Shown: in pieces, positions 1 through 64,000 of the stretch
Layout: each line of letters opens with the position of its first letter
Numbering within the stretch: position 1 is the first letter of the stretch
NCBI RefSeq assembly: GCF_041260155.1
Contig: NC_091934.1
Coordinates: 40,611,194-40,675,193, forward strand
Direction: 5' to 3'
Source: Ptychodera flava
Lineage: Eukaryota; Hemichordata; Enteropneusta; Ptychoderidae
DNA: 64,000 nt
The notes under the pieces: model-generated
The model's database searches: none
Told to the model about the DNA's origin: nothing
Seen by the model: only the letters and a program-made list of their open reading frames with translations
Translations under genes and position numbers: made by a program

Positions 1-567
1 CCATAAATAAAGGCACATATTTATCTAATTTTGTACTGAAAAAAATTATTCGTAGTTTCATCATAGACCCCTATGCATAGTGTATGGACATTTTGGTGAA
101 ATTCCAAAAACATATTTCTTGCACAACCATTGACTTGTAACCACTCTAGTCTAATCAAAAAAATTAATATCAATAATCAAGAGTACACAAATGCAAAGAT
201 GTACTTATTTTTGTATTGCAAAAATAACTATTCATCATTTCATCATAGACACCATGGATAGTGAACCAACTTTTTAGATGAAATTCAGAAATCAATTTCT
301 TGTACACAAATTTTCATTTTACTTCCCTATTCAAGCAAAGTACATTTAAATACATTATCAAACATATATAAAATACAGACTATAGCATGTTTTGTGGGGG
401 TAAATTGTCAATAATTTGCCTGATAGACTCCATGTATTATGATTTGATATTTTTGGATGAAACACTAAATCAGCCACAACTTGCCTTCTTATAGTTGCAC
501 AAAATATGGTGACCCTTCCTAAAATGTATGAAATACCATATCTCTTCAAAAATTCTTGCGTGATAAT
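1..567. repeat. Interior of an older repeat-filled element, split by the transposon at 568
   Basis: Diverged tandem copies of a motif reading roughly 'catagactcccatgtatagt' followed by 'gaatcaacattttggtgaaa' and 'ccaatttcttgcacacat' fill this stretch. The same unit fills the interior of the complete element at 54.16-56.09 kb. The matching right end of that family reappears at 7346-7627, on the far side of the transposon, so these two pieces look like one older element opened by a later insertion. No coding potential is visible. Confidence 0.7.
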
Positions 568-1165
568 ACCCGAATCACTACTTTCAAAGCGAAGCCATGT
601 TTACAATGAATTATGGAAATAAAAGCTTAGGTCACGGGGTCATTCGTGCCAAAGTGCCGGCGGCGTCCCTAGTTACCCCATAGGGCGCCATTGTTTTGCG
701 GCAAATTCAAAGTTGCAGTGATCACGGTAAGCGATTTTTCGTTATTTAAATACAAAACACGAAATTTACCAACATTGTCGAAACATCAACAACGTACAAA
801 CCTCTCTGTATCAGTATTTTTTTTGTTTAACCCTAGCGAAAAAAGAAATTCTCACTGATTGCGCTCCGCTGTGTGCGGTTTGCACTGTCGTCTGCTTCAA
901 GTTCAACCGCCATAAGACTGCGGTTGCTGACAGTTCAGAGGACCTTAAATTTCATATCAAAAGAAAGGAGCCATATCGAACTTAATATAATATATATACA
1001 TAATCCTAGATTTACAATGAGTCGATTGACTGTTTCTTGGTTTAGTCATGAACATTCCGGGTCCTGTTTACGTACGGTTACCCTCGAACGGCGCTACAGC
1101 AGTCGCGATCCCTCAGCAATACGATAAAGTAGACATATTTAGAGATCGAATAAATCTCTGAATGT
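568..1165 (+). repeat. Left terminal inverted repeat of the IS4EU-like transposon
   Basis: This arm matches the reverse complement of about 6695-7343 nearly end to end. Easily checked shared pieces are 'gtcacggggtcattcgtgcc', 'gcgctccgctgtgtgcg', 'cgacagtgcaaac' (reverse) and 'gtcgcgatccctca'. Small indels and substitutions separate the arms, so they have diverged since insertion. The arm ends about 100 bases before the start codon of the plus-strand gene, so it probably carries that gene's promoter. Confidence 0.85.
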
Positions 1166-1984
1166 TAGAGGGTTTTGGACCCAACTCTTTCCAGCACGGG
1201 TATTGTGTCCTGTATACGTATAGGTGCGCCATTATAGGTACATGTCTCTCTTTTATTTCTAGATATGATTACAAACATGGAAGAACGATTGCCACAGTGT
1301 CAAACAACTACGACACCAGAAGATTTTGAAACTTGGACTGTAAGCGCACTTCAGCAGTACATTGGCAAGAGAGGACTGAAAAAAGATGGAACTAAGGCAA
1401 TGCTCGTTGCAAGAGCGTATGCGGCCTGGGAGATGGAATTGCCAGTCCTGAAGAGCCAGCTAGAACTTCTCAAAGAAAAGCAGAAAGAGTACTTCACTCT
1501 GCTTTCTACACCGACGACAGGTCAACTAGCCGATCCTCTTACCATGAAAGTGGCTTGGAAAGTGGCTGGCTAGGAGAATCAGAGGGTGGCATGAAAAAGT
1601 GGCCCCCTGTCTATTTCAATGACATATGTCAATTTGTCATGATCGATCACCCTGGCAGAAACATTGACCTAACAAAACGAATGTTAAATGAATATAAAGA
1701 GGGCAAAGCTTTTCGGTACTTTCACGCGGACTGGATGAAAGAAATTTTCATCCTTGACACTTCTGCTGATAAGGAGTATGTGTTTTTTGCGTGGAAAGTG
1801 CACACCATCTCAACGAATTGGCTGTCCTCCACATGACTGTTGGATTTGTGTAAAGATGGACGGGTCGATCCATTCTGCATATTGCACCTGTACCGCTGGG
1901 TAAGTGTGCAAATCACTGAAATCATACTGATCACTGCTTATGGGAATACGAACTGTTTTTCTTAATCAAAATGATTAAAGGATA

Positions 1985-1997
1985 CATATATATAATG

Positions 1998-2063
<66 letters not shown>
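1985..2063. repeat. TA dinucleotide microsatellite
   Basis: An almost pure (TA)n run in the intron that follows the SWIM half-exon of the transposon gene. Confidence 0.95.
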
Positions 2064-2067
<4 letters not shown>

Positions 2068-2516
2068 ATGGATAGAATATTTATAAACCAACGAGTAAGC
2101 ATCAGTTTGAACACAGACAAAGAGAAAAACGTTTTCTCCTCATCCTCCAGAGTGTATCTTTAGCAGCTATGTGGGCTCATGCACGAAATATCAAATAAAA
2201 AGTAAAATAGATGGCTATTGAATGTAATTTTTCATTTTTTCTCTCTCTAAATTTAAGTCTTGGTGAGACTTGTAGCCACGTGACCGCTTTGCTCTTCAGA
2301 GTAGAAGCCGCTAATAGGACTGGAATGACAACCTAACATGCACCGAAGTAAACTGCAGATGGAACGTACCTAAAAAGAAAACAGACATAAATCCTATGAG
2401 AGTACAGGAAATGAACTTCAAACAAGCCAAATATAATGCTAAAGGTTAGTAAAATAATCACGTGATCGTTGTTGCTTCAGTTGTCATATTAATTATTACA
2501 TAGTAGTTCTGGTGGT

Positions 2517-2524
2517 ATCTCTCT

Positions 2525-2581
<57 letters not shown>
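2517..2581. repeat. CT dinucleotide microsatellite
   Basis: A (CT)n run, interrupted once by CC, in the intron between the second SWIM half and the next exon of the transposon gene. It explains the RE-rich minus-strand open frame here, which is not a gene. Confidence 0.95.
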
Positions 2582-2583
<2 letters not shown>

Positions 2584-3696
2584 TATTTCTGACAAATGTA
2601 GGCTGCCTACCGATAACACATTATGGCTTAAGTTGTTTTGCCACCAGGTGCACTGTATCACCCACTCATGTTATGTAATGTATTATGCCAAAAAAAATTG
2701 TGAGGTTCCGATAACATGGTTTCCAAAAATAGGGAGATAGGTCGGCAGGAGTTTTTTTTCCAAAATATTTTGTTTTAAATATGCATTTCAGCGGTTCAGG
2801 GCGGTCAAACGCTGGCTACAACATTTCCAGAAAAATGTATCACATTCATAGAAGGAAAAAAACAAAAGACATGCTCGTTCAAGCAATAATCAAATGCCAA
2901 ATAACGAACGCGTGATTTTACGGGGTATTTCATCTTACGTAGTTTTAAAAGTTTGGGGTCGGCAGGTAAAAAATAGGGTAGATCGGTTATCGGAACAGCA
3001 CAGTTTTTTTGTTCGGACTTATAACGCACACAATCTTGTGAAATGTCACAGAGAGAAATGTCGGTAAATAGAGAATATATTTGTAGAGAATAGATTTGTT
3101 GCGCTTTTGACAGGTTATGAAAATAATGTATTTTATGTGAGTTCGAAGTTGCTTTCACTTAATGTATTTTGTCATTTATCACTCGACCAGACAGTTTTAT
3201 AAATTGACATTTTTCATATTTTGGTTAGCTTATATGTCTATCATATACGATTTATTTTGAAATATCTCGTCTACATTTTTGTTCTGTTTCAGGAACTGTA
3301 AAGAGAACCCTCGTCGACACAAGAAAGTGCTTATTTTTTCCACTTCCTGAGAGGTACCAACCTGCAAATGATGAAAAACGATCTCCACAATCGACTTCGT
3401 CAGACTGTTTCCAATGCATGTTTATTGACTATGTTTGAAAAAGTATCTGTGAACAATGTTCAAAGCACTAATAATGCCTAGAGTGACTTGTCTGGTGTCG
3501 GGGACCAAATTGATACACTCGACGCAGATTATGATTGTACAGGGATTATCAACTTGACAGATCTCGCTAAAGTTACTGTCAACAAAGAACACAGTGTAGA
3601 AACTAATTTACGTGCCTTTCTTATTCATTTCCAAAGTATTCTGATGAAGATCTTAATTTTATTGAAAAAAACACAAGTTTACAAAATGAAAGTGCT

Positions 3697-4383
3697 ATGT
3701 GGCATGAAGTAAGAATTGGTAGGATTACAGCTTCTAATTTCTATTCCGTTTTCACAAAAATTAATACCATAAGAAATGAGAAATCAAACCGATCGAAAGA
3801 AACACAAAATTTGGTAGTTAAGCTCATGGGATATAAACCGATTAATCCAGACTTACCTGCACTGAAATATGGTCGCAACATGGAACCAATTGCAAAACAA
3901 AAGTACATTGAAATCATGAGTAAGGAGCATAATGAGGTTACAACTAGAGAATGTGGGATATTTATCGATAAGAATCGACCATACTTAGGGGGCACCCCAG
4001 ATTTGATAGTTTCTTGTAAATGCTGTGGACAGGGACATGTGGAAATAAAGTGTCCTAGAAGTATTGCCCATACAACTCCCAAGGTTGGCAAACCAGACTA
4101 TCTTGTAATGGTGGATGGCAAAACTATGCTGAAGCACAATCATGCCTATTATGCTCAGGTCCAAGGACAAACGGGGGTCACTGGTCACAAATGGTGTGAT
4201 AGTTTCGTGTTCACGTCACATGGTTATCATCTTGAGAGGATATGTTTTGATCGAAGCTGCTGGTTTAATATGGTCGAAAGACTTGATTACTTTTTCTTTA
4301 AATATCTAGCTGTAAAAGTTATCACATGTCGAATTAATTGCGCTCTTCAATCATGTGCAAATGACATTGAGCTGCAGAGTTAA
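3697..4383 (+). CDS. YqaJ-like nuclease domain, open part of the broken transposon gene
   Basis: This is the longest intact open block of the plus-strand transposon gene (228 codons). The reading frame really begins further upstream, at about 3622 ('YSDEDLNFIEKNTSLQNESA'), so the ATG is internal. YqaJ/lambda-exonuclease-fold hallmarks appear in order: 'RIGRITASNF', a glycine then glutamate in 'YGRNMEP', the aspartate in 'GGTPD', and the E-x-K triad partner in 'VEIKCP'. Metal-dependent nuclease activity is expected from family knowledge. The C-terminal part, 'YAQVQGQTGVTGHKWCDSFV', matches the usual end of the fold. The residues are intact although flanking exons are not. Confidence 0.8.
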   Translation: MWHEVRIGRITASNFYSVFTKINTIRNEKSNRSKETQNLVVKLMGYKPINPDLPALKYGRNMEPIAKQKYIEIMSKEHNEVTTRECGIFIDKNRPYLGGTPDLIVSCKCCGQGHVEIKCPRSIAHTTPKVGKPDYLVMVDGKTMLKHNHAYYAQVQGQTGVTGHKWCDSFVFTSHGYHLERICFDRSCWFNMVERLDYFFFKYLAVKVITCRINCALQSCANDIELQS

Positions 4384-4837
4384 GTTCGACCGGGCCTTTC
4401 TAGTGTACGCGCCACCATCGTTTCAACTTCATGGCGGCCAAACAAGAGATCTGCCCTTGAAGACCAAATGATTGTATGTCCAATGTGTTCGGAAGTTTGC
4501 TTTGAAGAAGAAGATATTGATATGTTTACTCAACGTAGTATTCAATGTCATAGTTGTAATATGTGGGTGCATTTAAAGTGTGCCTCATTTGTTCCAAGGA
4601 ACATCTTCGCAAAATAGGTAAAACATGGCTTTGCCAGTCGTGTAATTTATAATATAGGCTGTTCTGATAAATTGATATTCTGTAATGATTTCAGAAAAAA
4701 AGGGATAATTTTCTTAGTTTCTCCAGAAATCACAATATATTTTGGCTCTTAAGTACGTAAATTAAAAGACGGTGAGACGTTAGATTGTTTAAATTGAATG
4801 TGTTTTGACCTATTGACTAACTTATGCGCGTGAGTGT

Positions 4838-4840
<3 letters not shown>

Positions 4841-4868
<28 letters not shown>

Positions 4869-4875
4869 ATATATA

Positions 4876-4921
<46 letters not shown>
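4841..4921. repeat. ACAG and TA compound microsatellite
   Basis: About six ACAG units are followed directly by a (TA)n run. It lies between the ends of the two convergent transposon genes. Confidence 0.95.
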
Positions 4922-4923
<2 letters not shown>

Positions 4924-5016
4924 TATTTTTTTTTTCTCTATATGGAATTATCTGCAAGTACAATTATAAATATCATGTCAAAACTGGTTTAATTGCAATA
5001 TCTACAAAATGATTAT

Positions 5017-6675
5017 TTACACAAAGGGGTAAATATTACACAGGGCGGCGCAGCATGTTATAATATCATCTAAATGATGGACCAATGTAACAGGCAATTC
5101 ATGTTTTAAGATCCGAAACGTTTTCAATCTCCCGATTGCCATTTCAATATATATCCTCCGATTTGCGATTTTCTTTGTTTTTTGAACATCGGCCTTGGAC
5201 ATTTGCTCTGTTCCCCTACAGCTCGGTTTATGTATAAATGAGTATGGCGAATGACAAGTTCGTCGGCTATTTGAAATCACCTATCTGCCATTACTCTATG
5301 GCCATGTCTTGTGCTTCGATAATGTCGAGGAAGCTGAAGTGTTTGACGAAATGGCAGTCTGGCCACCCCAACCACAGGATACAAAATTAAAAGCCCCCGT
5401 CTGGACAATATTTGAGCAAGTATTTAATTGTATGGTGATGCTTATAGTCGGACCAGGTAGCAGCTTGGATACGCAAATCTCGAGGGGCTTTCAATAAAAA
5501 TCTCTGTACAGTCAATTATGTGACGGCAATTTTTAAATTGGACATTTGAAAATTTCTTGGGGAGATGCTGCCACACTACATATCTAGGGGGATTAAATAA
5601 CATACAACCCCACTCTCTGGATAAGAATCTAAGCCAAGTTAAAAAAATCTTACTGACTGTGTTAGGGGAAATACCAAACCGATAACCTAGATCCCTATGC
5701 AGGAGACCTAGCCTGATTTTCATAAGGAAGAGTAAAAATTCATCCTTCCCTGTTAACTTCCTTGATGGGCCAAACTTCTTCGGTGACTTTGAAAAACGGC
5801 GTGGCACCTTGGAGGATAATTTTACAGGCCCTTTCCAGTAAAGTTTTGGGAACAGTCCCTTAATTTCTACAATATAAAGCTTGAAATGTTGCTATATTTT
5901 CGATACCCGTATAAAACTTACATTTACTATCGCTATCATTTCGGTCATAACCAAATTTGCGTGACTTAATTTCCTTTTCGACTAGCTTACCCTCATATTG
6001 AATAATCCGTTTCTTTAGTTTTGAAATTAAGATTTTGAGATTTGATATTTTTTTGGATTTGATCCGGCATTGAGTGCAAGTATTGTCATAGTTATGATAA
6101 CGCATTGGATCATAATTGTCATCGTCACACTGAGAGTTCTCATCATGATTTAAAGGTAAGTTTGCATTGTGCTTTGCGTCGGGTAGTTCGGCACTGGCAC
6201 TGTCATTTTCGTCCTGACGGTCTCCATCGACGTTGTTAGCTTGAATGACGTTGGTTACTTCTTCTGCATGTATCGTTTTCATTTTCCGCTTTTTCTCTGG
6301 CACATATGGCGTTCTGTTCGGCGGGGCCCGTCGTGTTGGAACTACCGGCAAATCATAGCCTAAATCCAGAGTAGGGTCGGGATGAAGAGTGGTCGGTTCT
6401 CCGCAAACAAAGTGTTTGGAACACACCCTTGAATTATAGTTTGGTTGCCAAACACTTCCACGAGAGCCCTGCCTATTTATCATTCTAACCCAGCGTGCTC
6501 TAGCATCTGGATCCCGAGACACAGTAGGGAAAGGAAACAAGGTGAATGGTGGTGTACACGAGCAGGAGCGAGTGCCACGGTTACAGCCGTGTATTTCACA
6601 AACGCCGTCCTTCCATTTATTGAGGTGATAGACACTGTTGGCACACCCATAAACGGCACAGTTTCTGTGTGACAT
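5017..6675 (-). pseudogene. THAP-domain DDE transposase of the IS4EU-like element, broken
   Basis: The best start is the ATG at 6675, giving 'MSHRNCAVYGCAN', because 'atgttttttcag' sits immediately before it as a splice acceptor; a longer open frame reaching 6765 would read through that site. The N terminus is a THAP-type zinc finger: 'CAVYGC', an unusual inserted cysteine-rich loop ('CEIHGC', 'CSC'), then 'CSKHF'. A charged linker and short coiled coil follow (to 5860). After a frameshift come a helix-turn-helix block ('LGYRFGISPNTVSKIF', about 5660) and the DDE core: first aspartate in 'IDCTE' (about 5515), second in 'ADR' followed by a stop where glycine is usual (about 5265), and the glutamate in 'IEMAIGRLK' (about 5130). 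The protein ends 'ITCCAALCNIYPFV' at 5017. At least three breaks make it inactive. Confidence 0.8.
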
Positions 6676-6694
6676 CTGAAAAAACATATTGAAT

Positions 6695-7343
6695 GATGCG
6701 TTCAGAGATTTATTCCATCTTTTGGCATGTCTACTTATCAAATTAATGAGGGATCGCGACCGCAAGTATGTATAGCCTACAGTATAAGCTTACTAAACTT
6801 AGGCCTATATGTAAACAGTACAGGACTCAGAATGAATGTTCATGACCAAGAAACACTCAATCGACTTATTGTAAAGCTAGGATTATGTTTATATGTTATA
6901 TTAAGTTCGATATGGCTCCTTTCTTTCTGATATGAAATCTAAGGTCCTCTGAACTGTCAGCAACCGCAGTCTTATACATGTAATATGATGGCGGTTGAAC
7001 TTGAAGCAGACGACAGTGCAAACTGACTTACGCACACAGCGGAGCGCAATCAGTGAGAATTTCATTTTTCGCTGGGGTTAAACACAAAAAAATACTGATA
7101 CAGAGAGGTTTGTACGTTGTTGATGTTTCGACAATGTTGGTAAATTTTCGTGTTTTGTGTTTAAATAACGAAAAATAGCTTACCGTGATTCACTGCAACT
7201 TTGAATTTGCTGCAAAACAATGGCGCCCTATGGGGTATCTAGGGACGCCGCCGGCACTTTGGCACGAATGACCCCGTGACCTAAGCTTTATTTCCCACAA
7301 TTCATTGCAAACACGGCCTTCATTTGGAAGTAGTGATTCGGGT
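6695..7343 (-). repeat. Right terminal inverted repeat of the IS4EU-like transposon
   Basis: Reverse-complement partner of 568-1165, ending 'tagtgattcgggt' followed by AT. Its inner end overlaps the region just upstream of the transposase start, so this arm probably supplies the transposase promoter and leader exon. Confidence 0.85.
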
Positions 7344-7345
7344 AT

Positions 7346-7627
7346 TGCGACTGTCCCTCCAAAAACACCAGCCCTCCCCTCTGTAATTTGTCCCTAACAT
7401 AACAATTGAACCAATTGTTATGTAAATTAGCTGACACTGATTTGGTTATTCCCGGGGAGAATACCGCAGTGGTTTTTTTGGGGGGAGGGTCAAGTTTTAG
7501 AATGTCGGACAAGATGGAGGGTCACATTTTAGACAGGAGGATAGGGGAAGGGTCACATTTTACGGTACAGGTGTTTGCGAAATTCCCCCGGCCCACCCCC
7601 ACCCCCCTGTAATTACTGAAAGCTCCC
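7346..7627. mobile_element. Right end of the older element split by the transposon
   Basis: The G-rich 'ggggggagggtca' tracts, 'ggcccacccc' and the terminal 'agctccctaa' match the right end of the element at 54.16-56.09 kb (there 'ggcccacccctgg' and 'tgctccctaa'). It is separated from its interior (1-567) by the 6.8 kb transposon. The left end lies outside the window. Confidence 0.7.
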
Positions 7628-7647
7628 TAACATGAGTCCCTGAAACA

Positions 7648-7769
7648 GTAGCCTGGATCCCAGGCTCTGCTTTTGGCCTTCGTCCACACACCACGAGTGT
7701 GCACTACAGTGGTCGGAGGCACCAGGCCAACGCGAAGGAACAGCCTGAGGGTCTAGGCTACTGAATCAG
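7648..7769. mobile_element. Small inverted-repeat MITE
   Basis: About 120 bases with imperfect inverted ends: 'cagtagcctggatcccaggc' at the left and 'cctgagggtctaggctactg' at the right. No coding capacity. The family is not identified. Confidence 0.6.
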
Positions 7770-8159
7770 GCGATCGTAGCATGGGTTGGATTAGCGGTCC
7801 CGGGCAAAGCCGATCGACGAGGCCTAAAGGCAAGTCTTGGTGGTGTGTGAAACCCTTGGTCTTACCTGTTGGCCTTCTGACCGACCGCTCAACCAACATG
7901 CAACAAATGAAATGGATGTGTGGACCCTGGAAGCAGAAATTCTTTCAGTGACTTCGGTGGTGATTTAGTGATCAAATGTGTCTTTTTCTGCTTTTTGGCT
8001 GTCATTCACAATGTTTCTTCCGCTTTTTTCCTTTAAGAAGAATTTAGTGTTTAAGTCCAGAAAATCAATGTGAAATGTCTTTTCGACGCAATTATGATGT
8101 ACAATGTGTTATGCCATTATTAACACCTGTATGTTAGTCGTTTCATGTGTCAACGTGTG
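7770..8159. other. Non-coding stretch, nothing recognised
   Basis: No open frame, splice-bounded exon or terminal repeat could be supported here. Confidence 0.5.
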
Positions 8160-8790
8160 TGATCAGAGGCGGCCCAGACACCATTAATGAGCTTATTATT
8201 GAGTTTTTCTCAATTTTCTCTATCAGTTCCTCTCCTTTTCTTCATGCTCTGACTGATCGTAGTGAATAAAATAAATGACAATAAGACCTAACCTAGCCGC
8301 TTGACTCTTTATTTGTTTTACACCCCATTACAAGGACGTTTATCTTTCATATACACACATCTTGTAATTAATTAGTCAACACAACTAATTATGCTAATCC
8401 GTGGAGTTATCAGGGATTTTATGGGTTGGTCAACATCGCGAAAGATAGGAAAGGTTTTCATTTACATGTCTATCTTTCCAATGTTGACCAACCCTTGATA
8501 AGTCCACGGATTAGCATAATTAGTTGTGTTGACTAATTAATTACAAGATGTGTATATGAGAAATAAACGTCCTTGTAATGGGGTGTAAAATGAATAAAGA
8601 GTCAAGAGACTAGGTTAGGTTATATAACCATTTATTTTATTTTATTTACTTCGATCAGTCAGAGCATGACGACATAGTCCCTATATCCATGGAGGGACTG
8701 TGATGAAGAAAAGGACAGGAACTGATAGAGAAAACAGTGAGAAAAACTCAATAATAAGCTTATTAATAGTGACTGGGCCGCCTGTGGTGT
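8160..8790. mobile_element. Fold-back element with arms of about 280 bp
   Basis: Two long arms (about 8165-8448 and 8471-8785) are near-perfect reverse complements around a spacer of about 22 bases. Matching landmarks are 'gaggcggccca' with 'tgggccgcct', 'ggttggtcaacat' with 'atgttgaccaacc', and 'attagcataattagttgtg' in both orientations. The right arm carries about 37 extra bases at about 8666-8702 that themselves form a hairpin ('agtccct' to 'agggact'). The structure is that of a fold-back or long-TIR MITE. No protein is encoded. Confidence 0.85.
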
Positions 8791-8857
8791 GATACGATTG
8801 CATAATATTATTCGCAACATGTGTTGCGTTTGCAAATGACAGTTACCTGTGTTTAGG

Positions 8858-9178
8858 AACTTTTGCTAAAATTTTCCGCAAGAAAACTTTCAACCATTCT
8901 CATTCAAAATCAAGAATAAAATTCTGAGTCGCCTTGAAAGTTTGGTATTGGAGAATCCAATATCTCGAATTTACCGATATTTGAAATTCAAAATGGCTGC
9001 CATCCATCATGTGTTAACTCCATCATACATAGTGAAAGTTAAATTTTCGATTTTCACAGAAATAAGCCGGCGAAATCTTCGTGCACTGCAAGAGCTTCAA
9101 AAATGACCAAAGACCAGAAAAATATTGTAAAATTTCGATAATCCGTATATATGCCCCCGAGGAGCCTTCTACCTTAAT
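8858..9178. mobile_element. TTAA-type MITE, 'gatatttgaaattcaaaatg' family
   Basis: A diverged copy of a family of about 330-350 bp that recurs at 24.4, 31.3 and (inverted) 17.4 kb. The diagnostic core is 'accgatatttgaaattcaaa' followed by 'atggctgccatcc' and 'gtgttaactcc'. The right end 'cttctacc' abuts TTAA at 9175-9178. The left end is not clear. Confidence 0.6.
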
Positions 9179-10167
9179 TCGTAATTTTGACGACAGAAAT
9201 TACAAGTATTCAAATGATGTGACTAATACCGTGTTGAGGGTAATTCGTTCAAAATGTTGGGCAACATTTTGTGTCGAGAGAACGTGACACAATGTTTCAA
9301 GACAAATCACAATGATTGGCTTGGCTTTGTGTCCATTTCGTCAATTTAAAAAACAAATTAAATCTTTATTATTATAAGACCAAACTTTATCACTTTATTC
9401 CAACTTTTGATTTCTTGGTGATGACACGTATCATTACAATAAAGAAATCTGTATTAGATTACTGGTGCTGTCAAAGTCTTCAAGTTTCAACATTGTCTTT
9501 GCTGTGATCAATACCACCATTGTTTATCAAAATTATAATATCTGAACTTTACAAGATTTACGAACAGAGCAGTGCGCCACGAAGCTGCATTTATGTAGCT
9601 GACACCAGTAGCGGCTTTTTCATCCGGCCCGTAAGAGAACGTCTATGTCGATATTGAAGGGATAGGGTTGAGGGCTTCAACTATATGCACAAGAGATTGA
9701 CCAGGGTCACGTGATAACCGTAGTAAATAAATTAAACACGATTGGAACTAATTTTGGATAATTGGATCTTTATAATTTTCAAATTTCTCAAAAATGTTAG
9801 GTGCCCTAAAGTTGAATGTTCCGATATTACAAATTACTCATAAAAACAAGTGTGTGACTTGAAAAGAAAAACAGACGAGCTTACACTTCCAGATTAAATC
9901 GACATTACTTCACCATCCAATTATCCCAAATTAGTTCCAATCGTGTTATTACAACTTCAAAAATGAAATTATATTTTTTCATGAGGACGTTTACAATGCG
10001 AATAAACAATTGTAAAAGACGTACTGGTAAATAGAATAAAATCATAAATATTTTTTCAGAAGAAATAGCTTCTCTTGTCAGCAAACGGATACTTATATAC
10101 AGACTACTATGTCGGTCATCTGCACGCGAGACAATTAGCGAAAATTAACACGGAGCATGCTCAGAAG
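9179..10167. other. Intergenic, includes a small inverted-repeat element at 9735-9947
   Basis: At 9735-9947, inverted ends of about 32 bp ('aacacgattggaactaattt' and its reverse complement) frame a 213-base MITE-like unit with no clear target duplication. The rest holds no supportable gene. This is also the 3' flank of the minus-strand YHYH gene; no convincing polyadenylation signal was found within 500 bases. Confidence 0.5.
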
Positions 10168-11586
10168 TTATACAAGTCTGACCAAGAGATACATCATGAA
10201 AAGTAAGACTATGTTTGCGTTAACGAATGAAGCTGCTGCGACACTTCCGTCGTTGGTTTGACCCTGATTTTGTACACCAGAAGCACGAGTCGGAACGGGT
10301 TCTCCTTTTGGAGGAGTGTACGTTGATGTTGGGCAATTCGTTCTACCATGTTGCCCACCCGGTTGCTGCATCCCTGGTTGCGGTGTTCCTGGTGGCTGCA
10401 TCCCTGGCTGCTGCATCCCTGGTTGCTGCATTCCTGGTTGCTGCATTCCTGGTTGTTGCATTCCTGGTTGTTGCATTCCTGGTTGCTGCATTCCTGGTTG
10501 CTGCATCCCTGGTTGCGCTGTTCCTGGTTGCTGCATACCTGGTTGCTGCATTCCTGGTTGTTGCATTCCTGGTTGCTGCATCCCTGGTTGCGCTGTTCCT
10601 GGTTGCTGCATCCCTGGTTGCTGCATTCCTGGCTGTTGCATTCCTGGTTGTTGCATTCCTGGTTGCTGCATCCCTGGTTGCACTGTTCCTGGTGGCTGCA
10701 TCCCTGGTTGCTGCATTCCTGGTTGTTGCATCCCTGGTTGCTGCATCCCTGGTTGCTGCATTCCTGGTTGCTGCATCCCTGGCTGTTGCATTCCTGCACC
10801 ACCATTCAACATTTCGTCAGACATGCACTCGATTGGCCAGCGATCTGCTGTCCCGTTGAAGTTTTCGGAGCTGGCGAAGTAACATTCCCGTCCATTCGTT
10901 CGAAGTCCGCTGTCGGGAAGAATGTTACCTTTATAGCATCCAATCCAATATGGATAGAACGACGTCACATGATAACGATACTTTCCGTCCACGTATCGTC
11001 CACCACAGTCATCCAAATCATCTTCTGCTAGCTCAGCGCCACTTTCGTCCAAGGGACCGTATACAGGAAAACCGTCCAATGCAACACCAACTATTCCCGA
11101 CAGTTCTGCTGTGGTCATTCCCGTTAGAAAGCAGCTGTCAGGAATCCTGTGGTAGTGGTAGCGCCCGTGCGGGTCGGGATGGCCATCACATTGGTCAAAG
11201 ATCTCCTTGAAGGGGCCGTCGACAGCATTATAACCCTCTGCCGTAAAGGGGTTGAAGAAAGGCACTCCATTTGTCGCAAAACCAATAGGTCCCATGGGCA
11301 GACAGCTTGGTTCGTCTGCAATCGATGGCTCGGCTGGAATACGGTACTCGTATTCTTGCTCTAAGATTGAATTTTGATTCAATCCCAGAAAATCTCCCGT
11401 GTCAGTGTCTGGGATACCGTTGGCCCGAACGATCAGAGTTGCCCCATCTGCGGTGATGGTGATGCTGCCAGTCAGGCCAGTGTTATGCTCCACTGTTCCC
11501 AGACTTCCAAATGCTGCGATTTCATCCTCTGTCAATCCTAATGCAGCACCTACGACGCTGATGATAAGCAAAGCGTGAATCACCAT
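10168..11586 (-). CDS. Secreted, probably GPI-anchored YHYH-domain protein with GMQQP repeats
   Basis: The start is ATG at 11586 ('MVIHALLIISVVGAALG', a typical signal peptide cut near residue 17-18). The open frame extends upstream only through a TTG codon and reaches a splice acceptor at 11614, so a leader exon is likely. The mature part contains a YHYH domain (PF14240-like) with 'PHGRYHYH' near residue 143, a second 'KYRYHVT' block, and spaced cysteines (for example 'DQCDGHPD', 'IGCYKG', 'RECYF') suggesting disulfides. Residues of about 264-408 are 29 pentapeptides, mostly GMQQP with GTAQP, GTVQP, GTPQP and GMQPP variants. The final 20 or so residues ('NIVLLFMMYLLVRLV') are hydrophobic and end the protein, as in GPI-anchor signals, though a single membrane helix is possible. 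The total is 472 residues in one coding exon. The biochemical role of YHYH domains is not known to me; surface or matrix display is inference. Confidence 0.88.
   Translation of the reverse strand: MVIHALLIISVVGAALGLTEDEIAAFGSLGTVEHNTGLTGSITITADGATLIVRANGIPDTDTGDFLGLNQNSILEQEYEYRIPAEPSIADEPSCLPMGPIGFATNGVPFFNPFTAEGYNAVDGPFKEIFDQCDGHPDPHGRYHYHRIPDSCFLTGMTTAELSGIVGVALDGFPVYGPLDESGAELAEDDLDDCGGRYVDGKYRYHVTSFYPYWIGCYKGNILPDSGLRTNGRECYFASSENFNGTADRWPIECMSDEMLNGGAGMQQPGMQQPGMQQPGMQQPGMQQPGMQQPGMQPPGTVQPGMQQPGMQQPGMQQPGMQQPGMQQPGTAQPGMQQPGMQQPGMQQPGMQQPGTAQPGMQQPGMQQPGMQQPGMQQPGMQQPGMQQPGMQQPGMQPPGTPQPGMQQPGGQHGRTNCPTSTYTPPKGEPVPTRASGVQNQGQTNDGSVAAASFVNANIVLLFMMYLLVRLV
10361..10795 (-). repeat. 15-bp coding minisatellite (29 pentapeptide units)
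   Basis: Twenty-nine tandem 15-base units encode GMQQP-type pentapeptides in the YHYH protein. On the plus strand the unit reads like 'cctggttgctgcatt'. Variant units (GTAQP, GTVQP, GTPQP) recur at intervals of about 5-8, hinting at a higher-order unit and past unequal exchange. No stop codon occurs in several frames of the unit, which produces long spurious open frames on both strands. Confidence 0.95.
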
Positions 11587-11612
11587 TTTCGCTGTCAAGC
11601 GACGACAATCGA

Positions 11613-13273
11613 TCTGTAATATAAAGAAAGCAAAGATTAGGGCTTATAAGACTTTCTGCAAAATGTATCAGTCTTTCTGATTTGAGTAAGCTTTGGTTGA
11701 GTCAGCTTTTGGCATGTCGGGAGCACAATACTAGTTAGGTACATTGACGTGGTATTGTAAGCACTAATAGCGTATCTATCTGTTGTGCATCTCTTGACAG
11801 AGAAGACAATGATGAACTCGATCATTCATCTTGTAATTGACAGACAAGGACTAGCTGCTGTTTCCAAAACATGGCTATAATGCTTGAACGTTTTATGAAA
11901 TTTTGATGCCATTGAAGATGCGGTTTGCCTTTTCTTTGATGACCTCAAACTTCTGAAAGGGAGCGTACATACTTTTGTTCTGATCACCCTTTTGCAATGA
12001 ATGATCGTTCTTGAAAAATGACTATCCTCTATTCAAGTATTCTATACCAGTTTTTCCCAATGACAAATGATTTTGCCCGATTTCCCCACAAGTACCTGCT
12101 CAATGTTGGTTTACCTCATCGGATGTGTTCTTATTATCGATCGGTCTCAGCGATCCTTTGCTTTTAGGAACGGCGCAAATTCAGGGGCATTCAAAAAGCT
12201 AATTTTCAATCAAAAATAATCGTCAGGGAAGCGAAGTACATTCGTATTTTTGAGCTAGCTGTCTTAGATAAGTAAACTGTTCATTAATTTCAATTTTTTT
12301 CTTACTGCTTCATTTCCTCCTTTAGATGATGTCTTTGTTCTCTGAATGACGTTTTAATTTAAAAGATGGTTTTTCGTTGAATTTTCCGGATAATTTAACG
12401 CGCATGCGTTGGTATGTTTGACTCAACCAATGCTACAAACAGCAGGATATTTTCTGTACAAAAACTATCTGTACGATTCGAGGGGCTAAATGAAGCCAAT
12501 GATGTTTCAAGGTAAGGAAACTGGCATTATCTTCAAGTTCCCTGTTAACGCCAGGATGTAGGAACAAACTTTATCCATAAGCAAAGTCACGTTTTCGTCA
12601 GCAACTTCGTTTAATCATATATTATCGCTCGCCGAGCTTTTTGGCATACTTTGTAATAAGCCATACGAACGCAAGGGAGCGCGGAGTCAAGATGTGGACA
12701 AATTTGTTGTCACAATTACCTCACACGGCATCTTATGTAATGGTTTTTCTTAATCGTTCAAATCTCCGAGTTACTATACTATATAGTATTTTTTCTCTAC
12801 CCAAATCTCTGTCCGTGTCTCGATCCACGAGGTTACAATTCCCAAATCGGATTTACAAATACTTAATAAGTGACTACATGGCGTCGATGGTGAAGACAGG
12901 TAATTCGTGTTAAATAATTGATGTTTGTGTAATTCCGTCCTTTCAGCAATACATGTATGTTCTAAAGGATGAAAAAAAGTTGAAGGGCTTCGCTAAAACT
13001 AGTTGTTCAGGATTTGGTCAAAAAGGTATCACCTACCCGATTATGGCAAGAAGTTGGGAATCTCGTACACAGTGGGTCCACGGTTCGCCACTGATGTTAC
13101 TGCGGCAATCAGCTTGATGTGCACAGCCCTGTGGAGTCAGTTTGTGGACTGTGAAAAGTGAAAGTCTCGTGCGGCCACTGGTCACATGACCTTTGCCCGC
13201 GGCAGTGTCACTCCGCGATGGTAGTAATAGTGTTGAACTCTCCAGCTTCCTTGTGCGAATACAGACTATAACA
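11613..13273. other. Upstream flank of the YHYH gene, nothing further recognised
   Basis: A polypyrimidine tract and acceptor ('ctttatattacag') end at 11614, so an intron starts here going upstream of the YHYH gene. Its leader exon and promoter should lie further up this stretch, but I could not identify them. Confidence 0.4.
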
Positions 13274-13414
13274 ATGCAGGCGTATCACACCAACAAGGAC
13301 ATGAACACGGATGGTTTAATTGTTGTCACTGTTCAGCCAACAGAGAGAAACCAGGTTCCTTTGACGGGAAGCAACCATGCAAATCGTTATGTAACGACAA
13401 TAGATTTGTGCCAG
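13274..13414 (+). CDS. Possible first coding exon of an unrecognised gene
   Basis: An ATG opens 47 codons beginning 'MQAYHTNKDMNTDGLIVVTV' and ending '...TTIDLCQ' exactly at a CAG|GTACGG donor. Codon use looks protein-like and hydrophilic, and GC content is higher than its surroundings. No downstream plus-strand exon could be found before 17.9 kb, where only transposon debris follows, so this may be a stray or orphaned exon. It may equally be chance. Confidence 0.3.
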
Positions 13415-13518
13415 GTACGGCTCGCTAGCGGTAGAGTGTCGAAAATATAATTAATTGGTTATTTTATACGGTTTTAGTGTTGGAAAACCTAGCATTTATA
13501 AGCACCTATATTTATTGA

Positions 13519-14022
13519 CACTATAGGACAAAATTGCGAGACTAGAGCGAGAAAATGACGCTTTCTCGCAATCAGTGAGAATCTGTTCTTATTCTCACCG
13601 CTGTCGGTGAGAAAATTTTAATCTCCACTGGAGATTGGTGAGAAATGCACTCATTGGCGAAAATCAAGTGTGAGAACAAATTCTCACCGGTGAGAATAGA
13701 ATTCTCACCAAGTACAGTGAGAATTGAAATTCACTGGCGAGAATCATCAAGACTCGCCGTTCATTGGCGAGAATCAGCAAGACTCCCCATTCATTGGCAA
13801 AAATCAGAATTTCAATTCTCACTGTACTTGGTGAGAATTTCCATTCTCACCGGTGAGAATTTGTTTTCACACTTGACTCTCGCCAAGGAGTGCATTTCTT
13901 ACCAATCTCCAGTGGAGATTAAATTTTTTTCACCGACAGCGGTGAGAATAAGTGAACAGATTCTCACTGATTGCGAGAAAGCGTCGTTTTCTCGCTCTAG
14001 TCTCGCAATTTTCCCTACAGTG
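13519..14022. mobile_element. Fold-back element rich in GAGAAT/ATTCTC hairpins
   Basis: The ends are 'cactataggacaaaattgcg' and the near reverse complement 'cgcaattttccctacagtg'. The arms (about 13519-13735 and 13808-14022) pair almost throughout, and each contains nested short palindromes such as 'attctcaccggtgagaat' and 'atctccactggagat'. The centre holds two or three copies of 'tcattggcgagaatcagcaa'. CAC termini recall CACTA/Chapaev-type ends, but no exact target duplication was found. A 136-codon plus-strand frame inside it is an artefact of the repeats. Confidence 0.8.
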
Positions 14023-14129
14023 TTAGCCGTGTACACATACGTGACATTGGCATAAAATGAAATACAAAACAAAAGAGTTACAGGATTGAAAAAACTTCGC
14101 AAGAAAGAGATGAAAAAACCATCTCAATA

Positions 14130-15160
14130 TTACATATTATAAGCTTCCAAAAGCTCTTTAAAGAACTTTGCAGTAATATGCACAAATGAATCATCGGAAC
14201 GAGACATTGTGTATTTGAAAAAGGACATCTTGTCAAAATGTTTTAGCTGAGCCTGAATCTCAAAAATAGAATTACAGTAAGTATCTCTTAAACCTTGTGC
14301 AGGGATACTTTGACAAATCATAATACGATGAAATTAATCTCCAACATCTCTTTTGCATAAAATACAAAGTCTAAGGTGTCTAAAGTTATTCTTATTGTGA
14401 CCGATTTCAACTGGGAAAATATGATTTGAAATTCTTGTTTTTTCAACGCTATTCTATCAAAAGGATTTTGAACAAGAGACAGACACTTCTCATATTCAAA
14501 AAAGTTTTAATCTTACAATAAATATGTAGTTTCTCATTACTTTCTATGGCTTTCTTCCAGACATCAACAAACTTTGCTTTCAAGGAATGTTTTACAGTCC
14601 TAATAACTGTAGACAATTTACAATTCTTCACTCTCATTAAGTGTGAACAAGAATGCAAAGACAGATTTTTAAAAAGTCTAAAAATGTAGATTTACCCTTC
14701 TCATGCAATTTGTTTTCAAGTTCAAAAGCTACAGCAAGGAAAATATTGTTTTCAAGGCTTTCTAAACGACTCCAATATTTAATCACATTAATGATAATAT
14801 ATAGCAGAAGTTGGAGACGCCCAAGCTCTCCCAAACAAGCATGGATGCATGCACTTTTATTGACACCAAGAATGTGTTTGCATGTTTTCATCTGAACAAT
14901 CTCAAATTCACCGTTAGGTTTCAGAAAATAATCACTAAATCTTTTTGAACTTGCTTTTCTATATAAATAACTCCCCGCCTCAAGTTAAAAAGATGCAGTT
15001 GTACCACCACTAGTGTCCCATTTTGAGAATTAAAGGTTTTCATAAAAGCAAATAAAGAACGCAGAGCTTTGTTTTTAAAGAAAGTCTTGCTTTTTTAAAA
15101 TGTCCAGATGGGATAAAAGTGATGCCTAGAGGAAACAATATGTTAGCCTCCTATCGTGAA
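14130..15160 (-). pseudogene. LINE fragment: C-terminal part of a non-LTR reverse transcriptase
   Basis: On the minus strand, several short open pieces in different frames read as the C-terminal third of a Jockey/CR1-superfamily reverse transcriptase. Recognisable blocks are 'KALRSLFAFMKTFNSQNG' (about 15050), 'LRRGVIYIEKQVQKDL' (about 14960), 'KHILGVNKSACIHACLGELG' with 'RLQLLLYIIINVIKYWSRLE' (about 14880-14770), and 'FVHITAKFFKELLEAYNM' ending at 14130. The polymerase core and ORF1 are absent. Several frame changes and stops make it a dead 5'-truncated copy. Confidence 0.7.
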
Positions 15161-15308
15161 TGTAAACATTATATTTATTCGGATAAAGTTTGGTTTGAAT
15201 ATCATATCTTTTTTTTCTTGAGACATATTGATAAGGCCACTTATTACAAATAAGGTTTAAAGCAACTTAAGTGAGTGCTGTAAACTATGCTGTGAGGTTG
15301 ATAAGTAT

Positions 15309-15407
15309 AAATATCGTTTGACTACTGAGGCGATGTCCATGATATCAACCGAGGACGAAGACTGAGGTTGATATCACAGACATCGCCGAGGTAGTCATAC
15401 GATATTT
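15309..15407. repeat. Hairpin element, 42-bp arms
   Basis: Arms at 15309-15350 and 15366-15407 ('gactactgaggcgatgtcca' against 'acatcgccgaggtagtc') surround a 15-base loop containing 'gaggacgaagactga'. It resembles the hairpins at 21844 and 39486, whose loops are likewise bounded by GAG or CGAG motifs. Confidence 0.7.
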
Positions 15408-15797
15408 GACATACACAACGAGTGAGTGGTGAATAAAATTAAATAAGCATGTCTGAATGTTGCACTTATAGTTATGTCTACAATTTTAATTGGCCCTATT
15501 GATGCATTGTCACTGAAGTTGAATGCTCAAAAAGCCTACTCCGACACTCTGGTCCCCTGTCCCATTCGAGTCTACCGCTGGCTAAAATTTTAGCTCACGA
15601 CTACTGGTAAGCACCGTTGGGGGCGCTATGACTAGATTAGGGAAGGTTTCTTGAACGCGGCTGAGAGTTTATAAGTATGCCGATAATAATTTGTCCAGCT
15701 TGTCAGGTAATTTTGAAATGCACGATAGCAGTGAATTTTTCACATAAATGATTCAATGAGGAACCAGTTCACTGTTCCAGTACATTGCTTTCCTTAA

Positions 15798-15979
15798 AGG
15801 TATACTGTCACCTGTTTCAATTTTGCCAGTTACCATGGAAAGAGAAAAATCTAACCAGTCACAGATTTTAAGCGGGTGGCCACTTTTAAAACAGCGCCCT
15901 CCCATGCGCATTTTGAATACCAAGGAACGCCCCTTTGACCATATATGGGCATATTTAGATTACGGGTGACTGTATACCT
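15798..15979. mobile_element. MITE flanked by TTAA, AGGTATAC family, copy 1
   Basis: The ends 'aggtatactgtcacctgt' and 'gggtgactgtatacct' are flanked by TTAA at both sides (15794-15797 and 15980-15983). Homologous copies lie at 49348-49532 and 63367-63546. A TTAA target is typical of piggyBac- and Kolobok-derived MITEs. The superfamily is inferred only from the target site. Confidence 0.85.
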
Positions 15980-15983
15980 TTAA

Positions 15984-17973
15984 AGCACAACTGAATTTGA
16001 TATGAAACCAGTTCCAAAACAATTCTCCAGGAAGTCAATTGTCTTATGGTATGCGTGCATCTGTCAATTCACATCAGATTTACTAAAGAGAATGACCAGA
16101 ACGAATAGATTATGATATATATCTACGTGATATTTATTATCATTTGATAAAGTGTGTGCTATTTGTCAAAGCAAGATCAACATTGGCAGTGCAGATAAAC
16201 GCCAACAGTCAATAGCTGATAACTAGAAAGCCTCTTGTAAGACATAATTGTCTAAGTAAATCTTCAGCTCAAAATAAATTGTGTCACCTGTATATAGAGA
16301 AATCAATCATTGAATTTCACAGGGGAGGTGGGGGGAGTTGGGGCATGCACACAAAGTACATAGCCATACAACTCTTTGTGGAGCTACTGATGTTGCATAC
16401 CATATGTGAACACAGCAGACCTGCCTGATTAATTATGAGACTGATGAAGGTGCAAATTTACAGAAACTTGTCTTTTCAAACATTTCACACCCGGTGGAAC
16501 CCATAACTGCAAACACTGATCAGGCAAAAAGATCTGCTGTAATGCACTGTAAGAGTAAATGGTTGCTTTCAGAAAAGCCAATTTCTGGACTGCAAAGTGA
16601 AAAGTCTTCAGTCTTGAGCAATTCATTGCAAGTCATTAAGTGCCTACATGGCAGCAATTGAAATTACAGGCAGGTGAGACAGCCCCTAATCCACCCCTTC
16701 CCCGATGAATTCAAATAAATCTCAGTGTCATACAAAATTAACTAAAACCATGTCAACACACTGAAGGGCAACTGACTGAGACCCTCTCAGTGATCCATTT
16801 TCAAAGTGAGTTGTTTTCAGAGATTTAGTCACCACTCTAATCTGATCACATAACGGAAAGTTTTCCGTGATGCAGCCACATCCGATAACTGATTTCCTAA
16901 AATTATCAATGGTCCTCTCTTAGAGAGATTCCATTTTTAATTCAAAATATGAGAAGTTAAACTTTGTTGAAAATCAGCCCTGTATTCGGTGAACCGTCCA
17001 CTGATACTCAACTCCAGTGGAGTGCCTTGTTTATCAAATGCCCATACATGACTGAAGTGTATATCATTGTCTGGCGGTGAAATATACAATTTTTGTTATG
17101 GTACAAATATTTTAAATTTTACGTTTTTGGGGCATGTCCTGGGTGGAGGCAGACTTTCGACAACATTTATGTGAGTCAGACAAGGGATGACTATTAATGC
17201 CAGGTAGATTTCGTAACACATTGCCCTGGTGAGTTGTCAGCTTAAACTTGAATGCAAAGGAATCACTTTCCACATCAATGATTTCGCTTTACAAGGGATA
17301 CAGTCACAATTTTTAGCATTATAATTTTGTTGCTTCAAGTGCAGAAATATTGTTATGAAATTTTTATACTTGAGTAATCTATGAGCATCTTGTTACAGAT
17401 CTATGAAACCCTGTTGCCAAACATGTAAACAACATCAAAATGCTATTGTGTAAAAGTTCATTTTTACACTATCATAGTGTGTAGTGTAATACATCAATAT
17501 CAATTTTTGTGAAACATCGAAAATTTCAATTTTTTCCCACACACTAACACAGGGATGGCGGCCATATTGAATTTCAAGAGTCAGTAAATGTTTGTTTCTC
17601 TATTACCAAACTTTGCACAGTGATCCGTGATTTTTGTTCTTGATTTATGAAAGAGCATGGTTTAAAGTCACTTGAGGAAGTCTAGGTGTAAGTTTAAGTC
17701 TCTCGTTTGTGAGATGTATGCTACCCTATGTTCACTGCTTGTAATAACTCTGACTTCATTGCCCAAGGCAGGTACAGCACTATTAACATATCAGCAAATG
17801 CTGATGTACATTTTTATCATATTTCACTGATTAATTTACATAAAGATAGAATTTCAACAGAAAGACAAAATCTTTGTGCTCCTTTTGCTGTGAAAAATCG
17901 TAAATATTCCTCAAATTTGGTCTAAATAGCACAAATACTTCTAGTCAATAGTAAAATCAATAATTCTGACAGT
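15984..17973. other. 3' flank of the first oxidoreductase gene, with one inverted MITE
   Basis: About 17440-17725 is an inverted, diverged copy of the 'gatatttgaaattcaaaatg' MITE family (core reads 'ggatggcggccatattgaat'). Elsewhere no coding exon is supported. No clear polyadenylation signal for the minus-strand gene ending at 17974 was identified. Confidence 0.5.
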
Positions 17974-20900
17974 CTAGTAAAATCCGTTCTTCTTAAAACC
18001 ATTCATGTCTGTCATTTTGCCGTCCGCTATGTGTATTGGTTTGCCAAGTCTGTAAGACTGTTCACAAGCTTCAGCTAGTAACGACGACAAGGCAGTGTCC
18101 TCTCTTGTGATTTCAATTTTGCTTTCAACACCTGAAATAAAGGACAAAGGGAGAAATTAAACTTTAGAAGCACTCATTACAGTTACATTATGTAATGTTT
18201 ATATTGAGCTTGTTATGTACATGAAATCAATTTTGCTTTATACTACAAATATCCATAAAATTGAGTAAAAATTTTAATTTATTTCATGGAATACAAACCT
18301 GTGACAACATCTAAGAAATGTTCCATTTCTAGTAGATAGCTCTGTTCATATCTTTCTGGAAATGAGCCGTGGATTTTATCAACCAGGGTTCCCCTGTGTC
18401 CATGGCTGGACACCTCAAGTGGTTTGGAATTGCTCGTGTGTAACATTCCCTCACTTCCAAAGACCTGCAAACAATGTGAGAATCAACAATATCAGCATAT
18501 ATTGGGTTTGAATACAGATGTGTATATTCAACATTATGTATGGAGCAGATTGATATTTTTATAACTTATGAAGGAAGCTAGCTTTAATTAACCCTTTCAT
18601 GTGCATGGTTTGGTCCATACACATTGTATCAATTGTTACGGTGGACCTGTTTATGGGGAATTGGGGGTGAACAAGTTAAACTTTGCTGCAAAGTTTGGGT
18701 ATGACCCTAGTTGTTCTTTTGCAAATTAAGGCCTTTATACAGGGGAATAGGATAAAGAAAGCTTGAGCACATGTATAAAGAATCTCCTGACGTGTTGGAC
18801 TTTGTGTTCTAATGAAAAACACACATGCATTATAGCCAGTTTTACTTGTCAATGAACTCTTTCTATATGCTTAGCCATGGCCAACCTTTTTGCTCTTATC
18901 GTTCGAATGAACGCTGTTGTTCATGATTGCATTGTTAGACCTACGACACAGAAATAGTGATGATATAGGTAAGATGTTAATTATATACAATGGATCAGAT
19001 TGTTTTGTACGGAGGCACTGAAAAACTCACTTCCAGCCTTTGATCATATCCATATGCAGCATGTCTGCTGATGTCGATCTGTGCGAGGGTGCCGCAAGGA
19101 AACTTTAGGATGACTGCTACAGTATCAACATCATCCATAGCAGCAATATCTGCGTTGAAGCAGTGAGCCTGGGCATACACTGTGGATGGAGTCTCACCAA
19201 CTATCCAGCAAATCATATCAAGATCATGTACAATACAGTCATGGAATATGCCACCTAGAAAAGACAACAAAAACAGTTTTGGAATGAAAATGTTATTGGT
19301 GATATCTAATTGTTTTAGTATTAAAAACATAAACGCCTACAGATTCAACTGTATTTGACCTGTTCCATCCCAATTCCCTGTAAACAGGTCCATACTCACA
19401 ATTGATAACAATGGGTTTGGGCTAACCCTCTGAGCTATGTTTCACTATTAAAATCAAGGTCACCTTCAGTCAGTGAAGCAGGGCTGTCAATTATAGCCGG
19501 TCACCGGCGGCAAATCGCCGTCTGACACAGGTCTTGCCGCCGCCTGTTTCAAGGCCTGCAATAATGATCTTTACACACGTTATGAATTCTTTCCTGTCCA
19601 AATTCTACCGTTGGCTGCGCTGTGCTACAGAGGCGCAGCCCCTAAGGCTCGTTGGTAGCTGATTTCTGATTGGTTTCAATCAATTTCAATCGGTACTGTC
19701 AAAAAGCTTTACGTGTTCTGATTGGTTTTCGGACGTACACGATCGATATGGCTACGAAAGTCGACAGCCACGTTGGATTTATGGGTCCAAAAAGACCCCG
19801 AGAGGCTCACCTAGCTCTGGATATAAAAGTAATGTCAATATTTGTAAATCATTTTATTTTTGTGAGGAATTTCAGTGATCGGGGTTTCAATCCATCAATG
19901 GTATAGCATGCAATGTAGATTTCACGCCGCGTCTGAGCAAAATGCCATAGCATTACGTGTATTTAGCGACTGGAATTTTTGATTTGTTTTCCCGTTTGCA
20001 GATCGTGAACACTCTTTACAATGAGTAAGAATCGTGTACTCAACACAAAACAAACTTTGTGGGGATTGACATAATTTTTAGTGAGTTTTGACTACCACTG
20101 AATTTGTTTGCACCATAGACTTTAAAAACGGAAAGGTCTATGTTTGCACCAAGCCGCCGTTCTGGCAGAGACGCGTCCGTCTTCCCCCCTCCACTGTCTA
20201 TGATGAAATTTATTACGGTAGTACATGCTGTGTACTGTGGTTGGTTCGAAGACCCGACTATTGAAGTTTGATAAATATTTTCCGACCTATGATCTTTCCT
20301 CAAAAGCAAATATCGGTATTCCGATCCTTCAAAATCATTTACCAAGACCAACATTTTTTAATGTTTAGGGCAATCACAAAATTTAGCTAGGCTTGACTAT
20401 ATACTTTCGCGGTATCTTGCACGTACGTGTGGCGGTAAACCATGTTTTGAATATGGACTTACACATGCATGTAGTGAGCCGATCCACTTGGCAGGCGTGG
20501 GTTTCGACAAAACTCTGACTACTGTGAGGGATATCAGAATAGATACTATGATAGTCATCAGGAGAAAATATTTGATCGTTAACTTTCACGCGCAAGGATT
20601 TACTACGTAAATAAACTCCCAATCTTGTCGATTGAGAGGCCGACGGACAACGAAGCCACGCAATTTCATTAGCGGAGGATGTAAACTTGAGTATTGTAAT
20701 TGTTTGTATGACGTAGCGTCTACTCATATTGTCTCTGCCAATGGTCTCATATTTACCATATTACATTTGTAAATTTTCACACTGGAAATTCATAGCCGGT
20801 AACTCTGAGGAGAGGTCTTGAAACAGACAAAATAAAATTACAGCAGTATCAACCAGATGCTGGTCGAAATTTTTTGTCGTGACGTTATGACATCAGTTTT

Positions 20901-23900
20901 GCAGTGGGGACAAGATTTTTTAAAATTCTAATACGATTAGCTGTTTTTGAATGGGAACGTATTACAATTATTGAATTACTTTCTGCAGATGTTGTTTCTT
21001 AAGAAATAGTTTCTGCAGGTGTAGTTTCTAAAGCTACATCTGAAGAAATAGTTTTTATAAACGTAGTTTCTGAAGCTACTGTTTCATCAGCCTGAGAATC
21101 ACACAATATTGAGGTATTGTCAGCTGGTACTGCCATACAAGCCTTGGGCTTAGATGAGTACTCCAGTGATTCTGATTATGGTTCATATTATGATCTTTAT
21201 TAAGCAGGTTGTAATTCAACACAATTTGTAGGCAAATAATAATAACCTGGTGTATCAATAAACATATAAACTCTGTAATACTTCTGTTTGTCTTCCATAA
21301 TTTATTTCACAAGATTCAATTTCATGTTACTTTTTATACTTCAGTTATAATAAACTTGACAGTAAATTGCCCTCAAAAGTGCCACCACAGGCCACCAATT
21401 GAAGATGAATAATTAGAAAAGCTTCAGCTTCAGGAGGGGGGACACCCCCCTCCTGGCCTCCCCCCGCGTTCACTTGCGCGCACGCCTTGCTCCGCTTCGC
21501 TCCGCACAAGGCTGTACCCTCCTGTTCTTTCACTTGTACCCTTCTATTCTGAAAAACATTGACAGCCCTGGTGAAGTATCCTCTTTCAGTCACTGACATG
21601 CCACCACTCCAGCACATTTGCAGGATTTCCCTTTTTCTTACCTCATTTGCATATTGACACTGACATGTTCATTTGAACAACATCACATCTCAACCCCTTG
21701 GTCTACCTGTACACCAAATACTGAGATGGTAGGTATGGCGGTTTAGGAGCCTTTGCGTGTGACGGACATACATCCGCACATACATACATACATACAGACA
21801 CCACCGACTCACCATATAAGCTCTTTTTGGTATTTATATACTTAGGGGTTATTACACGAAGTTTGGGCGATACCGCGTCGTATTCGAGTGATGTGTCCGT
21901 ATTTTGACGAGTTGCGCAGCAACGAGTCAAAATACGGACACATCACGAGAATACGACGCGGTATCGCCTAAACTTCGTGTAATAACCCCTTTATCATACA
22001 TGCATGCTTTGGTTATGACTGTTTTCCTACAGACGCTTCGAAATTAGCGACGAAATCAACTTGAAATCGACCTTGCTTCCTCCAGGCTGTACTTATAAAA
22101 AGTTGGTTGCTAAGGAGTGATGACAACCGTATCACTTCTTGATATTATTCCGCTATTGGGCCATTCCACTTCAAAGGAGGGTTTATGGAGCACTTTTAAA
22201 GCAAACAATTTAGATATTACGATGTCCGACACAGGTTTTCACAATTTGAAGAAGATTTATATTTTGTTTAAAATGACAGTGGATGTAAAACATAGGCGAG
22301 AGTTTGTAAAATGAGTGTGTTTTCGTGTTTTGATACATAACGTCATCCCTGTGTGAAAGTTATGAGGCCGCCAAAATCGGGTCAAAATACTCGCGCCACG
22401 CTCAAACTCTATAGAGTATGAACAGCTGTGAGAGCACAGAGAGCAAGCAGCTCTGCGACGTCTATGAATGCACATACAGTGGATATAATACCCGTACCAG
22501 TCAGTTTATCTCGAAGAATTATACATGTTCCCAGACGTCAAATATGCCGAATTTACCATCTCAGTAAGCGGATTAGTGAAAACATGAAGTGAGTACACAG
22601 TAAGCTGTAGTGTCGTAACTCGTTCGTGATTTTGTTGCCGTACGAATAAAACATTTCAAAGGTATTTCCGTCGTCTGCTCGTATATTTTCGTTCCTGGCT
22701 TGCCTAAATAGAACTAAACTAAGTTTAAGCGAAAGTTTGACTTTCCCTAGATGGTACATTGTATCTGAAACCCGCACCGCATCGGTGCCACCAGACACGA
22801 TCATGGCCTGTGCACTGACAGGTACAAATCGGAAATATCATGTGCACCTTCAACCTTGTCTGTCGCGAGTATTTTCAGTGCGGTTGGATTTTCGTGGCCC
22901 ATTTACGACTGTAAACGATGTAATTCACTGCCCAGATACTTTAAGCCTATCAACAGGAAACTTGTCGTAAAGCGATGCTATCATGATGCTCTGTCAACCG
23001 ATATCATTACGTGTAATCATACATATCCATGGTGTAATCTTCAGCAGCGTAGACGACACGAAAACACTGCACCGCCACGGGACCGGCCGTGAATTGACAG
23101 GTGTCGGCAAATTATACAATTTTTCAATACATTTGTTTGTATGTTTTTGGTACAACTGTACTTGTGCCTAAGTGCAATGCCCATGAAGTGACTGCAAACA
23201 ATAGAATTTTGACCATAATCATAATGACGTTTCGGATTGTCATTTGTCTTATTCGCTCAGCTGTTTTATATACCAACGAAGGTCATGCATACAGCGAAGG
23301 TCACGCGTACGCGTCGCTGTAAGTAGTTCGGTTACAGTGAAAATATAATTCGTATTTTCACTAGTTAAAATATGGGCTCATATCAGTCCCGTCTGAACAA
23401 TAGAAAAATGGCAATACAGGCACAGCATGTATGATAAATACCAAATATGAGCTAACAAAAATAACCTGTAAAAGTTATGTGAATTGACTACCCCCGATTA
23501 AAACTCATACCAGCCACTTTTACACCTAATTACTCAGTCACTGCCACAAACGTGAAATCAAGTGGCGCCTTTCATGTTGATTTGTTTACTGGATTGTCCA
23601 CTAAAATTTAGGCACAATAATTTGCAGCAATTACAGGTGTCATGACAACACATTCTGCACAGCTGGCTTTCTTTTGCTGTAATAAAAAGCACACCTTCAA
23701 CTCAGCACACAGATAGAACATTAAGGCTAAGATTTTTTAGTAGAATTACATGTGCATAGTCCACACACTAAGTTTCACGCCTACAATCTTCTGTGCGCCT
23801 TGTTACAAAACAACAGTCGACATTGGTGAAAGTGAGCAGTATGGTGTCTTTCTTTAAAGGGCAGTACCCAAGTAACTTTGACTAGAGTTACCCAATCATA

Positions 23901-26900
23901 AATGTGTCTGAAAGCAATCACACTCGGGGACATTAGAAATGCTACTGGGGTTCCCAAATCATGTGTCTATCTTCCAAAGCCTTTGCAAAAACACTACTGA
24001 AGGTGCATCAAGTAGGGTCTGAGTTTCTATAATCTTACCTGAAATCTTAAGATATGACAGTGGAGGAAGCGGTGCATCTCTGCTTGTGGTCTTGATTTGA
24101 TGAATTTGTCCAATCTCTCCGGCCTTGACTCGTTGAACGACACTACGTATTGCTGGGTCAAATCGTCTACATAGTGAGAAAATGCATACGAGTTTAAGTT
24201 TGATACTGATGAGAGACAATCGCTACTGAACAAAGATTTAATACTTGAACTTTGTATAGCCCTTTCAGAGTCATGGATTGGCCCCTAACTTTTGTTCTAA
24301 ATAGTAGCTGGGATCTATTTACAGGGAATTGGGGAAAAGGTTGATGCAATAGATACAAACTGCTGGTTTACATTAAGGTGGTACTTTGCCCTTTGAAAAT
24401 GAAAGACTAACATGTAAACTTTTGCTCAAACTTTCATCGAACAAATGTTAAACCACTGTCTTTCAAAATCAAGAATAAAAATTGGGGGTCCCAATGCAAA
24501 TTTTTGTACCAGAAAAACAAATTACCCAATATTTACCGATTTGAAATTCAAAATGGCCACCATTTCTGTGTTACCTCTATGGGAAAAAGCGAAATTCCCG
24601 ATTTTCACAAAACTAAGCCTGTGAAAACTTTTCTAACTCTACAAGCATCAAAATGTGCCACTAGGCCAAAAGAATATTTTAAAAGCGACCTAGCGGCCGA
24701 TATAGCTCCGCTGTGTTTATGTACAGAATAACTATTTTTGACACATGTTGATGAAGAAGGTGGAAATCTTTGATAACTCAATGCAGTGGCCAGAAAAAAG
24801 TGGCTAAAATAAGCTGCAAAAATACAAAATTGAAGATTTCATCATACTTTGAATATATCACATTCGATCATCCCTAAGAACATGTCAACCAAAGCTATCT
24901 GATGAGTAGTTTTTGAGAATAAAATATTCTGACCAAAGTGGCAACAATTGCCCCAAAAAATAAAAATTGCAGATTTCATCATAATTTCAAAATATCACAC
25001 TTAGTTCATATATAGAAACCTGTATACCAAATTTCAAAGCTGTTAGACCAGTACTTTTCGAGAAACGCATTTTTTGACCAAAAATGAGAAAAATTGCCCT
25101 AAAATTCAAAATTGCAGATGTCATCATTATTTCAATAAATATCATTTAGTTCATCTATGGAAACCTGTATACCAAATTTCAAAGCTATCAGATAAGTAGT
25201 TTTGGAAATACACATTTTTTGACCAAAAATGGCAAAAATTGCTCAAAAAATACAAAATTACAGATTTCATCAGAAATTCAATATATATTACTAAGCTTAT
25301 CTGTAGAAAGCTGTAAACCAAATTTCAAAGCTATCAGACCAATACTTTTTGAGGAACACATTTTTGGACCAAAAATGGCAAAAATTTCCCCAAAATTACA
25401 AAATTGAAGATTTCATCATTGTTTCCACAAATATCATTTAGTTCATCTGTAGGAACCTGTATACCGAATTTCAAAGCTATCAGGTGAGTAGTTTTGGAAA
25501 TACACATTTTTTGACCAAAAATGGCAAAAATTGCCCCAAAAATACAAAGTTACAGATTTCATCAGAAATTCAATATATATTACTTAGTTTATCTATAGAA
25601 ACCTGTATACCAAATTTCAAAACTGTCAGACCAGTACTTTTTGAGAAATACATTTTTTGACCAAAAATGACAAAAATTGCCTTAAAAATGCAAATTTGCA
25701 TATTTCTGCACAATTTGAACAAATCTGAAATAGATCATCCCTAGGGACATATGTACCAAATATAAAAGCTATCTGACTGGTAGTTTTGAAGATGAAGATT
25801 TTTAAAGATTTTTTTACCAAAAATGACAAAAATTGCCTTAAAAATACAAATATGCAAATTTCACCACCATTTTAACAAATCTGATTTAAGTCACCCTAAG
25901 CAAACTGCATATCAAATTTCAAAGCAATCGGACGAGCGATTTCAGAGAAGAAGATTTTTTTACCAAAAACACCAAAAAATGCCCCAAAAATACAAATATG
26001 CAAATTTCACCATGATTTGAACAAACTGAAGTGAGGTCACCCCAAGTGAACTGCATATAAAATTTCAAAGCAATTCGACTTGTGGTGTCAGAGGAGAAGG
26101 CAATTGTGGACGGACTACGACGGACGACGGACGCCAGACGACGGACGACGACGGATAATCAACCTATTTGATAAGCTCCGCGTCGCTGACAGCGGAGCTA
26201 AAAAGTTTGACGGTTCAAATATCTCAGTGTTCCTGAGGCACATTCAACCTTAAGATATTTTTCAAATATTCGATTGGCAGAGGTGCACATGAATATGTTA
26301 TGGGTAAGACACAGTGGTGCGGCTACTGTGCATATTTTTAAAGGCCAACAGCAACATTGTATACCAATGGGTTGAAAAACTATTTAAAATTCCAGCACTT
26401 GAAACACTGGAAAGCCTACCTGTTCAATGCACAATATAGAGCTATACCATATTTCTCTGCATCATCATAGCAACCCTGTGTACCTTCAACAGTGCGAGCA
26501 ATTGGCTTTTCACAGAAAACTGCTTTTCCTGATTTAATGTTGAAAGAAACGAAAGGAAACCAAGAGAGAATTAACAACACTTTCATTGTAGTTATGGACA
26601 GGTTTAAAACGCTTCTTTTTTAATGGAAGTCTGAGTTAAGCATTATTATCATTAAAAGAACTAAAACAACAGTTATGAGACAGAAGAAATCTACTCTCTC
26701 AAAACAACGATGTTCTCCTTGGGACATTTTCAAACTTCCATTGTTTGTCTTATTTTTATGGTTGAGTTCAGAATTCTTGCTGGTTCACTGCAGTTAACTT
26801 ATGATGAGTCTATTTTGCAATCAATACCACTCTGTATAGGTTTTCAGTCAGATGATGACATACCAATCGATGTCAATCATTTCAACAAAAAGCTTAAGAT

Positions 26901-29900
26901 TGAAATGTAATTTTTTTTGTTCACTGGAAATAACTGCAGATAAATGATGACGTTGGTGCTTTTTCAGGAGTTTGCAAAGCATCCAGATATCCTAAGGAGA
27001 ACACACTGCTGCACTAGCTGAAACAATTCACACTCACTGAAATATTTCCATCACTCATCAGTTTAACTAGTAAAACATGTCCTGACAGCTAAATTGGCAA
27101 ATCCACATAAATAATTATTGATGAATATAAATGACTGCCCCAACAATATTTTTATTTGCCGTTTTGCAAGAATAGACAAGATTCTAGTCTCAAAAGTAAG
27201 AAAATCTTTGGCCCTGAGTAACCGCAACCAGGTTTGAAAGGTTCCCCATGAAAAGTCAGTCACAGACTTAAAAAGTTAATATTGGAGAAGAAATTATTGA
27301 TGAAGATGTGGGAACCTCATACAGAGGGATAAAATATAGCTATCTGCGGTGAAATTTAAGTCAACATTCATTCAATTCTGTCTGCCTTTGAGTGAAAGGC
27401 TTCTGGTCTCCCTTGAAATGCAAATTAAAGATGAGAAGTTGACAGTACGAGAGAGGTACATCATCAAAAATAAGGCTACCAAATAATACTTTAAAATACT
27501 GTTACACAGGGTGAAGTTTAAAATTGATGTAAACTTTCATTCAATTTCATTTGAAAATAGTACCTTTCAAATTAGTTGTTGCTGTTGTTGAAATTTTAAC
27601 TGCAAATATTTTCATTTCCTGACCCCACACACGCCTTTTAACACTTTAATTTAGCTAGTGCTTCATCGAATCGTTTTCTAACTTGAATTCATTTTCACTA
27701 CAGCTATTAGGCCAAAAAAATATCAGTTTGATTCTCGTTGTATTTTGCATAGGTGATGTAAAGACAGCTCCCCTGATCCAGTGATGGCATGGAAATTCAC
27801 ATTGTCAGCAGCTTTATGCAAAGTTTCACTGAGTGCACACGATGGCAAAGAACAGTCTTGATCAAAAGGTTTAATATTTTGTCCAGCAGAATCAGATATC
27901 AAGCTCTGCTATCAGCTGTATAATTTGTCTGTTTTGAAAAAAATATTGCTAAAAATACAGCAGTTTGTTGATACAAATTCTATTTAAAGGTACTTTTCCT
28001 ATTCAACACTCACAATCCCACAAGCTGTAGCTATACTGACTGCAAATTTCTCAAGTTACTGGCGATGATGCTCCAAGATGTTTCTTTTTGCAAATAACTC
28101 AATAGCTGGCAAATAATGCTTTCCTTTTCCTTTTGATATGTTTCTTCAAAATGAATCAATGTGCATGTACAATCAGATTTTCAATACACTGCAACAAAAA
28201 GGCTGGTATGTTTGCAGCCTTGCAAATGCTTTATCCAGGGCATAAGTATGTACATCCCTGCATATATTCAAGCTTGCCAGAATCCGAATCAAAAATTGAC
28301 AAATTCAACTGAGCATATACAAATGGTCTTCTATCTCAACGTTGATGTTTCTACCATACGTGGCACTCTCTGGTCAACTCTTTCCAGGAGGGAAAAAATC
28401 CCATTTACATATCACAACTAGGTATGAGAAAGAAACTGATTTTTTTTGGCCTAACTTTGACTTTAAAGAGATATACATACGATTCACTCTGTTGTAAATT
28501 CCACACGAAAGATCAATAAAAGAAAAATATTTTGATTTCTACCACAAGCTGGCGGCCAGCCAGTTTGATATTCCCAGGTACGAGAAGCATCTCGGAAATT
28601 CAGATTATACCTGCTTTGAGTGCTGCTCGCACAATCTGTTCGTGTGTATGAGTGGGCGTGCAAACAACAACGGCATCAACACTGTAATTTAAACAGAACA
28701 TACTGCTGAGCATTGTTTCAGGGGCCCAACCCCATTCCCCTGAGAGGTTCCCCGAAGTTCAATGGTCATGAAAATAAAAAAAAATCAGAATTTTTTTTAC
28801 ACTGCAAAGGTGATTTATTGTATGATATAGTTGTACGGGGACTTGACTTGACAACTGTATCACACGGGTCACACGAGGGGGCAAAAATAATTTCTGCGTC
28901 GACAATAAAAATCTTTCCATGGATGACCATGCATCATTGTTCCCCATAATCCCCAATAGTATCCAAGCAATTTTTTTTCTCAAACTCAACGAAAACCAAG
29001 ACTTCACTGGCATGGTGACACTTCTGCAGTGTAAGGTAGAAGGGTCATGAATTCATGTTCTCAGTGGCACTTGGTCGAAATCTGTGAGAAGTCTATTTAT
29101 CAATGAAAAAATATCACTAATAATTCGTATGTTGAGAATTTCTATATTCAGGCAGATACAGTTCAGCAGTTTTAATTCCTAAGACATTGCAATGTGTACA
29201 GAAAACTTAAGTTGCAAATATTTGATTGTACTGGCTGCAAAAAATTGAAATATTCCTCTGAGAACAAGATTTAATTATGTCAGTTTGATAAAAAAAAATC
29301 AATAAACTATTTTGTGACAATAGAGGTTAGTAGTCAAGCAGACTATACTGTACTGAAACCAGCAACAAACATTCAAATGCAACTAATCTCTCTGATATAT
29401 TGATACTACACACTTTTGCTTCCTCATCTGGCGGAAACATATTTCACCACCATCTTTTGACACATCATTTTAACAAAATGTAAATCATTCATGACAGATT
29501 TCAAAATAAAAGATTCATATAACACCATTTTGAAATCACTGATCCACAAACAATACAAACACAAGACAATATCTGGAAACAGTTCGGAGGCATTTTGGCA
29601 CCTCTCACCTCTAAAACAAACAAAACAACAACTACAACAACTACAACAACATTGAGTTTGAAAGAAATTTTAAAACTTGAAAAAAATACAAAAATATCCT
29701 AAGATTTAGCAGGGTTTTCTCTCGACTGCGCGATTGCGCAAATTGCGCATTTCGAGTCATTGTCTGCCCTGAAAATGTCACTGACTGCGCGAAAATCGCG
29801 CACAGAACACAGCAAGCAAAGACGTCCACATATACTGACATATTAGGGTGACCAAAGTGCATAGTACAGCGAACTGTGTGTATCAACGATGGAAGTTGGG

Positions 29901-32900
29901 AAAATTCGAGCTTTAGCATTGTGTAGGCACGTGTATAGCAATGCAACACCATCGTTTGATCGGCGCATGGGGATCGGTGCATATTTTCATGGATTTAAGC
30001 CCCCCAAATTCGGACCGAATCGTGTCCGAGGGAACATATATGTCAAATCCTGAGTCGGGGAAACTTGTAGGTGACAATTAGACAGAAGATAGAGAGCGGC
30101 CGAGCACATCAAAAGCTGACAAACGTCATCATGTCGATGTTTATGAATATGTGCTGCATATGACAAATACGACACAACTGAACTGGATGACGATCGTAAT
30201 GATATCGAGGAAGCGCTTCCTAGGAAGGCAAAATTCACATCAACAGTGACTGCCCCCTCAAATGTCAATTCTGTCCCCTCATTGTGTTGTATGGGAAAGA
30301 AATTGGCCCTTTCAATAAACATGCAGAGAAAACACTGATTTAGTGTTCTTAAAGTACACACTCCTAGGTCCTTGTATCTTTAATCAGTTGATGTCTTTTC
30401 AAATGATGCATAAGAAAGATTGTGACATAAATAAACACAACCCTAGACACCACCTTAAAGAAATTGATCGAGACACTTCTTAAGAGATGGCCGTGAACAA
30501 GCTACGACACAGAAACACATACTTATGAAGAAACCTGCTTTATATTCCGCTTGGTGTCTTTTCTATCTACACTGATCTATAGCCAGATCTAAGCACTGCT
30601 CATCTCAAATTCATCCAGCCAATCACAAGCCATATAGAATTCACTGTCTATTTATCCATATCTATTTATTCTCCCTTTCATTCTATAAATATTCATTTAT
30701 CAAACATGCTGAATATTAATCTGTCCCTCCATCTTCTCCAAACCAAACCATCTTAGAGGTGGCTCACTTGCCATTTTCACACATCTTGACAATGACAACA
30801 CTCCATATAACCCTAACCTCTACTGTTCTGTAAGTATGTGTGTTATTTCACCAGTGTTCTACCTAGAAATGTCCTATAGCATAGCTTTTAATTTTCCAAG
30901 ACAATAAATATTGATTAAAAAGTGATCAATGGTCATGCATTTATACAGTGTTCATAATCCAAAAAGGAAAAGAACTGCTATGCTATGATGACTCTAATAA
31001 GAACAGTGGTTACAGTTGATAAAGCAACAGGTATGCTTTTATTTGAGCCAAGTCGACAGAAGGGTTGTTTTGAGAGAGCCATCTTTAGCTCTCAACAGGG
31101 AAGACAGTTAAAACATGCATTAAGTTATTTAATTCCTTTATTCATCTTTTTGTGTTGTTTTTTCACTTAAGAGTCACATATTCTTTCTAGATCATATTTA
31201 CCTACACTCTTATAAAATTATAGTCATGTAGGTTTTTCCAAATATTTTGTGCACATTGCTAATTGCTAGCACCACCAAAGATTAAATGAGTACTGTTAGA
31301 CTGAAGGTAGTATGCACCTCAAAAGTGAAAGACTTAAACTTTGCTCAAGTTTTCATCAAGGAATCTTACAACCATTCGATTCCCTTTCAAAATCAAGAAT
31401 AAAAATAGGGGTTCACCGTGCAAATTTTGGTACCAGAGAAACAACTACCCAAGATTTACCGATATTTGAAATTCAAAATGGCCTCCATCCCTGTGTTAAC
31501 TCTATGGAGAAAACTAAAGTTTTTTAATTTGTGAAAATAAGAAGGTAATCAGTTTTCTTACTCCAAGAGCTTTAATATGAACCCCCACAAGTGGTAGATT
31601 AAGAAAGAGCTGTGAAAGTTGAGAGTCCAAATATCTATCCCAGGGGCGCATTCTACCTTAATTCCTGGCAAATGCATCAAGACTGATACCTACATGTATG
31701 CTCTGCCAGCTGTGACGTAACTCATGATCTAAAAGCATACCTGCCACGTGTCTCAGAGAACATCATTGACGTTTATGACACTTACCAATTGTCTTCCAAA
31801 ACAGGGGTTATATCTTTACTGTCTGATACTCTTGTGTCATCGAGAAAATATTTTTTTACCATAGTGTGTGCTTTCTCCAAGTCTTCCTCCACAATCCACT
31901 TCAAGCTCGTGCGATAATTAGCAACGATATTCTTGAAATGTATGCCTCCAGCTCTTCCGAGGCCAAAGATGGCGATACCAACTTGCCTGTCTGTGTAAGA
32001 ATTTTGAAATCTTGTGTGTTACTTTGAGATTGCCAAGGGTTGAAACCTGTAATGAAACCTATCACATGAATGGACAGCACGTGTGCTTAAATGTATGGCT
32101 CGGCGGATTCAGTTTTTTCATTTCATCCAGTCCTGTCAGTAACCTGGCATGTCCGTGTCTGGTTACACTCCATGCATGATAGACGAGACCGGTGTTGCAG
32201 GGCGCCCTCAGTAGACTTACCACTTCTGCGTCAGAGAGGGTAGAGTCTAGATCCCTGCCGCAGAGTGTGTTTTGCATGAGAACTATTCTGAAAATGGCTG
32301 ATCTGACTTGGAGTAAACAATATTCTATTCACAGACTGTGGGAAGCCAACTTCATTTTACTCTAAATTCTCAAGATTTTTATACACAATAACTAGATGAC
32401 AAGCTACAACAAATCATCAGATTAAAACAATGATGTCTCCTTGATTCATGAAATTGTTCCAGACATGAGAGAATGAGATGGCAACGATATTTCCAATATG
32501 TGCTATATTTCTTTTCATAATTTGACAACCTCCAAGGACAAATCTAATGATGAAATAATTTTTCGTGTTTTCATACATAGGGACAAGTGGTTAGTCAATT
32601 TATGGGAAAATTATTGTTGAGGTACTTTGAGAGAAACAGATGGATATTAATCATATGGATAAGCTTTACATCAGTGACAATGTTCACAAAAACTTCAACC
32701 TGAGCGCTTCAAGGTGTCACCTTCAGGAGCTCCACTGATTGGCTAAAATGACATGACACACCCACACGGATTAACGAGCCTCTTGGTTTGTCACTGAAAA
32801 CTCAGCCTAAGGTGCAACTGATCTGAGGGTGTGTCAATATGAGCTTTGCTGATTGGTTAGATGACTTGACGCACCTACTTTGAATGACAACCCGGCCTTT

Positions 32901-33428
32901 GACAATTCATCACATGATGACAATATGCCGGACGTAAACAACAACTGGTGACCGCTGACCGTACTTTTACTGTTGCGCACTTGTTTTACAATTTCATGAA
33001 GGTAGACGAACTTTTCGAGTACATTTTGTTTGCCGGCCACTCCTGCTGCTTTTTGAAAGGGAAATCATCATTTAGGTGGAAAAAATACATATATCACTGT
33101 CTTTCGAGCTGTAAGTTTCACGTGTATTTACGTTATCATGCGGTCACGTCCTGAGAAAATTGCTAACTGCCAACTGGTGGTGTCCGCGTGGTGGTGGTAT
33201 TAGTATAATATAAGAACAAACCATAGCCGTTCCTTCATTTGCCTTGCTTGGTGTGAAAAACACGGAATTTTCACTTCACATGATATTCAGATATTCAGGA
33301 AGTGCACAGCGATGACGACGGGCGCGTCATAATTCCGCTGGTTGAACGTTGAAGCCACGCTTCTGGCGCGACAACATGATACTGTGAGCGATAAAAACAT
33401 AACGGTACTCACCTTTACAGACTTCCAT
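17974..33428 (-). CDS. Gfo/Idh/MocA-family oxidoreductase, paralogue A (complete, 8 coding exons)
   Basis: Coding exons in gene order: 33428-33413, 31990-31786, 28681-28611, 26528-26420, 24166-24039, 19254-19031, 18464-18299 and 18131-17974. They sum to 1077 bases, 358 residues plus TAG, with every junction GT-AG and in phase. The N-terminal Rossmann fold shows '[18 protein letters not shown]' (GxGxxG, residues about 8-25) and '[14 protein letters not shown]'. The family lysine motif is 'FCEKPIA'; the catalytic aspartate and histidine lie in 'GGIFHDCIVHDLDMICW' (D-x3-H). The substrate-domain sheet 'VFGSEGML' follows in exon 7. Length and motifs fit inositol 2-dehydrogenase/YrbE-like enzymes: cytosolic NAD(P)-dependent oxidation of a polyol or sugar. 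The actual substrate is not evident. Paralogue B lies about 6.6 kb upstream in the same orientation. Large introns host many transposons. Confidence 0.9.
18590..18680. repeat. Diverged copy of the CCCTTTCA small MITE
   Basis: Within an intron of paralogue A. It carries 'ttaaccctttcatg', 'catggtttggtcca' and 'acggtggacctgtttatggg', matching the order of the clean copies at 47.12 and 52.41 kb. Further degraded copies lie near 19352-19430 and 24258-24345. Confidence 0.55.
19479..21570. mobile_element. hAT-like non-autonomous element with 6-bp target duplication
   Basis: Termini CAGGGCTGTCAAT and its exact reverse complement are directly flanked by GTGAAG on both sides (19473-19478 and 21571-21576). 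The length is 2.09 kb, inside the large intron of paralogue A. CAGGG ends suggest hAT, with a target duplication shorter than the usual 8 bp. Internal frames (for example minus-strand 20383-20727, 'MSRRYVIQTITILKFTSS...') are not recognised. The right-hand 150 bases carry 'caggaggggggacaccccc' followed by a CpG-rich patch also found in the element at 38364. Confidence 0.85.
21844..21990. repeat. Long hairpin element, about 65-bp arms
   Basis: Arms at about 21844-21908 and 21924-21990 ('gtgatgtgtccgtattttga' opposite 'caaaatacggacacatcac') are nearly perfect complements around 'gagttgcgcagcaac'. The outer ends are 'aggggttattacacgaa' and its reverse complement. Located within an intron of paralogue A. 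No coding content. Confidence 0.85.
24377..24690. mobile_element. TTAA-type MITE, 'gatatttgaaattcaaaatg' family
   Basis: Begins after TTAA at 24373 with 'ggtggtactttgccc', and contains 'aaatcaagaataaaaattgg' and 'tttgaaattcaaaatggcca'. It runs into the tandem repeat block at 24.7 kb, so its right end is not clean. Confidence 0.6.
24700..26205 (+). repeat. Diverged tandem array, units of about 150 bp
   Basis: Roughly nine to ten degenerate units carry 'ctgtataccaaatttcaaag', 'ctatcagacca' and 'ttttgaccaaaaatggcaaa'. It is entered by 'tagctccgctgtgttta' and left through a GACGGACGAC-rich tail, 'gacggacgacggacgcc', then 'gataagctccgc'. The whole lies in the intron of paralogue A between 24166 and 26420. 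A homologous block lies inverted at 57.9-58.74 kb. The large number of short frames here are not genes. Confidence 0.85.
29710..30337. mobile_element. hAT-like non-autonomous element with 6-bp target duplication
   Basis: The ends 'cagggttttctct' and 'agagaaaacactg' are near-perfect inverted repeats, each flanked by ATTTAG (29704-29709 and 30338-30343). The length is 628 bp, in the second-to-third exon intron of paralogue A. The left arm holds 'ctgcgcgattgcgcaaattg' palindromic GC repeats. The open frames inside are not recognised. Confidence 0.85.
31305..31657. mobile_element. TTAA-type MITE, 'gatatttgaaattcaaaatg' family, best copy
   Basis: Starts 'aggtagtatgcacctc' and ends 'gcgcattctacct' followed by TTAA at 31658-31661. 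It is the most complete of at least four copies in the window (others near 8.9, 17.5 and 24.4 kb). Located in the second intron of paralogue A, just past the 31786-31990 exon. Confidence 0.7.
32740..32870 (-). promoter_or_regulatory. Two CCAAT-box-like sites in the first intron of paralogue A
   Basis: Read on the minus strand, CCAATCAG occurs twice, near 32744 and 32860. They lie inside the 1.4 kb first intron, downstream of the tiny start exon, so they could be an intronic enhancer or an alternative promoter. This is motif evidence only. Confidence 0.25.
33413..33428 (-). CDS. 16-base start exon of paralogue A
   Basis: This decides the start of paralogue A. The sequence gives M-E-V-C-K plus one base before a GTGAGT donor. 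The phase fits the AC-AGG that opens the exon at 31990, completing an aspartate codon: 'MEVCKDRQVGIAIF'. Paralogue B has the equivalent '[13 protein letters not shown]' built the same way, which supports both. It is too short for ordinary open-frame detection. Confidence 0.85.
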
Positions 33429-34929
33429 TACGTCTTTGTGTTTGGACGTCTTCTTTCTCTGATGGCGATCGTTGTTTTGTGTGAGTTTAATAGCGGCGAT
33501 GCGTTCCGTAGCCCTAGATTGAAATTATATGACCTGTACTGTGCCGGTGATACATGATTTGCTGATACTTGGTCACGTGATCGATGTCGTCATCGTAAAC
33601 AACCTTGAAACGTTTTTGTGCCAAGGGTAAAGCATGCTGAGAAGCCTCACTCTCCTATTCTGGTTCCAACCAGTTCGAGTAGGTATGTCGAGCTTATGTA
33701 CTACGTAGTTTTAAAACGATTTGCATGTTATTTGAATTTCAAACGGAACAGATGTGTATATACATGTATTATACAAGAAGAGAAATATTTACATGCGAGA
33801 GTGTGCCATAGAGTACATGGACAAGTACGAAATCCACGCATCGTTTTGATGCTGTCACAGTCCTAGTCCCTCCATGTATTTCTACATCTCTCCAATTACT
33901 AGTAAGACGCTAAGGGGCGGACCATTTGATAGGGGGGGGTTGGAAGATTTTTGGGGAAAAGAATCTATGGAATCTGTCAATTAAACTTTTGATCTCAACA
34001 CACCACAGGCTAATTAGTCATTATTTGTGTTGATTTTTACTTTTATGATCAAAAATTATTTATGAATATTAATAAATTATTAATATGAATGTTACAGTAC
34101 AATAAACTCTTGCTTTTTTTACAAACAATTTCGTCTCTTTTGTGTAAATACCTTCTTGAAACCCCATTGTTGTTATAATTATGACTACAAATAAATTATG
34201 ATTCTGATAAGAAAATCATATTTTACACATTTTAATCTGCTTCTAAAAACAACCCTCTGGAAACCCTTATTTAGTTCATAATATGTACAAAAATATACAA
34301 GTGACACCATTACCCATGTTCAGTTTACGGTGAAAGTTACTACACAGTGTATCATATTTTTGCATAGAACTATTCAATTTGGCTTGCATAGCCAGCTCGG
34401 TGTGTCCATTGTTGTTCTTTACAATAATGTGATGACTTGTCAACAAAATTATTTAGTGTACACAAAGTGCTTTCTGCACTCACCCAAGTATTGGATGTTT
34501 CTGGAACTACCACATTCATACACAATGCCATATGACAAGGGTAGCCAAGGGTGCAAGAATTCGCCGTAAAATAGATCTTTCTAATTGTCCTAATAATTTG
34601 CTTAAATATGATTCCTTTTGTCTTTCAAAACATGTCACACCCTGAATTTAAACAAATGCATTACATTAACTTTGAAACACAGGAAACCCCAAGAACTTTT
34701 CTTGCATGCATCTATGGTACATAAGCAGAATGCATTTCTTTGCATTAAAAAATGAAAAAAATAGAAAAATTTCCCATTTGAGGCATTTATTTCTCTCAGT
34801 GACAAGACAGCGAAATCCTTTTGTCTAAAGATTTCTCCGAGAGGGAAGTAGAAAACATGCCACAATTCAAAAGTTGAAAAAAAATTCTGGGTGAAGCAGT
34901 AGTGTAATTTGAGCAGCATAATTTACGTG
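33429..34929. other. 5' flank of paralogue A
   Basis: The promoter and leader of the minus-strand paralogue A should lie here. CpG dinucleotides are more frequent at 33300-33600 than in the surrounding DNA. No TATA-like element was placed with confidence, and no other gene is supported. Confidence 0.4.
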
Positions 34930-34933
34930 TTAA

Positions 34934-35911
34934 GGTGGCTGGAAAGGCTATTTTTGCACCAATTCTTTTCTCAGAGTTAATGTCAAGTTTCAAGCGTTAG
35001 AATCAAGATATTTAGTTCAAATTTTCAGGATAACTCCCTTGATTATACTTCCTCCAAAGAATGTAAAAATTGTATATTTGCAGCCATGATTTTGAAATAT
35101 GACACCAGTAAATATTAAAATTTAATTTTTCATATCTTTTTTACATATTTGCATTTAATAATAATTGGATAGTATTAATATTACCAAATTAGTTATAAAT
35201 ATGTTGACACTATTAATTGTAAGATTTGTATGGCAGGATTTGTAAATAAAATTTGTTTTTATGATTTTACATGGGTTTACATATCAAAAAATTATTAAAA
35301 ATTCTTTCAAATTTCAAAATATGATTTTTCAAAAAGTACTTCAAATACAGGAAAATTGTGCCATACATATCTTATCTGTAACCTTGTTAATAGGCTGTAA
35401 AAATTCCATGTCCATATCTCATTTCAAAGGTTGGATTAAATTGGTATATAATTATGTAGGAAAACTGTTATTCTGTCAAAAATGTTGAAAACAAGCCATA
35501 TATACACCCCTCTTTTGAAGTCAAAGAGCAGTCTTTTTGGTAAATCTCACTTTTGACACCTCTTTGACACTCAAAGAATCTAAAAATGCATTTACAATAG
35601 CAGTCACTCACTCTGAATGCAAGCACCGCCTTGTCAAACTTTCCTGAAAAACAGCAAATAATGACTTTCCCTTTTTAAACATTTTATTAAAAGCTAGGGG
35701 ACCTCTACCATAGTTAATACACTAAGGACTCCCCAACTTCTTCTTATTTGGTCAGTTTTTCAGAAGTTTCAACAGGCTGTAACTCTGCAATGCCTTTGTG
35801 CCCAAATGTCTAGTTTTTTTTGTTCCACAGAGAATGTTGACTTATGTTGACTTTTATATTTCAATAGTTTTGTTGAAGTTTATAACTGACGCTCTAGCCT
35901 TTCCAACCACC
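34934..35911. mobile_element. TTAA-flanked inverted-repeat element, 0.98 kb
   Basis: The ends 'ggtggctggaaaggcta' and 'tagcctttccaaccacc' are inverted repeats flanked by TTAA at 34930-34933 and 35912-35915. It is AT-rich and has no recognisable protein. It is a non-autonomous element with a piggyBac/Kolobok-type target site. Confidence 0.85.
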
Positions 35912-35915
35912 TTAA

Positions 35916-38363
35916 AACTCATAAAAGTCAAACATTCTCAAATCTGTCAGGTTGGCTGCCCCAGAATGCCATGATTGAAGCTGTGTGGAAGAGTGGATTA
36001 TTGGGTGGGGGGTAGAAGAGTGGATTATGGGTGGGGGGTAGAAGAGCAAACTTATTGGTAGGGGCAAGAGAGCAGATTATTGCATGGGGGCGTGGTGGTT
36101 GCAAGCTGTCAGTAGGCAACAGGAAGTTCTTTTATATATAGACTTTAATCTCGTTTGAAAAATACAATAAAATGTAAATACATTCATGTATACTGAGTAT
36201 ATTGACAGCAAAGCGGAGATGATATTCCCTGTCATGAAATTTTATTCATGTTTTATATAAAAAGAACCAATAACATTCAAAATTATCACCAAAAAAGTTC
36301 ATAGAGGCATTTTGAGAAAAAAATCTTGGGCTCTATACCAAATGCTATACCTATCAATAGATTTTAATTGTGCCACCCTAATGAGCAAGAAATCTCTTCA
36401 AAATCTCGAATGTGGTCTACAATTATGTACCTAATCATTTCAATGAATCCCTTCGCATGCAAGCCAAACAAAGTACAATTTGTCACAGCATAGGCAGAGA
36501 TAAAATTTAACACCTTTCTGAAATTGAGTAAGCTATATGGCATGATTAGCACAGCCAGACTGTCAAGAAAAAAATCATTATTGTCTAAATGGTAAACCAT
36601 ATAGACAACTATAGGTTTAAATTCCTCCACAAGTAAACTCTCATTGAAAAGAGTACATCCAAAAGTCAGTTAAATTTATATAATAAAATAGAGATCGATT
36701 AAAAAAGCAAAGACATATCTCTATAAAATATATCACTTGCAAATACAGGAATAAGTTCAAAAATAGTTTCTAGTAAACATTTTACCTGGCTGTGGGTCCA
36801 TAGCTGTACTGATAGTTTTTGATGTTTCTTTTATAAAAGTTTCTGTGCTGATTTTGACTTTGATGACTCACCCCACCTGATGGGGCGTAAAAGATGGAAA
36901 AACCATCAGAAAACCACCAGCACATCTGTGGACCCACAGATAATATTTTACCCTTCCATGTTTTAGTAAAAAGAAATAAAGTCAGTGTTCACAGATATTG
37001 GAGCTACCGTGTTGTACGGCTGATATTTGCCTGATCCATTGAATCTACGTTACCCACTTCACAAACAGCCTGAGAGAGTTAAATGGAAAGAGTAATTCTA
37101 TAGGACCTTTGGGTCCGTGGGAATGGAGACCCTTCTCATTGCACAATACCTTTACTATACTGGATATACTATTTCTGGTTCATATTTTGTGTGATATATT
37201 CAAACACACAAACGAAACAACACACAAGCACTTTGGTGCAAACTACTGGTCACAGCGTGCACTGTCCAAAATCTGATACCAAAATAATTCAATTTCCAAT
37301 ATTTCATTTGTAAAAAATTGCTGTTGGACCTTTAATATTCAATTTGACCATGACAACACAAGGGTAATACAACATATATCACTGATTCACCATAATTTTG
37401 TTCTACTGATGATAGCAACATTCACCACATCTTAAAGATACATATAACTTACTGTACTTGTATAAGTCAGAAAATTGGCTATAAATAACCTGTGTCCTGA
37501 TTTTTTTATATCACCACCACCTACATCTACGGAGATGGATAGATCAGAATTCATAATTGTTTGTATCACATGTTATTTGTGTAAATAAATACAAACAAAT
37601 ATATGATAAGTCTACTTATCTGTCCACTGAGGATATATTAATCACTTAATAATAGCTCTTTAAGTTCATAATTCTTAACATATGTTTGATATTTCACAGC
37701 TAGCTCACCTATAACACACGATTCTCTGTGCATTGACAAATGATGTCTCTCCTGTACCAGCACAATAACCCAGAATTCAGCTTGTGGCCATCGCAACTGT
37801 CATTATGTGAAATTGTTGATTTTCAAGGTGATTTAATTTCATTATTTTGACATTTTAGATTTTTTAACAGGGATTAATATTAACTGGTTTTTCAGGTAAA
37901 AAAATACAATCTGTCGTGTTTTAACATTTTCACTTGGATTTAATTTAGCAGATTTCATCTGTCAGCAAAAATAGTGAAATTAATCTGGATGAAAAATTCA
38001 TCCTTTTCCTGCAATTTTGCAATATAAAACATGAGGTATGTACTAAAATCTTATGATAAAAGGTTTTAATCAACTTGCACCATTGATAAAGTCATTAGAT
38101 CATTTGCAAAATTTATACTCATTAATGCATTTTGCATAAATAAGTACTACTATGTTGCATTTTAAGCATCAGATGGGTTATGCAGAGACATCATTTGTTG
38201 GAACAAGATGGTAATCACCATATGCCTGTAATATATGGCCACAAACTGTGTGTTATGGCCTAGCATTCATGGGCAACTTTACATACTGGCCGATTTAAAG
38301 TGCAATGCTGAGTTGTTCAGTAATAAAACAAAATTATAGCTCCTGAACCTTATAGGTAAATAT
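35916..38363. other. AT-rich intergenic DNA between the two oxidoreductases
   Basis: Contains a short duplicated 'gtggattatgggtgggggg' tract at about 35993-36045 but no supportable gene. Confidence 0.5.
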
Positions 38364-39200
38364 CAGTGTTCTCCCTGAATAAGGTAACAGGGGCGTGGCG
38401 CCCTCTTGTAAATTCCGAGCGCGCCCCTTGCCAGAAATGAAAAAGATTATTTTTTTTTGAAAAATAAAACAATAAAATGTACGGGAAAAAAGTTGACAGT
38501 GATTTACAAGCAAAATGCAAGCGTGATCGTCGATCCTGCAGGCTGCAAACGTAATTCTCATCGATCTTGCAAATCTCGCGAGTTTGTGATGTCATCCGAG
38601 ATCATAAGCCCATGTGCAACTCATCGATGGCAGCCATGTTTGCATGGCTCAGGCCGTAACGTATCGTTAGCCACGGTCCCTCCATAGGGACCGTGCATTA
38701 GGTAACCGACTTTATAGCTGAGTAAACATGCCCAGGAGCTTGAGCCGAACCAAGGACAGCAGAGTACACTGAAGTTTTTTTAGGAGGTTAGAATTTCGCT
38801 TGTGTATTCCTTCCAAAGCAAAACGACCTATTTTAGGCTCCGCCGGAGGATGAGAACACGTGAGTGCTATGGTGATAAGAATAAATGTATGTCTGTCGCT
38901 AAGCTTATGTTTTCGTTTTCAAAAAATGTAATCTTCATTGAAATCACTGAACTGGAATAAAAGTTGTGGAACACCGTCTTAGATTTCTTTCCTTTGAGTT
39001 TTTTATACGAAAAAATCTGAAATAAATACTCCCCAAGTGCCATCAAATAACACCATTTTAATCTCTGTTTTTCAAAAGCTCCAACGGCAGGAGGGGGACA
39101 CCCCCCTCCTGACCTCCCCCCGCGACCGCTTACGCGGTCGCTTGTCGTGCTTCGCACCACGTCTTCGCCCTCTTGTAAAAAAGTCCTAGGGAGAACACTG
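38364..39200. mobile_element. hAT-like non-autonomous element with 5-bp target duplication
   Basis: The ends 'cagtgttctccct' and 'agggagaacactg' are exact inverted repeats flanked by AATAT on both sides (38359-38363 and 39201-39205). The length is 837 bp. It shares the 'gacacccccctcctg' plus CpG-rich subterminal block with the 19479-21570 element, so the two are relatives. An internal perfect hairpin 'cacggtccct' to 'agggaccgtg' lies near 38672-38694. Confidence 0.9.
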
Positions 39201-39485
39201 AATATATTCAAAATATGCACTAATGTAGGTTTATAACCCTGGCATAAAAGAAAACAATTTCTGAAAAAGAATATCTAGTAGTGCAAGAAAAGTTACTTCA
39301 AAGTTATTTCAAGTTAGTTTTCAAAGTTGGTTGAGTTGTAGCCACTAATAGCCTCTATGAGAACTCTTTTTTCCTTCCTTTGTTGGCAGTCTCTCAGAAC
39401 TGTGTCTAGAGAGATTTGTTCCACAAAATGTTTCTCTGTAGCCTTGACCATCATCAACAATGGTTTAACCCTTTAATACTATGGT

Positions 39486-39648
39486 ATGATATATTTAAGC
39501 AATAAAGCACACCCAGCGATGGTATACCATGAGATTTTGACCAGTTCACGACATATATGCACGAGCGATAGCGAGTGTATATATGTCGTGAACTGGTCAA
39601 ATCTAGTGGTATACTGTCGCTGGGTGTGATTTATTGCTATTATATCAT
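39486..39648. repeat. Long hairpin element, about 70-bp arms
   Basis: Arms at 39486-39558 and 39578-39648 share 'gaccagttcacgacatatat' and its complement, and 'cacacccagcgatggtata', around the loop 'gcacgagcgatagcgagtg'. A diverged relative ('ttttgaccagttatcgcttg') follows at about 39938-40030. Confidence 0.8.
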
Positions 39649-40035
39649 AGCAGTATATTGAAATTCTGGCGTGGAATGTAATAAAAGGACTTTTCTCAAG
39701 CCGAGAGCTAGTGCGCATGCCGGCCGTGGTATATCGCCAATATACCACGGTTCTTTTCGCGTCTCGACCAATCAGATCGCTGTATTTGCACCATCAATAT
39801 ACTGGTTGAGATGTGGAAATCACTGTGCTATATTGGCAATATTACACAGTTGGAACAGGCACTAGCTCTCAGCTAGAGAAAGATCCCCATTTTGATGTTT
39901 CACGCCTAAATTTTCAATTTCATACAGCAAAGTACTGGCTATACCACTCAGTTTTGACCAGTTATCGCTTGTGCACATGTCCGCAACTTGTCAAAATCAC
40001 ATAGTATACTGTCCCATGGTGTGGTTTATGCTTCA

Positions 40036-42269
40036 TTATAACTCGTGCCCTATAATATTATCATTATCATTCACCATTCTTTCATTGATGATATGTATTG
40101 GTTTTCCCTGTTTGTATGACTGTGAACAGGCCTCGGCCAGCAGAGAACACAGAATAGTATCCTTGCTGGTAATTTCCACTTGAGTTTCTTTTCCTACAAA
40201 GACAAAAAATTGAAGACACATACTGCAATAAGAATCAATAAGTAGGATTGCATGGGTCAACCGACATGACACTGAATGTCAGAATGTAACCTAGCTGACT
40301 TTGGCATCTTATGAATATAGCTGCACACTTTTGCGTTATTAAAAGCAATGCTATAAATAGAAATTTGTATCTTATACTTTGATATGTTTGTATTGTAAGC
40401 TCATTTTGGAACAAAAGCGATCAGATTTTACACATATACCAATATACCCCTAAGTATCCTACTACTACTGTCTAATAGAATTCCTATGGGATTTCTAGTA
40501 TACAGAACACTAGGATACACATTGGATTATGTTTTATTACCCCAAAAATGCTGCAAATACCCAGTTGCAATGGCTGTACCACAGACTTGTACAGCGCTGG
40601 CCTGTAGGATTCCTATGGGATACTATTTTGTTGATGACTGCATACACTCGATTATGATGGTTACAAACCTGTTAAAATGTCCAAAAAGTGCTCCAGTTCT
40701 AATTTGTAACTCTGGTCATATCTTTCAACAAATGATGTGTGGATTTTGTCGTCGACAGTTCCGGCTGAAACATGACTGGTTACTTCATATGGTCTGGTGT
40801 TGTGTGTTTCAAGCATACCTTTACTTCCAAAAACCTGAACCAAAACGCAAAATAAAAAGTTTGAGCATTGCTTAACACCACAAATTCTGCTACACAATAT
40901 GTGACATTTTTGTCGACAAATGAATTCTTATGCAGAGTGAAATTCATTTGTCCACAATTTATTGGATATTTGTGACACATGCACATACAGGTTAGCTCTT
41001 CTGACAAGTTCAGTCGGAAAAGGAAAAATCCATTTTGTCTTGATATGTCACAAACAAAATCATCTATTTACATTCAGTAAAGGTGTAATTTTTGACACTT
41101 TTGAAGTTATGTACTGTTGTCATTTGTACCCTAAGTGACTTTATGCAAGTATTCCAAGTCTTCTTGAGATCACACAAGGTCAAAAAAGGGTGACTTTGTC
41201 CCTAAGTTTAACAAAAACATTGCAAAGTATAGGTGTCAAAATAACATCTCAACTCGCGCTTTTCAGCTTCTCAAGACTGCGTATCTCCCACAAGTTATAT
41301 CACAGACAACATGACATGTAATACCTCAAGTCTCTGGTCATATCCATAAGAGGCATGTCTGCTGATGTCAATATGTGCTAGGACGCCACATGGAAACTTC
41401 ATAACAATGGCTACTGTATCAATATCGTTCATAGCTGCAACATCGGCGTTGAAGGCATGCCCTTGTGCATAAACCATGGAGGGACTCTCTCCTACAATCC
41501 AACAGACCTTGTCAAGATCGTGGACACTTGAATCGTGAAAGATGCCACCTGCAAAGGAGATAAATTGCATGTTCGTATTTTTATGATACAATGCAGTGGG
41601 AGACAATATTAACACAAAGACACAATGAACAATTCGCAAGAGAATCACTTCAGCGATATGGGTAAACTGCCTGCATCTACATTTTCGAAATGAATTTTGT
41701 GATCATTATAAAATACAGTCAACTCAATATCATAAGATGTCAGAAAATCTGCTTGCAACATTTAAAAAAAATTTTTTTTTCACTTACTACAAAATGCTGT
41801 TTTCTCTTTTTTGGCTGTATGTTGCCATGACATTAACCTTGATTTATACATTGAGTATCCCAATCTTGAATCATTAATGATTCCTGGAAGATCGTGTCTT
41901 AGCCATTTGTTGGGCATCATTGAAAAGACCATTTCCGAACATACAATACCTAATACAATGAAAGAAAGATCTCAAAGCGATGCACGCAATAGGCAAAGAA
42001 AATTTATCTTTAGGGCCTCAGGATGAATGACTTAATAAGTCTCAGTTACATCAAGAGGATAGTGAGTGTTGTTTTTGTCCAGATTGCTGTCACCTTCTCA
42101 CCTGACACCTTTAGATATGCCACTGGTGGGAAAAGTTCACGGCTAATGACCTTGATCTGCTGCAGTTGTCCTATTTCACCGGCTTTAACACGATGGTTTA
42201 TATTTCGTGTTGCAGGATCAAATCGCCTGTTAGAAACGGAAGTGTAATTGTAATGACTTAATGGTGTAT

Positions 42270-42363
<94 letters not shown>

Positions 42364-42673
42364 TCTCCCCAATTGCCATTCAACATCTGAGCCATTCAAA
42401 TAGGTAAGAAACAACTCCTGTATTTTCACCATACTGTCACTTAGTATTTTCTCCGACATGTAACTTTTGTACGTTAAATATCACTGTGACTTACTCCGTG
42501 TTGAAACTTTTTGATCTGTAGCACCTGAGGAAGTCCTACTTTTAGGACGAAACGTTGTGCTGTTATAATAAACTATTTGAACCAGAAGATTGGTACGTGT
42601 GTAATATCCTACAAACGAATTTATCATAACCACGCCACCGACAACACTGGGGACACCTGAAAAACCACAGTCG

Positions 42674-42741
<68 letters not shown>

Positions 42742-45700
42742 CCTTTTTATTTAGATTCTCAATGAAGTGATACATTCTGACGAAATGAATTCTATTGCTA
42801 TGGTGTAAAAGTATCACAAGTATACAGAAACAGAATGACCAATAACATCCAAGATTTAATAAATTTGATATTTAAACTGTGTACCCCTTTTTCGCTATAC
42901 AGAGACCCAGCTATAGAAAACATATAAACCCTTTTACTGTCATGGTTTGGCCCAATCTTATTGTTTTCTGTGGTAAAGTTGGACCTCAACATTCGGAATT
43001 GGGAGTAGAAAGGTAAATTCCCTCTTGCATTAGATTTGACATTTTCACAAAAGGCATCTTACCTATTGAAAGCACAATACAGAACTCTGTTGTATTTCTC
43101 TGCGTCATCATAACAGCTCTGGACAGATTCAATTGTAGCAGCAATGGGTTTTTCACAGAATACTGATTTTCCTGGATTTATATAGAAAAAAAAGACTCTG
43201 ATCAGTGTGTTTGTTATGCAGGGCTCCCGCTACCTATTCGCCAATTCGCCAAATGCGAAAGAAAGTTAAAAATGGCTACAAAAATTCCAGTTTGGCGAAC
43301 ATAGGGGCTAATGAATTTTTCCTGCCCAGGTGCCATGGCACCTCAACAAAAGACTACAGCTAACAATGTTGTAAGATGTTGAAACAGTTTACCCTCCTTC
43401 CTACAAAGTTGCAATGTATTGAAACAGTTTACTCTCCTTTCTACAAAGTTACAAATTCCCTGGTACGTGGAGCAGACATTGTTGCTGTTCCGTCTGGGGT
43501 ACATAGAGGCTTTGTTTTGCCTCCGTGAGTCCCGTTCGTCCTTCAGTCTATCTAGAAGTTTTACCTACTTTGCTAGAATCAAAATTTGGCCTGCAACTAC
43601 TCAGTTTGATAGTAAAAACCGTAATTTAAAAGGGAAATTTCACAAACGGAGCAATAATACAAAGGAAGAGGAGAAAAACTGAGGTTTTCTGAAAGGTCAA
43701 GTCTAGGTCATCTCATCATGTGATGTCATGCATGAAGACCCCTTTAGTGTACAATTATGGTTTAAAAGGGCCACCTAGGGTGGGTCAATAGGTAAAAGGT
43801 AATTTTGGTGTCTTCCAATTTAAATGGCATTCAGCTTGACTGTCAGTTTTAAATTAAATTTATTAAGAGTCATCGCAAAGGGATATTGTCAACAGTAATT
43901 GCAGTAAGCATATCCATTGTCAAATCATCACGTTTGTGAATTGCAATTTTGCATATAATCATTAAAGCAACAATTCATTAAAATTGTTAATTCGGTCTAT
44001 TTCAAACTGCTATAACTTATACAAGAAATTATGTGATTCTGAATTATTTTAATATTTTTGCAGATTCGACCAGTTTAATGATGTAGAAGTAAACATCACC
44101 AGACATTTCTTGATGATATCAAAATATCAAGTGAAAATATATCTGTGTTAAAATGTTATCATATTCATTAAAACAATATATACTCTCAAACAGTGAGTAA
44201 TTTAAATGAACATATATCATTGTGTCTTGTTTTACAAGAGTTGTGTTTGGCCAAACCCTTTGGTCTCAAGAAAAATACTCATACTCAAATGCTATTCAGC
44301 CTGCTTGATCACAACTGTCACATACAAGTAACACCGGGGCCAAGTGTATCTACACTGCCAGTGTGCTACTAAATGCTTTCTCCTGCACCATTTTTTTTAT
44401 TCTTGTGGCTAAAACATTTTGTTTATGGAGGACTGCATAAATTTGCCGCATGAGAGGCTTGTAGCTTATGACAAGCTATCATATTTTTTACACTAAATGA
44501 ATGCTGTAGAAATGTTCTGTACCTGTTGTAATATACACTTCACTTTGCTACCAGATTTTTAGAATTCAACTGATACCTTACTTTATTTCTGGTGGTAAAA
44601 GTTTACCATCTGAAATGAAAAAGTATTTCTATCCTGGAAATGTCATAAAAACACAGATCATTCAATACAAACTGAACAAATATTTCTTTAATGTAAAAAA
44701 TATCAGGAACATCATACAAAACATCTCGATTTGTAAAATTAGGAACTCCTGAATGCGGAGAAAGTTGTAATTGCCACGCTTAATTGAGATCATAAATTGG
44801 CTAAAAGTTGCTCAAAGTGGCTACAAGATTTTTGATTTGGCTAATGAGTTGGCTAATCATTTTGGTGACTTAGGGGAGCCCTGTTATGTAATATTAAAGC
44901 CCCATAAGCTGTAACTTTTACCTATTTTTACCTATTTGTTTGTTAAGTAAAAACATGTTAAAACGTCAATAAAATATGTTCAGTTCTTTTAAAATGATGT
45001 ATTTCAATAAAAATAAATCGTAAATTATCTCCCCCACCGATGCACAGCTGCTAAAATGTCAGCCGCGCAAAGTGCCAGATGTCAACAACGTTGTATTCCA
45101 GTCTGGACCAGAATGGAAATTGGCAATATAAAATCGCTCGTTGTTGGTGTACGGTACGTATTGTGATCCCAAACTAATTTGTGATTCTGTGTTATTTGGT
45201 AGGACAATTATTAAGTAAGTCATCATTGAAAACAAAAATAAGAGAAAATGTAAAAAGTTACAGCTTATGGAGCTTTAACCCGATGCGTATTGAAATTTTT
45301 CCTACCAAAATTTTTGTAAAAAATTTTTTTTTAAAATTTTACCACTTTTTAATAATTTTTCTGTAATTCTTTTAATAATGTTGGACCAAATGGACGGCAC
45401 TTTTCATAATACAGTTTTTGATGTAAACATTTTAGGAAATATCTGAAAAAAGAATGTTGGGACCTCAAAAAATTGTTTTGGTTATATTCTCTACAGGCCA
45501 CAAAAATTGACATTGGCACTCGAAGGTTAATGAGTTTTACTTTCTGTAGGTTTAACAGCTTCATCGTGGAAACCAACGGACAAATCACGGTAAGAAACAG
45601 CAAAAACACTTTTCAAGGCCTCAATGTTTAGAATATCCAGAAACTATATTCCACACACTTTATAGCTTAATCAGCTGTAACTTTGATGCATTTTCCATTA

Positions 45701-48700
45701 TTTTTATTCTGTTTGTATAAAGGAGTTTTCAGTTTTAGTTCCAATCTTACAATCATGTTGTATTTATGTGTCAATACAGTCTATGTTACTGTTGGCAACC
45801 AAAATTCTACTCTGGACTGGATTTCATTTGTCAACAATGGCATTGCAATATTATACATTGTGAGTTATGTCGGCAGGATAATACTTTGTATTTCTGTATA
45901 CTTTACAGAAAAAGATAAGAAAATGTGTTTGTTTATAGAAAGAAAATAATTAAAACATTATCAGAAGTTGCAGCTATTCACCCTTGAATTTCAAGCAGTG
46001 ACCAATCCATTGTAAGTTTTATCACTGAGTTTCTTCACACTGTGTTGGACTACATAGCTTTAGTATACTGACCCAGCAAGTGCATGGATTTACCAGACAG
46101 CAACTTATGCAGACAATGTTACACATGCTATGCAAGTTATTTTTGCCTTCTGAGATTCAACATAGACGCACTACATGTACAATTTTTTTCAAAATTTTCA
46201 GTAGACTGAATGTAATTTGACGAAAGTTTGAAAATTTCTTCTTATATAATATAGCCTCTGCATCCCACTCCCCAACCTCCTTGCCAAAAATTTCCATATG
46301 GTAATTTTAGACCATTGTTGTACCTGATCAGTAAGTAAAGCGGCTACTGTGTAAAGATGATACCATAGATATTGCCTAGTTTTTGTAGCGCTTTTGAAAT
46401 TCAAAATGGCCACTATTCATGAAAGCAAGACAATGAGAAATGGTAAACCAAGCTTGATATTTAGTATACACAAGTATTAAACCAGAGTAGTATTTGATGT
46501 TGCATACGCATACATACAGTTGAGCACTTTTCAAACACTGGGGGCGCCCTCACTATATTCCCACTTTGATCACCCTATTAGTCAACAGGTAGTAATCTAC
46601 CTCATAATTCACAGATTTGAGAACAGTGAAAGTACAATGGTTTATGTGTGGAGGGACTATTATGGTTACTGCTAACAAAGGAATAAGATAGTGTAATTTC
46701 ATGGTTTATTGTGTCATGACTTTCCCATAACTTAAGCGACATTAAAGTATACAGTTATACTTTTGTTATGCTAGTGCAGTTAACAACGTAAAACTCCTGC
46801 CCGTAAAATTACCAACTTAATTAGTCCAATTAAAATTTGCTAGATGCCCTAACGCCTAGGTTGCGATAATCAAGAAAATCCCATTACAGGCTCACACAAG
46901 AACTCGAACTATAGCACACTGAAATCTGGATACCATGAGTCTGCGAAACAAATATGGGACACTAAATAACACATTGTTGCCGTAGCCCCACCTCCCCAGG
47001 GCCTGTGGGCTGACCTGTCTATTCCTCTACAGTTGTCCCGTACCGCCTAAGGTTGCCACCCAACATTCAAAAGAATTACATTCAGTGCTGCATCAGTAAC
47101 CTGCAGCAGAGGTTTAACCCTTTCACCCCAGTTCCCTGTATACAGGTCCAACTTTACCATAGAAAACAATGGTTTGGGATAAACCATGGTGGTGAAAGGG
47201 TTAAGTGGGCATTGTAAGAGCGCCACCACAGTTCAGTTGTAAGGTCAGTGATTACACATATACAAAAATAAACGTCCTTCACTATTAATGTACATGTATA
47301 TGGATTTAGTTTTGTTTGAAGGACATTTAATGAGTGCAACCACTGTTTTCATGACGTGTCTTTCAGTATATGGCAAGCTGTGAAAAGAACATGGCTATGT
47401 ACATGCAAAGTCTGTAATTTTACAAAAAGTTCTGTTTGCAGCCTAGTTCCTGTGTATTTTTCATTGAAACTTGAAGAATTCAACCAAAAGTAAAGTGTTT
47501 CTCAACAAATGCATATTAAATGAAGTTACAAATACCTGCTTTGAGAGCAGCTCGTACAATCTTTTCATGCGTATGGGTAGGTGTGCAAACTATAACTGCA
47601 TCGACTCTACAAAAAAAACAAAAAGTTGAAATTGAATCAAAATTTTGCTGATATTTCACGTTATTAATGGATATTAACAAGTTTTATACATATAAAACAA
47701 CGTTACTTCAATATACCAATGATACAGTATATTGATGATAGTCAAATTCACACACAGAGATTGGTGCACACCACGTATACATGTACATCATTTTCCAGTA
47801 GACAATGTGATCAGGCTTGAGAAGAAAAGGTGGTGTTTCTGATCTTCCTATATTGATTTGGGTTAAATGTAGCTATATCAGCTTTATGTTTGCAGGAAAA
47901 ATATTAAACATAAAGAAAGACCATGCACTTCTGTATGTATATGTGTAGCAATGGCTTCATGATTATATTATTGTAACGTACATTGCTGTATATGTTAGAA
48001 TTATAACTGTGTGTGAACATTCCTATTTTTGTTATTTTCATGTCTGTATAGTAATGACCTGATTTGAGTGTTAAAAATAATAAAAAATCTCCTCATTAAG
48101 AGACCCAGTAGAGTTGGCAACAAAGCAATGGTTTTTTATCTTTGAAACAGTCGCTGTTTCATATCTACTTACGGCTCATTAAATATGAAGCCATTATAAA
48201 ACTAGTACATTTTGTCAGCATTGATTAGACCAAATAGCAAACTATGTTTGAACACGCTGTGGGAAATGACGAGCAACTGGTTTTTTGACATGCCAAGCAG
48301 TGTCTGCTGAAACAATACAAATTCGTCTCGTTGTAAATTCCACTGTCTGGCAATTATTCATGACTCAAGAACCCCTAGTTTTCAAATGTAAATTTTTTTA
48401 GTCACACCACTTGATTTGTAAAGTTGGTTTCCTCTCCAAATGTGTAACATGGTCTCCTTTTCTATTTATTTCAATAATCAGGTAAAACTCAAAAATCTAA
48501 TCATTTTGATATTAACTTTTTCACTTTTTAAATCGAAGATACATGAAAAGTAAAATACTTTTTACCCTTTTTCCCTTCAAAACTCATTGTATTTTGGCTA
48601 TTCTACATCTCATGATACCAACTTGACAGTAAACGATCTCTCTGTTCTTCCAGTAGCTTAATACACAACACTTGATACAAATTGAAAGTAAACTTTCTAT

Positions 48701-51700
48701 CTCATTTATGGCAAGAAATTTTCGATTTTGTAGAACTTATTATACATTCTGGCTTGGTTAAAAGATCACAAAACATATGTAAATGGTTTGTTTACCTGAT
48801 ATGAAAAGGCAGTTGTATAATGCATGAAATCGAGAGGGAGAAAATAACAAAGTAAAGGGTAAATGGGGAGTCGGGAAATGGCTTACAGCTAGTCTAGCCA
48901 AAACCCCGTCATGATAAATTGTCCGAAACTCAAAGTTAGCAAAGAGGGCTCATAATAAAAGTAACAAATAGTTCTTTAAATAAAAACAAGAAAAGCACTG
49001 ATTTAATAACAACATTGTAGTAAATCACTAAATTACTAAATGGCAAAAGTGAAGCCTGTTACTGATTGATCAAATGTTGTCTGAAAGTTTGTTTGATGTA
49101 AAGAGTTTGTGGACTTAATGTGGACGGAAATGTCGTTCCAAACTCTTGCTTCAGAAAAACAAACGGCAAACTGGCCTGAATTTGTCATTGCATGATATGG
49201 ACGTAGGTTTTGAAGTTGACAATTTCTAGTATTATAGTCGTGACAACTGACACTGAAGTAATCTGATAATGTATGTGGTGAATGCTTGTGAATCAAGCTG
49301 TAAACGAAGAGACCTAGGAGGAATTTATAGAGTTTAAAAACATCTATAGGTATATAGTCACCTGTAATCTAAATATATCCATATATGGTCAAAGGGGCGT
49401 TCCTTAGTATTCAAAATGCCCGTGTTAGGGCGCTGTTTTTAAAAAGCGGCCACCCACTTAAAATCTGTGATTGGTTAGATTTTCTCTTTCCATGGTAAAT
49501 GTGGCAAAATTGGAACAGGTGACAGTATACCTTTGAGTTGAGTGAAACAAAGAGCTAAGTGGTCTGTGGTTGATTTGAACATTTTTTGGGCTGTATAAAC
49601 TCTGTCATACATTAAGTTGATTTTCAAACAATCAATCACAAAAGAGTTCAGTTTTTGCTTAACCTTGGCAAAAGCCAATTAAAAGAGCGTGTATACACAC
49701 TTCAGACGACTACTTTAAATTTGTTTTAGAACAACACATACCTATTATCTCCCAGGACGGCTGCCATTCCTCGGCTGTCGACCACCCTGGTGTCATCCAG
49801 GAAATATTGCTTGACTGTTCTATTGGCTGTCTCCACATCTTCTTCGATGATCCATCTCACAGCGGCACGATGGTTGGCGACAACGTTTTTGAAGTGAATG
49901 GTACCAGCTCTACCTAAACCAAATATGGCAAAACCAACTGGCCTGTCTTTTAGATATAGAGTAGAGGAAAAAAGATAGAAATTCAGGGACGAAAACTACT
50001 GTAGGAATACTAAGCTACTCTGTGTGGTACACTATTAAAGTTGTCCTTGACTGTCTGACCTAGACCGAGGTTGATCATCAGAACAATAAGTCAGGCCGCA
50101 TTGATAGCCCTGCTAGCAATACTTAGCTTGCTGATCAAGTCGTACTGGAGGCTAGAGCTACATTTTACCGTTTCTGTTCAAATTCCAAATTAAAGTGCTC
50201 GACGTAAGACGGTAATGTTGGGCTTGAACAGCCTGAAATAAAAGCCTGGTCTCTTATACTACATGTTTAATGAGCATATTACTGTTTTAGTCAAATCAAA
50301 TGGCAAAGCAGCCATGATGAAAGAAATATCAATTACAGCTTGAAACTCGAGGGCGCACTTCACCATTACACAAAGGAAAGCTGCCAACTCAAATTGTTTG
50401 CAGTCAAGCACCAACAAAATAAAAAAGGTTTTGTGAATTTTGCATTGTCCTTGAGAGACAGCATACACCATGATGCCTCCAAGTCATTCTTATTCAATTA
50501 TATCACATTTATAAGTACCCTAGACCTGGCTGGACCAATACTTAGAGAAATATTCCTATGTTGACTTTGACAGTTCAGTTTTGAGGTCGGTCAGTGATAA
50601 AAATAAACATCCTTCAGTATTAATGTAAATGTATATGGACTAAATTTTGTTATAAGGACGTTTAATGAGTGTGCAACCATTAACATTGTTTTCATGGCAT
50701 GACTTTCAATCCATAACAAGTCAATATGGACAGACTATACTGAAAACAGTGTTAATATAGTTGTACTTCATTGGCCTTTCATTCTGTTTCAAAAGGAAGT
50801 TTATTCTCGGACAAATTTCTCAGCTTTCATCTAAGATGAAAGCTAGGAAATTTGTCAGAAAGAATCTTTCAAAATGGAAGTTAAATTTGTCAGAAAATAC
50901 ATCTCCTATTTTTGAAAGATTCTTCATAGAAAAGTAATTGAACATTTACAAAAACTATAAAAAGAATGCTAGCGAGACAGGTGTTTGTTTAACATGTACT
51001 ACATTTTATACTGGTAGTTTGATTAACTTTTTAAAGTGTAGTAATCCATTGCTTGTTCCCAAATTTACCATCATGTGTGTTTAATATTGACTACCAGTAG
51101 AAATTCAGATGAAATTTTCAATTTTGATCCGGGGTATTATACCGTATATTGCTGAAGTTGGCAGTCAGAACCCTATGTTGACATATGTGACTCATATTTA
51201 TTATTGATATCATGCTTGTGGTAAGAAGAAAAATTATTGTCACTGCTTAAATGTATTAACAATTTTCAAAAGTCATGTCAAAAATTTAAAATCATAGACA
51301 AATATTTGAGACATATTTTTGCATAATTGAAATTGTGATAAAATTTCAAATCAGCCCTCATTGTTGAGAAACCTTTTTTGACAAACAATACAAAAAGCCA
51401 GTAAAACTCTTATCATACACTACCCATAGTCGCAACCAGTGACTTACAGGCTCATCAAATTCTATCTGACAATTAAGCTATAGGACTGTTTCAGATTGTC
51501 GCACAGCAGTTCAAACACCAATTTATTTTGGGAGGGCAGGGGAGTTGACTTCAGTACAATACTTTAGCACTCACTTTGGTGATAGCTGTTTTGCCTTTTT
51601 GATTGTTTGTCCTTTTAGTTTATTGATTACACCTTGGAGCCAACCACCGGATCTTCATGGTAATACCAATAATTGACAATGCTGTACGGTCTGAGGGAGA

Positions 51701-53252
51701 CTATATTATAATAAACTTTCGCAAAATGTTACAGTTTATTCTGTAAATGACATTCACAATATTGGCTTTTGATGTTTCATTTTATAGGGGAGGTTTTGAT
51801 CTAACAAAATATCTTGTTTGTTGAACTGATGCGATTATCCACGACAGCCCATGCCATCAGGTAAACTCAAAGTTCACAGTTTATGTTATTGTAAGCTATG
51901 CTAAATTCCATGCTAACTAGTCCATATCTGATGCATACATAAGGTCATTTTTACATATTGTACAAACATAGACCCCAGAGAAAATTTCCTCTGGGGTCTA
52001 TGGTACAAACAAGGTTGGTGATGACAGCCTTGAACTGTACTATCTGTATTGTACTTATTTGCATAACAACAGGATCGTCTGGTCAACAATTCATATTGTC
52101 TGCAGAAACTCTTCTGACAGCTCTTTGTAGAACAATGGGAATAGCAGTTTATAAAGACACTTGACAGCCTGGGTTGGTTCAACAGAGTCGCAACCATGCA
52201 TGCTGAAGCTGCAATCACAGGCTGTTTGTTGTGACATTGGCAATACTCATCATTTGAAGAAATAATAAAAAATTGTAGATGTGATCCTCCATTCAAAAAC
52301 AAACTTTCTACAGTGAAACTGTTGGACTTACAACACTGTTACAGTTCACGTATTGAATTCCCTTCCCATAATTTTCGTGCAAACTTGAAAATTTGCTATT
52401 ACTTTAACCCTTTCACCACCATGGTTTGTCCCAAATCCATTGTATTCTATGGTAAAGTTTGGACCTGTATACAGGTAACTGGGGTGAAAGGGTTAAAGTG
52501 TCATTCTCGGGGGGACCCCACACAACCAGCAAGGGTGTGGCAGGGCTATGGAACCGCAACAAATTTTTTGCACATACAGAGAAATATAAGAGCGCAAAAT
52601 TTGCAGACATTATACTCCCCTCCTTCAGTGAGAAAATGTTTGAAAAATTAACCCACTTTTGACTTTGGTAGCAATTTCATGAATTCTTATATGCCATATA
52701 CACTTGCACGGACACCTTTGCTTAAAGTTGCGTATTGGCGATGCCAGTTCAACCTTTGCCAAATATGCAAGTTTTAGTACTACAGGACAAAGTAAAAAAG
52801 TCAAGTAAATTATCACTGATGACCTAATTGACAAGTCAGAACAGCTATCTAACAAACGTTTTAGTTTTCAGGCTAATATCTCGTTTATTTTAAACATTGT
52901 GTAATTGACTTTTAAATTTCAATTGTCTACACATTCGAAATTTAAATCATATTTACGCTGTAAGAAACGCGAGAAGTTTAAGCTTTTGTGTTTCTCACAC
53001 GCACTTCGATTTAAGCGCCACCGCGCCGTACCGATCAACTCATAATGTACTACGCAGGCGCCGTCGACTGTACAGTCGCTAGTTTACAGAACATACTAGA
53101 ACTCGTGGAAAAAACCAGTCGTGTAGTTAGTCCAAGGTCCTGCTAACTATATAGTGGTGGGAGTGCGCACTGTGAAAGAACTGACGACATCCATGACCTA
53201 AAAATATAAATACTGTAGATTACTAGAATTTGCGCTCACCTCTTATTTCCAT
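40036..53252 (-). CDS. Gfo/Idh/MocA-family oxidoreductase, paralogue B (complete, 8 coding exons)
   Basis: Coding exons in gene order: 53252-53240, 49946-49742, 47606-47536, 43171-43063, 42226-42102, 41548-41325, 40834-40669 and 40193-40036. They sum to 1071 bases, 356 residues plus TAA, all junctions GT-AG. Motifs parallel paralogue A: '[18 protein letters not shown]' nucleotide-binding loop, '[14 protein letters not shown]', 'FCEKPIA' with the conserved lysine, and '[17 protein letters not shown]' with the D-x3-H catalytic pair. Exon 5 differs from A by one codon; all other internal exons have identical lengths and phases. In the 75-residue block around the catalytic histidine the two proteins are about 77% identical by eye. 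The C-terminal ten residues differ. Both copies look functional. The enzyme is probably an NAD(P)-dependent polyol or sugar dehydrogenase; the substrate is not evident. Confidence 0.9.
42272..42361. repeat. TA dinucleotide microsatellite
   Basis: A (TA)n run of about 90 bases in the intron of paralogue B between the exons at 42226 and 43063. Confidence 0.95.
42515..42566 (+). ncRNA. Hammerhead-ribozyme-like core motif
   Basis: Reads 'tagcac' then CTGAGGA (42525-42531, fitting CUGANGA), a 5-bp stem II GTCCT/AGGAC (42533-42537 with 42544-42548), GAAA (42549-42552), and 'gtgctg' (42557-42562), which pairs with 'tagcac' as stem I. Stem III is reduced to at most the closing A-T around two bases, which would make it minimal or inactive. 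Hammerheads with very short stem III are known in Penelope-like retroelements. The similar 'CTGAnGA...GAAACG' repeat is common in animal genomes, so function is uncertain. Confidence 0.4.
42678..42736. repeat. TA dinucleotide microsatellite
   Basis: A (TA)n run just downstream of the hammerhead-like motif, in the same intron of paralogue B. Confidence 0.95.
42929..43014. repeat. Diverged copy of the CCCTTTCA small MITE
   Basis: 'aacccttttactgtcatggt' followed by 'tgtggtaaagttggacctc' matches the order of the clean copies at 47.12 and 52.41 kb. It lies in an intron of paralogue B. Confidence 0.5.
43219..44883. mobile_element. hAT-like non-autonomous element with 5-bp target duplication
   Basis: The ends 'cagggctcccgcta' and 'taggggagccctg' are inverted and flanked by TTATG on each side (43214-43218 and 44884-44888). 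The length is 1665 bp, in the intron of paralogue B between exons at 43171 and 47536. The interior is AT-rich; a plus-strand frame at 43419-43682 is not recognised. Confidence 0.9.
45279..45526. mobile_element. TTAA-flanked MITE, CCCTTTGAGTGC family, copy 1
   Basis: TTAA flanks both ends (45275-45278 and 45527-45530). The interior matches 61497-61710 through 'ttttaccactttttaataat', 'ttttctgtaattcttt' and 'ccacaaaaattgacattgg'. No coding content. Confidence 0.8.
47118..47200. mobile_element. 83-bp TTAA-flanked MITE, CCCTTTCACC ends
   Basis: CCCTTTCACC and GGTGAAAGGG form exact inverted ends between two TTAA sites. A second clean copy in opposite orientation is at 52408-52492. Degraded relatives occur near 18.6, 19.4, 24.3 and 42.9 kb. 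Confidence 0.85.
47230..47385. repeat. Dispersed repeat, copy 1
   Basis: Contains 'aaaaataaacgtccttcact' and 'atgtatatggatttagtttt' and is homologous to 50572-50718. The nature of this repeat is unknown. Confidence 0.65.
49036..49345 (-). pseudogene. LINE fragment: extreme C terminus of a CR1/Jockey-type reverse transcriptase
   Basis: The minus-strand reading '[20 protein letters not shown]', '[15 protein letters not shown]' and '[20 protein letters not shown]' carries the characteristic 'YNTR...VWN.I...IK' end of these polymerases. It is truncated at its 5' side where the AGGTATAC MITE (49348-49532) abuts it. Located in the first intron of paralogue B. Confidence 0.75.
49348..49532. mobile_element. 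AGGTATAC-family MITE, copy 2
   Basis: Homologous over its full length to 15798-15979 (inverted) and 63367-63546. Its TTAA flanks are no longer intact (CTAT and TTGA), suggesting an older insertion. It abuts the LINE fragment. Confidence 0.8.
50572..50718. repeat. Dispersed repeat, copy 2
   Basis: Homologous to 47230-47385 ('aaaaataaacatccttcagt', 'atgtatatggactaaatttt'). Confidence 0.65.
50795..50843. repeat. Short hairpin
   Basis: 'gacaaatttctcagctttca' pairs with 'tgaaagctaggaaatttgtc' around a loop of a few bases, giving arms of about 22 bp. A second, larger imperfect hairpin built on 'agaatctttcaaaa' lies directly after it (to 50925). It probably derives from a MITE. Confidence 0.6.
51967..52004. 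repeat. Perfect short hairpin
   Basis: 'catagaccccagag' and 'ctctggggtctatg' flank a short AT loop. Confidence 0.7.
52408..52492. mobile_element. 85-bp TTAA-flanked MITE, CCCTTTCACC ends, copy 2
   Basis: Same inverted ends and TTAA flanks (52404-52407, 52493-52496) as 47118-47200, in the opposite orientation. In the first intron of paralogue B. Confidence 0.85.
53240..53252 (-). CDS. 13-base start exon of paralogue B
   Basis: ATG-GAA-ATA-AGA-G before a GTGAGC donor. Joined to the exon at 49946 it reads '[19 protein letters not shown]' in frame. This parallels the 16-base start exon of paralogue A. Confidence 0.85.
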
Positions 53253-54157
53253 CGCTGGGAATTAATTACCCTGTCTGAGTTTATCCAAATTAATTTAGTC
53301 AGTAGCGTCCGTCCGCTGATCTGTGTCCTTGGTTATGACCCCTGAATATTGAACTCGAACTCGACGTATGCCTAATATCGATGGCAATAGACGCAGCACA
53401 GTGAGCTGGTCGCTTAAAATAAAGTGAAATCGAAGCCAAGATTAACTATCTGTGAAGATCGGTTGTAAAACCACCCAACAAAATATAGCGATTTTGTTGC
53501 TGACCCTGCTCTACCAGTGTAGCGATCCAGTCAGTTTCGCACAGTGCAGTGCACAGTAACCTATCTGCAGTGCTGTGCAGTGCTTATGTACATGATATAT
53601 TAGTAACAGTCTGCTCGATTAACCATGTTAGGAGTTGGTCATTTGCATAAAAAGTCTACATAAATTAGTATTCAGAACATACAGCCAATCATGCCATTTG
53701 ATCTACGCGTCAATCGACAAAGTTCCCGCCCTTTATTATGAAAACCATGACCTTTTCTTTTCAAATGTAGATCTCGGGGTCAACATCTCTGTTTGGGGAT
53801 ACCCAGCCAGCCATATGAAAACACAAGATCACGGTTCAAACCATGTAGCTACCTTGCTGCGAATCCGTAGCCTCTGCCACTCGGGTAGCTTGGTCATTCA
53901 TTGCCCCACTCCAAGCAGAACACGTCAAGGAGTGGCAGGGCTCGTTTTCGCAGCAAGTAGCTACCAAGAGACTTCCTCGGCGAGCAGGAAAAATTTCACA
54001 GATGCTTTTTTGAAATATTAAATTTCGATTTTCGCGCCTGCATTGCATCCTGTCGATATGCGTATGGCAAGTCGCGAATGACACAAAGATATACGATTAT
54101 ACGGTAGCTCCTACACGCCACGGAACTCTATTGCAATATTACGACTAGACTTGTAGA
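53253..54157. other. 5' flank of paralogue B, with a small hairpin element at 53845-53965
   Basis: The minus-strand promoter of paralogue B is expected here; CpG density is raised at about 52970-53110 (first intron) and 53300-53420. At 53845-53965 the inverted ends 'gtagctaccttgctgcgaa' and 'ttcgcagcaagtagctac' mark a MITE-like hairpin of about 120 bp. No other gene is supported. Confidence 0.45.
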
Positions 54158-54159
54158 GT

Positions 54160-56092
54160 TTAAGGGAGCGTTCAGTTATTACGGCCGGGGATGGGCTGGC
54201 AAAATCCGGAGGGTCACATTAAATTTGAAAACTGCAAAGGGGGGGGGGTCATGTATTTTTCCAACAGCTCAGAGGGGGGGGGGGTCACTTAATTTTCATA
54301 AGTATCCGTCCCGTCAAGCAGTTTTAGTGTTCAGAAAAATTCTGGGAGATAAAAATGATTCGCTGCATGATTTCATTCTATTAAATCTGAACAAAAGTAT
54401 AATTATCTGTCACATGAACATTTTTACTTGGGAATTCTGAGGCTTGTCTTATTGTAAATCAAGCTCACTGAGGGCAATGAACAATTCCTATTACTTACAT
54501 ATTAGAGATATAGCAAGTTTTGTCAGGGAAATTATTTAACAGTTACCTGTATAGTAATAGTACCATGAAAAGTGAAATTATACTTTTAGGTGAATCATAT
54601 TTTAGGTGAAATTCCAATATCATACTTGTTGTCAACATCTGAACTTTCAAATACCCTATTTGAATCAAGTACATTTGTATCAATATCAAACACCTATAAA
54701 AGCACAAATTAATTTAGTTAAGCATTGTAAAAAAATTATTCACAGTTTCTCATAGACTCCAATGTATAGTGAATCAACATTTTGGTGAAATTCCAAAATC
54801 CAATTTCTTGCACACATATCAACCTTTAACCATCCTAGTCTAACTAAGTACTTTAAAATGAATTATCAAACGTCTATAAATACACAGATTTAGATAGTTT
54901 TGTATTGGAAAACAATTATTCATAGTCTCCTCATAGACTACCATGTATTGTGAATCAACATTTCGGTAAATTTCTAAAATCCAATTTCTTGCACACATAT
55001 CCATTTGTAACCACTATAGTCTAATCAAGTACATTAATATTAATAATCGAGAGTACATAAATACATAAATTTACCTACTTTTGTTTTGGAAAAAACATTG
55101 TTCACAGTTTCCTCATAGACTCCCATGTACAGTGAATCTACATTTCAGTGAAATTCCAAAATCCAATTTCTGGCGAACAAATCCATTTATTACCGCCATA
55201 GTCGTATCAAGTACATTAATATTAATAATTGAGAGTACATAAATACACAGGTTTACCTATTTTTGTATTTAAAAAAATTGTTCATAGCTTCCTCATAGTG
55301 GATGAACATTTTCAGTGAAATTCCAAAATTAGATTTCTTGTACATATAATATGCACCATTGTATTCTAATCAAGTAAAATTATGTTAATTATTGAACATC
55401 AGTATATGCACAAGTATAGCAAGTTTTTCATTGGAAAAAAATTATTCACAATTTTATCATAGACTCCCATGTATAGTGGATGAACATTGTTGGTGAAATT
55501 CTAAATTCAAAGTTTTGTCCACATACCAGTTGTAACAACCCTATTCCAATGAAGTACAATTAGGTCAATTATCAAATATCTATAAATGGTGCATAGATAT
55601 AGTTTTGTATTGAAAAAGTATTACATAGTTTTCTCATAGACTACCATGTATAGTGAATCAACATTGTCAACAGCCGATTATCAATTAAATCCAAATATCA
55701 AAATTTTGTACACATACGCTTGCGCAAAAATATAATGCAATCCACCTGTAATTTCTGTCCAATCCCTTTGAGGGGTAATTTAAAAATTATAGCAAGTCAG
55801 AAGGGAAATGTGAACATTAACAACTTGTGAGCATGTAAGGAGGGTCATTTGAAAAAATCTGGGAATCTTTTTTTTGATTCTATCATGCCCCCAAGAGGTG
55901 TTTGTGTGTGCAGCTTACTCAAGCGATGGGGGTGGGGTGGGGGGGGGGGTGGTCATGAAATTTTTGCCATGTTAAAAGAGGGGTCATCAATTTGTTGGTG
56001 CAATGGGTAGGGGGTTCACTTATTTTGAACGATGCCCAGGAAGAATTTGCCGGCCCACCCCTGGCCATAATAACTACATGCTCCCTAAATAT
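54160..56092. mobile_element. 1.9-kb inverted-repeat element with internal tandem repeats
   Basis: The left end 'aagggagcgttcagttatta' followed by 'cggccggggatgggctgg' matches the reverse complement of the right end ('ggcccacccctggccataat' then 'aactacatgctccctaa'). Both ends carry G-rich 'ggagggtcac' tracts. The interior (about 54520-55720) is a diverged tandem array of the 'catagactcccatgtatagt' type, with units of roughly 150-170 bp. Nothing is encoded. The same family was split by the IS4EU-like transposon at 1-7.6 kb. The target duplication is not resolved; TTTAA or TAA is possible. Confidence 0.75.
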
Positions 56093-56345
56093 GCGGCTAT
56101 ATGTGATAGTTTGGGGAACTTGAAAAAATTGCTCATATAGAGGGGGGATTTGAATGTTTTGAGGGATTTTAGTGTGACCTGAAAAAAAAAATTCAATCGC
56201 GATTCCTGCAGCCCTCCCCCCTTGCCATTATTTGCGAACGCAGCCTCACCACCTTGGGTGCCCGGGCTTCATTCCGTGGATGACCATAGGTGGCGCTCCA
56301 AGGAGACGAAGTCTCGTTCTCACCGAGATTACTTCATGAGATTTG

Positions 56346-56364
56346 GTTGCTATCAACATGGCGG
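56346..56364. promoter_or_regulatory. Promoter-like patch with X-box-like and YY1-like motifs
   Basis: 'gttgctatcaacatggcgg' combines a degenerate RFX X-box-like palindrome (GTTGCT-ATCAAC) with CAACATGGCGG, a YY1-type core-promoter motif. The surrounding 56250-56420 is more GC-rich than its neighbours. It lies 3.4 kb upstream of the plus-strand coiled-coil gene. Linking it to that gene, or to a divergent transcript, is inference. Confidence 0.25.
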
Positions 56365-56419
56365 AGCTCATCATACAACCAAAACATTAGCCGAGACCTG
56401 GAAATAGTAGCCAACATTT

Positions 56420-57197
56420 TTACTCTGGTGATTTTTCGGGTGTGTATTTATCACTTAATCGCATTAGTATCAAAGGTACGTAGCCAACGGTAACATTGGA
56501 AACGCTCTTTCTTGAAGGAAGTTTCAATTACAGTGAAATTTGTTCACTTCAAAGTTTACGGCTAGGCATGCAGGATGGTGCACTGTAGTTTGTAGTGTGC
56601 ATTTTTGTCGACAAGTACAGATCGTGAATGTATGAAACCTGTAAGCTGTGTCAGGTAGTGAGTGCTTTGTAATAAGTCGCATCTTCCTATAAAGTTTCGA
56701 GGGCACGAATTTTGCTGAATCTGCGAACAACACGGGCGAACGAAATGCACGCCGACGATCCCAACGCGCAACGCCGGATGACCTGCACGCAGGCATCCCA
56801 AATTAAAATTTTCGAGTAATTTACCACCAAAATACACATGCCAGTTTGTTTAAATGTATCAGCGATTGCTTTAGCATCGTTCATCGAGTCTAAGAAAGGC
56901 ACCATTGCAACGATAGATAGATCCATGAAGGTAATTCTCCATGATAACATCACATCAGTCTTTATGGAGGAGGTAGCACACCACCTCAAAGCTCAGCAAG
57001 GTACACTGGACCAAAAGGGGGATTCTCACCCAATCGGCGAAAACTCCCGATCGGGAGACTTCTCAGAAATGTTAATGCAAATGTTAATATTACATGTATT
57101 TAGATACAGCTACTTGGTGACAGTTTTTAGCTACTATAGACTACAGTCTAGAGAAGCTATTGGGATGGGTATCCGTCCGGCGTCAGTCTGTAGGGGT
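56420..57197. other. Unassigned stretch with open frames on both strands
   Basis: Plus-strand 56838-57000 ('MPVCLNVSAIALASFIESKK...') and minus-strand 56989-56800 ('...AKAIADTFKQTGMCILVV') are both open and moderately GC-rich. Neither matches a family I recognise. The plus-strand frame meets a plausible donor ('gctcagcaag|gtacac') near 57000. One of them may be a genuine exon, but I cannot choose. Confidence 0.25.
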
Positions 57198-57838
57198 CAA
57201 GACACTTCGCACCAAAACCACTTCGCCCCACACAACTTCGTCCCAAAACCATTTCGCACCAAAACCACCTCGTCCCAAGTACTACTTCGTCCAACGCCAC
57301 TTCGCCCCAAGTACCACCTCGAAATAAAACCACTTCGCCCCAAGTATTGTACCATCAACTCGTCCTAAAACAACGATGCCACGACGTATCATAACGTTGT
57401 TTTTACCTGCAACTTGGAAGCATTAATGTGTCAGGACATTTTGGCTACCACGACCCATTTATTGTTGCATGTAACCATAAAAGGTACATTAGAAAAAAGA
57501 AACACGAAAACTACTCAATGCTACAACTCAGGTGCGGTGCGCGTATTTCCTCGAAATTTGTACACTTCAAGATTTCAGTCCTGGGATGACAGAAAGGTTA
57601 TGAAAACTTCGATGGTAGTGGTTGGTTATTTTCAGCTTTGCCGGTTGGCGATAAGTTTGGGGCAAAGTAACATTGTTTCAGTTGTTTTGGGACGAAATGG
57701 TTTGGGGCGACGTGACTTTTGGGGCGAAGTGGTTTTGGTATGAGGTTGTTTTGGTGCGAAGTGGTTTTGGTGCGAAATGGTGTGGGACGAGATGGTATGG
57801 TGCGAAGTGGTTTTGGTGCGAAGTGTCTGGGAACCAGT
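57198..57838. mobile_element. Fold-back built of ACTTCGCCCCAAAACC-type short-unit arrays
   Basis: A left array (about 57198-57370) of units such as 'cacttcgcaccaaaacc' is mirrored by a right array (about 57655-57838) of the complement 'ggttttggtgcgaagtg'. The outermost units match ('aagacacttcgcacc' opposite 'ggtgcgaagtgtctg'). The spacer is about 285 bases. Histidine- and threonine-rich or valine- and tryptophan-rich open frames here are artefacts. Confidence 0.8.
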
Positions 57839-57849
57839 CCTGTGTGTAT

Positions 57850-58745
57850 GTAAGTCTGTATGTATGTATGTATGTCCGTTTGTGAGGCGACCGTCCACTC
57901 AAATATCTCGAGAACCACAGTACTTACTGATTTGATATTTGATGTGTAGATGAACAATATGATTATGAGAAACCGCTTTTTTTTTATTTTTTGATATTGT
58001 TGAAAATATGCAAATTAGCACCAAAAAGGCGTTTTTGGTAAAAAATCATCTTCTTCTTCATAAATGCTGGTCAGACAGCTTTGTTATTTGGTATACAGGT
58101 CCCTGGGAAAAACCCAACTCAGATTTGTTCAAATTGTGATGAAATATGCAAATCTGTATTGTTAAGGAATTTTTTTGTCATTTTTGGTCAAAACTTTATT
58201 TCATCAAAATCGCTCGTCTGGCAGCTTTGATATTTGATATACAGGTGCCTACAGACGAACTAAATATGATATATTGAATATATGATGAAATCTGCAATTT
58301 TGTATTTTTTGTGCAATTTTTGCCATTTTTGGTCAAAAAATGTGTTTCTCAAAAACTACTTGTCTGATGCCTTTGATATTTGGTATACAGGTGCCTAGGG
58401 GTTGTCTTAGTGTGATTTATTGAAATTTGATGAAATCTTCAATTTTTGTATTTTTGGGTCAATTTTTGCCATTTTTGGTCAAAATATTTGTTTCTCAAAA
58501 GTTACTTATCTGATAGCTTTGATATTTGGTATACAGGTTGCTAGGCTTTATCTTATTGTAATATATTGAAATAATGATGAAATCTTCAATTTTGTATTTT
58601 TGCAAATTTTGCCATTTTGGTCAGGCCATCCTGAAATGAGCTATCAAAGATATCCACCTTCTTCATCAATACATGTGTCACTAAAAGTTATTCTCTACAT
58701 AACACAGCAGAGCTCTGTCGACTGTTGGGTCGCTTGTTTTTTGAA
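57850..58745 (-). repeat. Diverged tandem array, inverted relative of 24.7-26.2 kb
   Basis: About six units carry 'gatatttggtatacaggt', 'ccatttttggtcaaaa' and 'gatgaaatcttcaattttgt'. Its right border 'ctctacataacacagcagag' is the reverse complement of the left border of the 24.7 kb block. A GTAT-rich start ('tgtatgtatgtatgtatg') precedes it. Confidence 0.8.
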
Positions 58746-59762
58746 ACCGCTCGTCAGACAGCTTTAATATTTGGTTTACAGGTCTCTAGGATGACCTTAG
58801 TGAGATAATTTCATACAGTCAGGAAATACTTAATTTTGTATCCATGTCTATAGTAGCTTCAGGGACTTTGGCCCTATGTTTCTCAAAAATGACAGAAATC
58901 TCAGTAACAGTTTCAAAATGTTAATGAATGAATTCTGGGACATTACTTTGACGTTAAAAAGTGCAAATTGAGTTGATCCACACTTTGGAAATACATTTTT
59001 CATATAAAGTGACAATTTGCTGTATGCCTTTCCTACAGAGGGTATCACTATTATTGAATAAATGTGAAAAATATACAATAGTGAACTTTTTCAGAACAGT
59101 GGTAAACCCACCCTAAAATTTGATAATGATCAACATACTGGTACACTTTTCTAAATGTGCAAATGACTATTAAATTGCGCAGAACTACTCTATCAAAGAA
59201 AGTCTCTGTATCAGGAGAAATTCTCCTGATCAGGCGGTCAATTTTTCTCCTGATCGGAGAAAATCCCTCGTTTGTTCTAGTGTGTCTTGCTGTAGCTGCA
59301 GTAAAGTAGCTTGCTGTCCGACCCAAATACCCAGACAAAACCTGGTTATAATAACATCATGGTAATGAGATCTAAGCATTCTTTATTTACAGAAGTACCT
59401 AGAGGGACCATGCTTGCCCAAATTAGAGGCTCAATGAAAAGAAAAATAAAATCATGAATAAAGAATGCACAGAAACCATTTCAAAGATACTTGATAAAAG
59501 AGATCTGTGTTACACTCTTGTCCCTCATTGACTCCCACCAACTGACCAAACATGGACCTGTAGTAACAGAAACCTCCCTGATAGTCAGGACCATTATTAT
59601 ACACAGCCATGGTAATCTACTTAGACTACAGTGGATCAAGAAAGTAACCAGTGAAGGTGACCTTTGTTTTTTTCATGTATATATAAATGTCAATAAATAG
59701 GCTAAAATGAAGTATTATTTCAATTACTTTTAGTTTATTGGGTGATCTCTAAGTGATCAAAA
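58746..59762. other. Upstream flank of the coiled-coil gene
   Basis: One further degraded unit of the tandem array reaches about 58850. A hairpin formed by 'aggagaaattctcctgatca' and 'ctcctgatcggagaa' lies near 59213-59270. A polypyrimidine/AG site ('attacttttag') near 59731 could splice in a leader exon just before the start codon. No gene is visible otherwise. Confidence 0.4.
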
Positions 59763-62700
59763 ATGGAGGACAGTTCAGACCTACAGTCTCCAGATGTTCC
59801 AGATGACTTCCAGCCATCACGCTACTTCATGGAGTCCGAGGAAACTCCACTGGAATACGAGAGCGATCCCGAACTCTGGTCGTACAGTGATGAAACATCA
59901 ATGACTGGGTATGTATTGAATTTGAACTATCAGAAGAGTCTTTTTCACTGAGTATTAAATTATGGTACTGTTGCAACTATTTCAGGGATGAGAAAATCCA
60001 TTTTGGACAAAGATACGTGTCCAACAAGGAGGCAGAATGGAGCATTGTGGGTTGTCTCCAGAGGCAATGAAAATCAAGCAATATTCAGTAGTTAAAAGTG
60101 GCCAACCCAGCGTTCCTGGCTCCTGTATTGTAATCAGCTTTCAAATGCTTCTAAACTTGACTCAAACAGCAAGGAAGACCAAAGACATGACCAAAGACAA
60201 AATTACAAACAGCATAGTGTAATTATTTGAGGTCTGCTTGTGTGGCTCATAGATAGGAGAGTGGAAACTGTATTTGAACATCAGAAATGCCAGTGGACGT
60301 ACAGGCACTGTTCATTTGTGTCAGCCTTGTCTTTCCAGCATTACCTAAAACAATAGTGTGGAAAGAACATGGCTTAAACCCTGGGTCGAAAAGACCCGGG
60401 ATCAGAATTAACTAAGGTGTTAAGAAGATTATGAGGTGTTTCTGTCTTTTGTTCTCCTTTGAAATTGCAATTTATAAAAATATGTTTGCTAGATTTTTGG
60501 AAAAGTCAGCACCGGGCTCTAAGTATGAAAGAGGCTTTCACGTTGGGTGGTCTAAGTAGTTCTGGAAATCTGAATGCAACTTCTTCTTGCACTTCCAGTT
60601 CAGAGACTCAACTTGTGAATATCCTTTTTTGATGCAGACTATGATGATTGACTCAAATCAAAAACTACTGTAGTTATTTTATTCTACATTTTCCAACTTT
60701 TCATTGTCACTTATAAGTATACACCTAAACCGGAATACCGTTTATTTATTTTTCAAGGACATAATTTTCAAGTTTGTTCAACATCAGCTACAAAGATGGA
60801 TTGCTAGTAAACATGAGAAAGAAAGATGAGGTGGATCTGTGCTTTTGGCAAGCAGAAGAAACGTTTTATTGCATCAAAACTAATCTGTTGAAATTCCAAC
60901 TCACATTGCAAGAAAATGCTGGTAACCTCCCAACAGTGTCAATCTGGTGCCTCAGTGGTCAAATTGAAAGGATAAATTTTCAGCATTACATTACAGCATT
61001 ATAAAATAATGTATATGTATCTGAAAAAACAATTGGTGATAGGTCTATTGAAGCAGTCATTAATTGTTAAATTAATTACAGTAACAACTTTACTGCTTTT
61101 GATTTTCTACAGCCCTGATGAAAATGACTACCCTTTGACGTCACAACAGAAAATCACCAGGCAAGAAAAGTTACGCATGATGGCTCTCAGGAGACACTTG
61201 GATCAGCTCAGTGAAAAAGTACTGGACACTGAGTACCTGGTCACCAAAACAAGGTAAAGTTATCTCATCTTATTTTCTGTTTGATTTGGATTGTTGCTTT
61301 GGATGAACCCTTCCACTTTTGCCGTTTCCAGTACACAATACACATGTAGGTAGAACAACAATCCTTCAAAGAATGAAAGGCAAGACTGAAGATTAGTGGA
61401 CACGAAGATTTTTTTGAATTGTTAGTAACCTAGGGAATCACTGACACCATCAGATGATCAGTATTATTTGGAGCTCCTGACAAAATCCCAGTTTAACCCT
61501 TTGAGTGCTGTATTTTTCCTGCCAAAATTTTAGTGCAACATTTTACCAATTTATATGAACTTTTCTGTAATTTGTTTGATAATTTTTGACAAAATGGACA
61601 CGACATTTCATTGGCCACAGTTTTTTATCAAAATTTTGGCAAAAATCTGACAAAAATTGACTGAGGTATTTTATAAGGGCCACAAAAATTGACTTTGGTG
61701 CTCAAAGCATTTAACATTTGCAGTTACGGGATGTCCACTAAATGGACATACCAGTCTTTCATGTAGGGTGCAAGATTGTAGGATTTCTACACTTCAGCAT
61801 TTCATGCCCTACCTGCTAAAGTGGAAGAAGTAATCGTCCCAAAATGAGGCAAAACAGTGGTGTGCTGCTAGTACTCCCTGACCACATGAATTTGTTGGTT
61901 CCTATTGAAAACCAGGCAACAATGTTAATAGTAAATTGATTTGAGAAGTCTGGATCAAAAATAACAATTGGATGTATTCCTTGATGTTGCTACATTTTAT
62001 AACATGCCCTTCCCAAAGACTCTTAACCGTTTAAAGCCTCAAACCCCATATGAAGGGGTAGTTCTGGTAATTTCAAAGAAAGTCAGACCTGAAAGGGTTA
62101 AATCCCTGATAGAAGACTACTTCGTCATTCATTAATAAGGCTGAACACCATTAGCTCTACTTATCATCAGGAAACCTGTACTAGTTCTGTTCTTGGCACT
62201 TGGTGATAGATGGTTATAGTGTGTTTGCACTGATCTTACCGATATCTACAGCTCCAGATGGAATGAAGAATTTCCGTGATAGTCATCTATATAAGTCTGC
62301 CCTCAATCCTATACTAAATTCCCAATTTGTAATTGTAGCAACGGAATCACAGTCCCTCCTTGTGTGGTGTCCAGTATCCTGAAACAGTTGCACCATACCT
62401 CCATATAGTCAAAATATCTTCCTGGTATAATTGGACCTTCACGGTGAGAAATAGGAAAAGCATTATGTAAGGTTGAATACCTAATGGTATATGTGTCACC
62501 AGACACTTTTATGATAGGCATCTGTGTGAAAGTACTCATTCTTAAAATAATTAGTGTTTGTTCTTTTTATCGTTAAGTGCAAAGTATTATAAATGAAATG
62601 TAGCATTATTGGAAACTATAATGTTTTGTATATTGTGGTTATCCGTACAGTAAAATGTGAAATGTAGCAATAACATTAGTAACACCCTCATCTGTGATTC

Positions 62701-63819
62701 TATATTAACCAATAATGGTATGTTCTGTGTTTTCACTTCCAGAGAGGAGCTAAAGACATGTAGAGATAAAGTTGAAGCCCTTGAGAAGGAGCGAGATGAA
62801 GTCTATAACTCTATCCAGGAGGAGGAAGAAGCTAACAACATGGCTGCTGTTTACAGATTGAGGTCAAAGCATGAAAAGCTTTGCATTGAACTTGAAGCTG
62901 AGGAAGCTATGGAGAAAGAGATAGCACAGAAACTAGAGCAGGCAGAGTAAGCCTTTCTCTTTGAATTCTTTCAGTGTCAAATAAATTAGTTAGATTGAGT
63001 TGATACTTTGGACAGGGAGAGACAAATACATGTACACAAGAGTGATTGATAAAGGAATACTAAAAATAATTTTTGTCTTCAGTAATGTGCACCTAGAAGG
63101 AATATCGAAAATTATTTTTCTCTGTGATATAGAGCACCTTGAAAACAGAATGTTTAAACTTTTTTACAAACTTTTCTCTTTCAAGAATAATAATCAGTGG
63201 TCACCTTGCAAAATGTTGGATTAGAGAAAACCATTACTGAAAATTTACAAATGTTTGAAATACAAATGCAAGCAAATATACTTCACATGAATATCTGTCT
63301 AAAGCAGGCTTATGATCATGATCAGATTTACTGTATTCAAATGCAATGTCTATATAGACTCATTAAAGGTATACAGTCACCTGTAATCTAAATATGCCCA
63401 TATATGATCAAAGGGGCATTCCTTGGTATTCAAAATCGCCATGTGAGGGCACTTTGTTCAAAATGCGGCCACCCACTTAAAATCTGTGATTGGTTAGATT
63501 TTCTCTTTCCATGGTAACTGTGGCTTGGAACAGGTGAAGTATACCTTTAAGGTACCTCTCTACTTCATCGCCTTCAAGCCATTTTGACATGACAGAGTAA
63601 ATTTTGACAACTGCTTGGAATATATATCCCTTCCATTACTTGCAGATTTGAGCTCGCCAAAGTGCAGGTGGAGCAAGGCAAGTTTCTGCTGGTGGAGGAG
63701 GACCTGCAGAAAGACGAAGAGAAGTGGCAAAAAGAGAGAACGGATATTGCAGCTCAAAGAGCAAAGAAGGAAACTCTGAAAGTCTTACAAGCCGAGAGGA
63801 GGAAAAAGAACAGGGACAA
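59763..63819 (+). CDS. Coiled-coil protein, first four coding exons (gene continues past the window)
   Basis: Exons: 59763-59908, 61113-61253, 62743-62946 and 63646-63819. All junctions are GT-AG and every phase matches. The N terminus is acidic and proline/serine-rich ('MEDSSDLQSPDVPDDFQPSR'), then from 'TSQQKITRQEKLRMMALRRH' onward it is almost entirely charged heptad-like helix ('ALEKERDEVYNSIQEEEEAN', 'EKEIAQKLEQAEFELAKVQ', 'AERRKKNRDK'), so a long coiled coil is expected. The last visible exon ends at a GTGAGT donor at 63819, so at least one more exon lies beyond 64000. No enzymatic domain is seen. Such architecture is common in ciliary or cytoskeletal proteins, but I do not recognise the family. 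The start is the first ATG of an exon and gives the only long frame. Confidence 0.85.
61497..61710. mobile_element. TTAA-flanked MITE, CCCTTTGAGTGC family, copy 2
   Basis: TTAA at 61493-61496 and 61711-61714. The ends 'ccctttgagtgc' and 'gtgctcaaagca' are imperfect inverted repeats. Homologous to 45279-45526. In the second coding intron of the coiled-coil gene. Confidence 0.85.
63367..63546. mobile_element. MITE flanked by TTAA, AGGTATAC family, copy 3
   Basis: 'aggtatacagtcacctgt' to 'gaagtatacct' between TTAA at 63363-63366 and 63547-63550. In the intron before the last visible exon of the coiled-coil gene. Confidence 0.85.
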
Positions 63820-64000
63820 GTGAGTAATTTGAAATACAATCAGTATTCTGGTTTGTAACACATACATACTCGATGATCACCTTAACCTGAGTCTAAATGT
63901 ATAAAATATTGCAGCCAACTAAGTTGGGCCAAGATTTTTCTCCCCAATATTTCCCCTTCGTTATGGCAACTTAACACCTTTCAGTTTGTACTCTCCCAAC

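Follow-up and report, generated by a model that had tools for sequence, protein, structure and literature searches.

Long terminal arms of an ISL2EU-type transposon in Ptychodera flava as possible twin gene starts

The window, that is, the whole 64,000-nucleotide stretch of DNA that was analysed, contains at 568-7343 a 6,776-bp DNA transposon with two convergent, broken genes; its ends and coding content identify it as a dead cut-and-paste element of ISL2EU type. We favor an explanation, to which we give slightly less than even weight, in which each long arm of the element is the start of one gene: the arm would supply a promoter, a non-coding leader and a splice donor (727 or 7183) joined to the acceptor before the gene (1262 or 6676), and the core of the two arms would have been homogenised. 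The features are collected in Table 1.

Table 1. Features of the element (positions in the window)
Feature	Position	Strand	Remarks
Left target-site duplication, AT	566..567	.	sequence; A at 565
Left terminal inverted repeat, contiguous part	568..1040	+	blastn and arm alignment
Putative promoter/leader-exon stretch	628..726	+	ATG-free, GC-rich; role putative
Candidate leader donor ACG/GTAAGC, left arm	727..732	+	common to right arm
Second candidate acceptor, inside repeat, last base	836	+	common to right arm (7072); 4.69 bits (836), 5.18 bits (7072)
Left-arm inner block	1099..1165	+	80% identical to right arm; little-alike sequence between core and block
Candidate acceptor of nuclease gene, last base	1262	+	strong
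Nuclease first coding exon, SAP domain	1263..1899	+	broken by frame changes; donor at 1900
Nuclease second coding exon	2258..2444	+	interrupted by stop; donor at 2445
Nuclease third coding exon, YqaJ exonuclease domain and PHD-like finger	3293..4615	+	has breaks
Transposase gene: THAP, HTH_Tnp_4, DDE_Tnp_4	5017..6675	-	broken by frame changes and stops
Candidate acceptor directly before transposase ATG, last base	6676	-	moderate
Right-arm inner block	6699..6763	-	blastn and arm alignment
Right terminal inverted repeat, contiguous part	6845..7343	-	blastn and arm alignment
Candidate leader donor ACG/GTAAGC, right arm	7178..7183	-	common to left arm
Right target-site duplication, AT	7344..7345	.	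sequence; T at 7346

The element and its genes

The inverted repeat opens with ACCCGAATCACTA at 568 and closes at 7343; in this one copy an AT duplication borders it on both sides, within an A/AT/T target (A+AT at 565-567, AT+T at 7344-7346), as published for ISL2EU (earlier IS4EU; PHIS superfamily; PMC4482050). The gene pair, a THAP/HTH/DDE transposase on the minus strand and a SAP/YqaJ nuclease on the plus strand, also has the ISL2EU layout, in which a THAP/HTH/DDE transposase is accompanied by a second ORF coding for a YqaJ nuclease domain (PMC4482050). The AT duplication, the long inverted repeats and the domain matches of the convergent genes confirm the two-gene, IS4EU-like transposon that an earlier, sequence-only reading had recognized.

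Three pieces of the transposase match the Pfam models THAP (5.8e-9), HTH_Tnp_4 (2.8e-16) and DDE_Tnp_4 (1.2e-15), all above the cut-offs; a fourth piece reaches 24.0 bits against DDE_Tnp_4 (cut-off 24.8 bits), and this copy has an interrupted DDE region. The coding exons of the nuclease are joined in frame at 1899/2258 and 2444/3293, and an intact ORF (3697-4383) in the third carries the YqaJ domain. Its Pfam matches are to SAP (5.9e-8), YqaJ (7.2e-17) and PHD (1.7e-4, slightly below the curated cut-off); the YqaJ region also matches the solved exonuclease 3syy by sequence (E 2.7e-9). By eye, a SWIM-like motif, C-x-C-x7-C-x-H, is completed in frame across the nuclease intron by the second exon; a SWIM finger was not accepted, the motif having been seen by eye only and having no Pfam call.

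No second copy of the element was found in the 64-kb window by blastn (E up to 1e-4), and the window has no Rfam match at the gathering threshold. Viral contigs scanned with the YqaJ and HTH pieces gave 1 and 26 pattern stretches, and genome contigs scanned with the DDE piece gave 64; none is a relative by tblastn, and a 22-mer from the TIR has 0 matches in the viral contigs. A match of a TIR 20-mer in a Bacteroidales MAG (21 bases match) was taken as chance; blastn of the whole element against that 8-kb locus gave a single further match, 21 bases long and 90% identical, in another place (E 0.11).

Structure and signals of the arms

Each arm consists of a contiguous repeat of about 480-500 bp and a 65-bp inner block, within an envelope of 600-650 bp. 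When the element is compared with the window by blastn, the outer parts pair at 565-1041 / 7346-6845 (504 columns, 90.9% identity with gaps counted) and the inner parts pair separately at 1099-1162 / 6763-6701 (81%, E 2e-7); between them, identity falls to 61.5% (1041-1067) and 38.7% (1068-1098). The repeats of about 600 bp that had been described at 568-1165 and 6695-7343 are right as an envelope but are not continuous, because they contain the little-alike stretch 1041-1098. That the arms are unusually long holds: at about 480-600 bp they are longer than published ISL2EU arms (6-259 bp, which is the range in one survey and not a definition; PMC4482050).

Within the contiguous repeat, the core (628-1040) is 97.1% identical between the arms, and its flanks are less alike (75% for 588-627 and 80% for 1099-1165; Fisher 3e-6 each vs the core); this mosaic of identities looks as if the core were homogenised. 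The mosaic could also be read as a sign that the repeat is two insertions or an assembly artefact instead of one element; this is very improbable, as the ends are symmetric, the AT duplication lies in the published A/AT/T target, and the ISL2EU gene pair lies between them.

Splice sites were scored with a generic matrix that was not trained on Ptychodera flava. The sequence-only reading had looked to a comparison of the arms for a common donor and had named the lack of one as evidence against itself; a common donor is present, ACG/GTAAGC at 727 and 7183, and it is the sole donor of at least 0 bits within the repeat in either arm. Of random 473-bp segments taken from the window, 9.9% contain an equally good donor, so the shared donor alone is weak evidence; also, because the arms are copies of each other, the donor pair counts as one independent observation. 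Acceptors 1262 and 6676 both lie outside the core and the inner block and are therefore independent of each other. With the full matrix, 0.23% of AGs score as high as 1262, and 0.04% of the 2,610 ATGs in the window have an equal within 6 nt; for 6676 (1.79 bits), the values are 5.6% of AGs and 2.2% of ATGs, and the arm-internal acceptor 7072 scores higher. Without the first 8 matrix positions, 1262 and 6676 are alike (3.4% vs 4.2% of AGs; 1.1% vs 1.5% of ATGs). Of the proposal that an acceptor precedes the first usable ATG of each gene, the acceptors stand (one strong, one moderate); however, the transposase frame has an in-frame ATG upstream at 6687 and is open back to 6765, so 6675 is not certain to be its first usable ATG.

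The inward strand of the core is poor in ATGs: the left arm has 1 vs 9 on the outward strand and the right arm 2 vs 12, and in each of the two cores no other of the 32 trinucleotide pairs is as unequal between the strands as ATG. As few inward ATGs were obtained in 0.30% (left) and 0.75% (right) of 2,000 shuffles each; one ATG at most is found in 0.62% of 16,054 overlapping 413-bp segment-strands from 7400-64000, and in the left arm this strand runs from 614 to 1016 without any ATG. This depletion fits a 5' leader role for the core. The depletion persists beyond the donor (1 vs 6 in 727-1040, shuffle P 0.016; 2 vs 9 in the right arm, P 0.054), and the 99-bp leader by itself has 0 vs 3 ATGs (P 0.19, not significant); because a spliced-out stretch would need no depletion, its persistence beyond the donor counts against a spliced leader.

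As possible signs of a promoter, the GC content of 628-730 is 54% vs 37% for the window, and AGGTCA-CG-GGGTCA is found at 629-642; an initiator-like TCATTC lies at 640, but TCAKTY has a frequency of 1.8 per kb on each strand, and finding it in the arms therefore means little. The arms contain no convincing TATA box, only AATAAA 22 and 21 bases upstream of TCATTC, and their matches to other core-promoter motifs are weak.

Competing explanations for the arms

In the explanation that we favor, each arm would hold the transcription start of its gene, close to where the core begins on the outer side (the least supported step). The arm would give the gene a non-coding leader that, in some or all transcripts, is spliced from donor 727 or 7183 to acceptor 1262 or 6676; exchange between the arms would have homogenised the core, so that the arms stayed alike. 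The transposase and the nuclease would then be produced under the same control. The two acceptors, the higher identity of the core relative to its flanks and the predicted splicing elsewhere in the nuclease gene also favor this explanation. The original proposal of an identical promoter and leader exon in each arm is thus supported in part: the common donor and the inward ATG depletion speak for it, and the roughly 10% frequency of such donors by chance, the depletion beyond the donor, a stronger donor in the host DNA (7865) and the lack of a convincing TATA box speak against it.

Alternatively, the arms may carry promoters and long 5' leaders but without splicing from 727 or 7183 straight to the genes: the transcripts would be unspliced, have several starts along the core or lose a short arm-internal intron ending at 836 or 7072; we consider this less likely than the favored explanation. 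ATG depletion across the core beyond the donor and the frequency of such donors by chance agree with it, the common acceptors 836 and 7072 would give ATG-free introns of 110 and 112 bases, and the ATG at 6687 in its open frame would allow the transposase to start without splicing. However, apart from any lost with a removed intron, left transcripts would hold ATGs at 1017, 1048, 1162 and 1242 before the gene and right transcripts ATGs at 7065, 6979, 6843, 6728 and 6718; also, the repeat beyond 836 and 7072 has no further donor of at least 0 bits, and acceptor 1262 is strong.

Cut-and-paste transposases bind near the ends of their elements, and this counts for a different explanation, that the long arms are transposition ends only (bound by the transposase and homogenised by gene conversion or template switching), with the promoters elsewhere, e.g., in the sequence that separates arm and gene or outside the element in the host. 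The near-identical block bears no sign of specially kept leader bases (98.0% identity in the leader part of the core vs 96.8% in the intron part; Fisher P 0.74), as this explanation would have it, and the host DNA past the right end contains a stronger donor at 7865 (7.12 bits) and others at 7602 and 7596, from which a transcript begun beyond the element could likewise be spliced to acceptor 6676. We judge it slightly less likely still: in neither arm do 7-, 8- and 9-mers recur more than in shuffled sequence, and there is no subterminal array of short motifs; the sequence adjoining the tip (588-627) shows lower, not higher, identity than the core; the inward ATG depletion is left unexplained; and the host DNA from position 1 up to the left end contains no donor above 1.85 bits.

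Relation to known transposons and implications

The element differs from published ISL2EU elements in length (6,776 bp vs an average of about 4,840 bp), in its ends (ACCCG here; usually GG there, a tendency and not a definition), and in the SAP domain and PHD-like finger of its nuclease, which are not mentioned for ISL2EU in the available text of PMC4482050. PIF/Harbinger elements share a similar DDE transposase and a two-ORF coding plan, but their second gene is Myb/SANT and their TSD is TWA, as opposed to YqaJ and AT here (PMC4482050). A parallel in design is maize MuDR, in which TIRs of about 200 bp act as promoters for two convergent genes (PMC3310237, PMC8224964). The layout of long TIRs and two convergent genes is the same, the promoter role here being deduced from sequence; the transposase family and the second gene are different, and the spliced leader proposed here is not described for MuDR in the available text of these papers. 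No MULE model matches the transposase pieces in Pfam at E up to 1, so the element may share the mechanism of MuDR without belonging to that group; because the twin TIR promoters of MuDR are known, the design proposed here is not new in principle. The literature searched contains no statement on promoters in ISL2EU arms; Repbase reports were outside its scope, and a relative may be described there.

More tentatively, we suggest that in a lineage of ISL2EU elements terminal repeats may have grown into duplicated expression cassettes (promoter, non-coding leader and donor), with exchange between the arms preserving their similarity and with both proteins, as a result, always made together; the MuDR design would then be independent. 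The role of the second ORF of ISL2EU-type elements, and its part in transposition, were given as unknown in 2015 (PMC4482050, available text); duplicated control DNA common to both genes would make it likely that the nuclease is needed together with the transposase. If this is true, expression, in addition to transposase binding, would determine how long the arms of two-gene transposons are, and such elements could, by a simple route, spread units of promoter and donor able to splice into host genes.

Ends, surroundings and genes of the element

The DNA transposon, of ISL2EU type (earlier named IS4EU), occupies 568–7343 (6,776 bp); both of its ends are complete and its coding capacity is dead. 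It starts with ACCCGAATCACTA, the inverse of which closes the other end, and AT lies on either side, with A before and T after (565–567, 7344–7346). The coordinates proposed by the sequence-only reading are exact, and the layout it described is confirmed. The flanks agree with the A|AT|T target and AT duplication given for ISL2EU in the available parts of Han et al. (2015; PMC4482050). No relatives were found in the viral and prokaryotic sequence collections scanned; a 21-base match was dismissed as chance. Because the left flank (1–470) is a worn copy (about 67–74% identity) of a 181-bp tandem repeat with an array from 54696 on, the element inserted at or near satellite DNA. Nested inverted repeats adjoin the transposon; these and other features of the window are tabulated.

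Beyond the tabulated domains, an additional transposase piece matches DDE_Tnp_4 slightly below the cut-off (3.4e-5); the four domain pieces are spread over three frames. The nuclease gene appears to be spliced: the reading frame is kept across candidate junctions 1899|2258 and 2444|3293, and the former completes a C-x-C-x7-C-x-H motif that is SWIM-like by eye and receives no SWIM call from Pfam. Frame changes and stops disrupt both genes in this copy.

Domains of the two genes, in order inward from the arms, and other features of the window
Feature	Position	Strand	Details
THAP (transposase)		−	first inward from right arm; 5.8e-9
HTH_Tnp_4 (transposase)		−	after THAP; 2.8e-16
DDE_Tnp_4, C-terminal part (transposase)		−	after HTH_Tnp_4; 1.2e-15
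SAP (nuclease)		+	first inward from left arm; 5.9e-8
YqaJ (nuclease)		+	after SAP; 7.2e-17
PHD-like finger (nuclease)		+	after YqaJ; 1.7e-4, 22.0 bits (cut-off 24)
Nested inverted repeats	8164–8786		foldback-like or miniature element; pairs 8164–8221/8729–8786, 8265–8357/8549–8641, 8345–8418/8490–8563
ORF, 476 aa	10168–11598	−	YHYH domain (4.5e-22), then a long PGMQQ-type repeat with about 29 units of 15 bp
Inverted repeat, 114 bp	13588–13952		spacer 137 bp (93%)
Dispersed repeat, roughly 100 bp	15881–15983, 49345–49443, 63363–63465		88–89%
146-bp satellite arrays	24890–26074, 58043–58623		opposite orientation, about 32 kb apart
181-bp tandem repeat array	54696–55714		

Identity mosaic of the arms

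Over 413 columns with 12 mismatches and 6 gap events, the core of the left arm (628–1040) is 97.1% identical to the right arm, as against 75.0% for the outer stretch 588–627 (10 mismatches in 40) and 80.3% for the inner block 1099–1165 (13 in 66), with Fisher P about 3e-6 for each comparison with the core. The arm tips (564–587) are 91.7% alike; the stretch that separates core from inner block shows little likeness (61.5%, then 38.7%). On the simplest reading, the arms are old and the core would have been homogenised later, before or after insertion. Within the core, the identity of the putative leader, ahead of the candidate donor at 727 (98.0%), does not significantly exceed that of the putative intron behind it (96.8%; P 0.74); arm identity is therefore itself no proof of function.

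Candidate leader and promoter signals

The sequence-only reading had proposed twin promoters in the arms, with a leader donor shared by both, and this donor is present: ACG|GTAAGC, at 727 and 7183, is the sole donor of at least 0 bits within the repeat in either arm. Scored with a generic donor matrix, it reaches 5.58 bits and ranks in the top 0.45% of the window's 7,395 GTs, both strands counted. A donor as good occurs in 9.9% of randomly drawn 473-bp segments, so the shared donor agrees with the prediction and is not proof of it. A weaker donor lies beyond the repeat at 1224 (3.41 bits), host DNA past the right end holds a stronger one at 7865 (7.12 bits) besides lower-scoring sites at 7602 and 7596, and the left flank to position 1 holds none above 1.85 bits. 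Each gene would have an acceptor of its own, because the candidates for nuclease (1262) and transposase (6676) are located outside the repeat. With the full matrix, the former is strong and the latter moderate (matched within 6 nt by 0.04% and 2.2% of 2,610 ATGs); without the first 8 matrix positions, 1.1% and 1.5% are as good. An acceptor-like site common to both arms inside the repeat (836, 4.69 bits; 7072, 5.18 bits) outscores 6676 (1.79 bits) with the full matrix and speaks against a simple spliced-leader model.

Leader function predicts a shortage of inward ATGs. The core contains 1 inward and 9 outward, its right-arm counterpart 2 and 12, and ATG has the strongest strand bias among 32 trinucleotide pairs in both arms; since the arms are copies, this is a single observation. 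Equally few inward ATGs occur in 0.30% (left) and 0.75% (right) of 2,000 dinucleotide shuffles, and 1 or none in 0.62% of 16,054 overlapping segment-strands (7400–64000). Inward of the left core, ATGs reappear at 1048, 1162 and 1242. The depletion supports a core that would be transcribed inward as a leader. However, 727–1040, which splicing at the shared donor would remove from the RNA, is likewise depleted (P 0.016 left, 0.054 right), and the 99-bp leader alone is not significantly so (P 0.19); this makes leaders that are unspliced or spliced in another way, or multiple start sites, a serious rival.

As to promoter signs, 628–730 has a GC content of 54% versus 37% (1.8% of 103-bp windows are equally rich) and 8 CpGs (equalled by 3.1% of windows), with 7 in the right arm (5.6%). 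The arms share an identical AGGTCA-CG-GGGTCA at 629–642 (+) and 7282–7269 (−), which we take to be a nuclear-receptor-like direct repeat (a DR2-like half-site pair); it was spotted after the fact. Counting both strands, the 64 kb contain 4 direct repeats of RGKTCA (spacing 0–6), the two in the arms included. Initiator-like TCATTC occurs at 640 and 7271, a common type of site, and the arms contain no good TATA-box match. We infer that the arms may act as promoters. The twin-promoter interpretation is thus partly supported: the shared donor, candidate acceptors and inward ATG depletion favour it, and the shared internal acceptor and the depletion past the donor count against it.

Comparison with known systems

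In the available parts of PMC4482050, PMC9179366, PMC12730594, PMC3310237 and PMC8224964, we found nothing said about promoters in the arms of ISL2EU elements, and the word "promoter" has 0 occurrences in each of the first two. The arms here are longer than the range of 6–259 bp published for ISL2EU (PMC4482050). For maize MuDR, the available parts of PMC3310237 and PMC8224964 treat long TIRs as established promoters of two convergent genes. The present element differs from MuDR in family and arm length, and its arms would carry a candidate leader exon with a donor.
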